Shown: positions 1 through 54,463 of the stretch, in pieces
How the letters are laid out: the number at the start of each line of letters is the position of its first letter
How positions within the stretch are numbered: position 1 is the first letter of the stretch
Origin: Candidatus Firestoneibacteriota bacterium
GTDB lineage: Bacteria; Oederibacteriota; D2-FULL-39-29; CAIOVX01
DNA: 54,463 nt
Direction: 5' to 3'
Assembly: GCA_903861835.1 (NCBI GenBank)
Contig: CAIOVX010000003.1
Span: forward strand, 1-54,463
The notes under the pieces: generated by a model
What the model was told of the DNA's origin: nothing
What the model saw: the letters and a program-made list of their open reading frames with translations, nothing else
The model's database searches: none
Translations under genes and position numbers: made by a program

Positions 1-160
1 AGTACCTGAAGTGGTATTTTTACCTAATCAAAGGCAAACGCAATAAATAAGCACCAAATACCAAGCACCAAATCACAAATAAAATACAAGAACCAAATTG
101 CAAAATGACTTAAAGTGTTTTTCTTTGTTTGGTTTTTGACGCATATTTGGTGCTTGCGTT
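1..160. repeat. AC-rich intergenic repeat element with inverted arms
   Basis: This non-coding stretch is dominated by short CCAAA/CAAAT words. AAGCACCAAAT occurs at 49-59 and again at 63-73. Its reverse complement TATTTGGTGCTT occurs at 144-155 and matches 49-60 over 12 nt, so the segment could fold into a long stem-loop. It ends just before the ribosome-binding site of the HAD gene. Low-complexity CCAAA-type elements of this sort look like dispersed intergenic repeats, but copy number cannot be tested from one window. Confidence 0.5.
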
Positions 161-173
161 CTCAAGGAGATTT

Positions 174-839
174 ATGCGCTTTGTCGACTTCACCTGGTAT
201 TTCTTCGACTTTGACGGAACTCTTGTCGACAGCGCAGGAGATATTGTTGATAATCTACAGAGGGCCTATAACAGCATCCCTCGTTTCAAGGGTGTTAATG
301 CCGCCTCAGTCAAAATAGGACCTCCTCTTGGGACAATGTTGAAAGTGTTGACCCCTGACGTGACCGAACCGGAGATAAAAGTCCTGACAGAAGAGTTCAT
401 GAAAATGTACCTCGTAAAAGATTTCAATAAGACGGTCTTTTATCCCGGCGCCGATGAGCTGCTAAACCTGCTTGGTTCAAAAGGGAAGAAACTCGGGCTG
501 GTCACTAACAAACCGACCAGAAACCTTGGTTTCCTTTTCGAGAAGCTCGGAGGTTTTGGCAGGTTCTCTAAAGTAATGACCCCTGACATGCACGCAGGAA
601 AAAAGATTGATAAGTTTGGGATGTTCAAAGAACTTGTTGAAAGCGGCGTAAAACCGGAAGAAGCAGTTATGATAGGGGATGCCGGAACGGATATTAGGTC
701 GGCGCAAGCGTACGGAATAAAAACTATAGGTGTCTTGGAGGGGTATTCTTCTGAAGATGAAATCAAAGGAGCTAACCCTGACAAGTGTGTTTGCAATATG
801 AGAGAACTGCTTGAGCATTCCGGAGATATAATCCTTTAA
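174..839 (+). CDS. HAD-family phosphatase, phosphoglycolate phosphatase-like
   Basis: The 221-residue protein is a HAD-superfamily hydrolase with a helical cap (Gph/PGP type), a cytosolic Mg-dependent phosphatase of small phosphorylated metabolites. Motif I is DFDGT at residues 12-16, followed by LVDSAG. Motif II is the LVTNKP segment, a lysine (motif III) lies in GKKIDKFG, and motif IV is MIGDAGTD. I chose the ATG at 174 because AAGGAGA lies at 164-170; a TTG 45 nt upstream is in frame but has no ribosome-binding site and would translate part of the repeat. The family is broad, so phosphoglycolate specificity is only a guess. Glycolate-oxidase-like genes (glcD, glcF) about 28 kb away make 2-phosphoglycolate salvage plausible. 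Confidence 0.75.
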   Translation: MRFVDFTWYFFDFDGTLVDSAGDIVDNLQRAYNSIPRFKGVNAASVKIGPPLGTMLKVLTPDVTEPEIKVLTEEFMKMYLVKDFNKTVFYPGADELLNLLGSKGKKLGLVTNKPTRNLGFLFEKLGGFGRFSKVMTPDMHAGKKIDKFGMFKELVESGVKPEEAVMIGDAGTDIRSAQAYGIKTIGVLEGYSSEDEIKGANPDKCVCNMRELLEHSGDIIL

Positions 840-1041
840 ACAAAAAGCTTGACGGCTCATTTTTATGCGCTTGTGCCAAAGAACATCCCGGACTTTAGGC
901 TTGGGAGGCTCTCATGTCAGTTGACTTAGCGGGTTAAATGTAGGATAATAAAATCCTCAAAACGCATTAAACAGTGAACAAAGATAAGCTAGCCGATACT
1001 AATATGTCAGCCCGAAAGGGTACACAGTTAGGGGGTATTGT
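840..1041 (+). other. Intergenic region and 5' leader of the secreted-protein gene
   Basis: The first part holds an imperfect hairpin (GCCAAAG at 875-881 against CTTTAGGC at 893-900). A promoter follows at 921-949, giving a predicted leader of about 86 nt (near 956 to 1041). The leader contains CCC-GAAA-GGG at 1011-1020, a short stem closed by a GNRA tetraloop, and an AGGGGG ribosome-binding site. I cannot match the leader to a riboswitch class. Confidence 0.4.
921..949 (+). promoter_or_regulatory. Sigma70-like promoter for the 1042 gene
   Basis: TTGACT at 921-926 and GATAAT at 944-949 are separated by 17 nt. Transcription should start near 956 and serve the secreted protein and the PorV-like gene. 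An AGGAT/ATCCT dyad (942-946 and 953-957) overlaps the -10 element and could be an operator. Confidence 0.55.
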
Positions 1042-2787
1042 ATGAGAAAAATATTCTTCTTGCTTCCTGTCTTGCTATTCGCATTTAGCCCTGCCTTGGG
1101 TTACTATGATGATTTCACTACCTATGACTCCTATTACTCCATAATAGATCCTTGCAATAATGTCTCTACTGCGCCGTTAGTGATTTCTGCTGCCGGAACT
1201 GACACTTCGAATATAACTGTTGATGCCGTTTCGTTTAGGGATGGCGGAAAGTCAATAAGGTGGGATAAGACAGGGCTTACAAGTGTGACCACCCAGGTTA
1301 GCAGGTCAGGGATGGCTTCAATAAATATGGCCGCATTGACAACGGGAGTCCTGCAATTCTGGTATTACTTACCGTCAATTGTTGGAAACTGGAACAGGGC
1401 TGCGGCAAATATAAGTTCTGACTCTACATACAGCATTGGCGGCAATAATGCTACAGTAGCTACCTCGGTGCCATTGCTTACCAGTCTTGCAACGAATACC
1501 TGGAATTATTTCAAGGTCAATTTGCCGGCTTGGCCTGCGTCAGTTGATCAGACAGCTATCAAATCCTGGAGCGTGGAATTTATTTCCTCAACGGCTACAG
1601 CAACCTGCACGGCTATCCGCCTGGATGATATAAGAGTGGTAAGCGCCAATAATACCACCAACGGTGTTTGGAGTGAGGATAGCGGAGTCTGGTCCATTTA
1701 CAATAACAGCGGCACAAAGGTTTACAGACAGAACGGCAACTGCGATATCGCAAACCCGCAGCTCTTGTTGAACAAATTCTACAAAGATTTCATAGCAACA
1801 GTAGATGTGAATGTTCAGTCGGCAAATGCGCAGTACGCAGGTCTGGTTCTTAATCAAAATGTCTCTGATTCAAGTTATTACCTCTATAACTTTAACGCGC
1901 AAACCCGGGGCTTTGAAATTAAGAAATTCAATGGTTCAGCGCTGGTAAATGCGACCTCAACTGCTGCAGCTACTACAACTACCGCGGCTACTAATTTTAC
2001 GTACTCTTTAAAAGTTGTTTCAAAAAGCGGGGTACTGTACTGCTATCATTCTATCGACAGCGGCGCGACCTGGTGTTCGGCTGATTACAGTTTTCAGGAG
2101 ACGGGCTCTATTGCCGGCCGGCTTGGGTTCCTTGCAGGTTCAACGGCTGGAGATGCCACGGTCTATTTCACAAATCTAGTCATTCAGCCTCTTCCGTATG
2201 CAATAACAGCAACAGCGGGAGACGGAAGGGTAGACATCTCTTGCAATTCTGATGCAAAAGCCGGAGAAGTGGTTTCCTATAATATTTACAGGGGAACAGT
2301 TTCAAAAACATACGGGACCGCTTTAACTACTACAACTTCACCGGGATATACTGATATTGGTGTAAGTAACGGTGTGACCTATTATTATGCGGTTACGGCG
2401 AATGTCAATACGTCGTCAAGCACTAATGTTGAAACGCCTTTAGCACTGGCGGAGGAAGTTGCTATTGTTCCGCATGCAGGCATAAAGATTTCAAACAATC
2501 CTTTTACTCCAAACGGAGGAGCTGCCTTTTCCAAGGCATCTTTCTCGGTCTTTAACCAAATCAATGAGGATGTCTCAATGCTTATTTATAAACCTAACGG
2601 TACGCTTGTGGCGAATTTGAATGCAGGGAATACTTCGGTTGTTTGGAGCTCAGGAGCCTTGAGTAGTACAATAAGTTGGGACGGGAAAAACAACTCCGGC
2701 AGAATTGTAGATGGGGGAGTTTATGTCTGGCAAATTAAGGTTGGTGGTTCGGTAGCAGGCAAAGGAACCGTAGTCCTGGCGAAGTAG
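1042..2787 (+). CDS. Secreted multidomain protein with FnIII and C-terminal FlgD-Ig-like domain
   Basis: This 581-residue protein has a clear Sec signal peptide (MRKIFFLLPVLLFAFSPALG). Residues about 30-200 look like a jelly-roll carbohydrate/galactose-binding module, ending in the typical RLDDIRVV strand. Residues about 205-390 look like a concanavalin/laminin-G-like domain. Residues about 390-475 are fibronectin type III (YNIYRGT, YTDIGV, YYYAVTA). Residues about 485-581 match the FlgD-Ig-like C-terminal fold (NPFTPNGG, SWDGKNNSG, GGVYVWQI) common on surface proteins of diderms. No catalytic motif is visible, so it is probably a surface or glycan-binding protein. AGGGGG precedes the ATG. 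A PorV-like barrel follows 20 nt downstream with its own ribosome-binding site, suggesting an export or anchoring pair. Confidence 0.65.
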   Translation: MRKIFFLLPVLLFAFSPALGYYDDFTTYDSYYSIIDPCNNVSTAPLVISAAGTDTSNITVDAVSFRDGGKSIRWDKTGLTSVTTQVSRSGMASINMAALTTGVLQFWYYLPSIVGNWNRAAANISSDSTYSIGGNNATVATSVPLLTSLATNTWNYFKVNLPAWPASVDQTAIKSWSVEFISSTATATCTAIRLDDIRVVSANNTTNGVWSEDSGVWSIYNNSGTKVYRQNGNCDIANPQLLLNKFYKDFIATVDVNVQSANAQYAGLVLNQNVSDSSYYLYNFNAQTRGFEIKKFNGSALVNATSTAAATTTTAATNFTYSLKVVSKSGVLYCYHSIDSGATWCSADYSFQETGSIAGRLGFLAGSTAGDATVYFTNLVIQPLPYAITATAGDGRVDISCNSDAKAGEVVSYNIYRGTVSKTYGTALTTTTSPGYTDIGVSNGVTYYYAVTANVNTSSSTNVETPLALAEEVAIVPHAGIKISNNPFTPNGGAAFSKASFSVFNQINEDVSMLIYKPNGTLVANLNAGNTSVVWSSGALSSTISWDGKNNSGRIVDGGVYVWQIKVGGSVAGKGTVVLAK

Positions 2788-2807
2788 TCTAATACGGAGG
2801 AGTTTTT

Positions 2808-3731
2808 ATGAAGAACTTAGTCTTAGCGGTATTAGTTTTGGTATCTGCTGTTGCACAAGCGGCTTTTTTTGATTCCGGGCAGGGTGCCAGGCCTACAGGA
2901 TTAGGTGAAGCCTTTGTGGCCGTAGCCGATGACGCGAATGCTATGTATTACAACCCCGCGGGCATGATACAGATTAAGATGCTCTCTACAACGGCTACTT
3001 ATACCGGCTACATGGAAGGGCTTAGCGACAGCTTCGCCGCTATCGTGGTGCCTGTGCCTGGCTATGGAGCAATCGGAATAAGCTGGCTCGGTCTTACCGC
3101 AGCTTCGTCCTATTCTGAAAGCACTTTAAAAGTAGCGTATGCTTATCCTATAACCAAACAGTATACCTTAGGATTGGCGCTTAAAATGCTCTCAAAATCA
3201 TACACTCTTGACTCGGTGGCAGCCGGGAATCCTTTTTTCTCCTCGACTTCCGCTTCGGGCTTGGGATTAGACGTTTCTTTTTTTGGAAGACTTTCTGAGG
3301 GAATAGCTGTAGGCGTCTCTATTGAGAATATTAATGCCCCGGATATAAATGTGGGAAGTTCCGATCCCGTTCCGATGAATATTAGGTTTGGCGGCAGATA
3401 CAAATTCGATAAAAGCCTGCTTGTCTCTCTTGAAGGCGACTTGAACGGCGAAGACGTCAAAGTAAAGGGCGGCAGTGAATACTGGCTTGATCCCGGTCTG
3501 ATGAAAGATCTTGGCGCCGTTGATTCAGAAATCGGATTCAGAGGCGGTGTTGGATACGGGAATAATAGTTATCTGAATGTCGACCTGGGTTTCAGTTTCT
3601 ACTTGCCCTCAAAGATAGCTGATTTAAGGTTTGATTACTCGTTCACGATGCCGCTTATGTATATAGAAGGCGCGGGCACTCACAGATTCTCTATTTGCAT
3701 TACAGACCCAAGGCCTGCTTTTAATCTATAG
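2808..3731 (+). CDS. PorV/PorQ-family outer-membrane beta-barrel protein
   Basis: The 307-residue protein starts with a signal peptide ending near AQAAFF. It then shows the family hallmark of a GARPTGLGEAFVAVADDANA segment followed by MYYNPAGM, seen in PorV/PorQ (UPF0164, FadL-like) barrels. The rest alternates polar and aromatic residues as expected for transmembrane beta-strands. PorV is the outer-membrane shuttle of type IX secretion in Bacteroidota; in other phyla the family is common but of unknown role. It follows the secreted protein (GGAGGAG ribosome-binding site) and is closed by a strong terminator, so the two form one transcription unit. No other type IX component is in the window. 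Confidence 0.75.
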   Translation: MKNLVLAVLVLVSAVAQAAFFDSGQGARPTGLGEAFVAVADDANAMYYNPAGMIQIKMLSTTATYTGYMEGLSDSFAAIVVPVPGYGAIGISWLGLTAASSYSESTLKVAYAYPITKQYTLGLALKMLSKSYTLDSVAAGNPFFSSTSASGLGLDVSFFGRLSEGIAVGVSIENINAPDINVGSSDPVPMNIRFGGRYKFDKSLLVSLEGDLNGEDVKVKGGSEYWLDPGLMKDLGAVDSEIGFRGGVGYGNNSYLNVDLGFSFYLPSKIADLRFDYSFTMPLMYIEGAGTHRFSICITDPRPAFNL

Positions 3732-3746
3732 TTGAGGTGTTATCCT

Positions 3747-3772
3747 GGCCCCGTTAACCGGGGCCTTTTTTT
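3747..3772 (+). terminator. Rho-independent terminator
   Basis: Stem GGCCCCG (3747-3753) pairs with CGGGGCC (3759-3765) around a 5-nt loop, followed by a run of seven T. It ends the secreted-protein/PorV unit. Confidence 0.9.
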
Positions 3773-3847
3773 ATTCAAAATGCCGAAAACTTTACGAATT
3801 GTATTAGATTTTTGGCCTTTTTCTGTCAGAGCTTATCTCATAACCCC

Positions 3848-3876
3848 TTTACTCAAACCCCTGTTTGTGCTAAAAT
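3848..3876 (+). promoter_or_regulatory. Promoter giving a leaderless mRNA for the glycan operon
   Basis: TTTACT (3848-3853) and TAAAAT (3871-3876) are 17 nt apart. Only 6 nt separate the -10 box from the ATG at 3883, so transcription is predicted to start at the start codon. No Shine-Dalgarno sequence is present. Confidence 0.5.
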
Positions 3877-3882
3877 TGCTTC

Positions 3883-4623
3883 ATGAACCCAAGAGTTGTG
3901 GTCGTTATGCCGGCTTACAACGCGGCAAAAACACTTGAAATAACATACAATGACATACCAAAAGACGCTGTTGACGGGATAATTCTCGTTGACGACGCAT
4001 CTCATGATGAAACAGTCAAAAAAGCAAGAGAACTCGGGATTTCTGTATTTGTTCACCCTGAAAACAGGGGCTATGGCGGAAACCAGAAGACTTGTTATAC
4101 AGAGGCGTTGAAGAACAATGCGGATATTGTGGTAATGCTTCATCCGGATTATCAATACGACCCCAAGCTAATACCGGAGATAGTAAGACCGATAGCAGAA
4201 GGGCAGGCTGATCTTGTGCTTGCTTCAAGGTTGCTTTCAGGGACGGCTCTTTCCGGAGGCATGCCTTTCTATAAATACATAAGCAACAGGTTCCTGACTA
4301 TAACCGAAAATCTTATTCTTGGTCTAAAACTATCAGAATTCCACACAGGCTACAGGGCCTACAGCAAGCGCCTCCTTGAAAAAATACCTTTTATGAACAA
4401 CTCCGAGAACTTTGTTTTTGATACTGAGGTAATAATTCAGACAGTTTATTACGGAATGACAATAAAAGAGATTCCTTGCCCGACAAAATACCTTAAAGAT
4501 TCCTCCTCGATAAGTTTCAAGAATAGTGTGGTTTACGGGCTTCAGACCCTCTGGAGCTTGATGCGTTATCTTCTCCAGAAGTCGCGGCTTGCAAGTTTTA
4601 GCATATTTTCGGCTAAGAGGTAA
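3883..4623 (+). CDS. Family 2 glycosyltransferase, DPM1/polyprenyl-phosphate type
   Basis: The 246-residue enzyme has the GT-A fold of family 2. It shows VVVMPAYNAAKTLE at the N-terminus, the nucleotide-binding LVDDASHDET, the ENRGYGGNQK stretch and LHPDYQYDP in place of the classical DxD. This set is typical of transferases using a nucleotide sugar, often towards polyprenyl phosphate. No membrane helices follow, so it acts on the cytosolic face of the inner membrane. It is the first gene of a glycan operon and overlaps nothing upstream. The start appears leaderless. The exact sugar cannot be read. Confidence 0.75.
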   Translation: MNPRVVVVMPAYNAAKTLEITYNDIPKDAVDGIILVDDASHDETVKKARELGISVFVHPENRGYGGNQKTCYTEALKNNADIVVMLHPDYQYDPKLIPEIVRPIAEGQADLVLASRLLSGTALSGGMPFYKYISNRFLTITENLILGLKLSEFHTGYRAYSKRLLEKIPFMNNSENFVFDTEVIIQTVYYGMTIKEIPCPTKYLKDSSSISFKNSVVYGLQTLWSLMRYLLQKSRLASFSIFSAKR

Positions 4624-4625
4624 AC

Positions 4626-5693
4626 TTGAAGTTTCACACTTCTATAATCAGGGCTAAATACAGAAATGCCCTGGCTAAAACAGCGGCATTTATCATTAAG
4701 GCATCAGACCCACATTCCAGACCGGCCCCGACCTCTCCGGATTCAGCCAAGAAATTCCTTATCATAAGACTTGACCGCGTTGGAGACATGCTGCTAACTA
4801 CCCCTGTATTCGAAAGTATAAAGAAGAACATACCGGGTTCCAGTGTCACTGTGCTCCTGAACAAATACAGCAGAGGTGTGCTAAAGAATAGCCCTTATGT
4901 TGACAATATCATAGAGTATGGCAGCAAAGAAGCGGTAAAAACGGCCTCTGCCCTATATGATGCGGCGGTTGTGTTAACTTATGATTTTGATCTCAAAAGC
5001 GCTCTTGCTTGTTACAAGTCCGGGGCAGCTATTCGGGCTGGTTTCAAGGATAAATACACTGACGCCTTCTATACTGTTGAGATAGAAAAGGACCCGCAGG
5101 GTAAGTACGAAGCGCGCAGGAATATAGAGCTTATGAGGAAAGCAGGATTTAAATTGGCATATTATAATCCGGCACTTTTTGTTTCAGCTCAGGAAGACGC
5201 TGAGGCGGCGCAGTTTTATGCGGAGAATGGAATAGGAGCAAAAGATTTGGTTGTGGGGCTGCATCCGGGCTCCAAGAGGAAACCAAGGCGTTGGCCGGTA
5301 AACTCTTTTGCTTGTGCGGCTTCGATATTGCGGGAAAAATACGGTGTCAAGCTGGTAATAAGCGCGGGCCCGGGAGAATGCCGGTTGTCGCGCGGGTTAA
5401 ATAAGTTGCTGGGTGGGAAGGTGCCGGTATTAAGACCGTCCTCTATTACAGGTTGGGCTGCAGTTTATAAAAGAATGAATCTCTTTATTTGCGGCGACAC
5501 CGGTCCAATACACATTGCTATGGCTGTCGGACTGCCTATTGTGGGTATCTATGGGAAAAGTGATTACATTCGCTGGGCGCCTGCTGATAATTCTAAGCTT
5601 GCCATATTAAGCGGAAAAAAATGCGCTGATATCGGGGTTTTTGAAGTTGTATCGGCGGCGGAGAGATTGCTCGCGGAGCAAACGCATAAATGA
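4626..5693 (+). CDS. Family 9 glycosyltransferase (ADP-heptose:LPS heptosyltransferase-like)
   Basis: The 355-residue GT-B enzyme carries the usual GT9 landmarks: LIIRLDRVGDMLLTTPVFE at the start of the N-domain (after a 45-residue basic extension), GLHPGSKRKPRRWP at the domain junction, and CGDTGPIHIA with GIYGKSD in the C-terminal nucleotide-sugar site. GT9 enzymes add ADP-heptose to the lipid A-Kdo or core region of lipopolysaccharide. The start is TTG, 2 nt after the previous stop, with AGAGG just upstream. It lacks the C-terminal cysteine motif seen in the other three GT9 proteins of this operon. Confidence 0.75.
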   Translation: MKFHTSIIRAKYRNALAKTAAFIIKASDPHSRPAPTSPDSAKKFLIIRLDRVGDMLLTTPVFESIKKNIPGSSVTVLLNKYSRGVLKNSPYVDNIIEYGSKEAVKTASALYDAAVVLTYDFDLKSALACYKSGAAIRAGFKDKYTDAFYTVEIEKDPQGKYEARRNIELMRKAGFKLAYYNPALFVSAQEDAEAAQFYAENGIGAKDLVVGLHPGSKRKPRRWPVNSFACAASILREKYGVKLVISAGPGECRLSRGLNKLLGGKVPVLRPSSITGWAAVYKRMNLFICGDTGPIHIAMAVGLPIVGIYGKSDYIRWAPADNSKLAILSGKKCADIGVFEVVSAAERLLAEQTHK

Positions 5694-7093
5694 GAAATAG
5701 AATTACTGCCATCATAAATATAAATGGAGATAAAGAAAGTCTGTCGCGGACGCTTAAAAGCGTTATCGGTTGGACTTCGGATATTCTTGTGGTTGAGCGG
5801 GGGAGTGAACCGGCCGGGCGCAAGATATCAGGTTGGTTGCTAGGGCTGAATTCCGGAGAAGAAGTTTCAATTCCGCTGAAACGCGAAATACGGGCATTGT
5901 TTGAGGAGTTGCCAAATGTTCCCGGCAGGAAGAGTCCGGACACATATATGATTCCTATCGTTAGGAACCAAAGAGACACCTGGAAGGTTGTCTGCCCGGG
6001 CAGCGCAAGATTGTTTTTTGCAGGAGGCAGAGGCAGAACCGGAACGCTTGCTAATCCAATCCGCGATTATTTGGCGCACAAGAGCTTTCCCGATATGCGC
6101 GTTTCCGGCAGGATAAAAAGGGTGCTAGTTGTTAAACTGAGAGGCATAGGGGACACAGTACTGCTAACTCCGCTTTTTAAGGCGCTCAAGATGTCTTTTA
6201 AAGGTGTTTTGATCGATGCAGTTGTTAAAAAAGAGAGCGTTTGTCTGCTTTCCGGTCAGAAAAATATATCCACTGCTATAGTTTACGAAGGATTCTTTAA
6301 GACTCTGCGTGAACTCAGAAAGAAAAAGTACGATATTGCGTTTGTATCACAGGCAAGTTTTAGATCAGCTCTGCTTGCCAGGCTTTCCGGCGCAAAACTG
6401 CTCTCAGTGAATAACCATAACGGAAGAAATTACTTTTCTTCGGTACGCGTAGAGAAACCTCAGGAATACGAGAATGCCGCGGAAAGAGACCTGGATTGTC
6501 TGAGGGCGTTAGGTTTCAGTGCGCTATTCTCGCGGCCTGCAATTACGGTTTCTGCGGCTGAACAGAACAAGGCGCGAGCGCTTCTAGGAGAGTATGGAGT
6601 CAGGGAAAGCAATGAAATCGTTGTAATTAGTCCATCGGCCAGCAAGCGCAATAAGATGTGGCCGGAAAAGTCTTTTGCGCTTTTCATTGATAAAATAGCA
6701 TCCGGAAAGAACGTGAAAGTTCTGCTTTTGGCAGACCCTGCAAACCCAGTCTCGTCTGCCGTTATTGCAACGCTGACAAAAAGCAAACCTGTTTTGCTTC
6801 CGTTAATGGGTTTGCGGGAAGTTATGGGGCTGCTTTCGGTCGCAGACCTCTATGTCGGCAACGATTCGGGGCTTTCGCACGCTGCCGCGGCGCTGGATAC
6901 TGAAACGATAACCATTGTCGGACCGGATGAGCCTTGCATTTTTCATCCTTACAAGGAAGCTGAGGGGCACTACCTGGTTTCAAAGGACAGGTATTGCAAA
7001 CCCTGTTGGAAAGAGAATTGCGAAGGACGTGAATGCCTTGAAATCATAAAGCCGGCGGATGTATATAAGGAATATCTGAAATGGAAAAAATAA
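5690..7093 (+). CDS. Degenerate GT2 N-domain fused to family 9 glycosyltransferase
   Basis: The 467-residue protein has two parts. Residues 1 to about 140 begin like a GT2 domain (ITAIININGDKESLSRTLKS, then GWTSDILVVERGSE, matching the usual WADEIVVVDxGS). They lack the GT2 DxD and the middle of the fold, so this part is probably not catalytic. Residues about 143-467 form a complete GT9 enzyme: VLVVKLRGIGDTVLLTP, ISPSASKRNKMWPEKSF, GNDSGLSHAAA. The C-terminus has a CKPCWKENCEGREC cysteine cluster shared with two later GT9 genes. The start ATG overlaps the previous stop (ATGA), implying translational coupling. Role: probably heptosyl transfer to LPS core, with the N-domain for docking. Confidence 0.7.
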   Translation: MRNRITAIININGDKESLSRTLKSVIGWTSDILVVERGSEPAGRKISGWLLGLNSGEEVSIPLKREIRALFEELPNVPGRKSPDTYMIPIVRNQRDTWKVVCPGSARLFFAGGRGRTGTLANPIRDYLAHKSFPDMRVSGRIKRVLVVKLRGIGDTVLLTPLFKALKMSFKGVLIDAVVKKESVCLLSGQKNISTAIVYEGFFKTLRELRKKKYDIAFVSQASFRSALLARLSGAKLLSVNNHNGRNYFSSVRVEKPQEYENAAERDLDCLRALGFSALFSRPAITVSAAEQNKARALLGEYGVRESNEIVVISPSASKRNKMWPEKSFALFIDKIASGKNVKVLLLADPANPVSSAVIATLTKSKPVLLPLMGLREVMGLLSVADLYVGNDSGLSHAAAALDTETITIVGPDEPCIFHPYKEAEGHYLVSKDRYCKPCWKENCEGRECLEIIKPADVYKEYLKWKK

Positions 7094-7857
7094 GCGTCGT
7101 AATAATAACCAAGAACGAGGAAAGAAATCTTGAGGACTGCCTGCGTTCCGTTTCTTTCGCGGATGAGATAATAGTGGTGGACGCCGGCAGTACGGATAAC
7201 ACCATAAAGATTGCCAAGAAATTTACGAAAAAGGTGTTTACTCGTAAATGGGATAACTTCGCTAACCAAAAGAATTTCGGAATTGACCGGGCAAGGAACG
7301 ACTGGGTGCTCAGTCTTGATGCTGATGAAAGAGTTTCCTTTGCTTTGAGAGCGGAACTTAAGAGCCTTCGTTTAGCAGGTGAAGGCTACGCTTTCCCCAT
7401 CCGTAACTTTTTCCTGGGAAAGTGGCTTAAGTACGGCGGGCAATACCCGGACTATCACCTGCGTCTTTTCAAAAGAAGAAAAGGGCGCTTCATGTTCAAT
7501 GTGAGACAGGTACATGAGGGGGTTTACCTTAAAGGCGGGGCGGTTGAAAAGAGGCTTGCGAATTGTTTGGAGCATTATTCTTATCAGAGCCTCTACGGCT
7601 ATCTCAGAAAATTCAATAATTACACCTATCTGGATGCGAAAGGCAGAAAGGAGAATGGCTTAGAGCCGAGCGTTTATGGTTTGTTTTTCCGTCCGGCGCA
7701 TAGGTTCTTCAAATGGTATTTCTTGAAACTGGGAGCGCTTGACGGTCTGCACGGTCTTATTTTCCATACGCTCTCCGCTTTTTATTACTTTACTTGCGAG
7801 CTCAAGTTGTTGGAACTTTACGGTTTTAAAGCAAAGGCGTTCAAATGGCGCACCTGA
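7081..7857 (+). CDS. Family 2 glycosyltransferase, LPS-core WaaE/KdtX type
   Basis: The 258-residue enzyme opens with SVVIITKNEERNLEDCLRS, then FADEIIVVDAGSTDNT and the DxD-bearing LSLDADERVS. The later KYGGQYPDYHLRLFKRRKG block is typical of WaaE/KdtX-like LPS core glucosyltransferases. Residues about 200-245 contain hydrophobic/aromatic helices that could associate with the membrane. It overlaps the preceding gene by 13 nt and the following one by 13 nt, so expression is tightly coupled within the LPS operon. The intact DxD contrasts with the degenerate GT2 domain of its upstream neighbour. Confidence 0.8.
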   Translation: MEKISVVIITKNEERNLEDCLRSVSFADEIIVVDAGSTDNTIKIAKKFTKKVFTRKWDNFANQKNFGIDRARNDWVLSLDADERVSFALRAELKSLRLAGEGYAFPIRNFFLGKWLKYGGQYPDYHLRLFKRRKGRFMFNVRQVHEGVYLKGGAVEKRLANCLEHYSYQSLYGYLRKFNNYTYLDAKGRKENGLEPSVYGLFFRPAHRFFKWYFLKLGALDGLHGLIFHTLSAFYYFTCELKLLELYGFKAKAFKWRT

Positions 7858-8588
7858 AAGATATTCCTATTCTAATGTATCACCATGTCGCGTCCGGCGA
7901 TGCTATTTTGCCGGAGGACAATTCTTTTCTGAGTCTGGATGATTTCAAGGCGCAAACAACAGCGCTTTCTGCTGCAGGTTATACCACCATAGATTTTCTA
8001 CAACTGGCGGATATCTCTGACGAAAAAGTCAGGCCTCCGGAAAAACCGGTCATCATAAGTATAGATGACGGTTACGCTGAAACCCTGAAAAATGTAATGA
8101 CGGTGCTGCAACGTAACGGGCAAAAGGCAGTTGTAGGGCTGGTTACCGGCTGTGTCGGCGGTTTTGATGACTGGCAGAAGGCCCGCAAGGAATATTACAG
8201 GATAATTGATGCCGGGCTGGTGAAGGAATATGCGAAAAGTTGTTTCTCGTTCGTTTCGCATTCTGAAACGCACAGGTTCCTTTCTTCTCTGGAGGGGCAT
8301 GAACTGGAAAAAGAACTGACTGTTTCAAAGCAGGATATTGAAAATATGACAGGTAAGCCGGTTAACGCCTTAATCTATCCATATGGTGATCGGGATGACA
8401 AGGTGAAAGAGGCTCTTAGCGCAGCCGGTTACAGATTCGGCGTTGCTATTTCGGCAAAAACAAAATATGTTTTGGAAGATCCGTACGACTTGCGAAGAGT
8501 TTATATAAAGAAAGGCGACAGTGTAAGAACCTTTATGAGGAAAATATCCCCCTGGTACCTGTGGTACAGAGGTTTAAGAAGGAGATAG
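7845..8588 (+). CDS. Polysaccharide deacetylase (NodB-homology domain)
   Basis: The 247-residue protein carries carbohydrate-esterase-4 motifs in order: ILMYHHV near the N-terminus, ISIDDGY (catalytic and metal aspartates), a metal-binding SHSETH, and LIYPYGDRDD. These enzymes remove N- or O-acetyl groups from sugar polymers or lipid-linked sugars with a divalent metal. There is no signal peptide, so a cytosolic or membrane-face substrate, for example a lipid-linked core sugar, fits better than peptidoglycan. It starts inside the previous gene and ends directly before the O-antigen ligase start. Confidence 0.8.
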   Translation: MAHLKDIPILMYHHVASGDAILPEDNSFLSLDDFKAQTTALSAAGYTTIDFLQLADISDEKVRPPEKPVIISIDDGYAETLKNVMTVLQRNGQKAVVGLVTGCVGGFDDWQKARKEYYRIIDAGLVKEYAKSCFSFVSHSETHRFLSSLEGHELEKELTVSKQDIENMTGKPVNALIYPYGDRDDKVKEALSAAGYRFGVAISAKTKYVLEDPYDLRRVYIKKGDSVRTFMRKISPWYLWYRGLRRR

Positions 8589-10358
8589 ATGCGGAGAAGT
8601 GTGTCCGACATAAGCCTTAAGGTGACGGAGTATTCACTCTATGGGTTCGCGTTCTGCGCTTTTTGGGCCTGGAGTCCCATGCAGATCTTTTTCGCGCTGG
8701 CGCTTACAGGTTTTATTTTTCAAATTATCCCGAAAGGCAGAAAGTTCTTTCGTCCTGAACGCTACAATCTCTTTGATGCAGCTTTTCTTGCCTTTCTTTT
8801 TGGCAGTTTTGTGTCGTGCTTATTCGGGATTGATCCCGCAAAGAGTTTAGGCCAGCACGCTTTTGTTAAGACGGCCGGCTGGATGTTGATGTATGTAGTC
8901 GCCAGAGAAAGTTTTGGTTTGGAAAAACAGCTGAAGCGCACGGTTTGGATCCTGGTTTGGTCTGCGCTGATCGGGGCTCTTTATGCGGTTATTAGAGGAG
9001 TGCTCCGGGGGGAAGACCGTTTCGGAGGCGGGCTCGGGCATCCGATTCATCTGGGTATAGGCATGAATTTTGCGATAGCTGTCATCGGGATATTAATCCT
9101 TTATGCAGTCTCGTCTGAGGCAAGAAAAGGTTTCATGACCGCCGGGAAATGGATTCTGTCAGGCTTATCTTTGGCGGCCTGTTTTGCGGCGCTGATAGGG
9201 TCTCATGCAAGTTCAGGCCTGATAGCTCTCTTCGCGCTTGCGATATTTCTAGCTTTACTGTCGCGCAAATGGGTCGCTTACGCCCTGGTGGCTGCGGTTC
9301 TGGTCATTTTTGCCACGGGTATCTTTCTGGCGCCTTCCGGCAGGCTCGGGAAAAGCATAAGCAAGATGAGCGACATGAAACATCAATCCGTTCATGAACG
9401 TCTCTGCATGTGGGAAAGCGCTCTCAAAATAATCAAAGACCATCCGCTGGGAATAGGCATAGACAATATGAGCGCGGTGTATGAGAATTATATGATTCCC
9501 GAGGCTGTGGAACGCGGGCCGAAAGCGCATGTGCATAACAATTTTCTGCAAATAGCAGCAGAGCGCGGGCTCCCTATGCTGGCTCTGTTTATCTTTTTCA
9601 TAGCAGCTTTTTACTATGTTTTCCTCAAAGGACTTGTAAAATTCAAGGAAGGCTTCGCGAAATACTTATTTATGGGATCAGCAGGTGTATTCACTGTTCT
9701 CATTGTTACAGGTTTTTTTGAGTATTCATGGGGTGCCTCCCAAGCGATGCTTAACTTCTGGTTTCTGACCGGAATGGGAATGGCTGCGCTTTCAAATAAC
9801 TATTCGCGCGGCAAGGCGGCGGTATTTCTTGACCGCGATGGGACTGTTAATGTTGAAAAAGAGTATCTGTCTGATCCGGAGTCTCTCTTTCTCGTGGAAG
9901 GTGCTGCGGAAGGCATTAAGCTGCTCAATGACGCCGGATTTGCCGTAATAATAACTACAAACCAATCAGGGATTGGTAGAGGTATGTTCACCGAATTAAC
10001 TTTGCGCGCTATCCACAAGAAGCTGCTCCGGCTGATAAAACAAAAAAGCGGGGGGAGTCTTGACGCTATTTATTTCTGCAAACATTCTCCTGAAGAAAAT
10101 TGTGACTGCAGGAAGCCTTTACCTGGGATGATAAAACAGGCGCAAGAAGAATTTGGTCTGGATCTGAGTCGATCATATGTTGTCGGAGACAAAAAAGCTG
10201 ATATTGAATTTGGAAAGAACGGCGGAACGAGCTCAATACTGGTCCTGACCGGATACGGCGCTGAGGAAAAGAGAAAGTTGGGTCTCTTGCAGCCGGACTT
10301 CATTGCAAATGACCTTCTGGACGCTGCCGGCTATATTGTTAAACAGGGGAGTAAATGA
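8589..10358 (+). CDS. O-antigen ligase (WaaL-like) fused to GmhB-type heptose bisphosphate phosphatase
   Basis: This 589-residue protein joins two activities. Residues 1 to about 400 are a polytopic membrane protein with about 10-12 helices and the O-antigen ligase/polymerase signature VHNNFLQIAAERG in a periplasmic loop. Residues about 409-560 are a complete GmhB HAD phosphatase. Its motifs are FLDRDGTVN, TTNQSGIGRGMF, the zinc-binding CKHSPEENCDCRKPLPGM, and VVGDKKADIEF. GmhB converts heptose 1,7-bisphosphate to heptose 1-phosphate on the way to ADP-heptose. The reading frame is continuous across the junction (near 9800) with no stop. An internal ATG at 9780 (GGA upstream) could also yield a free phosphatase. 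Heptosyltransferases flank it on both sides, so precursor synthesis and use are clustered. Confidence 0.8.
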   Translation: MRRSVSDISLKVTEYSLYGFAFCAFWAWSPMQIFFALALTGFIFQIIPKGRKFFRPERYNLFDAAFLAFLFGSFVSCLFGIDPAKSLGQHAFVKTAGWMLMYVVARESFGLEKQLKRTVWILVWSALIGALYAVIRGVLRGEDRFGGGLGHPIHLGIGMNFAIAVIGILILYAVSSEARKGFMTAGKWILSGLSLAACFAALIGSHASSGLIALFALAIFLALLSRKWVAYALVAAVLVIFATGIFLAPSGRLGKSISKMSDMKHQSVHERLCMWESALKIIKDHPLGIGIDNMSAVYENYMIPEAVERGPKAHVHNNFLQIAAERGLPMLALFIFFIAAFYYVFLKGLVKFKEGFAKYLFMGSAGVFTVLIVTGFFEYSWGASQAMLNFWFLTGMGMAALSNNYSRGKAAVFLDRDGTVNVEKEYLSDPESLFLVEGAAEGIKLLNDAGFAVIITTNQSGIGRGMFTELTLRAIHKKLLRLIKQKSGGSLDAIYFCKHSPEENCDCRKPLPGMIKQAQEEFGLDLSRSYVVGDKKADIEFGKNGGTSSILVLTGYGAEEKRKLGLLQPDFIANDLLDAAGYIVKQGSK

Positions 10359-11389
10359 AGGAATTAAAGATTCAAATAAACCCGAAAGTGATACGAAAGC
10401 TGCTAATTATTCGTCCGAGATTTATCGGGGATGTGCTGCTCTCGACACCGTTGGTGCGCTCTTTAAAGTCCGTATTCCCTCGAATGAAGATAGCATATCT
10501 TGCGGAAAAGTCTTCCTTGGAAGTGTTGAAGAATAACCCTTATATTGATGAGTTGATTACTCTTGAGCGTGGAAATCTGGCAGATGACCTGCTAATGATA
10601 AAAAATATCAGGAAAAGAGGTTTCGACGCTGTTGTTGATACATTTGGTAATCCGAGAAGCGCGTTGCTCACGTTCTTTAGCGGAGCTAAAGTCAGGATTG
10701 GCTGGGACCACCGCGGGAGGAAATACGCTTATACTCATTTTGCAGGCAGCGCAGGGAAAGCAGAAGACGCCATAGATAACTATAATAGCGTCGGCAGACT
10801 ATTTGGTATCAGGAAATTCGGAAGAGATACAGTGATAAAGTTATCAGCAGAAGAGCGAAAAAGCGCGGATGACTTTATGAAGCATCAAGCGATTAATTCA
10901 AGGAAGCAGATAGTCGGCATCCATCCCGGCGCCAGTTGGCCGGCAAAGATGTGGCCTGCAGAAAAGTTCGCAGCCTTGGCTGATAGGCTTTTTGAAGATG
11001 GCCGGCAGGTTATAATATTTTCAGGTCCCAAAGACCGTGTAATCGGAGCTAAAGTGTTGATGCTTATGAAGAATAAAGCTATTTTCGCAGACAACCTTCC
11101 TTTGCGTCTTTTTTCGGCAGTTGTGTCGCGAATTGACGGATTTATATCTAATGACAACGGGGCAATGCATATTGCTGCCGCTTTTAGAATACCGCTGGTT
11201 GGAATATTCGGTCCCGGAGATCCGGCTGTCTGGTTTCCATATAAGAAAAAAGCCGTCTGGTTAAAACAAAGCGTTCCCTGCTGGCCTTGCAGAAAGGATC
11301 ACTGCGATGACCTTAAATGTATGAAAGCGTTGGGCGTTAAAGAAGTCTATATGGCTCTTAAGAGAATCAGCGGCAGGAAAGGGAAATGA
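10355..11389 (+). CDS. Family 9 glycosyltransferase (heptosyltransferase-like)
   Basis: The 344-residue GT9 enzyme shows KLLIIRPRFIGDVLLSTP, the junction motif GIHPGASWPAKMWPAEKF, and SNDNGAMHIAA with GIFGPGDP for ADP-heptose binding. The C-terminal CWPCRKDHCDDLKC cluster is shared with the genes on either side of this one in the operon. It overlaps the ligase-GmhB gene by ATGA, so it is probably translated by the same ribosomes. It likely adds a heptose to the LPS inner core; whether it is the WaaC or WaaF equivalent cannot be told. Confidence 0.8.
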   Translation: MKELKIQINPKVIRKLLIIRPRFIGDVLLSTPLVRSLKSVFPRMKIAYLAEKSSLEVLKNNPYIDELITLERGNLADDLLMIKNIRKRGFDAVVDTFGNPRSALLTFFSGAKVRIGWDHRGRKYAYTHFAGSAGKAEDAIDNYNSVGRLFGIRKFGRDTVIKLSAEERKSADDFMKHQAINSRKQIVGIHPGASWPAKMWPAEKFAALADRLFEDGRQVIIFSGPKDRVIGAKVLMLMKNKAIFADNLPLRLFSAVVSRIDGFISNDNGAMHIAAAFRIPLVGIFGPGDPAVWFPYKKKAVWLKQSVPCWPCRKDHCDDLKCMKALGVKEVYMALKRISGRKGK

Positions 11390-12405
11390 TAATAAAAAAA
11401 GAAGAAGTCGGAAAAATACTGATAATCAAATTCAGGGCTCTCGGAGATATATTACTCTCGGTCCCCGCAATGCGCGCTGTTAAAGATGCTTATCCTTCTG
11501 CTAAAATAGGAGTTTTGGTGAATAAAGGCGGTGAAGAACTGCTTGATGGGCAGAGTTTTGTGGATGAACTTCTGGTTTTTGATAAAAAAAGCGGCCCCGT
11601 TATAGCACGAGATCTTGACTTGATTCAGGAGGTTATGGATAAAAAATATGACCTCGTAATTGATATGTACGGCAATATGCGCAGTGCTCTGCTCGCTTAT
11701 TTTAGCGGAGCGAAATACCGCGCCGGTTTGTCAAGCGGGAGCAGGAATATGTTTTACAATATTGTTGTCCAGGGTTCGCCAGATATTATATATAACCCAA
11801 ATGTTTGGCTTAGGGTTGCTTGCGCTTCCGGGGCGGCATTGTCAGGCGGCAGTCCGTCAATAGAACTTGGAGCAGAAGCGGAGCACTATATTGAGGCATT
11901 TCTAAAAGCTGAGGGACTGGAAACAGGAAAATACGCGGTCCTCAACCCTTTTGCCAGCGCCAGGACCCGCGAATGGCCCGGGGAGAAATACATAGAACTG
12001 GCTACACGCCTTGCAAATGCCGAAAAACCTTCCGTGATAGTATGGGGCCCAGGGCAGAAAGAAGCAGCAAATGCGATAAAAATTGCCGCGGGTTCTAATG
12101 TTTTTCTTGCGCCGCAAACCGGTATCAAGCAACTCGGCTGGCTTCTAAAGAAGAGTGCGGCAGTCGTAACGGGCACTACTTTCGTGCAGCATCTGGCCGT
12201 AGCTGTAGGAGCGAATGTCGTTAGTATTTTCGGAGCGACTGATAGCAGGGCCTGGGTTGACCCTGCTTACAGGAAACAGACGGTTTTGCAGGCAAAGCTT
12301 GAATGTATGCCGTGCGAAAAGATAGATTGCTCTGATTTTAAGTGTATGAACGAAATCAGTGTCTTAAATGTTCTTGAGGCAGTAAAGCATTATATGAATG
12401 GATAG
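11386..12405 (+). CDS. Family 9 glycosyltransferase (heptosyltransferase-like)
   Basis: The 339-residue enzyme opens with KILIIKFRALGDILLSVPA, has LNPFASARTREWPGEKY at the domain junction, and a C-terminal site VVTGTTFVQHLAVAVGANVV then SIFGATD. The usual acidic/asparagine residue before the glycine-threonine turn is changed (TGTTFVQH rather than xNDxGxxH), so donor preference may differ. It carries the CMPCEKIDCSDFKC cluster. The start overlaps the previous stop (ATGA). It is the last gene of the glycan operon; no clear terminator follows before the TetR promoter. Confidence 0.75.
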   Translation: MIIKKEEVGKILIIKFRALGDILLSVPAMRAVKDAYPSAKIGVLVNKGGEELLDGQSFVDELLVFDKKSGPVIARDLDLIQEVMDKKYDLVIDMYGNMRSALLAYFSGAKYRAGLSSGSRNMFYNIVVQGSPDIIYNPNVWLRVACASGAALSGGSPSIELGAEAEHYIEAFLKAEGLETGKYAVLNPFASARTREWPGEKYIELATRLANAEKPSVIVWGPGQKEAANAIKIAAGSNVFLAPQTGIKQLGWLLKKSAAVVTGTTFVQHLAVAVGANVVSIFGATDSRAWVDPAYRKQTVLQAKLECMPCEKIDCSDFKCMNEISVLNVLEAVKHYMNG

Positions 12406-12422
12406 ACACTTATATAGGCGTC

Positions 12423-12450
12423 TTGACAGGCGCTTTTATTGTGTTATAAT
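12423..12450 (+). promoter_or_regulatory. Consensus sigma70 promoter of the efflux operon
   Basis: TTGACA (12423-12428) and TATAAT (12445-12450) match both consensus hexamers, with a 16-nt spacer. It lies 40 nt upstream of the TetR gene. Confidence 0.9.
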
Positions 12451-12478
12451 GGAAACTGAGGAAACTAATATGGTTTCC
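12451..12478 (+). promoter_or_regulatory. Palindromic operator candidate for the TetR regulator
   Basis: GGAAAC at 12460-12465 faces GTTTCC at 12473-12478 across 7 nt, flanked by CTGA and AG. A third GGAAAC sits directly after the -10 box at 12451-12456. A repressor bound here would cover the transcription start, consistent with autoregulation of the TetR gene and its downstream operon. Confidence 0.6.
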
Positions 12479-12489
12479 AGGGTGTATAT

Positions 12490-13119
12490 ATGACAAAAAA
12501 AGAAGAAACCAGGCTGAACATACTTGAAAGATCAAGAAAGCTTTTTCTTTCAAACGGTTTTTCTAAAGTCACGACCGATGACATTGCCCGGTCTATAGGC
12601 GTCAGTAAGAAAACATTGTATAAGTTTTTTGCTTCTAAGGAAGACCTGCTTGAGGCGGCTATATTTCAAATGCTGCGTGACGCAGGCTCAAAAATTGAGA
12701 AAGCTGTCAACGACGGCGCCCTTGAGTTTCCGGAAAAACTGCTTTTAGTCCGTAGGACCGCTCTTGAAACCGTTACTTCCCTAAAACCGGAGTTCTTGAG
12801 AGATATAAGAAAAAACGCGCGTTCGCTTTGGTCGAAGATTGAAGTCTTTAGAAGGGAAAAGCTCTCCGTAAATATTTCAACTTTAATAAGATACGGCAAA
12901 TCGCAAGGATACATAACGAACGATTTTAATGAGGGGATTTTTCTTGTTATATTCTTAAACCTCCTTGACGGGACAATAAACCCCGATTCACTTTCAGAAT
13001 CAAGCTACTCTGCCGCTGAACTTATTGAAGGTATATTTAAATTGATGTTTGAAGGTGCTTTAACTGAGAAAGGGCGAAAAGCATTTCCGGCTGTGCGGAT
13101 ACGGGAGGTTGCAAAATGA
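12490..13119 (+). CDS. TetR-family transcriptional repressor of the efflux operon
   Basis: The 209-residue protein has an N-terminal TetR DNA-binding domain. Residues about 5-52 include FSKVTTDDIARSIGVSKKTL followed by YKFFASKEDLL, the classical helix-turn-helix. The remaining helices form the ligand and dimer domain and are not assignable to a ligand. It is the first gene of an operon with TolC, HlyD, two ABC ATPases and two permeases, the arrangement in which CecR/YbiH-type regulators control YbhGFSR-like pumps. A consensus promoter and palindrome lie immediately upstream. It ends in an ATGA overlap with the TolC gene. Confidence 0.85.
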   Translation: MTKKEETRLNILERSRKLFLSNGFSKVTTDDIARSIGVSKKTLYKFFASKEDLLEAAIFQMLRDAGSKIEKAVNDGALEFPEKLLLVRRTALETVTSLKPEFLRDIRKNARSLWSKIEVFRREKLSVNISTLIRYGKSQGYITNDFNEGIFLVIFLNLLDGTINPDSLSESSYSAAELIEGIFKLMFEGALTEKGRKAFPAVRIREVAK

Positions 13120-14435
13120 AGAGAAAGCTATTTATTATGTTGCTTGCCTGCGCTCTTAGCTTGCAGGCGGCAGGCGCTGTTTTTACTATAGAAGAGGCCG
13201 TAGCGCTCGGGCTAAAGAACAACACCCAGATACTTGCAGCAGGTGAAGTAAAAAAAGCTTCTGAGGGCAGAAATGCGGAAGCGGTAAGCGGTGTTTTACC
13301 CAAGCTGACTTTTTCGGGTAATTATAACTACATCTCCGACGCACCCTCTATGAGTATAAATATTCCTACCGGACCCTTTACTAGCATTGATAAGACAGTG
13401 GTCACGGGGGCAAATGATAATTGGGTTTTTAACGCGAGATTGACACAGCAATTATTCGATTGGGGACGTATGTTTGACAATATTGCCGGCACAGAAGCTG
13501 TAAAAAAGGCTGCAGATAAAGATTATGAAGCAGCCCGCTGTTCAGTAGCAAGTGCGGTAAAGCAGCTGTACTACGCTGTTGTCTTCACTAAAGAGGTGCT
13601 GTTGGTCAGCGAAGAATCCCTGCGGGTGGCAAAAGAGCATCTCGCAGTTGCGGAACAGAAGTATAAAGAAGGAGCTTCGTCTTCCTTTGAAGTGCTCCGT
13701 TCGCGGGTACAGGTTAGTAACTTAAGACCGGCGTTCTCCAAGGCCGGAAACAGTGTCGAACTTGCTAAATTAAACCTAAAGATAGCGTTAGGCTTACCTT
13801 ATGATGCTGAATTGCAAGTGTCGGGACGCCTTGCTGAAAGAGCTACGCCTGAGCACGATTATGGGACGGAATTATTGAATTCTTTTTCTGCAAGACCGGA
13901 GTTAATAGCCGCCAGATGCAGGGAGGAAGCAGCCCGTTTTGTTTTGGACACGGCAAACACGTTTGATAAGCCGTCCCTATCAGGTTTCGCTTCGTATAAT
14001 TACCAGAATCCTTATTATGCGCAACTGAGCTGGACTCAGAGCTGGAACGCCGGTTTAAACCTGAACATTCCTCTATATGACGGAAATTTCGGCGCGGCAA
14101 AGATCAGGCAAGCCGAAGCCGACCTTGCGATTGCTAAAATCAGTACAAGAAGGCTGGAAGATGCAACAGCCTCTGAGTTGAAACAATTATTGTTTTTATT
14201 GGTAGAAGCAAAAGAGCGGTTAGCGGCGCAAAAGGACGCAGTCTCACAAGCTGATGAATATCATAAGATCTCGCAAGTAGGGTTTAAAAGCGGGACCATG
14301 ACTAACCTCGAGGTAATTGACGCTGAATTGTCATTGATGAATGCGCGCATTGGCTTCCTGCAAGCATTATATGACAGAGATGTTGTTGAAGCAGGTATAG
14401 AAAGACTGGCCGGAAAATACGCAGTAAGCCGGTAG
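13116..14435 (+). CDS. TolC-family outer-membrane efflux protein
   Basis: The 439-residue protein has a signal peptide (cleavage near QAAGA/VFT), then the TolC opening FTIEEAVALGLKNN. Two outer-membrane-efflux repeats follow, each made of long helices rich in Ala/Glu/Lys (for example YEAARCSVASAVKQLYYAVV and KQLLFLLVEAKERLAAQKDA) plus beta-strand segments. It forms the trimeric exit duct through the outer membrane. It overlaps the TetR gene by 4 nt and is followed 33 nt later by the HlyD gene. With the two permeases it completes a tripartite exporter. Confidence 0.85.
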   Translation: MKRKLFIMLLACALSLQAAGAVFTIEEAVALGLKNNTQILAAGEVKKASEGRNAEAVSGVLPKLTFSGNYNYISDAPSMSINIPTGPFTSIDKTVVTGANDNWVFNARLTQQLFDWGRMFDNIAGTEAVKKAADKDYEAARCSVASAVKQLYYAVVFTKEVLLVSEESLRVAKEHLAVAEQKYKEGASSSFEVLRSRVQVSNLRPAFSKAGNSVELAKLNLKIALGLPYDAELQVSGRLAERATPEHDYGTELLNSFSARPELIAARCREEAARFVLDTANTFDKPSLSGFASYNYQNPYYAQLSWTQSWNAGLNLNIPLYDGNFGAAKIRQAEADLAIAKISTRRLEDATASELKQLLFLLVEAKERLAAQKDAVSQADEYHKISQVGFKSGTMTNLEVIDAELSLMNARIGFLQALYDRDVVEAGIERLAGKYAVSR

Positions 14436-14468
14436 AATCTATTTGTTGTTTCTTTAAACGGAGGTATT

Positions 14469-15302
14469 ATGAATAAGAAAGCGATAATTCCTTTAGTCGT
14501 TTTGCTCGTGCTGACCACAGGCTATCTTGTCTTTAAGTTAACGGCAAAGACCGGCGAGCAAGAAACGGGAGGCTCCGGAACTATAGAAGTAACGGAAGTT
14601 GACATTTCAGGCAAAATCTCCGGAAGAATAGAGCAGCTAAACGCTGAGGAGGGCGGAAGCGTTAAAGCAGGTCAGTTGCTGGCGGTGCTGGCCCATGATG
14701 AACTTAAGGCGCAGCAAGAGTCAGCCGCAGAACAGGTTAAGCAGCTCAAACTTCAGGCCACTAATGCGAAGGACAATTACAAAAGGGCGAAAGTACTTCT
14801 TTCCGCCGGAGGTTATTCCAAGCAGGCTTTTGACCGGGACGAGACTTTGTTTCAGGTTACTGCGCACCAGTACGAATCATCCGTACAAAATCTAATTCAG
14901 ATTAAGGCACAAGCGGAGAACGCCTTTCTGTATGCGCCCATTGACGGAGTAGTTCTGCTAAAGAGCGTGGAAATAGGCGAAATTGCTTCGCCCGGAATGT
15001 CGCTTATGACTATAGGTGATCTTTCTAAACCCTGGCTGAAAATATACATTCCGGAATATAAGATAGGAAAAATCAGGCTTGGTGATACGGCAACTGTTTA
15101 TGTTGATTCCTATCCAGGAAAAACATTTAAGGGCACTATTACCTATATTTCGTCCAAAGCCGAGTTCACGCCAAAAAATGTGCAGACGAAGGAGGACAGG
15201 GTGAGGCTGGTCTATGCGGTTAAACTTGCGCTTGATAATAAAGAAGGGATCTTTAAACCCGGGATGCCGGCAGACGCGGTGATAAATGTCGCAAATAATT
15301 GA
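14469..15302 (+). CDS. HlyD/YbhG-family periplasmic adaptor (membrane fusion protein)
   Basis: The 277-residue protein has one N-terminal transmembrane helix (AIIPLVVLLVLTTGYLVFKL). A lipoyl/biotinyl half-motif follows (VTEVDISGKISGRIEQLNAE), then a helical hairpin (about residues 70-150), the second lipoyl half (FLYAPIDGVVLLKSVEIGE), and a beta-barrel domain. It links the inner-membrane ABC permeases with TolC. CGGAGG precedes the ATG. Its last 17 nt overlap the first ABC ATPase gene, indicating coupled translation. The substrate of the pump is unknown. Confidence 0.85.
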   Translation: MNKKAIIPLVVLLVLTTGYLVFKLTAKTGEQETGGSGTIEVTEVDISGKISGRIEQLNAEEGGSVKAGQLLAVLAHDELKAQQESAAEQVKQLKLQATNAKDNYKRAKVLLSAGGYSKQAFDRDETLFQVTAHQYESSVQNLIQIKAQAENAFLYAPIDGVVLLKSVEIGEIASPGMSLMTIGDLSKPWLKIYIPEYKIGKIRLGDTATVYVDSYPGKTFKGTITYISSKAEFTPKNVQTKEDRVRLVYAVKLALDNKEGIFKPGMPADAVINVANN

Positions 15303-16026
15303 GATTAATTCACTCATAAAATACTTTGGACCTGTCCAGGCTCTTAAAGGAGTAACCTTTTCTGTCGAGGAAGGTGAGATCTTTGGGCTAGTCGGCCCGG
15401 ATGGAGCCGGAAAAACAACGACGGTAAGGATGCTCGCCGGAGTAATGGATATAGATTCCGGGACGGCAATGCTTGGAGGTTTCGATGTCAAGCAGCAGTC
15501 AGAGCAGAGCAAGGCGTTAATTGGTTATATGCCGCAAAGGTTCAGCCTCTACGGTGACCTTACGGTTGAAGAGAACCTTGATTTTTTCGCCGATCTCTAC
15601 GATGTGCGGGCTCAAGAAAGGGTAGAGATGAAGCGCGAGCTCTACTCTTTTAGCAGGTTGGAAAAATTCAGGAAACGGCCGGCGGGAAAGCTTTCAGGAG
15701 GCATGCAGAAAAAACTCGCTCTGGCTTGCGCGCTGATAAATGTTCCGAAAGTACTGATACTTGATGAACCTACCATAGGAGTTGACCCGCTCTCGCGCCA
15801 GGAGCTCTGGGAAATGCTGCTGAAGCTTAATAAAGAGAAAGGGGTCACAATCCTTGTAACCACCTCATACATGGATGAGGTGGAAAGATGCGGACGTGTA
15901 GGTTTGCTCTTTGAGGGGACGCTTCTAAAAGTGGCTAAACTCGAGAGTATTTTGACCGGCGGTAAACGCTTCGAAGAAATATTTATAAGTGAGATGGAAA
16001 AGCAGAAGAACATGAAAAGATTATAA
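15286..16026 (+). CDS. ABC exporter ATPase, YbhF N-half type
   Basis: The 246-residue nucleotide-binding protein has Walker A GPDGAGKTT, Q-loop YMPQRFSLY, signature LSGGMQKKLALA, Walker B VLILDEPTIGVD, and a threonine or serine-containing switch segment LVTTSYMDEVERC. The Asp in GPDGAGKTT (rather than Asn) and the replaced switch histidine are typical of the N-terminal half of the tandem ATPase YbhF. This suggests the less active site of an asymmetric pair. It starts inside the HlyD gene. A repetitive 137-nt spacer follows before the partner ATPase. Confidence 0.85.
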   Translation: MSQIIEINSLIKYFGPVQALKGVTFSVEEGEIFGLVGPDGAGKTTTVRMLAGVMDIDSGTAMLGGFDVKQQSEQSKALIGYMPQRFSLYGDLTVEENLDFFADLYDVRAQERVEMKRELYSFSRLEKFRKRPAGKLSGGMQKKLALACALINVPKVLILDEPTIGVDPLSRQELWEMLLKLNKEKGVTILVTTSYMDEVERCGRVGLLFEGTLLKVAKLESILTGGKRFEEIFISEMEKQKNMKRL

Positions 16027-16053
16027 GCCGCACTTCGTGCGTCTTGTTCAAGA

Positions 16054-16139
16054 AAGGTTTATAACGTTCTTAACGTTTGTAACGTTTATAACGTAAAGCA
16101 TGAAGAGTTTATAAGGTTCATAAGGTTAATAAAACTTTT
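16054..16139 (+). repeat. 9-bp tandem repeat array between the two ATPase genes
   Basis: Units start every 9 nt at 16054, 16063, 16072, 16081 and 16090 (AAGGTTTAT, AACGTTCTT, AACGTTTGT, AACGTTTAT, AACGTAAAG). After a one-unit break they resume at 16113 and 16122 (AAGGTTCAT, AAGGTTAAT). AACGTT is itself palindromic. The array has stop codons in frame and interrupts an otherwise tightly packed operon. Confidence 0.75.
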
Positions 16140-16163
16140 GTGAGAGAGAAAGAGGGAAAATAG

Positions 16164-16892
16164 ATGCAAATGTCCGTTCAGGTAAATAATCTGGTTAAAA
16201 CATTCGGCAGTTTCACAGCCGTAGATGACATTACTTTTTCAGTTGAAAAAGGCGAGATTTTCGGATTTATTGGTCCTAACGGTGCCGGGAAATCAACCAC
16301 TATTAGAATGCTTTGCGGGATATTAGACCAGACTTCAGGGGCAGGCACGGTTGAAGGGTTCAGCATAAAAGACGAATCCGAAAAGATTAAAAGTGTTATC
16401 GGGTACATGTCACAGAAATTCTCGCTTTATGACGATCTGACTGTAGAAGAAAATATCAACTTTTATGGCGGTATTCACGGTTTAAGCAGAGCTGAGACTA
16501 AGAAAAGAAAGGACTGGATTCTTGAAATGGCCGGTTTGCGCGGGAAGGAAAAGAATATCACCGGCGCGCTTTCCGGAGGCTGGAGACAAAGACTCTCACT
16601 CGGCTGCGCTATCATACATGCGCCTAAAGTAGTTTTTCTTGATGAACCAACGGCAGGAGTTGATCCGATATCCCGAAGGGAATTCTGGTCTTTAATCCGC
16701 GGGCTTGCCGACTCAGGTACAACAATATTTGTAACTACGCATTATATGGACGAAGTTGAGTTCTGCGACAGGATAGCAATGATTTATAAAGGAAAAATAG
16801 TCGCTATGGGAACGCCGCTTGAACTTAAGACGGCTAATAAGGTTGTGAATTTGGAAATGCTTTTTGTCAACCTTATACGGAGTATGGAATAA
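16164..16892 (+). CDS. ABC exporter ATPase, YbhF C-half type
   Basis: The 242-residue ATPase has canonical motifs: Walker A GPNGAGKST, Q-loop YMSQKFSLYDD, signature LSGGWRQRLSLG, Walker B VVFLDEPTAGVDP, and switch histidine in FVTTHYMDEVEFCDR. The GGWRQR signature is typical of the C-terminal half of YbhF, so this is probably the catalytically competent partner of the ATPase encoded upstream. GAGGG lies 11 nt before the ATG. Its stop codon is immediately followed by the start of the first permease. Confidence 0.85.
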   Translation: MQMSVQVNNLVKTFGSFTAVDDITFSVEKGEIFGFIGPNGAGKSTTIRMLCGILDQTSGAGTVEGFSIKDESEKIKSVIGYMSQKFSLYDDLTVEENINFYGGIHGLSRAETKKRKDWILEMAGLRGKEKNITGALSGGWRQRLSLGCAIIHAPKVVFLDEPTAGVDPISRREFWSLIRGLADSGTTIFVTTHYMDEVEFCDRIAMIYKGKIVAMGTPLELKTANKVVNLEMLFVNLIRSME

Positions 16893-18035
16893 ATGTTGAT
16901 CAACCGCAAGGTTATTGCCATTGCGAAGAAGGAAGCGCTGCATGTGGTGCGCGACATCCGTTCGCTGATTATCGCGCTGATCCTTCCGCTTGTATTTCTT
17001 TTCATTTTCGCCTATGCCATAACGCTTGATATCGACCATGTCAAGCTTGCGGTATTTGACCAGGATCGGACCCAGGCGAGCAGAGAATTGATAAATGCTA
17101 TGACAGCGAGCGGCTATTTTGACCTCGCTGCTTTGCCTGGTTCAGGGAAAGAACTGGAACTTGGATTAGATATGGGAAGCATAAAAGCCGGGCTTATTAT
17201 TCCCCCTGGTTTTTCAAGGCATATTGCGAGAGGGGAGACGAATTCAGTGCAACTGTTGGTTGACGGTACTGAATCAAATAGCGCGAATATTACACTAAAC
17301 TACGCGAGCGCGGCAATCGCGTCCTATACCGGCAATATTGTGATAGCGGCAATGAACAGAAAAGGGATGTCTCTTAAAAGGGACATAGGTTTTATTGAGG
17401 CAGGGCAGATGGCTGTTTATAACCCGAGTATGAGAAGCCGCAATTTCATTATCCCTGGCATCATAGCGGTTATAATGTCAATCATCCTCGCAATACTGAC
17501 TTCCTTAACGATTGTTAAAGAACGAGAGCAGGGTACTCTTGAGCAATTGCTGGTTACCCCGGCTACTCCGCGCGATATTATTATCGGAAAAATGATTCCC
17601 TACTGGGTAATAGGGATGGCGGACATGCTGATGATAGTTCTTGCCGGAACGCTTATCTTTGGAGTTCCGCTAAAAGGAGACATTTTCCTGCTTTTCTTCA
17701 CGTCGGGAGTCTTTGCATTTTGCGGGCTTGGCATAGGGCTCTTAATATCTTCTTCTGCTGCGAACCAGCAGCTCGCTATTCAGCTCTCAGTTATACTTTC
17801 TGTACTCCCCGGGTTTATTCTTTCAGGCTTTCTCTTCCCCATCAAAAGCATGCCCAAAGTAATACAGGCGGTAGCTTTGATCCTGCCGGCGAAATATTTC
17901 CTTATCATCCTAAGGGGCGTTTTCCTTCGCGGCAGCGGCTGGATAGCGCTTGCCTTTGAAACTATAACGCTTTTTGGGATGGGAGTATTGCTTGTTGTTA
18001 TAGCCGCTAAAAGGTTTAAGAGGAAGATAGGATGA
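16893..18035 (+). CDS. ABC-2 type permease, YbhS/YbhR-like
   Basis: The 380-residue protein has an N-terminal helix (LIIALILPLVFLFIFAYAIT), a large periplasmic domain of about 140 residues (VKLAVFDQDRTQASRELINA onward), and five C-terminal helices from about residue 185. These include the family segment IVKEREQGTLEQLLVTPATP, which contacts the ATPase. It forms the inner-membrane channel together with its paralogue downstream. The ATG abuts the ATPase stop, and the end overlaps the next gene by ATGA. Confidence 0.85.
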   Translation: MLINRKVIAIAKKEALHVVRDIRSLIIALILPLVFLFIFAYAITLDIDHVKLAVFDQDRTQASRELINAMTASGYFDLAALPGSGKELELGLDMGSIKAGLIIPPGFSRHIARGETNSVQLLVDGTESNSANITLNYASAAIASYTGNIVIAAMNRKGMSLKRDIGFIEAGQMAVYNPSMRSRNFIIPGIIAVIMSIILAILTSLTIVKEREQGTLEQLLVTPATPRDIIIGKMIPYWVIGMADMLMIVLAGTLIFGVPLKGDIFLLFFTSGVFAFCGLGIGLLISSSAANQQLAIQLSVILSVLPGFILSGFLFPIKSMPKVIQAVALILPAKYFLIILRGVFLRGSGWIALAFETITLFGMGVLLVVIAAKRFKRKIG

Positions 18036-19168
18036 GAAGGATAATTGAGCTTGTCAGGAAAGAGTTTATTCAAACCCTGCGCGATAAACGTATGATCGGG
18101 CTTATTTTCGTGGCACCGCTCCTGCAGCTTATTATGCTTGGTTATGCCGTTACCACGGATGTTAAACATATAGCGCTTTGTGTTTGGGATAATGACAGGA
18201 GTCGTGAAAGCAGGGAGCTTGTTTCAAAGGCCGTCGTAAGCGGATATTTTGACGATAGCGGTACAGTCGGCAGCGATGAAGAAATGGAACGCGCTTTTAA
18301 AAGCGGGAGGAGCGACCTTGTTATTTATTTTCCTCCGGAGTATTCAAAAAGGATAAAACGCGGTGAAAAAGCAAAGGTTGAACTTATAGCGGACGGAAGC
18401 GATTCAAACCTTACCAATATAGCGTTTGGTTATATGGGGCAGATCATCAACCTGGAGAACAACAAATTGCAGATTGAGAATGTAGCACGGCTGAAAGCCG
18501 CAAAAGGAGCGGAAATTAAGGTGCCCCTTATTGAGCTGAAGCCGCGGGTCCTGTATAACCCGGAGATGAAAAGCGCCAATTATATGATTCCCGGGGAAAT
18601 CGGGTTAATTCTCACACTAATCACTATTTTGCTTACCTCGATGTCCATAACGAAGGAGAAGGAGTCTGGAACAATCGAGCAGTTAATTGTCTCGCCTCTT
18701 CGTTCTTCCGAGGTTATTATCGGCAAAACTATACCTTTTGCGGTGATAGGAATGCTAATTGTCTTGTTTATCATAACCGGCGGAATATTTGTTTTTAACA
18801 TTACACTAAAAGGTAACATTTTCACTCTTTTTTTCGCTTCGTTCCTGTTTCTCCTGAATACACTGGGAATAGGGCTCTTTATTTCAACAATCTCAAAAAC
18901 ACAACAACAAGCGATGCTCTCCAGTATAATATTCATACTGCCCTCGATAATGATCTCCGGTTTCGCTTTTCCGGTTTCTAATATGCCGATAGAAATCCAG
19001 TGGCTTTCTTATCTGCTGCCCCTCAGGTATTTTTTCATAATAATCAGAGGCATTTTCCTCAAAGGCGCCGGTTTTGCTATTCTCTGGCCTGAAATGCTGG
19101 CTTTATTTCTTCTCGGGACCACAGTCTTTATTCTGGCGGCGTTAAGGTTTAGAAAGAAGCTTAGTTAG
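18032..19168 (+). CDS. ABC-2 type permease, YbhR/YbhS-like
   Basis: The 378-residue paralogue of the preceding permease has the same layout. It has an N-terminal helix (MIGLIFVAPLLQLIMLGYAV), a periplasmic domain starting with IALCVWDNDRSRESRELVSK, and five C-terminal helices with the coupling segment ITKEKESGTIEQLIVSPLRS. The two permeases probably form a heterodimer matched to the two ATPases. It ends the efflux operon; only a weak A/T hairpin follows. Confidence 0.85.
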   Translation: MRRIIELVRKEFIQTLRDKRMIGLIFVAPLLQLIMLGYAVTTDVKHIALCVWDNDRSRESRELVSKAVVSGYFDDSGTVGSDEEMERAFKSGRSDLVIYFPPEYSKRIKRGEKAKVELIADGSDSNLTNIAFGYMGQIINLENNKLQIENVARLKAAKGAEIKVPLIELKPRVLYNPEMKSANYMIPGEIGLILTLITILLTSMSITKEKESGTIEQLIVSPLRSSEVIIGKTIPFAVIGMLIVLFIITGGIFVFNITLKGNIFTLFFASFLFLLNTLGIGLFISTISKTQQQAMLSSIIFILPSIMISGFAFPVSNMPIEIQWLSYLLPLRYFFIIIRGIFLKGAGFAILWPEMLALFLLGTTVFILAALRFRKKLS

Positions 19169-19250
19169 AAAACTCGAAGTAATAACATTTAAAGCGAAAC
19201 TAAAAAGAAGAATTCTTTTTGATTATTTGCAATATATATTTGTTTTTATA

Positions 19251-19279
19251 TTGACTCGTTTCCGCTTTTTTAGTATATT
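19251..19279 (+). promoter_or_regulatory. Promoter of tadBC, leaderless-type
   Basis: TTGACT (19251-19256) and TATATT (19274-19279) are 17 nt apart. The GTG at 19285 begins 5 nt after the -10 box, so transcription should start at or next to it. No Shine-Dalgarno sequence is visible. Confidence 0.65.
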
Positions 19280-19284
19280 GTGGC

Positions 19285-19974
19285 GTGCGCTTCACTGGGA
19301 TGAAAAAATACATTGTCCCGGCATCCGTTTTCGTTGTAGTTTTGGTGCTGTTCAATATTTTTATCGCGCTCCTGCTCGTTTCGTCCCTCCCGGTAATATA
19401 TTCATATCTGAAGAAAAGAAAAGACAAATTAACCTCTTTGCTTATTAATAAACAATTCATTGAAAGCCTTAAATTGATAGTAAGTTCTCTGCGCTCCGGG
19501 CAGACGTTGCTTATGGCTTTTGAGGATGCCGCAGTGCGTGTTGAAAAACCAATCGCTGATTATTACTCTGAAGTGCTGACTAATCACAGAATTGGAAAGA
19601 GCCTGGAAGCGTCGCTTATAGCGGTTGCCGGCCCGTACAACAATAATGACATGGAACTATTTGGCATCATCGTATCAATCCTGAAGGAATCCGGCGGCAA
19701 TACGGTTTTGCTTTTATCGAATATGATAGATGCTTCCGAGCAGAAGCAAAAACTGAAAGGAAAGATTGAAGCTATGACCGCACAGGGCAGGCTTTCCGGT
19801 TTGGTGGTAGGTGTTCTGCCTGTGGCGCTCCTTTTGATGTTTTGGTTCCTGGATAAAAGCTTGATTTCTCCCTTATTCAACACTTTGGAGGGGTTTCTGC
19901 TGCTCTTTTTGGCGGCCGTCCTCGAGGTCGCCGGACTATATCTAATAGCGCGAATAACTGAGGTTGAGCTTTAG
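19285..19974 (+). CDS. TadB-like type II secretion F-domain protein
   Basis: The 229-residue membrane protein has an N-terminal hydrophobic segment (YIVPASVFVVVLVLFNIFIA), a cytosolic T2SSF helical domain (FIESLKLIVSSLRSGQTLLM, then SLEASL and ILKESGGNTVLLLSNM), and two C-terminal helices. This is the layout of TadB, an inner-membrane platform protein of Tad/Flp pili, though shorter than typical. The GTG at 19285 suits the predicted transcription start; an in-frame ATG at 19300 is the alternative. It lies next to tadC, but no TadA, pilin or secretin gene is in the window. Confidence 0.75.
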   Translation: MRFTGMKKYIVPASVFVVVLVLFNIFIALLLVSSLPVIYSYLKKRKDKLTSLLINKQFIESLKLIVSSLRSGQTLLMAFEDAAVRVEKPIADYYSEVLTNHRIGKSLEASLIAVAGPYNNNDMELFGIIVSILKESGGNTVLLLSNMIDASEQKQKLKGKIEAMTAQGRLSGLVVGVLPVALLLMFWFLDKSLISPLFNTLEGFLLLFLAAVLEVAGLYLIARITEVEL

Positions 19975-20838
19975 ATGCTTACACTATTTTGCTCAATATT
20001 GGGAGGAGTATCCTTCTTTCTTGCGGTCAGTTATATCCAGGAAAAGGAGAGGATTGGTACGCTAAGAAAGTCTAAGGCGGTGACTGACTCCATAATAAAG
20101 AGAATCCTAAATTCTGATTATGCAGCAAGATTAGTGATGTTTTGCGCTAAGCTTAATGGAAGATTACCGTTTGGCAGCTATCGCGTCAGGCTTCAAGCGT
20201 TGCTTTTGCTCTCAGGTACAGAAGTAAGGTGCACTGCTGATGAGTTCCTGGCAAAGAAGGAAATATTCTTCCTTTTAGGGCTCTTTTTACCGGTCTTAGC
20301 GGGGGCTGCTGTGTGGCTTGCATCGGCAGTGGCATTAACCGTGTCTTTCCTGCCAGATCTTGAAGTGAGAAAAACAAGGAAAGATTATGAGAAAGATGTG
20401 TTGCGCTCCCTGCCGGTTGCGCTGGACATTTTAGCAGCCTGTATCGAAGCCGGTTTAACTTTCGACGCATCTTTGGCTAAATACGTGGAAAAATGCGCGG
20501 GCAATGCGCTTTCGGCCGAATTAAGAACTTATTTGGAAGAGGTCAGGCTTGGTAAAAGCAGGCAAGCGGCTCTCGTTGCTTTTGCAGCCAGGTCAGGCGT
20601 TGAAGAAATCCGTTCATTTACTTTAGCGGCTGCAAGATCAATTGAACACGGAACCGGAATGGCCGCGGCTTTACGTTCGCTGTGCGAATCCAACCGCCTG
20701 GCTTCAACTCTCAGGGCCGAGAAAAAGGCGGCCGAAGCGCCGGTTAAATTGCTATTTCCTTTGATCTTTTTCATTTTCCCGGTTATTTTTTTGATAATAT
20801 TTGGCCCTCTCCTGCTCAGGTTCCTCTCACAAAAGTGA
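19975..20838 (+). CDS. TadC-like type II secretion F-domain protein
   Basis: The 287-residue protein has an N-terminal helix, a central pair of helices (about residues 97-125) and a T2SSF domain (SLPVALDILAACIEAGLTFD, AARSIEHGTGMAAALRSL). The C-terminal helix begins after EKKAAEAPVKLLFPLIFFIF, which is a hallmark of TadC. It pairs with TadB as the inner-membrane platform of a Tad pilus or related secretion machine. The ATG follows the tadB stop directly, so the two genes are coupled. Confidence 0.8.
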   Translation: MLTLFCSILGGVSFFLAVSYIQEKERIGTLRKSKAVTDSIIKRILNSDYAARLVMFCAKLNGRLPFGSYRVRLQALLLLSGTEVRCTADEFLAKKEIFFLLGLFLPVLAGAAVWLASAVALTVSFLPDLEVRKTRKDYEKDVLRSLPVALDILAACIEAGLTFDASLAKYVEKCAGNALSAELRTYLEEVRLGKSRQAALVAFAARSGVEEIRSFTLAAARSIEHGTGMAAALRSLCESNRLASTLRAEKKAAEAPVKLLFPLIFFIFPVIFLIIFGPLLLRFLSQK

Positions 20839-20867
20839 TTAGAGATTGAAAGTCCGGTTCCGCCCTA

Positions 20868-20896
20868 TTGAAATGAGGCGCTATTTGTCGGATAAT
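20868..20896 (+). promoter_or_regulatory. Promoter of the liv operon, leaderless-type
   Basis: TTGAAA (20868-20873) and GATAAT (20891-20896) have a 17-nt spacer. The livM ATG starts 5 nt after the -10 box, with no ribosome-binding site between. Confidence 0.6.
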
Positions 20897-20901
20897 GTTG
20901 C

Positions 20902-21906
20902 ATGCTGATAAAAACGAGTTATGGTAAGTTTATTTATGCAGTTCTTTTCCTGGCTGCTCTTGCGCTCCCTTTTTTAGCCGGCGGCTATCAGCTTGGAATT
21001 GCCTCTTTTGTCCTTATCTATTTACTTCTATCTTTAGGTCTTAATGTTGTTATTGGTTTTTGCGGACTTCTGGCACTCGGCTTCGCGGCTTTCTACGGTG
21101 TTGGCGCATATGTCACCGCGCTTTTGTTTCCAAAACTGGCACTGCCTCTGCTGATTGCCTCGGCCATTGCCGGCGCTGCGCTTTTCGGTTTTTTCTCGGG
21201 AGCCCCTGTCTTACGGCTCAGAGGCGATTATCTTGCTATTGTTACTCTCGGGTTTGGCGAAATAACACGCTTGTTCCTTAAAAATATGGATTGGCTTACA
21301 AATGGTCCGAAAGGAATAAGCGGAATTTATCCGGAGGTATTTCTGGGACTCAACCTGACAGACAAGAAAAGTGCCTATCTCTGCTGTCTTGCTGCCGTAG
21401 CGCTTTGTGTCTTCCTGCTTTATAGACTGAAAGATTCTAAAATCGGCAGAGCTTGGACCGCAATACGGGAAGACGAGATAGCTGCCGCCTCTTGCGGAAT
21501 AGATATAAAAAAACTTAAGATTCTCGCGTTCCTTATAGGGGCGGCTATGGCAGGCCTGGGAGGTTTCTTCTTTGCCGTTAATCAGTCCTTCGTAGACCCA
21601 AACTCTTTTGGGTTCGACGAATCCGTTTTAATAGTCTGTATGGTAGTTATCGGCGGCATAGGAAGTATCCCGGGTGTGATACTCGGAACATTTATTCTTG
21701 TTCTGCTTCCTGAATTGCTCAGGAATTTTCTTGGAGGGTTTGAGTCCTACAGGATGCTCTTTTACGGGGTCTTACTGGTCTGCATGATGTTATTTCGCCC
21801 CCAGGGAATACTGCCTGATGAAGGCAGGAAGGCGGAGTTGCGACCGGCAACGGAAGGGATAAGGGACGAAGAGGATTCAAATGTTTTTGAAGAGCGGAGC
21901 AATTAA
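20902..21906 (+). CDS. livM: Branched-chain amino acid ABC transporter permease LivM
   Basis: The 334-residue membrane protein has about 9-10 helices and LivM features: LGLNVVIGFCGLLALGFAAF, the RLRGDYLAIVTLGFGEITRL loop that contacts the ATPases, and AGLGGFFFAVNQSFVDP with MVVIGGIGSIPGVILG near the end. It forms half of the inner-membrane channel for branched-chain or related amino acids. The other half, LivH, is not in this window. The ATG lies 5 nt after a -10 box. The stop overlaps the livG start by 1 nt (TAATG). Confidence 0.85.
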   Translation: MLIKTSYGKFIYAVLFLAALALPFLAGGYQLGIASFVLIYLLLSLGLNVVIGFCGLLALGFAAFYGVGAYVTALLFPKLALPLLIASAIAGAALFGFFSGAPVLRLRGDYLAIVTLGFGEITRLFLKNMDWLTNGPKGISGIYPEVFLGLNLTDKKSAYLCCLAAVALCVFLLYRLKDSKIGRAWTAIREDEIAAASCGIDIKKLKILAFLIGAAMAGLGGFFFAVNQSFVDPNSFGFDESVLIVCMVVIGGIGSIPGVILGTFILVLLPELLRNFLGGFESYRMLFYGVLLVCMMLFRPQGILPDEGRKAELRPATEGIRDEEDSNVFEERSN

Positions 21907-22685
21907 TGGCTAATTTACTGACAATTGATAATCTTTCGAAAAATTTCGGCGGTTTGACGGCTATTAATAACTTTTCGATGAATGTAGCGCAAGGTGAAAT
22001 ACTTAGCCTCATAGGGCCAAACGGAGCAGGCAAGACAACACTCTTCAATTGTATAACAGGAATCTACCGTCCTTCATACGGATCCATAAGTCTGCCGGGC
22101 GAAGGAGCGTTTATTGAAAAGCTGCCTCCTCATAAGGTAGCGCGCTTGGGGCTTGCCAGGACCTTCCAAAACATAAGGCTCTTTGCCAATCTGAGTGTAC
22201 TTGATAATGTCCTCTGCGGTGCTTTCTGCAGGACGAAAGAGTCTTTATTAGACATAGTTTTTCACACGCAAAAGTTTAATTCAGCCGAAAGAACAGTTAC
22301 CGCAAGAGCTATGGAACTCTTGAAGTTCGTTGATTTATCTGATAAATTGTTTGTGCCTGCCTGTAAACTGCCTTACGGCAGCCAGAGAAGGCTTGAAATC
22401 GCTCGTGCTCTTGCGCTGGAGCCTCAATTGCTCTTACTTGACGAACCGGCTGCAGGAATGAATGCTTCTGAAACAAACGGCCTGGGTGATCTAATTAGGA
22501 AGATTAAGAACTCCGGAATCACGCAAATTATCATAGAACACGATATGCGTTTCGTAATGGAAATCTCAGATAGAATAGTGGTATTGAACTACGGTGAAAA
22601 GATTGCCGAAGGTTCTCCGCTTGAAGTTAAGAATGACAAGAAAGTCATAGAAGCCTATTTAGGCGAGGGCCCGCAATGCACATAA
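21906..22685 (+). CDS. livG: Branched-chain amino acid ABC transporter ATPase LivG
   Basis: The 259-residue ATPase shows Walker A GPNGAGKTT, then the LivG-specific GLARTFQNIRLFANLSVLDN. The signature motif is changed (LPYGSQRRLEIARAL), as usual for LivG, and Walker B is LLLLDEPAAGMN followed by IIEHDMRFVM. It powers the LivM channel with LivF. It starts within the livM stop and its last 10 nt overlap the mini-PilT gene. Confidence 0.85.
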   Translation: MANLLTIDNLSKNFGGLTAINNFSMNVAQGEILSLIGPNGAGKTTLFNCITGIYRPSYGSISLPGEGAFIEKLPPHKVARLGLARTFQNIRLFANLSVLDNVLCGAFCRTKESLLDIVFHTQKFNSAERTVTARAMELLKFVDLSDKLFVPACKLPYGSQRRLEIARALALEPQLLLLDEPAAGMNASETNGLGDLIRKIKNSGITQIIIEHDMRFVMEISDRIVVLNYGEKIAEGSPLEVKNDKKVIEAYLGEGPQCT

Positions 22686-22897
22686 ATCTGTTGCTTCAGG
22701 AGATGCTTGGCCAGCATGCATCTGATATTCATCTGAAGGCAGGCGCGGTACAATACAGGATGCAGACTTTCGATCAGAGCCTGCTTGATCTTTACAGGAG
22801 GGATCTTATAACAATGGAAGACGCTCTTTCGGAGCCGACCACTCCGACTGACCTTAAACTGGGGCTCGATGGTTTGATTTCCAGCGGTATGGATTAA
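22676..22897 (+). CDS. Mini-PilT: PilT N- and C-terminal ends joined, ATPase core absent
   Basis: This 73-residue protein starts like the retraction ATPase PilT (LLLQEM, then HASDIHLKAGA, as in the PilT ASDLHLxAG strand). It continues directly with the PilT C-terminal signature MQTFDQSLLDLYRRDLITME and a DAL...DLKL tail. Roughly 290 residues containing Walker A, the Asp and His boxes and Walker B are missing, so it cannot hydrolyse ATP. The frame is intact. GAGGG at 22665-22669 is 6 nt before the ATG, and the gene overlaps livG by 10 nt and ends 13 nt before livF. It is either a decayed remnant kept for translational coupling, or a functional mini-protein, for example a subunit that pairs with PilT/Tad ATPases. 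The PilT relation is seen by motif only. Confidence 0.7.
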   Translation: MHINLLLQEMLGQHASDIHLKAGAVQYRMQTFDQSLLDLYRRDLITMEDALSEPTTPTDLKLGLDGLISSGMD

Positions 22898-22910
22898 AAA
22901 TCGCAAAGTG

Positions 22911-23612
22911 ATGCTTGATGTCTCAGACATAAGAATAGATTACGGCGGAATAGCTGCGGTACGCGGCGTTTCACTTTATGTGAAAATGGGTGAAATAGTA
23001 ACTTTGATAGGCGCGAACGGCGCAGGCAAAAGCAGTATATTGGCAGGTATCTGCGGTCTGGAAAAGCTTTCAGGCGGCTGCGTAAAGTTTGAAGGAAAAG
23101 ATATAACGGGTATCGGTGCAGCTCGAACCGCGGCTCTCGGTATTTCTCTGGTTCCTGAAGGTCGAAGAATATTCGGCAAAATGTCGGTGCTTGAAAACCT
23201 TGAAATGGGCGGCTACACGAAATCCTCGCTCGAACTGAAAGAAAGCCTTAAGGATATGCTGGAGGTGTTTCCGGTGCTTTCGGAAAGAACTGCTCAACAC
23301 GGAGGCACTCTAAGCGGAGGGGAACAGCAGATGCTGGCAATCGCCAGAGGCCTTATGAACCGGCCTAAACTGCTTCTTCTTGATGAGCCCTCGCTTGGGC
23401 TTTCACCTATTATGGAGCAGATTGTCTTTAAGATTATCAGAGAGATCAGGGAAAGGGGAACCACCCTGCTATTAGTTGAACAGAACGCAAACCTGGCGCT
23501 TGGAGTCTCGGACCGCGCGTATATAGTTGGAAACGGTGAAATTACTATGACCGGCAAAGCAGCGCTTTTGCTTCAAGACGTGAATGTAAGAAAATCATAC
23601 CTGGGCGGTTAA
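22911..23612 (+). CDS. livF: Branched-chain amino acid ABC transporter ATPase LivF
   Basis: The 233-residue ATPase has Walker A GANGAGKSS, the LivF-type LVPEGRRIFGKMSVLENLEM, signature LSGGEQQMLAIARGLM, Walker B LLLLDEPSLGLSP, and the switch region LLVEQNANLAL. It is the second nucleotide-binding subunit of the Liv importer. I prefer the ATG at 22911 to the overlapping GTG at 22908. No good Shine-Dalgarno sequence is present, so translation may depend on ribosomes finishing the mini-PilT gene just upstream. Its stop abuts the TPR gene. Confidence 0.85.
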   Translation: MLDVSDIRIDYGGIAAVRGVSLYVKMGEIVTLIGANGAGKSSILAGICGLEKLSGGCVKFEGKDITGIGAARTAALGISLVPEGRRIFGKMSVLENLEMGGYTKSSLELKESLKDMLEVFPVLSERTAQHGGTLSGGEQQMLAIARGLMNRPKLLLLDEPSLGLSPIMEQIVFKIIREIRERGTTLLLVEQNANLALGVSDRAYIVGNGEITMTGKAALLLQDVNVRKSYLGG

Positions 23613-25205
23613 ATGAGCGAAGAACTGGCAAAGAAATATTTAGGAGAGGCGAACGCGGCCTTGCAGGCGAAAGAGCTTGATGAAGCTCTGCAGCTTTTTG
23701 AACATGCTGCAGAGCAGGATCCAAACAATGCCGAAGCTCATACCCGGCTCGCTGAACTTTATTCCGAAAAAGGGATGAAGGAAAAAGCTGCCAATGAATA
23801 CCATCTCTTAGGAAGCGCTTACTATGAAAGCAGGCTTTTTAAGAACGCGCTGAAGTTTTTCCTGAAAGTCCTTGAGTTGGATCCCACGGCTATAGATGCG
23901 AGAATCAAGGCCGCAGAAATTTATGAAACGCAGGAAATGGAACGAGAGGCAAAACTGGAATACCTGGCTATCTCCGAGCACTTCCTTTCAAACGGCGATT
24001 TGTCGCGCGCTGAAGAGTTCGCAAAGAAAGCAATAGAATTAAAGAGCATCGAGGCCTATTATATCCTTGGACTGGTTTGTTTTAAGAGGGCTATGTGGAA
24101 AGAAGCTTCTCTTGAGTTTGAAAAACTCGTAAAGATAAAACTGAATCACGCCGGCGCCTGGACCCACCTGTCTATTTCGTATTCCTATCTCAATAAGTTT
24201 AATGAGGCTCTGGCAGCCGCAGAGAAGGTGCTAAAGATTGACCCGTTCGAGCCAAATGTTCAGCGCGCCGCAGGACTGGCATATTCAAAGAAGGGAGAAA
24301 TAAACAAGGCTACCCCTTTCTATATAGTTGCAATAGATGAGGCGCTGCACCACGCAGATGCCGAGAAGATACTTGAGGTCGCTAATGAGGCAGTTGCCAT
24401 GCTGCCGGGCTCGCCGGACATACTCTTTAAACGCGGCGAAGCCTTGGAGTTTGCAGAACTAGGAAAGCAGGCAGCGGAAGCTTTCAATTCTGCCGCCGAG
24501 CTTTATAGGAAAGGCGGCGCCGTTGATTCGGCAGGGATAGCAGTGGAGAGAGCGCGTGCTGCGGAAAAACTTGTGCCGAAAGATAAGGCTCAAAGAGAAG
24601 CAGAACAAAAAAAAGCAGATTCTTGCGCGGCCACGCCAAGCAGCCCTGTTTTCAACAATGGCGTAGCCGTACGGAAAAAAACCGCTGAAGCTGCTGCATC
24701 AAGCGAATCTCTCATTCTTGAGATAGACGGTAAAGAGAGGAAAATGGCCGTTAATCCGCAGGTTCCTGCGGCAGAAGCCTCTCCTGCAAAACAAGAACCA
24801 CTGGCAATAGCAAAAAGCCCCGCGGCAGCGGGTCCAAAGACCGGACCAGCCTGGGACGCGATTATTGATTCGTTGAAGAAAGATATTTCTATTATTCAAA
24901 GACCGGCTACAGCTGTATCGCCTGACGGAGCTCAAAGGATAACTCCTGATTCCATTGAAGACCTCTTCCTGTCGGCGGAAAAACATATTAAAGACGGTTT
25001 TTTTGAAAAGGCAATAGAGGTTTACAGGTCTGTACTTAAAAAATCACCGCGCAACACGGATGTTCGCGCAAAACTGCACCAGGCGTATCTGCTCCTCGCG
25101 CAGCAGGAAGATGACATCTCGGTGGCCCAGGAAAACCTGAGTGATAGGAGAAAACCTGACGGCGGCGGTTCCGGGAAAAAGAAGAGTAAAATCGCTTATC
25201 TTTAG
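23613..25205 (+). CDS. TPR-repeat protein with Ala/Pro-rich linker
   Basis: The 530-residue protein has no signal peptide or transmembrane helix. Residues about 1-330 are a series of at least seven TPR-like helical repeats (for example ALQLFEHAAEQDPNNAEAHT, ALKFFLKVLELDPTAIDAR, ALAAAEKVLKIDPFEPNVQ). Residues about 335-430 are a charged then Ala/Pro/Ser-rich linker. A last TPR follows (KAIEVYRSVLKKSPRNTDV) and the tail is basic. It is a cytosolic scaffold of unknown partner. It begins on the base after the livF stop, so it is co-expressed with the Liv transporter, although nearby tadBC make a pilus role equally possible. Confidence 0.7.
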   Translation: MSEELAKKYLGEANAALQAKELDEALQLFEHAAEQDPNNAEAHTRLAELYSEKGMKEKAANEYHLLGSAYYESRLFKNALKFFLKVLELDPTAIDARIKAAEIYETQEMEREAKLEYLAISEHFLSNGDLSRAEEFAKKAIELKSIEAYYILGLVCFKRAMWKEASLEFEKLVKIKLNHAGAWTHLSISYSYLNKFNEALAAAEKVLKIDPFEPNVQRAAGLAYSKKGEINKATPFYIVAIDEALHHADAEKILEVANEAVAMLPGSPDILFKRGEALEFAELGKQAAEAFNSAAELYRKGGAVDSAGIAVERARAAEKLVPKDKAQREAEQKKADSCAATPSSPVFNNGVAVRKKTAEAAASSESLILEIDGKERKMAVNPQVPAAEASPAKQEPLAIAKSPAAAGPKTGPAWDAIIDSLKKDISIIQRPATAVSPDGAQRITPDSIEDLFLSAEKHIKDGFFEKAIEVYRSVLKKSPRNTDVRAKLHQAYLLLAQQEDDISVAQENLSDRRKPDGGGSGKKKSKIAYL

Positions 25206-25230
25206 GCTGCAGACAATAGAGTAAACAAAA

Positions 25231-25256
25231 ACCCCGGCTTTAGCCGGGGTTTTTTT
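25231..25256. terminator. Bidirectional Rho-independent terminator
   Basis: ACCCCGGCT (25231-25239) pairs with AGCCGGGGT (25242-25250), followed by T7. A run of A on the 5' side makes it also work for the convergent SPT-like gene. It separates the liv/TPR operon from that gene. Confidence 0.9.
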
Positions 25257-25278
25257 ACATAGTTGGTGTCCTTTGGGT

Positions 25279-26637
25279 CTAAATTATACCGAGTTCTTTG
25301 CCTACCTTCTTGAACTTATCAAGCACAAAATCCATCTCTTTCATGGTATGGGTTGCGGTAAAGCTTGTCCTGATAAGAGCCTGGCCCGGAGCGACTGCCG
25401 GAGAAACAACCGGGTTCACAAAGATGCCTTCTTCCTCCAGCCTCTTGCCCATTTTGAAGCATTTGTAATCATCCCCGACGAAGATAGGTATGATGGCCGA
25501 TTCTGTGTGACCGGTTACAAACCCAAGTTCTCTTATGCTCTTCAACATAAATGCGACTATTTTCCAGAGGTGCGCTCTGCGTTCAGGTTCAGTTTTAATA
25601 ATTTCAAGAGCTTTCAAGACGGCCGCGACGTTTGCGGGCGGCATAGATGCCTGGAAAATCTGGGCTCTTGAGGTGTGCTTGAGGTATGTTATAACATCTG
25701 TTTCGCCGGCGATATATCCGCCCATTGAAGCGAAGGATTTGCTGAAAGTGCCCATCATCAGGTCGACTTTATCTGTAAGGCCGAAATGCTCCGACATGCC
25801 GGCTCCGGTTTTCCCGAATATTCCGACTGAATGAGCGTCATCAACCATTACCTTTGCGCCGTATTTCTTCGCTATTCTGACAATCTCCGGAAGTTTGCAG
25901 AGTTCGCCTTCCATAGAGAAAACACCGTCAGTCACTATCAGTTTGCCCTTTGAAGGATTGTCCTTTGCGATGAGGCGCTCAAGGTCTTCCATGTCATTAT
26001 GCTTATATTTAAGAGTGCGCGCAATCGAGAGCCTTGTCCCGTCTATTATGCTCGCGTGGTTAATTCTATCGCAGTATATTATGTCGTCTTTTTGCGGGAG
26101 AGTTGAGACCACTCCGAGGTTCGTGGTGAACCCGGTGCTATAAAGGAGCGCATCCTGTTTGCCGATGAAAGCGGCGATTTCTTTCTCGAGTTTGACATGC
26201 AGATCAAGCGTGCCGTTAAGGAAACGAGAACCTGAACAACCGGTTCCATATTTCCTGATAGCTTCAATGGAGGCCTCTTTTACGCGCGGATCAGAGGTAA
26301 GGCCGAGGTAATTATTTGAACCAATCATTATCAGGGTTTTGCCGTGGTAAACAACTTCGGTGTCCTGCCCGGATTCTATAGCGCGAAAATAGGGGTAAAC
26401 TCCGGCGGCTATAACCTCTTTCGCTGTAGTAAAATTGTATGCTTTTTCAAAAAGATCGCCTTTTTTCGTCCCGGTAGGGAAAATATGCTCTTCGCTTAGT
26501 TTTAAGGTGTCCCTGGCCTTTAGTCTGACCCTAAAGCGTTGTTCCCTGTAGATTTTGCTGACCTTGCGGGAAAAATTCTTCATTCCCCTTTTAGAGGTCA
26601 CCCTTAGCCCGCGGAGCATCTTTTTCTTCTTAGCCAT
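25279..26637 (-). CDS. Serine palmitoyltransferase-like PLP enzyme (alpha-oxoamine synthase family)
   Basis: The 452-residue protein belongs to the KBL/BioF/SPT family, which condenses an amino acid with an acyl-CoA or acyl-ACP using PLP. After a basic N-terminal extension of about 60 residues it shows GVYPYFRAIESG, GSNNYLGLTSDPRV, KYGTGCSGSRFLNGTLDLH, STGFTTNLGV, NHASIIDGTRLS, KHNDMEDLE, the PLP-binding VDDAHSVGIFG, and the Schiff-base lysine in GTFSKSFASMGGY. This series closely resembles the serine palmitoyltransferase of Bacteroides/Porphyromonas rather than Kbl or BioF. AAGGAGAA precedes the ATG. A divergent NAD-dependent epimerase gene may supply a later sphingolipid step. Kbl or BioF activity cannot be excluded. 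Confidence 0.75.
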   Translation of the reverse strand: MAKKKKMLRGLRVTSKRGMKNFSRKVSKIYREQRFRVRLKARDTLKLSEEHIFPTGTKKGDLFEKAYNFTTAKEVIAAGVYPYFRAIESGQDTEVVYHGKTLIMIGSNNYLGLTSDPRVKEASIEAIRKYGTGCSGSRFLNGTLDLHVKLEKEIAAFIGKQDALLYSTGFTTNLGVVSTLPQKDDIIYCDRINHASIIDGTRLSIARTLKYKHNDMEDLERLIAKDNPSKGKLIVTDGVFSMEGELCKLPEIVRIAKKYGAKVMVDDAHSVGIFGKTGAGMSEHFGLTDKVDLMMGTFSKSFASMGGYIAGETDVITYLKHTSRAQIFQASMPPANVAAVLKALEIIKTEPERRAHLWKIVAFMLKSIRELGFVTGHTESAIIPIFVGDDYKCFKMGKRLEEEGIFVNPVVSPAVAPGQALIRTSFTATHTMKEMDFVLDKFKKVGKELGII

Positions 26638-26746
26638 CTTATTCTCCTTTTTCCTGTTCCGCCGCGCATTATCGCGAGAAGATTCCTTTTAGAACACAAA
26701 GCAGCTTGTTATTGCAGGAATATAATTGTATTCAGCGGACTTTTTA

Positions 26747-26775
26747 ATTATAATACTCACTATAAGGCAAGTCAA
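26747..26775 (-). promoter_or_regulatory. Promoter of the SPT-like gene
   Basis: On the minus strand TTGACT (26775-26770) and TATAAT (26752-26747) are 17 nt apart. Transcription should start near 26740, leaving a leader of about 100 nt before the ATG at 26637. Confidence 0.75.
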
Positions 26776-26804
26776 GGCATAATTGTGTATTATAAAGGAG
26801 TTCT

Positions 26805-27791
26805 GTGCAAAAAGGTGAAAGGGCGTTAATAACCGGAGGGAACGGTTTTGCCGGCAGCTTTCTTGCTGCAGAACTAGTTAAAATGGGTCTGGAAGCACAT
26901 TGTCTGGTAAGGAGCACTGCGAACTTAAGGTGGCTTGAAGGTCTTAAAGTTAAGCTCGTTTTCGGAGAGTTTACAAAGAAGAACAACCTGAAAGGTCTGC
27001 TGTCAGGTATTGACTATGTTTTTCATTGCGCTGGCGCCAAACAAGGCAGGGATTGGGCGGATTTCGCTAACGTAAATGTTTTAGGAACAAGGAACCTCGT
27101 TGAGGGTGTTCTTGCAGAAGCGCCGAAATTAAAGAGGTTCGTATATGTAAGTTCTATGGCAGCGATGGGCCCCTCCGGAAGCCTTCCTTCCAAAGAGGAA
27201 CAGACCTGCAGCCCGCTGACATTTTACGGAACCAGCAAGCTCAAGGGCGAAGAAGAAGTATTAAGACGAAAGAGTGTTATTCCTTCAGTTATACTCCGTC
27301 CGCCCGCAGTTTACGGCCCGCGTGACGAGGATATGCTTGCAATGTTTAAGGCAGTCAAGTTCGGAGTTAAGCCGGTTTTTGGTTTTAAAGAAAAGCGCCT
27401 TAACCTTTGCTATGTTTATGATTTGGTGCAGGGCTGCGTGCTGGCAGCGGATGCTCAGGTGAAAAGCGGAAGCGTTTATAATATCGCCGATGAGCAGTCG
27501 CATACCTGGGAAGAAGTATATAGGGAAATGTCCGCAGCGTTAAAAACAAAAGCGCTAAAGATAAAGATACCTGTCGGCCTTATACTGACTTCGGCGCTAA
27601 TTTCGGAGCTGCTTGCAAAGGCTGCCGGAAAATCTACAATCTTCACGCGCCAGAAGGTCCGGGAGATGAGCTGTGATTGGGCCTGCGACATAGGTAAGGC
27701 GAGAGCCGAACTGGGGTATAAGCCGGTTTATGATATTAAAAAGGGTATCGCTCTGACCGCACAGTGGTATATTGAAAACGGTTGGCTTTAG
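26805..27791 (+). CDS. NAD-dependent epimerase/dehydratase (extended SDR), CerR candidate
   Basis: The 328-residue protein has the Rossmann motif ITGGNGFAGSFLAAEL, an active-site YVSSMAAMGPSG serine, the catalytic YGTSK (YxxxK), and RPPAVYGPRDEDM. It is an extended short-chain dehydrogenase working on a carbonyl or hydroxyl group, cytosolic or peripheral to the membrane. The start is GTG with AAAGGAG 4 nt upstream. It faces the SPT-like gene across a shared 167-nt promoter region. In Caulobacter a related SDR next to spt (CerR) reduces the oxidised ceramide, so the same role is plausible here but inferred from position only. Confidence 0.7.
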   Translation: MQKGERALITGGNGFAGSFLAAELVKMGLEAHCLVRSTANLRWLEGLKVKLVFGEFTKKNNLKGLLSGIDYVFHCAGAKQGRDWADFANVNVLGTRNLVEGVLAEAPKLKRFVYVSSMAAMGPSGSLPSKEEQTCSPLTFYGTSKLKGEEEVLRRKSVIPSVILRPPAVYGPRDEDMLAMFKAVKFGVKPVFGFKEKRLNLCYVYDLVQGCVLAADAQVKSGSVYNIADEQSHTWEEVYREMSAALKTKALKIKIPVGLILTSALISELLAKAAGKSTIFTRQKVREMSCDWACDIGKARAELGYKPVYDIKKGIALTAQWYIENGWL

Positions 27792-27840
27792 CCTGGAATG
27801 CTTGAATTAAGTTATGAAATCTATTATTTCCGGAGGCAAG

Positions 27841-28134
27841 ATGGCAGACACAAATGAAACTGAACTTCATTCTATGTTGTTTCTTCAGCTTCTTTACCAG
27901 TTTCAGAGTATGACTATGATGCATCTTGGGAAGATCGAAAATCCGGTCACAAAAAAAGCGGAAAAAGATTTGGAGCAGGCGAAAGCGACAATCGAGCTTG
28001 TGCGGATGCTTAAAGGCAAGACCAAAGGAAACCTGGCTGAGAAAGAAACAGAATTTCTGGATCAGGTATTGACAAATCTACAACTAAATTATGCCGATGA
28101 AGCCGCGAAGGCCGTGCAGGAAAAGAAGGACTAA
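27841..28134 (+). CDS. DUF1844 family protein
   Basis: The 97-residue protein starts MADTNETELHSMLFLQLLYQ and continues with FQSMTMMHLGKIENP and a KAEKDLEQAKATIELVRMLK helix. This matches the small DUF1844 family, which occurs widely in diderm candidate phyla and has no known function. It is helical and soluble. The ATG at 27841 is chosen because CCGGAGGC lies 4-11 nt upstream; an in-frame start 27 nt earlier has none. Its stop overlaps the GlcD-like start by 1 nt (TAATG), so it shares the operon with the oxidase genes. Confidence 0.75.
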   Translation: MADTNETELHSMLFLQLLYQFQSMTMMHLGKIENPVTKKAEKDLEQAKATIELVRMLKGKTKGNLAEKETEFLDQVLTNLQLNYADEAAKAVQEKKD

Positions 28135-29501
28135 TGGACAATAAAACACTCGCACAGCTGGAAGTAATAACCGGGAAGGACAATCTCAAAACTTCCATAG
28201 AGGACCTCGTCTGCTATTCGTATGACGGCTATCTTAGAGAAAACCTCCCGGAAGCTGTTGCTTTTCCGCAAAGCACCGAGCAGGTTTCAAATATACTTAA
28301 ACTGGCCGGCAGCGAGGGTTTTGCTGTCACTTCAAGGGGTTCCGGCTCAAACCTTTGCGGCGCTTCTGTCCCTAAAAAGGGCGGCTTGGTTCTGGCTTTC
28401 TCTAAAATGAACCGTACGATAATGATAGGCCGTGCTGAGCGTTTGGCGGTGGTAGAGCCGGGTAAGGTCCTTGACGACCTTGAAATGGAACTCGCTCCGC
28501 TGGGTCTTTCATATCCCGTTGATCTTGGCAGCAGCAAAATTGCCACGATTGGCGGCTCGATTGCCTTGAACTCAGGAGGCATGAAGGCGGTAAAATACGG
28601 TGTAACACGGGATTACCTGCTCGGGCTGACCGTGGTGCTTGCTGACGGCAGTATTCTGGAGCTTGGCACAAAGACCAAGAAGAATGTTGTAGGTTACGAC
28701 CTAATGTCTCTTTTCTGCGGCTCGGAAGGCACGCTGGGAATAATCACGCAGGCGGTTCTTAAACTCGTTGTCAAGCCAAAGTCCAGAATGGTGCTTGTTG
28801 CTCATTTCAAGAGTATGGAAGAGACCTGCAAAGCCGTTAACGAGGTGCTTGCTTCCGGTCTTGTGCCCGCCGCCATTGAAATAATAGACAGACTGGTAAT
28901 TGGTTCCGTTGAAGACTATACGCACGCGGGCCTTGACCGGTCAGCTGAAGCGCTGTTGCTGATAGAGCTTGACGGAAAGGAAAGTGCCGTGAACGAAGAT
29001 AGCGCCGCGCTTAATGTGATACTGGAAAAGTACGGGGCCTACGCCAGAAAGGAAGCGGCTACACCCGAGGAGAGCGACAAATTGTGGCTTGCACGCAAAA
29101 GCGCGTTTCCCAGTATGACGAGGCTCAAGAACGTCTGCATAGCCGAAGATATTACGGTTCCTGTCAGCCGGCTTTATGAAGTCATAAAGAAACTCAACGA
29201 ACTATCAGTTAAGAACAAAGTTATGATGGGACTTATCTCGCACTCAGGAGACGGGAACCTGCATCCGCATTTCCTTCTGGATACGAAGGAAGAAGAATTC
29301 AAGGCTGACAGAGTGCTTGATGAATTGACGCCTTTTATCGTCTCTCTCGGAGGCACGCTCTCAGGTGAGCACGGTATAGGAGTAAGCAAGAAAAAATTCC
29401 TTGGTTATCAGCTGAAAGAAAATGAGCTTACGACAATGAGGGCGCTGAAAAAGCTCTTCGACCCGAAAGGAATAATTAATCCCGGCAGTTTTATAGATTA
29501 G
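28134..29501 (+). CDS. GlcD-like FAD-linked oxidase (glycolate or D-lactate dehydrogenase)
   Basis: The 455-residue protein has an N-terminal FAD-binding PCMH domain (VAFPQSTEQVSNILKLA, TSRGSGSNLCGASVP, IGGSIALNSGGMKAVKYG) and a C-terminal oxidase domain (SHSGDGNLHPHFLLD with metal-binding histidines, then GEHGIGVSKKKF and LFDPKGIINPGSF). It oxidises a 2-hydroxyacid such as glycolate or D-lactate and passes electrons to the iron-sulfur partner encoded next. The E. coli enzyme needs GlcE as well, which is not encoded here. That makes a two-subunit lactate or glycolate dehydrogenase more likely. Confidence 0.85.
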   Translation: MDNKTLAQLEVITGKDNLKTSIEDLVCYSYDGYLRENLPEAVAFPQSTEQVSNILKLAGSEGFAVTSRGSGSNLCGASVPKKGGLVLAFSKMNRTIMIGRAERLAVVEPGKVLDDLEMELAPLGLSYPVDLGSSKIATIGGSIALNSGGMKAVKYGVTRDYLLGLTVVLADGSILELGTKTKKNVVGYDLMSLFCGSEGTLGIITQAVLKLVVKPKSRMVLVAHFKSMEETCKAVNEVLASGLVPAAIEIIDRLVIGSVEDYTHAGLDRSAEALLLIELDGKESAVNEDSAALNVILEKYGAYARKEAATPEESDKLWLARKSAFPSMTRLKNVCIAEDITVPVSRLYEVIKKLNELSVKNKVMMGLISHSGDGNLHPHFLLDTKEEEFKADRVLDELTPFIVSLGGTLSGEHGIGVSKKKFLGYQLKENELTTMRALKKLFDPKGIINPGSFID

Positions 29502-29518
29502 CGCAATCGAGGATCTCC

Positions 29519-30739
29519 GTGACTGAAAAAGCAGATAATTTAGCAAATAGATGCCTGAAATGCGGGTTCTGTGTTAACCAATGCCCGGTCTACCGCGAGC
29601 TCAAAGACGAAACCTATTCTCCAAGGGCTAAACTGAGGCTTATAAAAGCCTACCGCGACGGAACCCTAAAGGATGATCGGACACTCCGTAAAGTAATCGC
29701 AAACTGTTTAATGTGTGAAGCGTGCTATAAGAATTGCCCGGGCGGGCTTCAGACCTCTGACGCGATAGCGGAGATGCGCGTTGAATTTCGCGATAAGTAC
29801 GGACTTGACTGGAAGAAGAAACTGCTGAGAGCCGCGCTCGGAGATAAAAGACTCAGGAAGCTCTCCGCTTACTGGGCCAGACTGGTCTATAATAATTTCA
29901 TAAGCAATATCCCAATGCCCCTCGATATTCCCGCAGGAGCTTTATCTCTCAAGAATATCCCGCGCCTGAACAAAGCATTAAGTAACCGTGCTGCCGGTGG
30001 AGAAAGAAAAAAGAAGGCTTTCTTCTTTGTGGGCTGTGTAGACCGTTTTATGTTCTCAAAGACGGCGGAGGCGATTGTTAAGGTGCTCAACGCGACGGGT
30101 TATGATGTTGAGATATCCCCCGAGGAAAGATGCTGCGGAATGCCCATGATGATAAGCGGCGATTCGGCAGCGCTTGGGAAAAGCGCCAGAATAAACATTG
30201 ATTTAATGGCTTCAGGAAACTATGACGCTATAGTATCAGGTTGTCCAACCTGCATTGTGGCTTTAAAACAAAAATACGCGGGAATAGTAAAAGGCGACGC
30301 TGAATATGAAGAAAAACTAAAAAAAATAGCGCCCTTGATGTCTGACTTCACGGAACTTGTTGCAAGAAATATTAAAGACCTTCCGGCCTTAAAGGAAATA
30401 AAGGCGGAAGTTACGTATCACGATCCCTGTCATTTGATTAATTCACTTGGCATTTTCAGTGAGCCAAGGAAACTAATACTAGCAACTCCGGGGGTAGAGT
30501 TCAGAGAGCTTCCGGGCGGTCCTTCCTGCTGTGGTTCGGGAGGGTTCTACCATGTCTACTTTCCCGAGCTTGCAGCTAAGATAGGAAAGAAAAAAGCCGA
30601 TAGTATTAAGAAAACGCAAGCTGGTATAACACTTACCGCGTGCCCCGCTTGCAAGTTGCAGTTGATAAACTTTACACGAAGTGCTAAAATTAAAACTGAG
30701 GTAAAGCACATTGCTGAATTTCTTTCTGAACGGCTCTAG
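29519..30739 (+). CDS. GlcF-like iron-sulfur subunit
   Basis: The 406-residue protein has two N-terminal [4Fe-4S] motifs (CLKCGFCVNQCP and CLMCEACYKNCP). Two CCG domains follow, one with CCGMPMM and one with HDPCHL and GGPSCCGSGGFY, followed by CPACKLQ. This is the standard layout of GlcF/LutA-type subunits that carry electrons from the flavoprotein to quinone at the inner membrane. The start is GTG, 17 nt after the GlcD-like stop. It sits between that gene and a small winged-helix gene. Confidence 0.85.
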   Translation: MTEKADNLANRCLKCGFCVNQCPVYRELKDETYSPRAKLRLIKAYRDGTLKDDRTLRKVIANCLMCEACYKNCPGGLQTSDAIAEMRVEFRDKYGLDWKKKLLRAALGDKRLRKLSAYWARLVYNNFISNIPMPLDIPAGALSLKNIPRLNKALSNRAAGGERKKKAFFFVGCVDRFMFSKTAEAIVKVLNATGYDVEISPEERCCGMPMMISGDSAALGKSARINIDLMASGNYDAIVSGCPTCIVALKQKYAGIVKGDAEYEEKLKKIAPLMSDFTELVARNIKDLPALKEIKAEVTYHDPCHLINSLGIFSEPRKLILATPGVEFRELPGGPSCCGSGGFYHVYFPELAAKIGKKKADSIKKTQAGITLTACPACKLQLINFTRSAKIKTEVKHIAEFLSERL

Positions 30740-30750
30740 GAGGAGGGGTT

Positions 30751-30948
30751 ATGATGAACGAAGTTATAGCAGCACCCGGAAAGGTTTGGGACTACCTTAA
30801 TGCAAACGGTGAATGTTCCGTTTCTCAGATCAAAAAAGGGACCAAGATGCCTGAATCGCTTATTTATCTCGGTCTGGGGTGGCTGGCAAAAGAAGGAAAG
30901 GCGGTCATGAGAAGGGATGGCGGCAGCATCAGGAGCTGTCTTAGGTAA
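30751..30948 (+). CDS. Small winged-helix protein (DUF2582-like)
   Basis: The 65-residue protein contains a compact winged helix: a first helix at VWDYLNANGE, then CSVSQIKKGTKMPESLIYLG and GWLAKEGKAVMRRDGG for the wing. Single-domain proteins of this kind (DUF2582/HTH type) occur in many candidate phyla; no target is known. GGAGGAGG precedes overlapping ATGATG start codons. As the last gene before a terminator it could regulate the glcDF-type operon, but that is inference. Confidence 0.65.
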   Translation: MMNEVIAAPGKVWDYLNANGECSVSQIKKGTKMPESLIYLGLGWLAKEGKAVMRRDGGSIRSCLR

Positions 30949-30972
30949 GGCGTTTAATTAGAGGATTAACCC

Positions 30973-31024
30973 GGATACAGAGTCCAGTATTGAAACAGAT
31001 ACTGTTTCCTGTATCCTGTTTTTT
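30973..31024 (+). terminator. Terminator with nested dyads
   Basis: GGATACAG (30973-30980) pairs with CTGTATCC (31009-31016), and a second perfect hairpin lies inside (GAAACAG-ATA-CTGTTTC, 30992-31008). TG and a run of T follow. It ends the DUF1844-glcDF-winged-helix unit. Confidence 0.75.
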
Positions 31025-31038
31025 AAGCGGAGGAACTG

Positions 31039-32169
31039 ATGAAAAAGTTGGCTGTATTGAGCGCTGTCTTCGCGCCATTCTTGCTGCTATCCGGCTGCGC
31101 CAAGCACGGTGATACGATAAAAATAGGCGTGGCTGTGCCTCTTACGGGGCCTCAGGCGGCCATCGGGAAAGATGTGGCGAATGCCGTAATGCTGGCTGCG
31201 GAAGAATTCAATGCGAAGACCCGTCAGGGATTGAAAATAGAGATTGTGGTCTGCGACGATCAGTCGCAAGTTAAAGAGGCAGTGAATGTTGCCAATAAAC
31301 TGGCGGCAGATCCCGATTGCTACGCTGTTGTCGGCCATTTGGTCTCCGGCTGTTCTCTGCCGGCCTCGGGAATATATAACAACGCAGGCCTGACGATGAT
31401 AACGCCCTCGTCCACTAATCCGCAAATAACACTTCGCGGGCTTAAGAATGTTTTCAGGACCTGTCCTGTCGACGACGTGCTCGGCTCCGGAGCCGGCGAA
31501 TATGCAGCAAAGAAGCTGCATAAGAAGAGCTTCGCCATACTTCATGATAAAACTGCTTACGGGCAGGGTGTTGCCGAGGAATTCCGCAAGTCAGTGCTCG
31601 CAAGCAGCGGGAAAGTCCTTTCCTTTGACGGTGTTTCCCAGGGGGAGATGGATTACTCGGCTGTGCTCACCAAAATAAAAGAGCTCAAGCCGGAAGTTCT
31701 GTACTTCGGGGGTATGTATCCTGAAGGAGCTCTTATAGCAAAGCAAATGAGTTCTCTTAACCTTAAATGCCTCCTGCTGGCTGCAGATGGTCTCTACGTG
31801 CCGGAGTATATCAGGCTGGCAGAGAAAGCCGCTGAGGGGACTATCATAACTTTTGTCGCACCGCCTTATGAAAAAGTGTCAAGCGCCAAAGCTTTTGTTG
31901 AGAGGTTTAACGAAAAATATGGAGAGGTAAAGATCTATGCCCCTTACGCTTATGATGCGGCGAACATTATCATCAACGCGATTGCAAAAGGCGTGAACGA
32001 AGGCGGGCTAAATAAACTTTCCCGCGCTAAGGTGAGTGAAAACGTTTCTAAAACTGCCAAATACCCCGGCGTCACGGGCGAGATTACTTTTGACGCAAAA
32101 GGCGATGTATTGGGAAAACGCGTTTACTTCTATAAAGTAGAGAACGGGAAATTCGTTTGGTTGCAGTGA
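31039..32169 (+). CDS. LivJ-like branched-chain amino acid binding lipoprotein
   Basis: The 376-residue protein has a lipoprotein signal with lipobox LSGC (Cys near residue 20). A type I periplasmic-binding fold follows: IKIGVAVPLTGPQAAIGKDV, VAVGHLVSG-like VVGHLVSGCSLPASGIYNN, TPSSTNPQITLRG, FRTCPVDDVLG, and YAYDAANIIINAI. It captures branched-chain or other amino acids in the periplasm for the Liv permease. Its gene lies 7.4 kb from livF, after a terminator, and is expressed separately. AGCGGAGGAA precedes the ATG. Confidence 0.8.
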   Translation: MKKLAVLSAVFAPFLLLSGCAKHGDTIKIGVAVPLTGPQAAIGKDVANAVMLAAEEFNAKTRQGLKIEIVVCDDQSQVKEAVNVANKLAADPDCYAVVGHLVSGCSLPASGIYNNAGLTMITPSSTNPQITLRGLKNVFRTCPVDDVLGSGAGEYAAKKLHKKSFAILHDKTAYGQGVAEEFRKSVLASSGKVLSFDGVSQGEMDYSAVLTKIKELKPEVLYFGGMYPEGALIAKQMSSLNLKCLLLAADGLYVPEYIRLAEKAAEGTIITFVAPPYEKVSSAKAFVERFNEKYGEVKIYAPYAYDAANIIINAIAKGVNEGGLNKLSRAKVSENVSKTAKYPGVTGEITFDAKGDVLGKRVYFYKVENGKFVWLQ

Positions 32170-32206
32170 CCGGGCGGAAAGCGGACAGGAAACAATAAGA
32201 GGGTTT

Positions 32207-34084
32207 ATGTGCGGTATTTTCGGCTTTTATGACAGAACCGGAGCAAAACACGGTCCGGAGGTCACGGCAAAAATGACCGCCGCGTTGTCCCACCGCGGGC
32301 CTGATTCTTCCGGAAGCCGTAACTTCAGAATAGAGGGCGGCGAGGTTTTGCTCGGCGCGACCCGCCTTAGGATACAGGATTTAAGCAGCGCTGCCGACCA
32401 GCCTGTGCAGAATGAAAATAGCTCAGTTTGGGTGGTTTTTAACGGTGAGATTTACAACTTTCGCGACCTAAGGTCCGGTCTGAAAGAAAAAGGGCATATC
32501 TTTCGCTCGAGTTCTGATACTGAAGTAATAGTCCATCTCTATGAGGAATACGGTGCAAGTTTCGTTTCGAAGCTTGACGGGATGTTTGCGTTGGCCTTGC
32601 TTGATCTTAAAACGGAAGCGCTTTTTCTCGCCAGAGACAGAACCGGCAAGAAGCCGCTCTTTTATTCCCGGGATTCAGGCAAACTCACCTTTGCGTCCGA
32701 GATTAAAGCCCTTCTTTGTGTTCCGGGGATAAAGAAAAGTTTTAATGAAGGAGCCCTCGCCGAGTATCTCCATTGCGGTTATATCTCTGCGCCTGATACC
32801 GCGTATTCCGGAATTAATGAATTGCAGGCGGGTGAACTGCTTGTAATCTCGCGTTCGGGTATTGCTGAGCCGCAGGCCTTCTGGGAATTAAAAGATGTGA
32901 CTATAGACATCGGAGAGGAAGAGGCGGGAAAGAAAATCAGGCAGTTGATCGGGCGTGCAGTAGAAAAGAGACTGGTCTCCGATGTTCCGGTAGGAGTTTT
33001 GCTTAGCGGAGGGCTTGATTCTTCAATAGTCGCCTTAACTGCTTCTGCAGGCAATAAAAAAGTAAAGACCTTCTGCGCTGCCTTTCTCGGCGAAGATTCT
33101 TTTGATGAGCGCAAATATGCGGCGCTTGTGGCAAAGGAATTTAAAACTGAGCATATAGAACTTATGATAAAAAGCAGCCCTGTTGAAACCGTCCTTGAGC
33201 TGCCTGGAATCTTTGACCAGCCTTTTGGCGATTCCTCGGCAATACCTTCACTTTTGATCTCGCGGGAAGCAAGAAAACACGTGACAGTTGTTCTTACGGG
33301 GGACGGCGGGGATGAAGGTTTCGCCGGCTACGACAGGTTTCGCGCAGCTTTACTTGCCGAGAGCTTGCCGCTCTATCAGCAGAGAATACTAAGGCAACTG
33401 GCCTTCCTGTTGCCGCGCTCAACCTCAATACACGCGCTAAAATCCCGGCTGGAAAGATTTACTTCTGGGCTAGGTGAATCTGTAATGTCGAGGCACAACA
33501 GATGGTTCTCGGTCTTTGCCGTGGAAGAACTTTCTGGCCTGCTAAAAGATGAAGGACAGGGCTTCGTTTCTCTTGCAACAGAAAAACAGGACGCACTGAT
33601 AGAAAAGACAAAAGGGAATGAGACCCTTGATAGATTGCTTAATTTAAACTTCAATTCTTACCTGAAATATAATCTTAATACTAAAATGGACCGTTGCAGC
33701 ATGGCCGCTTCACTTGAGGCAAGGTCTCCGCTGCTTGACACCGAACTTTTGGAGTTTGCCTTTTCGCTTCCGTCCAAGCTAAAAATTAAGGCGGGTCAAT
33801 CTAAATACATACTGAAGAAAGCTTACGGAGGACTGCTGCCCAAAGCTATACTCGGCAGGAAAAAACAGGGTTTCGGGTCACCGGTGGCAAAATGGTTCAA
33901 GGGGGAACTCGGCGCGCTCTACTCTGACTGTGTTCTGGGCAAAGATTCCCGTTGCGCCTCACGATTTAAGAAAGAGTGCCTCGAGGACCTTAATAGAGCC
34001 CATTTGAGCGGCAAGCGCGACAATGGAAGAAAATTGTGGGCGCTGCTGCAACTGGAACTCTGGCTAAGAAAAGAGCAGGCCTAG
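32207..34084 (+). CDS. asnB: Asparagine synthase (glutamine-hydrolysing)
   Basis: The 625-residue enzyme starts MCGIFGF, with Cys2 as the glutaminase nucleophile. SHRGPDSSG, VFNGEIYNFRDLR and SSDTEVIVHLYEEYG are the class II amidotransferase landmarks. The synthetase half has the PP-loop LLSGGLDSSIVA and the TGDGGDEGFAGYDR motif. It makes asparagine from aspartate, ATP and glutamine in the cytosol. AsnB-like proteins of this length also occur in surface-polysaccharide loci, where they amidate sugars, so a glycan role is possible. AGAGGG precedes the ATG. Its TAG stop overlaps the stop of the convergent gene. Confidence 0.85.
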   Translation: MCGIFGFYDRTGAKHGPEVTAKMTAALSHRGPDSSGSRNFRIEGGEVLLGATRLRIQDLSSAADQPVQNENSSVWVVFNGEIYNFRDLRSGLKEKGHIFRSSSDTEVIVHLYEEYGASFVSKLDGMFALALLDLKTEALFLARDRTGKKPLFYSRDSGKLTFASEIKALLCVPGIKKSFNEGALAEYLHCGYISAPDTAYSGINELQAGELLVISRSGIAEPQAFWELKDVTIDIGEEEAGKKIRQLIGRAVEKRLVSDVPVGVLLSGGLDSSIVALTASAGNKKVKTFCAAFLGEDSFDERKYAALVAKEFKTEHIELMIKSSPVETVLELPGIFDQPFGDSSAIPSLLISREARKHVTVVLTGDGGDEGFAGYDRFRAALLAESLPLYQQRILRQLAFLLPRSTSIHALKSRLERFTSGLGESVMSRHNRWFSVFAVEELSGLLKDEGQGFVSLATEKQDALIEKTKGNETLDRLLNLNFNSYLKYNLNTKMDRCSMAASLEARSPLLDTELLEFAFSLPSKLKIKAGQSKYILKKAYGGLLPKAILGRKKQGFGSPVAKWFKGELGALYSDCVLGKDSRCASRFKKECLEDLNRAHLSGKRDNGRKLWALLQLELWLRKEQA

Positions 34085-35211
34085 AGAATTACGCTTACCT
34101 TTGGCGGGTTGACAAAATTGTGAAAATGGACGGCCGGTTTCGCGTCTTCCGCGCCGCCTTTGTGGATTAGCATTCTGTAGCGGAAAACCAGCTCGTTTCC
34201 TTTCTTCAATGTGTAAGCTCCGTTAAACTGCCGGTTGCCTTTGAATTCCGAGACGCCGAAAGGGTTAGCGCCAAAAAGGCCGTAATTCCTTACATGCCAG
34301 TAAACCGGGTATTTAAGGTTCTGAGGCGAATCATAAAGGCAGATTCCTGTTTTTTTTCCGTCTATTGTGCCTGAGTAATCGCACCACGAGGCTCTTTTGC
34401 CCCAGCATTCCGCCTGCCCGTAAGCGCCTTCCGAATTAATTATCATGCCGCCCTTGTCTCCTTCAAGCGGTGTAGCCATCCTGACGCAAAGCATCCCGCC
34501 TTCTTTGGTATCGCCGAACTCTACGTCTTTCTCGGAGGCGAATAATGCAACCTCGTAATCCAAAAGACAGGTCTCTTCACCCGTGCTATAAAAAGTGACT
34601 GACCTGTTCTCTTCAAGAAGCTTATCGTTACTCCTGCCGCACCAGTGGTTCAACACTCTGAAATTGGCCGAGCAAAAGCCTTCGCTAAACAGCGTGAAAT
34701 ATTTGTGAATAATAAAGCCGTGTCCTTCTTCTTCGCTCCAGAGGTCTTCCCCATTAAGACTGCCCCACCCGGTCCAGACGGACCGGTGATGTTTGTGATC
34801 CGTGCTTTCCCCGGCGACTTTTGCCATAGGGAAGTTTCTAGTTACGGATTTTATCCCTGAAAAGGGTAAAGGATAGATATACGGTTTAGAATCTTTGCCT
34901 CCGCACCAGTAATTTGTGAAGAGTTCGCCGCTGCGGTAAATTTCCAGTTTCTCGTTGCCGACTTCTTTAAAAGAGATCTTGCCGGAGTTTTCTGCTGTTC
35001 TCTCGACTTCATAGGTTTCTTCTGATCCTGCAGGCATATGCTTTATTATGAAAACGAGAAAACCTTTATCGTTAATGGATTTTACTTCCCCTGAAAGATC
35101 TCCGGAGCGGCTTTTTAGCTTAACCGGACCTTTATGTTCAAGTTCAATAGGGAAAGAGACAGGGCAAGAGATTCTCTCGTGGGCTCCTGCGGCAACTTTT
35201 ATTTTAAGCAT
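34081..35211 (-). CDS. DUF6807 (PmoA-like) family protein
   Basis: The 376-residue protein contains the DUF6807/PmoA-family core TRNFPMAKVAGESTDHKHHR, then SVWTGWGSLNGEDLWSEE, and later IHKYFTLF, LNHWCG and YWHVRNYGLFGANPFG. It is rich in beta-strands. The name comes from a misleading methane oxygenase label; members are mostly uncharacterised and often near carbohydrate genes, with a beta-sandwich fold similar to aldose epimerases. No signal peptide is visible. I start at 35211 because GGAG lies 8 nt upstream; an in-frame ATG at 35241 lacks one. Function is unknown. Confidence 0.65.
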   Translation of the reverse strand: MLKIKVAAGAHERISCPVSFPIELEHKGPVKLKSRSGDLSGEVKSINDKGFLVFIIKHMPAGSEETYEVERTAENSGKISFKEVGNEKLEIYRSGELFTNYWCGGKDSKPYIYPLPFSGIKSVTRNFPMAKVAGESTDHKHHRSVWTGWGSLNGEDLWSEEEGHGFIIHKYFTLFSEGFCSANFRVLNHWCGRSNDKLLEENRSVTFYSTGEETCLLDYEVALFASEKDVEFGDTKEGGMLCVRMATPLEGDKGGMIINSEGAYGQAECWGKRASWCDYSGTIDGKKTGICLYDSPQNLKYPVYWHVRNYGLFGANPFGVSEFKGNRQFNGAYTLKKGNELVFRYRMLIHKGGAEDAKPAVHFHNFVNPPKVSVIL

Positions 35212-35276
35212 TAGACGTCTCCGTGTTGTCTGAGTATACAATAAAACAGAGAAGTATTCAAAATATCTTCAAAATC

Positions 35277-35305
35277 TTGACCGGCGTGTGTTTTAATGCT
35301 ATCAT
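35277..35305 (+). promoter_or_regulatory. Promoter of purC
   Basis: TTGACC (35277-35282) and TATCAT (35300-35305) are 17 nt apart, with GAGGGAGG between the start site and the purC ATG. Confidence 0.75.
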
Positions 35306-35332
35306 CGACAAAACCTGTTTGAGGGAGGCTAA

Positions 35333-36211
35333 ATGTCTGAAGTCGTGCTTGAAACTAAACTGCCGGGCGTGAAATTCTTAAAGAAAGGGAAGGTGCGCGA
35401 CCTGTATGAACTGAATAACGCCTTGCTTATGGTGGCTACCGACAGGCTCTCTGCCTTTGATGTTGTTTTCGGACAAGGTATCCCTGAAAAAGGGATTGTC
35501 CTTACGAAGATTTCTGAATATTGGTTCAAGCAGGTGGAAGATGTAATTCCGAGCCATATAATATCAACCTCAATAGCCGGATATCCGGAACTGGCAAAGT
35601 TTAAGGAACAGCTTGAAGGGCGGGTAATGATAGTAAAAAAAGTTCAGCCTGTGATGGCTGAATGCATTGTTAGAGGATATCTGTCCGGTTCCGGCTGGGA
35701 GGAATACAAGAAGAGCGGTTCGGTCTGCGGCATAAAACTTCCGCAGGGCTTAGTAGAATCGTCAAAACTGCCAGAGCCGATATTTACGCCGACGACCAAG
35801 GCTGAAGTAGGAGTCCACGATGAAAATATTGATTTTAATGAGGTGATAAAATTAGTAGGCGAGAAAACCGCGAAAGAACTGAGGGAAAAAAGTATAGCGG
35901 TTTATCAGAAAGCCGCGCGGATTGCCGAACAGAAAGGCATTATAATTGCGGATACAAAGTTTGAGTTTGGTTTGCATAACGGCGCGCTTATAATAATAGA
36001 TGAATGTATGACGCCGGATTCCTCAAGGTTCTGGCCTATGGAAACTTATTCTCCGGGAAAAGGCCAGCCAAGCTATGACAAACAGTTTGTAAGGGACTAC
36101 CTGCTTTCAATAAACTGGAACAAGCAGCCGCCTGCCCCGGTACTTCCCGAGGATATTATCAGAAAGACTTCGTTAAAATACCTGGAAGCGCTCAAGAAAA
36201 TCACGGCATGA
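35333..36211 (+). CDS. purC: Phosphoribosylaminoimidazole-succinocarboxamide synthase
   Basis: The 292-residue enzyme shows [72 protein letters not shown] and [13 protein letters not shown], all hallmarks of SAICAR synthase. It joins CAIR and aspartate with ATP in purine synthesis. The length is that of the long (yeast-like) form rather than the 240-residue E. coli form. It has its own promoter and overlaps the M23 peptidase gene by ATGA. Other purine genes (purN, purH) lie 5 kb downstream. Confidence 0.9.
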
Positions 36212-37035
36212 ACAGGTACTCCCTAACGGCTGCATTTCTTTTAATATTGCTGCTGCCGCGAATTGGAGAGTCTTCTATTACAGTTTCTTCGCTTACTGTC
36301 AGGCCGGGCGAGGCTGTGTTAATATCGGTAAACGGCGGGAATGAGAACAAGTTAAAATTCGGGAAAACGGTTCTTCCTCTCTTTAATTATGGCGACGGAA
36401 CCGTCAAATGTATTGCGGGTTTACCGCTAGATGTTGCCGGCAGTATACCTGTCAGCTGCGGTAAAGAGAAAGTTGAATTGGTTGTCGCAAAGACTGCCTC
36501 CGGCAAGCTTGAAAAATTGAATATTCCGGCTAAAGAGGATGTTGACGAGAAGAGAGCCGCCGCTGAACATGAAAAAATACTCAAGTCTATAGCAACGGTG
36601 ACCGGGAAAAAATTGTGGGCCGGTAAGTTCGCAAAACCTGTGCCTGGAGTCGTTAAAGCCGCCTTTGGAGTCGGCAGGATAGTAAACGGAAGTTCCGGCG
36701 GAGGGCACAGAGGCGTTGATCTTGCAGGGGCTCTCGGGGAACCGGTAAAGAGCGCTGCCTCGGGAATCGTTATTTATTGCGAAAGAACGATTGCCTCCGG
36801 CAATTCCGTTGTGGTAGATCACGGGCAGGGTGTTGTAAGCGTCTATTTTCACATGAATTCGTTCGGTGTGAAATCTGGTGAGAGTGTAAAGAAGGGGCAA
36901 GTACTCGGCACGGTGGGTTCTACGGGCTTTTCGACAGGCCCTCATCTGCACTGGGGCGTCTATGTTTTTGGAGTTTGCGTAGATCCTTTTGTCTTCGTAA
37001 GGAAGGACTTTTTCCTGGTCTACCGGAAGCGCTAA
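36208..37035 (+). CDS. M23-family metallopeptidase (LytM domain)
   Basis: The 275-residue protein has a signal peptide ([20 protein letters not shown]), an N-terminal beta-domain of about 90 residues, then a charged helix. The C-terminal LytM/M23 domain has zinc ligands in [10 protein letters not shown] and PHLHWGVY and the fold motif [16 protein letters not shown]. It is a periplasmic endopeptidase cutting peptidoglycan cross-links; the key residues are intact, so it is likely active. It is translationally coupled to purC (ATGA), an unusual partner, probably for expression only. Confidence 0.85.
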
Positions 37036-37042
37036 AAAAACA

Positions 37043-37071
37043 TTGAAAAATAGGCGAAAGTCTAATATACT
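37043..37071 (+). promoter_or_regulatory. Promoter of the ferredoxin gene
   Basis: TTGAAA (37043-37048) and TATACT (37066-37071), 17-nt spacer, 42 nt upstream of the ferredoxin ATG. Confidence 0.75.
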
Positions 37072-37113
37072 ATCACGACTATTATCAAAGCAAATTCTTT
37101 TCAGGAGGATGTT

Positions 37114-37284
37114 ATGTCTTACAAGATTACTGATGATTGCGTGGCTTGCGGTGCTTGCAAACCTGAATGCCCGGCGGAAGCGATTGCCGAAGGCGATCCC
37201 AAGTACAGCATAGACCCTGCGAAGTGCACTGATTGCGGTGCCTGCGCAAATGTTTGCCCTCAAGATTGCTGCAAACCGGCATAA
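37114..37284 (+). CDS. 2[4Fe-4S] ferredoxin
   Basis: This 56-residue protein has two cysteine motifs, CVACGACKPECP and CTDCGACANVCP, each giving four ligands when shared across the clostridial-type fold, plus a CC pair near the end. It is a small cytosolic low-potential electron carrier, typical of anaerobes. GGAGG precedes the ATG. It has its own promoter and a strong terminator, so it is a single-gene unit that is probably highly expressed. Confidence 0.9.
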   Translation: MSYKITDDCVACGACKPECPAEAIAEGDPKYSIDPAKCTDCGACANVCPQDCCKPA

Positions 37285-37300
37285 TGACGGGATACGAAAA

Positions 37301-37330
37301 GGCCCTCGTTAAACGGGGGCCTTTTTTTTT
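37301..37330 (+). terminator. Rho-independent terminator
   Basis: GGCCCTCG (37301-37308) pairs with CGGGGGCC (37314-37321), including one G-T pair, followed by a run of nine T. It ends the ferredoxin transcript. Confidence 0.9.
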
Positions 37331-37344
37331 ACTGCCTGGAGAAC

Positions 37345-38325
37345 ATGGAGAAACTGCTAAAGCAGGTTAAAATAGGAGAGGTGCTCCTCTCGAATAATAT
37401 ATTTCTCGCGCCAATGGCCGGAATATCAGATATACCCTTTCGCCTGCTGGTTAAAGATATGGGTGTTGGACTTGTATATTCAGAGATGATCAGCGTTGAG
37501 GGCCTTATCAGAAGCGGCAACAAAACAATGAGATATACAATGGTTGAGCCGGAAGAACGGCCGGTAGCTCTGCAGCTTTTCGGGTATAAGTTAGATAGCA
37601 TTGAACGCGCGGTGCAGATGATAAACGATAAGGCTGACATAATAGATTTCAACTGCGGGTGTTCGGTAAACAAGGTGCTCAAGTCAAACTCCGGGGCTTT
37701 TCTGCTGAAAGACCTGCTTCATCTTGAGAAGATAATGCGCGTAATGAAAAAAGCGTCTAAAGTTCCGATAACCATAAAGATACGTTCCGGTTGGGACAGC
37801 GGTAATATGAACGCGGTTGAAGTTGCCAAGGCTGCGGAGAATTGCGGTGTTGCCGCGCTTGCTTTACATCCGAGGTTTAAGACACAGCTTTTCTCGGGCT
37901 CGGCAGACTGGACGGTTATAGAGAAAGTGAAGAAGAGTGTTAAAATACCTGTTATCGGAAGCGGAGATGTGCAGAACGGTAGTGACGCCGAGAGAATGTT
38001 TAAGGAGACAGGTTGCGATGCTTTGATGATCGGTCGCGCGAGTATGGGAAACCCCTGGGTCTTCGGCGAAATAATTGACTATCTCCAAGGAAAAGGGGAA
38101 ACCAAAAAGAGTTTCTCCGCCAGGGCTCCGCTCATACGCAGGCATGCCGATTTGATCTCAAAATATAAAGGTGAAAAGCGGGGGCTTAGGGAGTTTAGAA
38201 AACAGCTGCACTACTATTTGAAAGGTTGTCACGGTCTGAAAAACATCAGAGATAAGATAAATAGCATGGAGACACTGGCGCAGTTCGGCGGTATAATGAC
38301 AGAGATGGAAGAAAATAACGCCTAA
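37345..38325 (+). CDS. tRNA-dihydrouridine synthase
   Basis: The 326-residue flavoenzyme reduces uridines in tRNA D-loops. It shows LAPMAGISDIPFRLL, LVYSEMISVEGL, QLFGYKLDSIERAV, the KIRSGWDSGNMNAVEVA FMN region, IGSGDVQNGSDAERMF and MIGRASMGNPWVF. The active-site block reads FNCGCSVNKVLKSNSGAFLL, where most members have N-x-GCP; the catalytic cysteine is kept but the following proline is serine. CTGGAGA precedes the ATG, which lies only 15 nt after the ferredoxin terminator. Confidence 0.85.
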   Translation: MEKLLKQVKIGEVLLSNNIFLAPMAGISDIPFRLLVKDMGVGLVYSEMISVEGLIRSGNKTMRYTMVEPEERPVALQLFGYKLDSIERAVQMINDKADIIDFNCGCSVNKVLKSNSGAFLLKDLLHLEKIMRVMKKASKVPITIKIRSGWDSGNMNAVEVAKAAENCGVAALALHPRFKTQLFSGSADWTVIEKVKKSVKIPVIGSGDVQNGSDAERMFKETGCDALMIGRASMGNPWVFGEIIDYLQGKGETKKSFSARAPLIRRHADLISKYKGEKRGLREFRKQLHYYLKGCHGLKNIRDKINSMETLAQFGGIMTEMEENNA

Positions 38326-38347
38326 AACGCGCTCTAAGGGAGTTAAG

Positions 38348-39106
38348 ATGAAAGAAAATGAGCTAAAAAAGCTTCTCGAGGGAGTTAAGTCAGGCCGTAC
38401 CGGGATTGAAACTGCCTTGAAGCAGCTGGAGGGGTTTCCGTCAAAAGACCTGCAATATGCGAATATAGATACTCAGAGAGCTTTAAGGTCCGGTTTTCCC
38501 GAAGTAGTATTCTGCAAAGGAAAAACTCCCTCGCAGTCGGCCGGCATAATCAAAGAAATTGTGGAAAACTCCGGCTACTGTCTGGCTACCAGGGCAGACA
38601 GGGACACACTTAAGGCGGTAAAGAAATATTTCAAAAACGCAGAATATAATGACCTGGGAAGAACTATAGTTGTCAAAAAGAGCGGTATCAAAATAAGCGC
38701 TGAAGGACTTGTGGTTGTTGTTACCGCGGGGACCTCGGATATACCTGTGGCAGAAGAGGCAGCGGTTACAGCAGAGATAACCGGAAGCAAGGTAGAAAGA
38801 ATCTTTGACGTCGGCGTTGCCGGAATACACCGTCTGCTAGGGCGTTATGAAAAGCTGCGGGAAGCAAACGTAATCGTAGCTGTGGCGGGAATGGAAGGGG
38901 CGCTGCCGAGTGTTGTTGGCGGGCTAGTGAATAAACCGGTTATCGCTGTACCCACCAGTATTGGGTACGGAGCCAGTTTTGGCGGGTTATCTGCCTTGCT
39001 GGCGATGCTCAATTCCTGCTCCTCAAACGTAGTTACGGTCAACATAGACAACGGTTTTGGAGCCGGGTATGTAGCCGGTATTATTAACCGGCTGGCAAAG
39101 CGCTAA
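38348..39106 (+). CDS. larB: LarB-like pyridinium-3,5-biscarboxylate synthase
   Basis: The 252-residue protein has a PurE-like C-terminal domain: TAGTSDIPVAEEAAVTAEI, VFDVGVAGIHRLLG-like FDVGVAGIHRLLGRYE, VAVAGMEGALPSVVGGLV, and GYGASFGGLSALLAMLNSCS. The N-terminus (SGRTGIETALKQLEGFP, then PEVVFCKGKTPSQ) is LarB-specific. LarB carboxylates nicotinate adenine dinucleotide to begin the nickel-pincer cofactor of lactate racemase and related enzymes. LarC and LarE are not in the window. AAGGGAG precedes the ATG. Confidence 0.85.
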   Translation: MKENELKKLLEGVKSGRTGIETALKQLEGFPSKDLQYANIDTQRALRSGFPEVVFCKGKTPSQSAGIIKEIVENSGYCLATRADRDTLKAVKKYFKNAEYNDLGRTIVVKKSGIKISAEGLVVVVTAGTSDIPVAEEAAVTAEITGSKVERIFDVGVAGIHRLLGRYEKLREANVIVAVAGMEGALPSVVGGLVNKPVIAVPTSIGYGASFGGLSALLAMLNSCSSNVVTVNIDNGFGAGYVAGIINRLAKR

Positions 39107-39143
39107 AACGCTGAAACGCTATTAGAAACAAAGAAAATACGGG

Positions 39144-39173
39144 TGGACACCTGCCTGTGGTATTTGATATAAT
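39144..39173 (+). promoter_or_regulatory. Promoter of the 39235 gene
   Basis: TGGACA (39144-39149) and TATAAT (39168-39173) with an 18-nt spacer. Confidence 0.55.
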
Positions 39174-39234
39174 TAAGTGTAATTTGTATAGATATAGGAA
39201 TGTTTACCGAAATTCACCTTTGAACGGAGGCACA

Positions 39235-39927
39235 ATGAAAAAGAGTTTAATTGCTCTGGTAATGGTATGCGCGTTTGTTGCCGGTCTGCACTCTGAATCG
39301 GTTCAAAATGCGCCAAATCTTGATATTATCGATACTCCGACCACAAACACCCTTCTTCGCGGTATGTATAACTTCCATATGCGTTTCTATGAAGGCGGGG
39401 GGTTGAATACCAGGGCCTGGGTGGGTTTTGCCAATGTTTTTATGATAGGTGCCTCGTTTGATGTGCAGAACGCCATCGGTACCGGAAATGTTAACGGTAG
39501 AGAACCTAAAGTCCTTGCTAAAGTAAGAATGATTGAAGAAAGTGTGGCTTTTCCTGCGATTGCATTAGGTTATGAACCTCAAACTATCGGACTTACAACT
39601 TTCCCGATGGGAATTTATGCTGCGGTTAGCAAGACTATAATGCCGAATGTTATTCTCTCTGGCGGCGTCAACAATCACAATGTGTTTACGAATTTTGTGT
39701 TCAATGACAATTTTGGGGTATTCGCGGGTCTCGTTTGGATGCCGAGTCAGGATTTTGCTTTTCTCGGAGAAATGAACGATCTTATCCAGAACGGACGCAG
39801 CCTCAATCTGGGCATAAGGTATGCTTTTGCTCCGGAAATAAGAATAGAATTTGATTTTAAAGGTCTTTCAAAGAGTGCAACTGATTATGCGAGAAACTTG
39901 CGCATAGACTATGTGAATTATTTCTAA
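39235..39927 (+). CDS. Secreted protein, probable outer-membrane beta-barrel
   Basis: The 230-residue protein has a signal peptide (KKSLIALVMVCAFVAGLHSE). It then shows alternating beta-strand patterns with turns such as NAIGTGNVNGREPK, ILSGGVNNHNVFTN and AGLVWMPSQDFAFLGEMND, ending in aromatic-rich strands (final residues YVNYF), as expected for a small outer-membrane barrel. I do not recognise the family with confidence; similar proteins are annotated only as hypothetical. The ATG at 39235 follows CGGAGG; an in-frame start 78 nt upstream would overlap the promoter. It precedes accA by 43 nt. Confidence 0.55.
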   Translation: MKKSLIALVMVCAFVAGLHSESVQNAPNLDIIDTPTTNTLLRGMYNFHMRFYEGGGLNTRAWVGFANVFMIGASFDVQNAIGTGNVNGREPKVLAKVRMIEESVAFPAIALGYEPQTIGLTTFPMGIYAAVSKTIMPNVILSGGVNNHNVFTNFVFNDNFGVFAGLVWMPSQDFAFLGEMNDLIQNGRSLNLGIRYAFAPEIRIEFDFKGLSKSATDYARNLRIDYVNYF

Positions 39928-39970
39928 GTAACAAGGTTTGGGAAGGCAAGAGATTGTTTTCGGAGGGTTT

Positions 39971-40957
39971 GTGGATAGATTGGATTTTGACAAATCAATA
40001 ATTGAGCTCGAAAAGAAGATAGAAGAGCTCAAGAAAATGACCGAAAGCAAGGCCATTGATTTTTCCGATGAGATTTTGAAGCTTGAAATTAAAGCGGAAA
40101 AAATGCGCAAGGAAATCTACGAGAAACTGACACCCTGGCAGCGGCAGCAGGTCGCGAGGCATATGCAGCGCCCCAGAACGCTAGACTATGTTGGCAGGAT
40201 ATTTGAAGATTTTACTCCGCTTTCCGGTGACCGGCTGTTTAAGGACGATCCCGCGATTATCGGCGGTCCCGCGATGTTTGAAGGACGTCCGGTTATGATT
40301 ATTGGCACTCAGAAAGGCAAAGACACCAAGGACAGTATTCATAGGAATTTCGGTATGCCTAATCCTGAGGGCTACAGAAAAGCCCTGCGTCTTGTGAATA
40401 TGGCTGCAAAATTTGGCTGGCCTGTAATTTCTTTTATAGATACGGCTGGCGCGTTTCCCGGCCTGGGAGCGGAAGAGCGCGGACAGGCGGAGGCTATCGC
40501 CAAAAATCTTCGTGACTTCAGCACCGCGGAGACTCAAATAATCATTGTAGTTCACGGTGAGGGCGGTAGCGGAGGGGCAATTGGTATAGGCGTCGGAGAT
40601 AAAGTCTTAATGCTCGAAAACGCGGTTTACTCGGTGATATCTCCGGAAGGTTGCGCGGCTATTCTCTGGAAAGATTCTTCGAAAGCCTCCAACGCAGCAG
40701 ATGTAATTAAAATGACAGCCCACGACCTGCTTGAACTCGGCGTTATAGACGAAATAATTAAAGAACCTTCGGGCGGAGCTCACAGAAATTACGACAAAAC
40801 AGCCGCTGAAATTAAGGCAGCGCTAAAACGCAACCTCGCGGAAATTAAACCGCTTGAACTGCACGATCTCCTTGAAAGACGCTACCAGAAGTTCAGGAAT
40901 ATGGGCAAATTCCTTGAAATAACGGCTGAGGCAGCGGGAGCCGGAAAAGCAGGCTGA
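39971..40957 (+). CDS. accA: Acetyl-CoA carboxylase carboxyltransferase subunit alpha
   Basis: The 328-residue protein begins VDRLDFDKSIIELEKKIEEL and shows TPWQRQQVARHMQRPRTLDY, RLFKDDPAIIGGPAMFEG, RNFGMPNPEGYRKALRLV, FIDTAGAFPGLGAEERGQ, GEGGSGGAIGIGVGDKVL and SPEGCAAILWKD. These are the AccA signatures; the protein carries the carboxybiotin-binding half of the transferase in fatty acid synthesis. I use the GTG at 39971 because CGGAGGG precedes it and the N-terminus then matches the family; an upstream in-frame start at 39938 has none. AccD is not in the window. Confidence 0.9.
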   Translation: MDRLDFDKSIIELEKKIEELKKMTESKAIDFSDEILKLEIKAEKMRKEIYEKLTPWQRQQVARHMQRPRTLDYVGRIFEDFTPLSGDRLFKDDPAIIGGPAMFEGRPVMIIGTQKGKDTKDSIHRNFGMPNPEGYRKALRLVNMAAKFGWPVISFIDTAGAFPGLGAEERGQAEAIAKNLRDFSTAETQIIIVVHGEGGSGGAIGIGVGDKVLMLENAVYSVISPEGCAAILWKDSSKASNAADVIKMTAHDLLELGVIDEIIKEPSGGAHRNYDKTAAEIKAALKRNLAEIKPLELHDLLERRYQKFRNMGKFLEITAEAAGAGKAG

Positions 40958-41012
40958 CGCCTTTCGCTCGGAGATAATTAATAATCAGATCAGATACAAC
41001 CTTGAAATTTAG

Positions 41013-41047
41013 CCCCCGTTGAATGAACTTCAACGGGCGGTTTTTTT
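41013..41047 (+). terminator. Rho-independent terminator after accA
   Basis: CCCGTTGAA (41015-41023) pairs with TTCAACGGG (41029-41037) around TGAAC, then CGG and seven T. Confidence 0.85.
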
Positions 41048-41077
41048 GAGAGCAAAATACTTCATTCCGGATGGCGT

Positions 41078-41695
41078 ATGAAAAAGCTCAGTATAGCGGT
41101 CATGATTTCCGGAAGCGGTTCAAACCTGCAAAGCATTATTGATGCTTGCAATGCCGGATCGCTTCCTGCCGCCGTAAAGTTGGTTATCAGCGACAGGAAG
41201 GATGCTTTTGGGCTTGAGCGCGCAAAGAAGAACGGTATCCCGGCAGAATTTATAGATCCTTCGCACTTCGGCGGCAGGGAAGAACACGAAACAGCCTGCG
41301 CGGCTTCTATCGACCGGGAAGAGTGCAAATTGATCTGTCTTGCAGGCTATATGAGACTGGTTACCGGCTGGTTTGTCGGGAAATATTCAGGAAGGCTTTT
41401 AAATATTCATCCTTCACTGCTTCCGTCTTTCCCGGGTGCCCATGCTCACCGCGATGTCCTGGCATACGGAGCCAAGGTTTCAGGTTGTACCGTTCATTTT
41501 GTTGACGAGAATATGGATTCCGGGCCTGTAATAATACAGAGTGCCGTGAAAGTTTTGGAAGGAGACACCGAAGAAACTCTCGGCAAGCGTGTTTTGGAAC
41601 AGGAACACAAGGCCTATCCGGAAGCTATTAAACTTTTCGCGGAAGGCAGACTCATTGTTAAGGGCAGAAAAGTAACAGTTGATACAATAATTTAA
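41078..41695 (+). CDS. purN: Phosphoribosylglycinamide formyltransferase
   Basis: The 205-residue enzyme shows VMISGSGSNLQSIIDACN (phosphate binding), LAGYMRLVTGWFVGKYSGR, the catalytic NIHPSLLPSFPGAHAH (Asn-x-His), and HFVDENMDSGPVIIQ with the catalytic Asp. It formylates GAR with 10-formyl-THF, the third step of purine synthesis. It begins 31 nt after the accA terminator with only a weak ribosome-binding site (GGATGG) and precedes purH by 14 nt, so the two are likely co-transcribed. No obvious promoter is visible. Confidence 0.9.
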   Translation: MKKLSIAVMISGSGSNLQSIIDACNAGSLPAAVKLVISDRKDAFGLERAKKNGIPAEFIDPSHFGGREEHETACAASIDREECKLICLAGYMRLVTGWFVGKYSGRLLNIHPSLLPSFPGAHAHRDVLAYGAKVSGCTVHFVDENMDSGPVIIQSAVKVLEGDTEETLGKRVLEQEHKAYPEAIKLFAEGRLIVKGRKVTVDTII

Positions 41696-41709
41696 CTCAA
41701 GGAGAGCGT

Positions 41710-43284
41710 ATGAGCCATAATTCTCACCTGATCAAGATTAAAAGAGTGCTGATAAGCGTATCCGACAAAACCGGTATTATAGAATTGGCAAGGGATCTGC
41801 GCAAGCACAAGGTTGAAATAATTTCTACCGGAGGCACTTCAAAAGCCCTAAAAGATGCCGGTATACCTGTAATGGATATCTCCGAAGTAACCGGTTTTCC
41901 GGAAATGCTCGACGGGCGTGTTAAGACCCTGCATCCTAAGATACACGGCGGGTTGCTCGCGGTGCGCGCCAATAAAGAGCATATGGACACAATCGCAAAG
42001 CACGGCATTACTCCTATCGATATGGTTATAGTTAATCTTTATCCTTTCGAAAAGACCATCTCGAACCCGAACTGCAAATTTGAAGACGCGATTGAAAATA
42101 TTGATATCGGCGGGCCCTCAATGATCAGGTCTGCGGCAAAGAATTTCCACGGGGTTTGTGTTGTGGTCAACCCGGCTTTCTATCCGGAGATCATTGCGGA
42201 ACTGGAAAAAACCAACGGCTGTATAGGACAGGAAACCAGGGACCGAATGATGATAGAAGTTTTCAAGCAGACCTATCAGTATGATATGGCTATCTATAAT
42301 TACTTCAGCAAGCAGGTGATCAAGGAAGAGATGCCGGTTATGTTTAACTGCTCCTATAAAAAGGCGCAAGGCCTAAGGTACGGGGAGAATCCGCATCAGA
42401 AAGCGAGTTTCTATGTCGATCCGGCTTCAAAAGAGCCTTCGGTGTCAAAAGCAAAACAGCTTCACGGCAAAGAACTTTCTTATAACAATATAATGGACAC
42501 AAACGCGGCGGTAGAGTTGGTTAAGGAGTTTGAAGAGCCTGCCTGCGCAATAATCAAGCACACGAACCCTTGCGGGACGGCCGTCGGAAAGGATATCGAT
42601 GAGGCTTTCAGAAAGGCTTACGAGACCGACGCGCTCTCTGCCTTCGGCGGAATTATTGCGCTTAACAGGAAAGTTACAAAAACAATAGCGGAATATCTTG
42701 CCGGGAAATTTATTGAAGTTGTGGTGGCTCCTGAATATGAAAAGTCAGCAATTGAAGTTTTTGAGCAAAAGAAAAATATACGTTTGCTCATAATTGACGG
42801 GTTAGGGAAGATCGGAGTTAGAGACACTGATTATGATGTGCGCAAGGTTGTGGGCGGCCTGCTGGTGCAGGACAGAGATCTAAAGGGTATAACAAATGCG
42901 GATCTTTTGACGGTTACTAAGATCGCGCCGTCCGCGGAAGAGATTAAAGATATGCTTTTCGGCTGGAAAGTGGTTAAGCATGTAAAGTCTAATGCTATTG
43001 TTGTTGTGAAGGGCGGCGTAACGATAGGCGTCGGCGCAGGACAGATGAACCGGGTCGGGTCGGTAAAGATAGCAGTGGCGCAAGCCGGAAAGTTCGCTAA
43101 AGGAGCCGTTTTGGTTTCTGACGCTCTCTTTCCGAAACCGGACGCTGTTGAGGAAGCTGTCAAAGCAGGTATTTCTGCCATTATACAGACCGGCGGCTCC
43201 ATAAACGACAAAGATGTGATTGAATCCGCAAACAAAGCCGGAATAGCCATGGTTTTCACAAACATACGTCATTTCAAACACTAA
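41710..43284 (+). CDS. purH: Bifunctional AICAR transformylase/IMP cyclohydrolase
   Basis: The 524-residue protein has an N-terminal IMP cyclohydrolase (MGS-like) domain (ALISVSDKTGI-type VLISVSDKTGIIELARDL, ISTGGTSKALKDAGI, EMLDGRVKTLHPKIHGGLLA, NLYPFEKTI, IDIGGPSMIRSAAKNF). The C-terminal transformylase has LRYGENPHQKASFYV, ELSYNNIMDTNAA, IKHTNPCGTAVG, DALSAFGGIIALNR, KHVKSNAIVVVKGG and GAGQMNRV. It performs the last two steps to IMP. AAGGAGAG precedes the ATG. Confidence 0.95.
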   Translation: MSHNSHLIKIKRVLISVSDKTGIIELARDLRKHKVEIISTGGTSKALKDAGIPVMDISEVTGFPEMLDGRVKTLHPKIHGGLLAVRANKEHMDTIAKHGITPIDMVIVNLYPFEKTISNPNCKFEDAIENIDIGGPSMIRSAAKNFHGVCVVVNPAFYPEIIAELEKTNGCIGQETRDRMMIEVFKQTYQYDMAIYNYFSKQVIKEEMPVMFNCSYKKAQGLRYGENPHQKASFYVDPASKEPSVSKAKQLHGKELSYNNIMDTNAAVELVKEFEEPACAIIKHTNPCGTAVGKDIDEAFRKAYETDALSAFGGIIALNRKVTKTIAEYLAGKFIEVVVAPEYEKSAIEVFEQKKNIRLLIIDGLGKIGVRDTDYDVRKVVGGLLVQDRDLKGITNADLLTVTKIAPSAEEIKDMLFGWKVVKHVKSNAIVVVKGGVTIGVGAGQMNRVGSVKIAVAQAGKFAKGAVLVSDALFPKPDAVEEAVKAGISAIIQTGGSINDKDVIESANKAGIAMVFTNIRHFKH

Positions 43285-43299
43285 ACCACAAGGAATACA

Positions 43300-44340
43300 A
43301 TGAAGAACATCCTTGATCTTTCAAGGTCAGAACTGGAAAAAGAAATGACAGGCATGTCCGCGAAAAAGTTTAATGCGGCGCAAATAATGGAATGGGTCTA
43401 CATAAAGCACGCGGAAGCGTTCGAGGTTATGACCAACCTGCCGGTATCTCTGCGTGAGACGCTTAAAAAGTATTTCGTTATAGAGCGCCCGACCGTTGAA
43501 AAGAAACTGGTCTCTTCAGGGAAAGACACAATTAAGTATCTGCTCAAATGCTCTGACGGCGTGCTTATCGAGTCGGTGCTGATGAAACATATTGACAGGC
43601 ACACCATTTGTCTGTCTTCGCAAGCCGGTTGCGCTTACGGATGCGCGATGTGCGCGACGGGAAGCATGGGCTTTAAGCGGAACCTTTCGGCGGCTGAAAT
43701 AACCGGTCAGGTCTTTGCGGCGCTGCCGGATATGGACAGCGGCGAGTACAGCGGAAAATTTAATGTGGTTTTTATGGGAATGGGAGAACCGCTTGCGAAC
43801 TACGACAATTTTAAGAAGGCTGCGCTTATGCTGACTGAAAAAAAAGCCTTCGGCATCTCTACAAAGCGCATAACTGTTTCTACCTGCGGTGTGGTTCCCG
43901 GAATTGAGAATATGATAAGGGACGGTCTGAGATTCAATTTGTCTGTCTCGCTGCATGCTGTAAACGACCGGGTTAGAGATATGCTGGTGCCGGTAAACAA
44001 GAAATACAGGCTGGAAAAGCTCTTAACTGCCTGCGCGAAATATTTTGCTTTTAACGGGGATCCTGTAACCTTTGAGTATGTCATGATTAAGAATGTTAAC
44101 GACCGCGAAGATGACTTACATGAACTGATAGCGATAATCAGTGACATAAAAATAGATTGCAAGGTTAACTTGATCCCCTACAACAGGATTAACATAAAAG
44201 AGTTTTCCGCGAGCACATCGGCGACCATAGATCTTTGGCGCGAGACGCTTGAAAAAGAAGGCGTTATTTGTTCAATCCGCAGAGAGATGGGAGCGGATAT
44301 CAACGCGGCCTGCGGGCAGCTTGCCGGAGGCGGCTTTTGA
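43300..44340 (+). CDS. rlmN: 23S rRNA/tRNA adenine-C2 methyltransferase
   Basis: The 346-residue radical SAM enzyme has SSQAGCAYGCAMCATGSMGF (CxxxCxxC cluster), FMGMGEPLANYDN, STCGVVPGIENM, LSVSLHAVNDRVRDMLVPVN and a C-terminal AACGQL with the mechanistic cysteine. It methylates A2503 of 23S rRNA and A37 of some tRNAs. AAGGAA precedes the ATG. The stop overlaps the TTG start of the PASTA gene. This is the point where prpC-prkC follow rlmN in many Firmicutes. Confidence 0.92.
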   Translation: MKNILDLSRSELEKEMTGMSAKKFNAAQIMEWVYIKHAEAFEVMTNLPVSLRETLKKYFVIERPTVEKKLVSSGKDTIKYLLKCSDGVLIESVLMKHIDRHTICLSSQAGCAYGCAMCATGSMGFKRNLSAAEITGQVFAALPDMDSGEYSGKFNVVFMGMGEPLANYDNFKKAALMLTEKKAFGISTKRITVSTCGVVPGIENMIRDGLRFNLSVSLHAVNDRVRDMLVPVNKKYRLEKLLTACAKYFAFNGDPVTFEYVMIKNVNDREDDLHELIAIISDIKIDCKVNLIPYNRINIKEFSASTSATIDLWRETLEKEGVICSIRREMGADINAACGQLAGGGF

Positions 44341-45272
44341 ACGAGAAACTAAAAAAAGTAATAGTTTTTGGCTGTCTTGTGCTGTTGACCGGCTACCTCA
44401 CGATGACTTTTGTTATACGCGGCAAGCAAGTTATGGTGCCTAACATTAAAGGCCTGATGCTTTTGAATGCCAGGCAGGTTTGCGGTTCTAAGGGTTTGTA
44501 TCTGGAAGAAAGAGCGAAAGTCTTTGACGAGAACCTTCCTGAAGGCTCGGTAACTGCGCAGGAGCCGCTTCCGGGAGAGTACGTGAAGAAAGGTAGGCGG
44601 ATTTTCGTGACCGTTTCCAGCGGGCTCAAAATGATAAATGTTCCTGACCTAAAAGACCAGAACATGCGGCAGGCGCGCATACTTCTTTCGCAGTCCGGTT
44701 TGAAATTGGGTGAACTTGCGGCCCGGGTTTATTCCGGAGACGCGCCGGCCGGCAGTGTACTGGCGCAGAATCCGCCACCGAACCTAGCAGTTAAGAGAGG
44801 CGCCGGGGTAGATGTGCTGGTCAGTCTGGGCGAAAGAGAGCTGTATTATGTGATGCCTAATCTTGCGGGCGTTCCGCTTCCTACGGTCAGGAAAGCGCTT
44901 TACGCGGCGAAACTGCTGACAGTAAAGATTAGTTATTCTCAGGACCCGGCATTTGGGAAAGATTGTGTCATTAGCCAAAATCCGCTGCCCGGAGAAGAGA
45001 TAAAGAAGGGGGCAGTTGTTTCACTTATCGTAAACGGCAAAACAGAAGCGAACCGTTTCAGGCAGGCAGTGCTTAAATTTGTTGTTCCGAGAGGCGGGCT
45101 CCTTGAAAAGAGAGTCAGGGTTAGCGTGTTGGATAACGACGGATTGACCGATATTTACAATGAAATCATGAGAAGCGGCTCTACGCTGGAGAGGTCACTA
45201 AAGCTTAATGGCGAAGCGGTTGTGCGAATATATATCAATAATGAGTTGAATAGGGAAGAAAAATATGATTAA
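44337..45272 (+). CDS. Membrane-anchored PASTA-repeat protein without kinase domain
   Basis: The 311-residue protein has one N-terminal transmembrane helix (VIVFGCLVLLTGYLTMTFVI) and then three PASTA domains: about residues 33-98 (VPNIKGLMLLNARQV), 99-168 (VPDLKDQNMRQARIL) and 172-240 (MPNLAGVPLPTVRKAL). Each ends in a QxPLPGExxxKGxxV-type strand. A further about 70-residue beta-domain closes it. PASTA domains bind muropeptides or beta-lactams outside the membrane. The cytosolic Ser/Thr kinase normally attached to them is missing. The TTG at 44337 overlaps the rlmN stop and has GGAGG 6 nt upstream. The end overlaps rpe by 8 nt. Its location equals that of prkC in the rlmN-prpC-prkC-rsgA-rpe cluster. 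Confidence 0.85.
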   Translation: MNEKLKKVIVFGCLVLLTGYLTMTFVIRGKQVMVPNIKGLMLLNARQVCGSKGLYLEERAKVFDENLPEGSVTAQEPLPGEYVKKGRRIFVTVSSGLKMINVPDLKDQNMRQARILLSQSGLKLGELAARVYSGDAPAGSVLAQNPPPNLAVKRGAGVDVLVSLGERELYYVMPNLAGVPLPTVRKALYAAKLLTVKISYSQDPAFGKDCVISQNPLPGEEIKKGAVVSLIVNGKTEANRFRQAVLKFVVPRGGLLEKRVRVSVLDNDGLTDIYNEIMRSGSTLERSLKLNGEAVVRIYINNELNREEKYD

Positions 45273-45909
45273 AATAGCTCCTTCTATACTGGCTGCGGAT
45301 TATCTCAACCTGGCGGCGGACATACGCAAAGCCGAGTCCGCCGGAGCCGACTGGTTCCATGTCGATATAATGGACGGGGTGTTTGTTCCCAACATAAGTT
45401 TCGGACCGGGGCTGGTTTCGGCAATAAGGCCGGTCACGAAGAAGTTTTTGGATGTGCACCTTATGATAGTAAATCCTGAAAAACACTTGAAGTCTTTCAG
45501 GGCTGCCGGAGCCGACAATATTACGGTTCATGCCGAAGCCGCAGGCTCTTTGCCGGAGGTTGCAGCAAAGATTAAAGCTCTCGGTGCCACGGCAGGCGTT
45601 TCCGTAAATCCGGAGACTCCTCTTGACAAAATAGCCGGATGCCTGAAAGAGTTTGAGCTCGTCCTTGTAATGTCCGTAAATCCCGGTTTTGGTGGGCAGG
45701 CTTTTATTGAAACCAGCCTGGGAAAGATAAGAGAACTTAAAAGGTTAATTATTTCGACCGGTTCAAAAGCTTTAATTGAAGTAGACGGCGGCATAAACGA
45801 AAAGAACGCTCCCGCTCTTAAGGAGGCCGGCGCTGACATACTTGTAGCCGGCTCGGCAGTCTTCAAGAGTGCGGATATGGCACAGACAATATGCAAACTT
45901 AGATTCTAA
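45265..45909 (+). CDS. rpe: Ribulose-phosphate 3-epimerase
   Basis: The 214-residue TIM-barrel enzyme shows IAPSILAADYLNLAADI, WFHVDIMDGVFVPNISFGP, LDVHLMIVNPEKHL, ITVHAEA, MSVNPGFGGQAFIE and IEVDGGINEKNAP. All catalytic residues (two Asp, metal-binding His) are present. It interconverts ribulose 5-phosphate and xylulose 5-phosphate in the pentose phosphate pathway. It starts inside the PASTA gene, so the two are co-translated. Confidence 0.95.
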   Translation: MIKIAPSILAADYLNLAADIRKAESAGADWFHVDIMDGVFVPNISFGPGLVSAIRPVTKKFLDVHLMIVNPEKHLKSFRAAGADNITVHAEAAGSLPEVAAKIKALGATAGVSVNPETPLDKIAGCLKEFELVLVMSVNPGFGGQAFIETSLGKIRELKRLIISTGSKALIEVDGGINEKNAPALKEAGADILVAGSAVFKSADMAQTICKLRF

Positions 45910-45937
45910 AATTCTTGCAGGTAAGGGAGGAATTAAA

Positions 45938-46291
45938 ATGGTAAGCATAATTGAAACTGTAATGGGTCAGGTTCCGGCAGCAGGTGCTTCGGGTTTTCAA
46001 TCGTTTATGCCTCTCGTGATGGTAGGCGCAATGTTCGTGATTATGTACTTTTTTCTCATCAGGCCTCAGATGAAACAACAGAAAGAGCATGCCAATATGC
46101 TTTCAAGCCTCAAGAAAGGCGATAAAGTTATTACCGCCGGCGGCATCTGGGGAGTAGTGGTTGGAATCTCTGACGCTGAAAACGTGGTAGTTGTAAGGAT
46201 TGATGATACTACAAAAGTGGAAATAGGCAAGGCTTATATCGTAGGCATTAAGAAAGAAGGGGCGGCCGCACTTCCCGCACAGCCGAAATAA
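45938..46291 (+). CDS. yajC: Preprotein translocase subunit YajC
   Basis: The 117-residue protein has one membrane helix (FMPLVMVGAMFVIMYFFLI), followed by the family motif RPQMKQQKEH and SSLKKGDKVITAGGIWGVV. It associates with SecDF at the inner membrane. AAGGGAGG lies just before the ATG at 45938; an in-frame start 69 nt upstream falls inside rpe and lacks a site. It opens the yajC-secD-secF operon. Confidence 0.92.
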   Translation: MVSIIETVMGQVPAAGASGFQSFMPLVMVGAMFVIMYFFLIRPQMKQQKEHANMLSSLKKGDKVITAGGIWGVVVGISDAENVVVVRIDDTTKVEIGKAYIVGIKKEGAAALPAQPK

Positions 46292-46297
46292 ATTGAT

Positions 46298-46314
46298 GCC
46301 CGCCTGGCGGGCTT
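46298..46314 (+). terminator. Hairpin between yajC and secD, weak terminator or attenuator
   Basis: GCCCGC (46298-46303) pairs with GCGGGC (46307-46312) around CTG, followed only by TTTCT. It may reduce read-through into secD or stabilise the yajC message. Confidence 0.4.
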
Positions 46315-46326
46315 TCTGGAGGCAAT

Positions 46327-47670
46327 ATGCATCGCAATAGTTTTGTTGTGCTGCTGATACTGGCGGTCTTTTTCGGTTCGCTTTACGCTATATTTTTTAA
46401 AGGCACAGAGTTTGTAATGCCTTTCCAGCAGGACCAGAAAAACTCCAGGATAAAACTTGGGCTTGATCTGCAGGGCGGTATTCATCTAGTCTACACTTTA
46501 GACGAGTCGAAGCTTACCCCCGGTATGTCGCCCTCGGATGCCATTGACAGGGCGATAGAAATTATAAGGAACAGGGTTGACGGAATAGGTATTGCCGAGC
46601 CTTTCATCCAAAAAGAAGGCGATAAATGGATAGTCGTGCAATTACCCGGCGCTAAAGACCCTGAAGAAGCCAAGAGGATACTTGGTAAGACCGCCCAGCT
46701 GCAATTCAAACTGGTTGTAGAGGATAAGAAACTTCTGGAACAGGCCCTTGACGGAAAGATACCGTCCGACAGCGAGATTCTATATATGGAGCACGACGGT
46801 TCCCCTATACTGCTCAAGAAAGAAGCTTTGCTGACAGGAGATTCACTAAAGAACGCGAGAGCGGAATCCGGAATGGGCTCGCTCGGAAACGAAATCCACG
46901 TTAGCATGGAATTCGACTCTGACGGCGCCAAAACTTTCGGAAAAATAACAGGCGACAACATCGGGAAAAGACTTGCTATAGTTCTGGATGACAAAGTTTA
47001 TTCCGCGCCTGTGGTTCGCGACAGAATACCAAGCGGAAAAGCTATTATTTCCGGAAACTTCGGAATGAAAGAGGCCAACAATCTTGCAATAGTCCTGCGT
47101 TCCGGCAGTTTGCCTGCTCCGCTTAATATAATAAGCGAAAATATCGTCGGTCCGACACTCGGGCAGGATTCTATAAAGAGCGGAATGCTGGCGGGTTTTA
47201 TAGGCATAGCGGCTATTATGCTGCTCATGGCGGTATATTACAAAAAATCAGGATTAATAGCTGATATTGGACTTCTTGCCAACCTGCTCTACCTTGTAGG
47301 CGCCATGGCAGTGCTTGGTGCTACCTTTACGATGCCCGGTATAGCAGGCGTAATTCTGACGATGGGTATGTCCGTTGACTCAAACGTGCTTATTTTCGAG
47401 AGAGTCAGGGAAGAGCTTAGAGCCGGAAAAACTGTGATGTCCGCAGTTGATCAGGGCTACAAAAAAGCCTTCTGGACAATATTTGATTCGCATGTGACCA
47501 CACTAATCACAGCAGCTATTCTTTTTGTTTTCGGCACAGGACCGGTAAGAGGTTTCGCAGTAACGCTCAGTCTTGGCGTTATTATCAGTCTCTTCACGGC
47601 GCTGATAGTTACCAAAGTTATCTTTGACTGGAGGCTTTCAAGAGGCGAAACAGAAAGCCTGAGCATTTAG
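46327..47670 (+). CDS. secD: Protein translocase subunit SecD
   Basis: The 447-residue protein has an N-terminal helix and then the SecD P1 domain (LGLDLQGGIHLVYTLD, IIRNRVDGIGIAEPFI, IVVQLPGAKDPEEAKRILGK). The P1 head continues to LDDKVYSAPVVRDRI, and five C-terminal helices follow (GFIGIAAIMLLMAVYYKKSG through ALIVTKVIFDW) with SVDSNVLIFERVREELR. It uses the proton-motive force to help pull secreted proteins across the inner membrane. CTGGAGG precedes the ATG. Confidence 0.93.
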   Translation: MHRNSFVVLLILAVFFGSLYAIFFKGTEFVMPFQQDQKNSRIKLGLDLQGGIHLVYTLDESKLTPGMSPSDAIDRAIEIIRNRVDGIGIAEPFIQKEGDKWIVVQLPGAKDPEEAKRILGKTAQLQFKLVVEDKKLLEQALDGKIPSDSEILYMEHDGSPILLKKEALLTGDSLKNARAESGMGSLGNEIHVSMEFDSDGAKTFGKITGDNIGKRLAIVLDDKVYSAPVVRDRIPSGKAIISGNFGMKEANNLAIVLRSGSLPAPLNIISENIVGPTLGQDSIKSGMLAGFIGIAAIMLLMAVYYKKSGLIADIGLLANLLYLVGAMAVLGATFTMPGIAGVILTMGMSVDSNVLIFERVREELRAGKTVMSAVDQGYKKAFWTIFDSHVTTLITAAILFVFGTGPVRGFAVTLSLGVIISLFTALIVTKVIFDWRLSRGETESLSI

Positions 47671-47678
47671 GAGGATAG

Positions 47679-48872
47679 ATGATACAGATATTCAGAAACC
47701 CTAATGTGAACTTTATAAAGCTGAGATTCTTTGCGTATGTTATATCCGCCATCATGGTGGCCGCAGGTATCGTTGGCATAGTGAATATTGTACGCGGCAC
47801 GGCAAATCTCGGTATAGACTTCTCAGGCGGGACTATTGTTACCGTGAAGTTCGAGAAAGAGGTTGACATTGCGCAGATTCGGCAGATATTGGACGCCAAC
47901 GGCCTAAAAGAGGCCGGTATCCAGACTTTTGCGGAAGCCACCGGACTTCCAAAGAACAAAGTCAGCATCAGGATGAAAAAGAGCGGCGAGAAGACCGGTG
48001 AAATAGGCGACAAGATAGAAAAGATGTTCGCTGAAAAGTACCCTGTCATTCCGCAATATTCCGTGGAAAAAGCCGAACAGGTTAAGGCGGATGTTGTTTT
48101 CACGCTGCTTTTTGTGAATAAGGTTGAAGCTTTTAAGGTAAAAAACCTTGTTGACAAGAGCCTTACAGTAACCTCGTCAGAAGAGAAAGACGGGAAAGTG
48201 ATACTGAAAATTAAACGCCCCGGAGCGAAGATTGACGAATTGCAGGCAAAAGTAAAAGCGCTCCTAGATCGCGATCTTCCTGCGAAGCGCGCGTTCACAC
48301 GTGATTCAACTGAAGATATAGGCCCGGCGCTCAGCAAGAAACTCACCGGTCAGGCTGTTTTTGCGGTAATAATCTCGCTTCTGGCCATCACTCTCTATAT
48401 ACTTATCCGGTTTGACTCTAAGATCGCGGGTAGAGGGCTTTTTGGAGTCTCGGCAGCGGTTGCGACACTGCATGACATATTGGCCCTAGTCGGTTTCGTC
48501 TATTTAATGAACATAGAGTTCAGTATACTCATAATGACCTCCATCCTGACAATCGCCGGTTATTCACTGACTGATACCGTTGTGGTGTTTGACAGGATTA
48601 GGGATAATCTTAAACTCCGCGCGAAAGACGAGTTCGGGGTAATCATTAACGCCAGCGTCAACGAGGTTTTAAGCAGGACGATCATGACCAGCGTGACCGT
48701 GCTTATAGCTGCGCTTTCCTTGTGGATATTCGGAGGAGAAGTACTGCATAAGTTCTCCGAGGTGCTGTTGTTCGGAGTTGTGCTGGGCACCTATTCGTCC
48801 TGGTTTGTGGCAAGCCCGATACTTTATGAATATGAAAAGAATCATTCCCGGAATCTTCCGGTTAAAAAGTAA
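47679..48872 (+). CDS. secF: Protein translocase subunit SecF with enlarged periplasmic domain
   Basis: The 397-residue protein has the SecF landmarks NLGIDFSGGTIVTVKFE after the first helix, and, in the C-terminal helices, SAAVATLHDILALVGFVYLM, GYSLTDTVVVFDRIRDNLK and LSRTIMTSVTVLIAALSLW. Most SecF proteins are about 300 residues. Here an extra segment of about 80 residues lies between the usual P1 domain and the second helix (about 135-215). It includes VVFTLLFVNKVEAFKVKNL and an alpha/beta stretch, and ends in the typical GPALSKKL. It partners with SecD 8 nt upstream. Confidence 0.92.
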   Translation: MIQIFRNPNVNFIKLRFFAYVISAIMVAAGIVGIVNIVRGTANLGIDFSGGTIVTVKFEKEVDIAQIRQILDANGLKEAGIQTFAEATGLPKNKVSIRMKKSGEKTGEIGDKIEKMFAEKYPVIPQYSVEKAEQVKADVVFTLLFVNKVEAFKVKNLVDKSLTVTSSEEKDGKVILKIKRPGAKIDELQAKVKALLDRDLPAKRAFTRDSTEDIGPALSKKLTGQAVFAVIISLLAITLYILIRFDSKIAGRGLFGVSAAVATLHDILALVGFVYLMNIEFSILIMTSILTIAGYSLTDTVVVFDRIRDNLKLRAKDEFGVIINASVNEVLSRTIMTSVTVLIAALSLWIFGGEVLHKFSEVLLFGVVLGTYSSWFVASPILYEYEKNHSRNLPVKK

Positions 48873-48877
48873 ACTCA

Positions 48878-48909
48878 AGGGCCCGGACACCCCGGGCCCT
48901 TTTCTTTTA
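48878..48909 (+). terminator. Rho-independent terminator after secF
   Basis: A 9-bp stem, AGGGCCCGG (48878-48886) with CCGGGCCCT (48892-48900), around ACACC, then TTTCTTTT. Confidence 0.9.
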
Positions 48910-48916
48910 GGAAGGT

Positions 48917-50353
48917 ATGGAACAATTAAACGAACTTATAGTTCTTCTTAGAGCCTACGAATCTGAACTTGACGAAGGCAAACTGAAGAAATGTTTTGAC
49001 CTGGCTGATCTCGCGCACGCCGGTCAGAAACGCCTATCCGGTGAACCTTATTTTACCCATGCTTATTCGGTTGCGGCGATACTCGCAGGACTTAAGATGG
49101 ACAGCGATACCGTCTGCGCCGGACTGCTTCATGATGTGCTTGAGGATTCCACCTTTACCTTTGAAGAGTTGAAAGCGGAAGCCGGGGAACAGGTTGCGCA
49201 GTTGGTTGAAGGAGTTACTAAGCTTTCCTTTATGGTAAAACCCGACAAAGAAATCAGACAGGCAGATAATTTCAAAAAAATATTCCTCGCTATGTCTAAA
49301 GATATCAGGGTCATAATAATTAAACTGGCCGACAGGCTGCATAATATGCGCACCCTCCAGCATCTGGCGGATGAAAAGCGCAAGGAGAACGCGCAGGAGA
49401 CTCTAGATATATTTGCTCCGCTAGCGCACAGGCTTGGTATGGGAAGCATCAGGTGGGAACTTGAAGATCTTTCAATGAAGCACCTGTTTCCCAAAGAGTA
49501 TTTAGAGATAAGTGAAATGGTAGACAAGAAAAGGGCTGAGAGGGAATCGCTGGTGCAGGAAGTACGCAAGGTGATTGAAGAGAAACTGAAAGAGCAAAGC
49601 CTTAAGGCGGTTATTACCGGAAGAGCCAAACATTTCTACAGCATATTCCAGAAGATAAAACGTTCAGGCAAAACCTTTGACGAGATTTACGATATTATAG
49701 CGGTGAGGATACTGACGGAAAGCGTTGAAAATTGCTATACAATACTCGGCATTCTGCATTCGCTCTTTAAGCCGATTCCCGGGCAGTTTGACGATTACAT
49801 TGCAATGCCAAAATCTAATATGTACAGGTCGCTTCATACCAATGTGATAGGGCCAAACGGAGAACCGTTGGAGATTCAGATTAGAACCCACGAGATGCAT
49901 CAGGACGCTGAGTACGGCATCGCCGCGCACTGGTACTATAAAGAGGGCGGTCTTAGGGACGTCAAAATTGAAAATAAAATCAGCTGGATCCGCCGTTTGC
50001 TCGACTGGCTTATGGCTTCAAAAGATTCTAAGGAATTTATGGACACATTAAAGCTGGATCTTTTTACTGACGAGGTATTTGTTTTTACTCCAAAAGGCGA
50101 AGTATTAGAACTTCCTGCCGGCAGTACTCCTGTTGATTTCGCCTTTGCCGTTCATACTACGCTCGGTGAGCACTGTGTCGGCGCAAAGGTAAACGGCAAA
50201 ATGGTAGGCTTCAAACATCAACTGGTTACGGGCGACATTGTTGATATTTTAGTCAACGAAAAACACTGGCCGAATCCGGACTGGCTTACATTTGTGCGGA
50301 CTAACAAAGCAAGGCAAAAAATAAGGCAATCGGTAGGAAAATCAAGAACCTGA
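48917..50353 (+). CDS. RelA/SpoT-family (p)ppGpp synthetase/hydrolase, short form
   Basis: The 478-residue protein makes and degrades the alarmone (p)ppGpp. The hydrolase domain is intact (AHAGQKRLSGEPYFTHAYSV, GLLHDVLEDS, KLADRLHNMRTL). The synthetase has GRAKHFYSIFQKIKRSG, FDEIYDIIAVRI, DYIAMPKSNMYRSLHTNVIG, and EIQIRTHEMHQDAEYGIAAH. A TGS domain follows (VFVFTPKGEVLELPAGSTPV to LVNEKHWPNPDWLTFV). The protein stops right after TGS, whereas full-length relatives of about 720 residues continue with helical, zinc-finger and ACT domains. AGGAAGG precedes the ATG. The end overlaps the convergent transporter by 12 nt. Confidence 0.9.
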   Translation: MEQLNELIVLLRAYESELDEGKLKKCFDLADLAHAGQKRLSGEPYFTHAYSVAAILAGLKMDSDTVCAGLLHDVLEDSTFTFEELKAEAGEQVAQLVEGVTKLSFMVKPDKEIRQADNFKKIFLAMSKDIRVIIIKLADRLHNMRTLQHLADEKRKENAQETLDIFAPLAHRLGMGSIRWELEDLSMKHLFPKEYLEISEMVDKKRAERESLVQEVRKVIEEKLKEQSLKAVITGRAKHFYSIFQKIKRSGKTFDEIYDIIAVRILTESVENCYTILGILHSLFKPIPGQFDDYIAMPKSNMYRSLHTNVIGPNGEPLEIQIRTHEMHQDAEYGIAAHWYYKEGGLRDVKIENKISWIRRLLDWLMASKDSKEFMDTLKLDLFTDEVFVFTPKGEVLELPAGSTPVDFAFAVHTTLGEHCVGAKVNGKMVGFKHQLVTGDIVDILVNEKHWPNPDWLTFVRTNKARQKIRQSVGKSRT

Positions 50354-51193
50354 GAGTAAGATAATACCTGTCGCCCCTATCGCTATTCCTGCGTAACCCA
50401 GCGGTCTAATCTTTTCTTTGAAAAATGCCACGGAAAGTATCAGTCCGAGTATAATAGGCCCTGTTAAAGTAATGGGGAAAACCACCACGCCTCCAAGTTT
50501 GTTAATTGCCGAGATTGTAGAGAAGACGCTAACATAACTCCCTATTGCCCCGATGCCGCCGTAAAGCAGCGCTCTCTTGTCGAACGACCCCTTGCGGATT
50601 GCTAGAATAAGAAAGAGCAGCGCCGCCGGAGCATAGGACAGGAAGAGATAGACGGTCTTGTCCAGCTTGAAGGCTGAAACGGTATTTTGTCCTATTCGCG
50701 GCATTGAGCTTAGAAAAAAAGAAAGCAGTATTATTCCGAACCAGCGGAGTGCGCCGGTCTTCCCGGCGTGCTTGGAGAAACTTTCATTGGAATACGAGAT
50801 GACAAAAATTGAAGTTGTAGTCAGGATAATGCCGCCCAGTTTCTGAAAGGAGATACTTTCTTTAAAAACAAGGACAGAGAATACGACTGCTATGAGGTAA
50901 GAAGATCTGTAAATCGCGTTTGAAAACCCGTAATGTCCGTTTCTTACGGCAGCATTGAAAAGAAAGTAGGCGATGCCCCCGCCAAAACCGGCAAGCAGCG
51001 CTAGCCACGTTACATCAGCCGAAAATGTTGCTTTTTTATCAAGAAGGAATACTCCCAATCCGATCAAGGTGGAGAGTCCGAAGAGAGATAAGACCATGTC
51101 TCCGCCGGGTATCCCTTTCCGGCTGGCTAGGGTAGTAAAGAACCCGACACAGGTAATGCCCAGTATTACTATGACAATGTGAATGTAGGCCAC
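50342..51193 (-). CDS. EamA/DMT-superfamily transporter
   Basis: The 283-residue protein has about ten transmembrane helices in two EamA repeats. The first repeat ends with FSVLVFKESISFQKLGGIIL and the second with ILSVAFFKEKIRPLGYAGIA, the conserved helix-turn with glutamate/lysine. The family moves small metabolites such as amino acids, nucleotide sugars or drugs across the inner membrane; no substrate can be named. I start at a GTG (51193) because a promoter ends 8 nt before it; an in-frame ATG at 51238 would extend the N-terminus by 15 residues but lies upstream of that promoter. Confidence 0.7.
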   Translation of the reverse strand: MAYIHIVIVILGITCVGFFTTLASRKGIPGGDMVLSLFGLSTLIGLGVFLLDKKATFSADVTWLALLAGFGGGIAYFLFNAAVRNGHYGFSNAIYRSSYLIAVVFSVLVFKESISFQKLGGIILTTTSIFVISYSNESFSKHAGKTGALRWFGIILLSFFLSSMPRIGQNTVSAFKLDKTVYLFLSYAPAALLFLILAIRKGSFDKRALLYGGIGAIGSYVSVFSTISAINKLGGVVVFPITLTGPIILGLILSVAFFKEKIRPLGYAGIAIGATGIILLSGS

Positions 51194-51201
51194 GGAAAGC
51201 A

Positions 51202-51230
51202 ATATTATCATTATTGTAATGCAAATGCAA
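51202..51230 (-). promoter_or_regulatory. Promoter of the EamA transporter
   Basis: Minus strand TTGCAT (51230-51225) and TAATAT (51207-51202), 17-nt spacer; the GTG at 51193 is 8 nt past the -10 box. Confidence 0.5.
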
Positions 51231-51239
51231 GAAAGCATT

Positions 51240-51266
51240 GGAATACACGTGTTTTGGGGGTATTCC
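51240..51266. promoter_or_regulatory. Inverted repeat between divergent promoters
   Basis: GGAATAC (51240-51246) and GTATTCC (51260-51266) are perfect inverted arms 13 nt apart, placed between the divergent transporter and tig promoters. It is a possible operator. Confidence 0.45.
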
Positions 51267-51268
51267 GC

Positions 51269-51298
51269 TTGATTTTGGACGTTTTTATATGGTAAAAT
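51269..51298 (+). promoter_or_regulatory. Promoter of tig-clpP-clpX
   Basis: TTGATT (51269-51274) and TAAAAT (51293-51298), 18-nt spacer. Start is expected near 51305. Confidence 0.5.
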
Positions 51299-51315
51299 TG
51301 TGAATCAGGAACATA

Positions 51316-51339
51316 CCGCCTGAAGGCGGATTTTTTTTT
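51316..51339 (+). terminator. Terminator-like hairpin in the tig leader (attenuator candidate)
   Basis: CCGCC (51316-51320) pairs with GGCGG (51325-51329) around TGAA, followed by A and nine T. It lies after the predicted start site and 2 nt before the tig ribosome-binding site. Confidence 0.65.
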
Positions 51340-51352
51340 GCGGGAGCGTGAA

Positions 51353-52648
51353 ATGGTAGAGATTTTGAATGATACAAAGTCAAGTATTGTAAGCGAAAAG
51401 GATTGTGAAAAGGTTATACAGATTTGCGTGCCGAAGGACAGGGTTCTCGTTGAACTTGAGAATATGTACAATAACCTCCAGCAGGTCGCTGAAGTTCCGG
51501 GTTTTAGGGCCGGTAAGGCGCCCCGTCACGTCGTTATGAAATACTTCAAGGACAAGGTTGAGAAGGATGTTCTTGATAAGCTTATCTCGGACGCTTATAT
51601 GAATTCTCTTAAGACCCTTAATCTTGATCCCATCGACTTTCCCGGGATAACGGAGCTTAAGTTCGAGCCGGGGCAGCCGCTGGAGTTTAAGGCCAAGATT
51701 GAGATAAAACCGGAAATTAAGCTTACAAAATATAAAGGCATTAAGGCCAAGAAGGAGTCTGTAGAAGTAAAGAAAGAAGACGCTGAGAAGTCTCTGGATT
51801 ATCTTAGACAGCGTTTTGCGCAGTTTTCAACGGTTGAAGGCAGGGCGGCAAAAACCGGCGATTTTGTAATGATAGATTTCAGCGGCACGGTTAACGGCGT
51901 TGCTGACAAGAATCTTACGGCTGTGGATTATGTAGTAGAAGTCGGAACAAACAAAGTCCTGCCGGAGTTGGATTCCGGAATACTTGGAATGAGCTCGGGT
52001 GATAAAAAAGACATCACCGTCGAGTACAAGGCAGATTTCGTAAATAAAGACCTTGCCGGTAAAAAAGCGGTATACTCTATTACCGTAAAGAGCATTAGAG
52101 AGAAGAAGCTTCCGGAACTGAACGATGATTTTGCGAAAGATGTTGGTGAGTTTAAAACTCTTGACGAACTTAAGAGGAATATCGAGGATGGTTTGCGGAA
52201 AGAACTCGAGCAGAAAGAGAAAACACGGCTCGTGAATGTACTTGTTGAAGAGATGGTTAAATCCGTAAATTTCTCGGCTCCCCAGTCTCTTATCGACCGC
52301 GAAGCCTCTCATCTGATTGAGGAATTCGAAAGCAGAATGAAGCAGCAGAATGTGTCGTACGAAGTGATAGGGAAGAAAAAGGAAGACGTTGAGAAGGAAT
52401 ACAAGGAAATAGCGGTTAAGCGCGTGAAGGGTTTTCTGGTGCTCGAGAAGGTTGCGGAACTGGAAAAGATTTCTGTAACTGAGGAAGATGTCGACAAGGA
52501 AATACATGCTTTTATAGCGAGGTCGGGTGAAGAAGCTGCATCCTGGAGCGAGTACTTTAAGTCTGAAAAAGGCAGAGAGAGCGTTCGCGGCCAGATACAG
52601 CAGGACAAGGTTCTTGACTTTCTGCTGGCAAGCGCCGATCTTAACTAA
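51353..52648 (+). CDS. tig: Trigger factor (ribosome-associated chaperone, peptidyl-prolyl isomerase)
   Basis: The 431-residue chaperone has the N-terminal ribosome-binding signature VPGFRAGKAPRHVVMKYF and a central FKBP-type domain (GDFVMIDFSGTVNGVADKN, LPELDSGILGMSSGDKKDIT, ELNDDFAKDVGEFKTLDEL). A C-terminal helical substrate cradle follows (LIDREASHLIEEFESRMKQQ). It binds nascent chains at the ribosome exit. I use the ATG at 51353, which has CGGGAG 7 nt upstream; a TTG at 51338 is in frame but lies in the T-run of the hairpin. It leads the conserved tig-clpP-clpX order. Confidence 0.93.
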   Translation: MVEILNDTKSSIVSEKDCEKVIQICVPKDRVLVELENMYNNLQQVAEVPGFRAGKAPRHVVMKYFKDKVEKDVLDKLISDAYMNSLKTLNLDPIDFPGITELKFEPGQPLEFKAKIEIKPEIKLTKYKGIKAKKESVEVKKEDAEKSLDYLRQRFAQFSTVEGRAAKTGDFVMIDFSGTVNGVADKNLTAVDYVVEVGTNKVLPELDSGILGMSSGDKKDITVEYKADFVNKDLAGKKAVYSITVKSIREKKLPELNDDFAKDVGEFKTLDELKRNIEDGLRKELEQKEKTRLVNVLVEEMVKSVNFSAPQSLIDREASHLIEEFESRMKQQNVSYEVIGKKKEDVEKEYKEIAVKRVKGFLVLEKVAELEKISVTEEDVDKEIHAFIARSGEEAASWSEYFKSEKGRESVRGQIQQDKVLDFLLASADLN

Positions 52649-52676
52649 AAACCTATTTATGCGGGGGAGGTAAACT

Positions 52677-53279
52677 ATGCTTATACCAATGGTAGTGGAG
52701 CAGACGAACAGGGGTGAACGGTCTTATGATATCTATTCCCGTTTGCTTAAAGAGCGTATTGTTTTCCTGGGTACGCCGATAGATGATTATGTCGCGAATC
52801 TTATAACCGCGCAGCTTCTTTTCCTTGACGGCGAAGATCCGGGCAAGGAAATATTTATGTATGTCAACAGCCCTGGCGGGGTGGTTACTTCCGGGCTTGC
52901 CATCTACGACACCATGCAATATATCAAATCACCCATATCTACGATATGCTTGGGCCAGGCGGCCAGTATGGGCGCCGTACTGCTTTGCGCGGGGAAGAAA
53001 GGAAAAAGATTCTCGCTTCCCAACTCCAGAGTAATGATCCACCAGCCACTCGGTGGAACACAGGGGCAGGCAACTGACATTGAAATACACACTAAAGAGA
53101 TACTCAAAATGCGAGAGAATCTTAACGGCATCATCGCGAAGCACTGCTCGCAGCCGCTCGAACGCGTAAAAAATGACACTGAGAGAGATTATTTCATGGG
53201 GGCAGAAGAAGCCAAGGCTTATGGGCTTGTAGATGAAATAATCGTAAACAGGGTGACGGTTACAGAAAAACCCAAGTGA
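52677..53279 (+). CDS. clpP: ATP-dependent Clp protease proteolytic subunit
   Basis: The 200-residue serine protease shows [20 protein letters not shown] at the N-terminus, then [20 protein letters not shown] (oxyanion region), the nucleophile in [16 protein letters not shown] and the catalytic histidine in [19 protein letters not shown]. The catalytic Asp lies in the later ERDYFM region. It forms the tetradecameric proteolytic chamber fed by ClpX. GGGGGAGG precedes the ATG. Confidence 0.96.
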
Positions 53280-53286
53280 GGTATTA

Positions 53287-54463
53287 ATGCCGGATATTGA
53301 AAGCAAAGACCCAACAAGATGTTCCTTCTGCGGGAAACCGCACGATCTTGTCAAAAGGATGGTATCCTCCGGCTCAAGCGCCTGTATCTGCAACGAATGC
53401 ATCGAAAGATGCGTCGGTTTAATTAGCGAAGAAACTCCGCGCAACGATCCTCTGCCTAAAAAGAAGGAGCTGCCCAAACCTGCTGAGCTAAAAAAAATGC
53501 TCGACGAGTATTGTATCGGGCAGGACAAGGCCAAAAAAATCCTCTCTGTTGCCGTCTACAATCATTATAAAAGGATTTATAATCCCCAGGAAGATGTAGA
53601 GCTTTCCAAGTCAAATGTGCTCTTAATAGGGCCTACGGGAACAGGAAAGACTCTCCTCGCGCAGACTCTCGCAAAAATGCTCAATGTTCCATTTGCAATC
53701 TCAGACGCGACAAGCCTTACTGAAGCCGGCTATGTAGGTGAAGATGTTGAGAACGTGATCTTGCGCCTGGTGCAGAACGCGAATTACAACGTTGAGCGCG
53801 CGCAAAAAGGCATCATTTACATCGACGAAATTGACAAGATCTCCCGTAAATCCGAGAATGCTTCGATAACGAGGGATGTTTCCGGGGAAGGTGTGCAGCA
53901 GGGACTGCTTAAAATACTTGAGGGCACTATTGCCAATGTGCCGCCCCAGGGCGGCAGAAAGCATCCTCAGCAGGAATATATAAAAGTGGATACCACGAAT
54001 ATACTTTTCATTTGCGGCGGCGCGTTCGTAGGTTTGGAAAAGATAATCGAACGCCGGGTTGGGGAAAAATCTTTTGGCTTCGGAGTTGCCGCTAAGGAGA
54101 AAGCCCACGGAAGCGACATCCTTCAACTTGTTCAGCCTGATGACCTGCTTAAGTTCGGGTTTATTCCTGAATTTGTCGGCAGGTTCCCGGTTGTCGCGGG
54201 ATTGCACGATTTAAACAAAGAAGATCTTAAAAAGATACTTACAGAACCCAAAAACTCTGTTATTAAACAGTATAAGAAATTCTTTCAGATGGAAAAGGTC
54301 AAACTCGAATTTACCCCGGATGCTTACGATGCAATCGCGACCCAGGCAATCAAAAGGAAAACAGGCGCAAGGGGTTTAAGGGCGATACTGGAAGAGGCGA
54401 TGCTGGAAGTAATGTACGAGATTCCCAGCAGAAAGGATGTTAAAGAATGTCTGGTGACGGGAG
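53287..54463 (+). CDS. clpX: ATP-dependent Clp protease ATP-binding subunit ClpX (3' end cut by window)
   Basis: About 392 residues are present with no stop before the window end; ClpX is usually 410-430. It has the zinc-binding domain (CSFCGK and [10 protein letters not shown]), Walker [16 protein letters not shown], the pore loop [12 protein letters not shown], Walker [16 protein letters not shown], a [17 protein letters not shown] segment, and the ClpP-contacting IGF-like loop KSFGFGV region, then [13 protein letters not shown] and [14 protein letters not shown] (sensor 2). It unfolds tagged proteins and feeds them to ClpP. It starts 7 nt after clpP with GAGG upstream. Confidence 0.95.

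Follow-up and report, generated by a model that had tools for sequence, protein, structure and literature searches.

A deletion remnant of pilT in a liv operon that probably persists as a translational bridge to livF

We describe a 73-codon open reading frame (ORF), here called mini-PilT, that lies between livG and livF in a genome of Candidatus Firestoneibacteriota. Judged by sequence comparison, it is the in-frame deletion remnant of an ancestral pilT and not a new protein family, and it probably persists in the liv operon as a translational bridge to livF. Mini-PilT runs from ATG to TAA at positions 22676 to 22897 (+ strand) of the window, by which we mean the whole stretch of 54,463 nucleotides that was analyzed. 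The gene order on this strand is tadB-tadC-livM-livG-[73-codon ORF]-livF-TPR. Both liv neighbors encode ABC transporter ATPases: livG (21906 to 22685, +; 259 aa) matches PRK11300/LivG with an E value of 8.9e-86, and livF (22908 to 23612, +) matches LivF with an E value of 1.6e-76. As the initial annotation had stated, the start of mini-PilT overlaps the end of livG by 10 nt (22676 to 22685) and its stop lies 13 nt before livF; the latter distance is to the ATG at 22911, and it is 10 nt to the GTG at 22908.

Mini-PilT consists of the first ~23 residues of PilT fused to the last ~50, and the entire ATPase core is gone. Its C-terminal end (22739 to 22894, +) comprises the last ~50 pilT codons minus the final five residues found in relatives, and its similarity to PilT is well above chance, both in a profile alignment of the kind first proposed as a check (TIGR01420 pilT_fam, residues 26 to 58, E = 7.8e-7) and against the PilT structure 5fl3 (E = 5.7e-9). 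The TIGR01420 score of 28.6 bits is below the family cut-off of 319.1, and no Pfam match was found at any useful score. The N-terminal end (codons 1 to 23; 22676 to 22744, +) has weak matches on its own in general libraries. It is 77 to 86% identical to the PilT N terminus of relatives with an intact gene (E about 2e-6 at 77 to 80%), reaching 86% over 22 codons with the liv-type pilT of four relatives. The C-terminal end is 72 to 80% identical to the intact liv-type PilT of the same relatives (73 to 80% across the feature as delimited above), and both ends aligned together give 73 to 77%. Mini-PilT is thus homologous at both ends to the PilT/PilU type IV pilus retraction ATPases (TIGR01420; Pfam T2SSE, PF00437), an intact form of which occupies the same locus in relatives. 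Unlike these ATPases, it has no ATPase core, Walker motif or GEMRD, all intact in the PilT of relatives, making a motor role impossible. The initial annotation was right that two PilT ends are joined in frame without the catalytic core. Its sizes needed revision: the junction falls at residues 21 to 23, ~285 rather than 290 codons are missing, and the last five residues of relatives are lost as well.

Relatives retain the complete gene. Our sample of the order comprised nine genomes, the window's own included. In two of them (G004 and G008), which belong to another, sister family, an intact 363-aa pilT sits at exactly the same site, in the order livM-livG-pilT-livF-TPR, and encodes the Walker motif GTAGNGKST. 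The pilT start overlaps livG in G004, and the pilT stop overlaps the livF start in both. Two other genomes (G005 and G007) carry the orthologue, 83 to 87% identical to the G004 PilT, in the order tadB-tadC-pilT-TPR, with the liv genes located elsewhere. Given these two arrangements, pilT has long neighbored tadBC and the TPR gene, and some members of the order have it interspersed among the liv genes. No match to livG or livF passed the threshold in G003, which is uninformative for this comparison. The window keeps the G004/G008 arrangement minus ~285 pilT codons, lost in frame. Its livG is 71 to 74% identical to that of two congeners (G001 and G002) and 53 to 54% identical to that of G004 and G008; its livF is 70% identical to the congeners' livF. 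By gene order, its two T2SSF (TadB/TadC-like) membrane protein genes (19285 to 20838, +) correspond to those upstream of pilT in genus g3. Its TPR protein gene (23613 to 25205, +), placed by sequence matches and gene order, adjoins pilT in genus g3 and lies one gene further away in genus g2.

The junction itself suggests how the core was lost. It lies at the sequence AGGCAGG (22737 to 22743, +), within the codons for KAG at residues 21 to 23. In the pilT of G004 and G008, the missing part is flanked by a short, imperfect direct repeat, with KAG codons on the N-terminal side and QAG codons on the C-terminal side. We infer an ancestor with pilT between livG and livF, from which the core would have been lost through slippage or recombination at this repeat. 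No intact copy of the liv-type pilT was found elsewhere in the window's own genome, which is 98% complete. That genome has eight T2SSE matches, and its PilT-type genes are other paralogues; the closest to mini-PilT (C95) shares only 53 to 55% identity with liv-type pilT, as against at least 83% among the liv-type orthologues. Both ends of mini-PilT are closer to the liv-embedded pilT of relatives than to any paralogue in its own genome, a comparison that the initial annotation had suggested. The locus therefore has two marks of a deletion remnant: an intact gene at the same place in relatives and no intact copy elsewhere in the genome. An assembly error, in which the core is missing from the contig alone, is highly improbable. 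The genome is a draft in 103 contigs; however, assembly graphs are not collapsed by a direct repeat as short as the ~7 to 10 nt at this junction. The flanking genes are collinear with those of the congeners, in which the core is likewise missing at this position, and no orphan contig with a pilT core was found in the genome.

A search of relatives for a small gene between livG and livF, also proposed at the outset, showed what the congeners carry. G001 and G002 have no pilT there, and instead have a 51-nt ORF of 16 codons that overlaps livG by ATGA and livF by TGATG. This ORF corresponds to the first few pilT codons plus the last ~12, and it may stem from a mini-like intermediate or from an independent deletion. 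Its starts, MSMN and MNII, resemble the MNIN of PilT, and its last 12 codons (LLSAGMNLKFAR and LLSCCADLKTSE) align to the pilT tail of the window and of relatives (LISSGASIKLKK). In a shuffling test, the two tails matched the window with P values of 0.001 and 0.005, and G004 more weakly, at 0.06 to 0.07. The matching stretch in the window (22874 to 22913, +) reaches the livF ATG and has a one-nucleotide gap relative to the congeners. This gap pulls the stop forward, so that the overlap with livF is lost, and the resulting change of frame removes the final five residues of the relatives' tail. At the other end, livG of the congeners terminates in the ATGA overlap; the window (22676 to 22685) lacks that stop codon, which leaves its livG two codons longer and produces the 10-nt overlap with mini-PilT. 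All three remnant species keep the start and a strong Shine-Dalgarno site.

In the window, this site (GGCGAGGG; 22662 to 22669, +) lies within the last codons of livG and has an anti-Shine-Dalgarno duplex energy of −7.2 kcal/mol, in the top 4% of background, in line with the good ribosome-binding site noted initially. Comparable energies were found for the 16-codon ORFs (−8.1 and −7.3 kcal/mol) and for both intact liv-embedded pilT genes (−7.5 kcal/mol). The window's livF, also correctly described as poorly provided, has no Shine-Dalgarno site of its own ahead of the ATG (+0.3 kcal/mol; −3.1 at the GTG), and across the five genomes with pilT or a remnant ahead of livF the ATG ranges from −0.3 to +2.9 kcal/mol. 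By contrast, where livG and livF are adjacent (nine genomes of the phylum), livF has energies of −3.3 to −11.1, although start choice in these controls is approximate, notably for L082. Note that the genomes are related, so this is not a contrast of nine against five independent events. It nonetheless matches the prediction of coupling via the intervening ORF. RNA folding around the livF start was ordinary in all three remnant species (z about 0), and thus no special structure masks it.

We propose that ribosomes bind the strong site within livG, translate the remnant, and then start again at livF by termination-reinitiation. Translation of livF would depend on this reinitiation, which would explain why the leftover ORF has stayed in frame and kept its ribosome site, and the frame probably now serves mainly to hand ribosomes to livF; the peptide itself is probably functionless. 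The literature discusses short ORFs whose sole role is to supply ribosomes (PMC12548453). Termination-reinitiation requires that the two frames overlap or stand very close together, and a gap of +14 nt lowers reinitiation by 40 to 80% in E. coli (PMC10666635). Spacing in G001, G002, G004 and G008 suits it well. In the window, with gaps of +10 nt (GTG) or +13 nt (ATG), coupling would therefore be weakened; the fit is marginal, at the ATG in particular, and this copy is probably decaying further, its stop having slipped off the livF start. The gap thus counts against a bridge to livF, and frame retention in two lineages could be chance. The initial suggestion of a relic retained as a bridge remains the best-supported reading: the intact pilT of relatives bears out the relic, and the contrast in livF sites lends the bridge partial support.

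How old the deletion is bears on what maintains the frame. Across the family split, the C-terminal end of mini-PilT shares 73 to 80% identity with intact liv-type PilT, and the intact paralogue C95 has the same range against its own orthologues (73 to 80%). Mini-PilT thus has no excess divergence and no sign of drift, and a rough Poisson bound limits neutral evolution since the deletion to no more than about 0.06 substitutions per site. For scale, dS exceeds 2 between the window and its congeners and is saturated between families. Either the deletion is recent or the residues are selected, and the lack of drift, while it fits a recent deletion, also fits selection on the peptide. Two well-conserved positions of the PilT C-terminal end are substituted (G to D in xGLI and A to P in EATxP), and these changes, together with the frame-shifted tail, favor recent decay.

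The initial annotation had also offered a selected micro-protein that interacts with full-length PilT or Tad ATPases or with the transporter; in this reading, the two retained PilT ends would regulate these partners. Mini-PilT is conserved relative to relatives as well as an intact paralogue is, and it has a good ribosome site. Nevertheless, we regard this explanation as very unlikely. No second mini-PilT was found, only the ends of full-length PilTs, in a contig scan, whole-genome searches of the order, and samples from this phylum and others. The 73-codon form was seen in one species only, the congeners carry a drifting 16-residue peptide instead, and the two conserved-site substitutions and the shortened tail do not suggest a maintained product. 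The AlphaFold model is a single long helix of low confidence (pTM 0.36) and is uninformative. Nor did we find a matching case in the part of the literature searched, consistent with the earlier statement that no mini-PilT in a liv operon had been described; its origin is simple.

A recent neutral remnant without any role, its frame kept by luck while livF initiates for itself at the GTG (22908), is somewhat less improbable, yet still unlikely. With no accelerated drift, the deletion is perhaps very young (at most the 0.06 neutral substitutions per site given above), a frame survives deletion by chance one time in three, and the window tail is already frame-shifted. Against this, the only livF genes without a ribosome site are those preceded by such an ORF or by pilT. 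Furthermore, the congeners retain the start, ribosome site, frame and livF overlap across a G001-G002 dS of about 0.65 while the peptide changes. Between them, the 16-codon peptide has a dN of 0.53, against 0.62 to 0.71 for dS in livG and livF, and so evolves at about the neutral rate, while start, frame, length and stop are unchanged. Such an ORF also stayed open to substitutions in ~60% of neutral simulations, and in fewer with indels counted, so that frame retention in G001 and G002 is suggestive only.

Two known phenomena resemble this locus. Bacterial pseudogenes in which short direct repeats gave rise to an in-frame deletion similarly keep their ends and lose the middle, are lineage-specific, and are eroded further in congeners. 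Unlike them, this remnant keeps its frame, start and ribosome site in three species, apparently for the sake of the gene that follows. Short ORFs translationally coupled to a downstream gene through ATGA or TGATG overlaps have the same strong site and end at or near a start without its own site, as the overlapping ORFs of G001 and G002 do. Unlike the usual coupling ORFs, the short liv ORF apparently derives from a hollowed-out full gene, and the window no longer has the overlap (+10/+13 nt). It is possible, though we would stop a little short of calling it likely, that an operon-trapped gene was hollowed out here, from 363 codons to 73 in one species and 16 in two, with selection keeping only the start, ribosome site, frame and stop for the next gene. 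Gene decay would then create a new coupling ORF with an irrelevant peptide. If the bridge is real, the locus offers a natural series from intact gene to 73 to 16 codons, in which a dying gene survives as a stepping stone for translation, and shows a possible source of short coupling ORFs. Regardless, chimeric small proteins with recognizable family ends call for caution, as they can be deletion remnants and not new micro-proteins.

Several observations concern the surrounding genes. In six genomes from other families of the phylum (L021, L022, L026, L028, L036 and L039), a single frame of ~760 to 820 aa joins PilT to a long TPR domain. In the window's order, PilT and the TPR protein are encoded by separate neighboring genes. 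This fusion in some families and adjacency in others suggests a working pair; a homology test between the neighboring TPR protein and the TPR part of the fusions gave an indecisive signal. The tadB/tadC-like genes of the window (19285 to 20838) are intact, though the pilT-type ATPase gene that adjoins them in G005 and G007 is hollowed out here. The liv cluster of the window (20902 to 23612) consists of livM-livG-livF only, and another permease of this family, perhaps livH, is encoded on a different contig of the genome (C74:11447-12283; L080).
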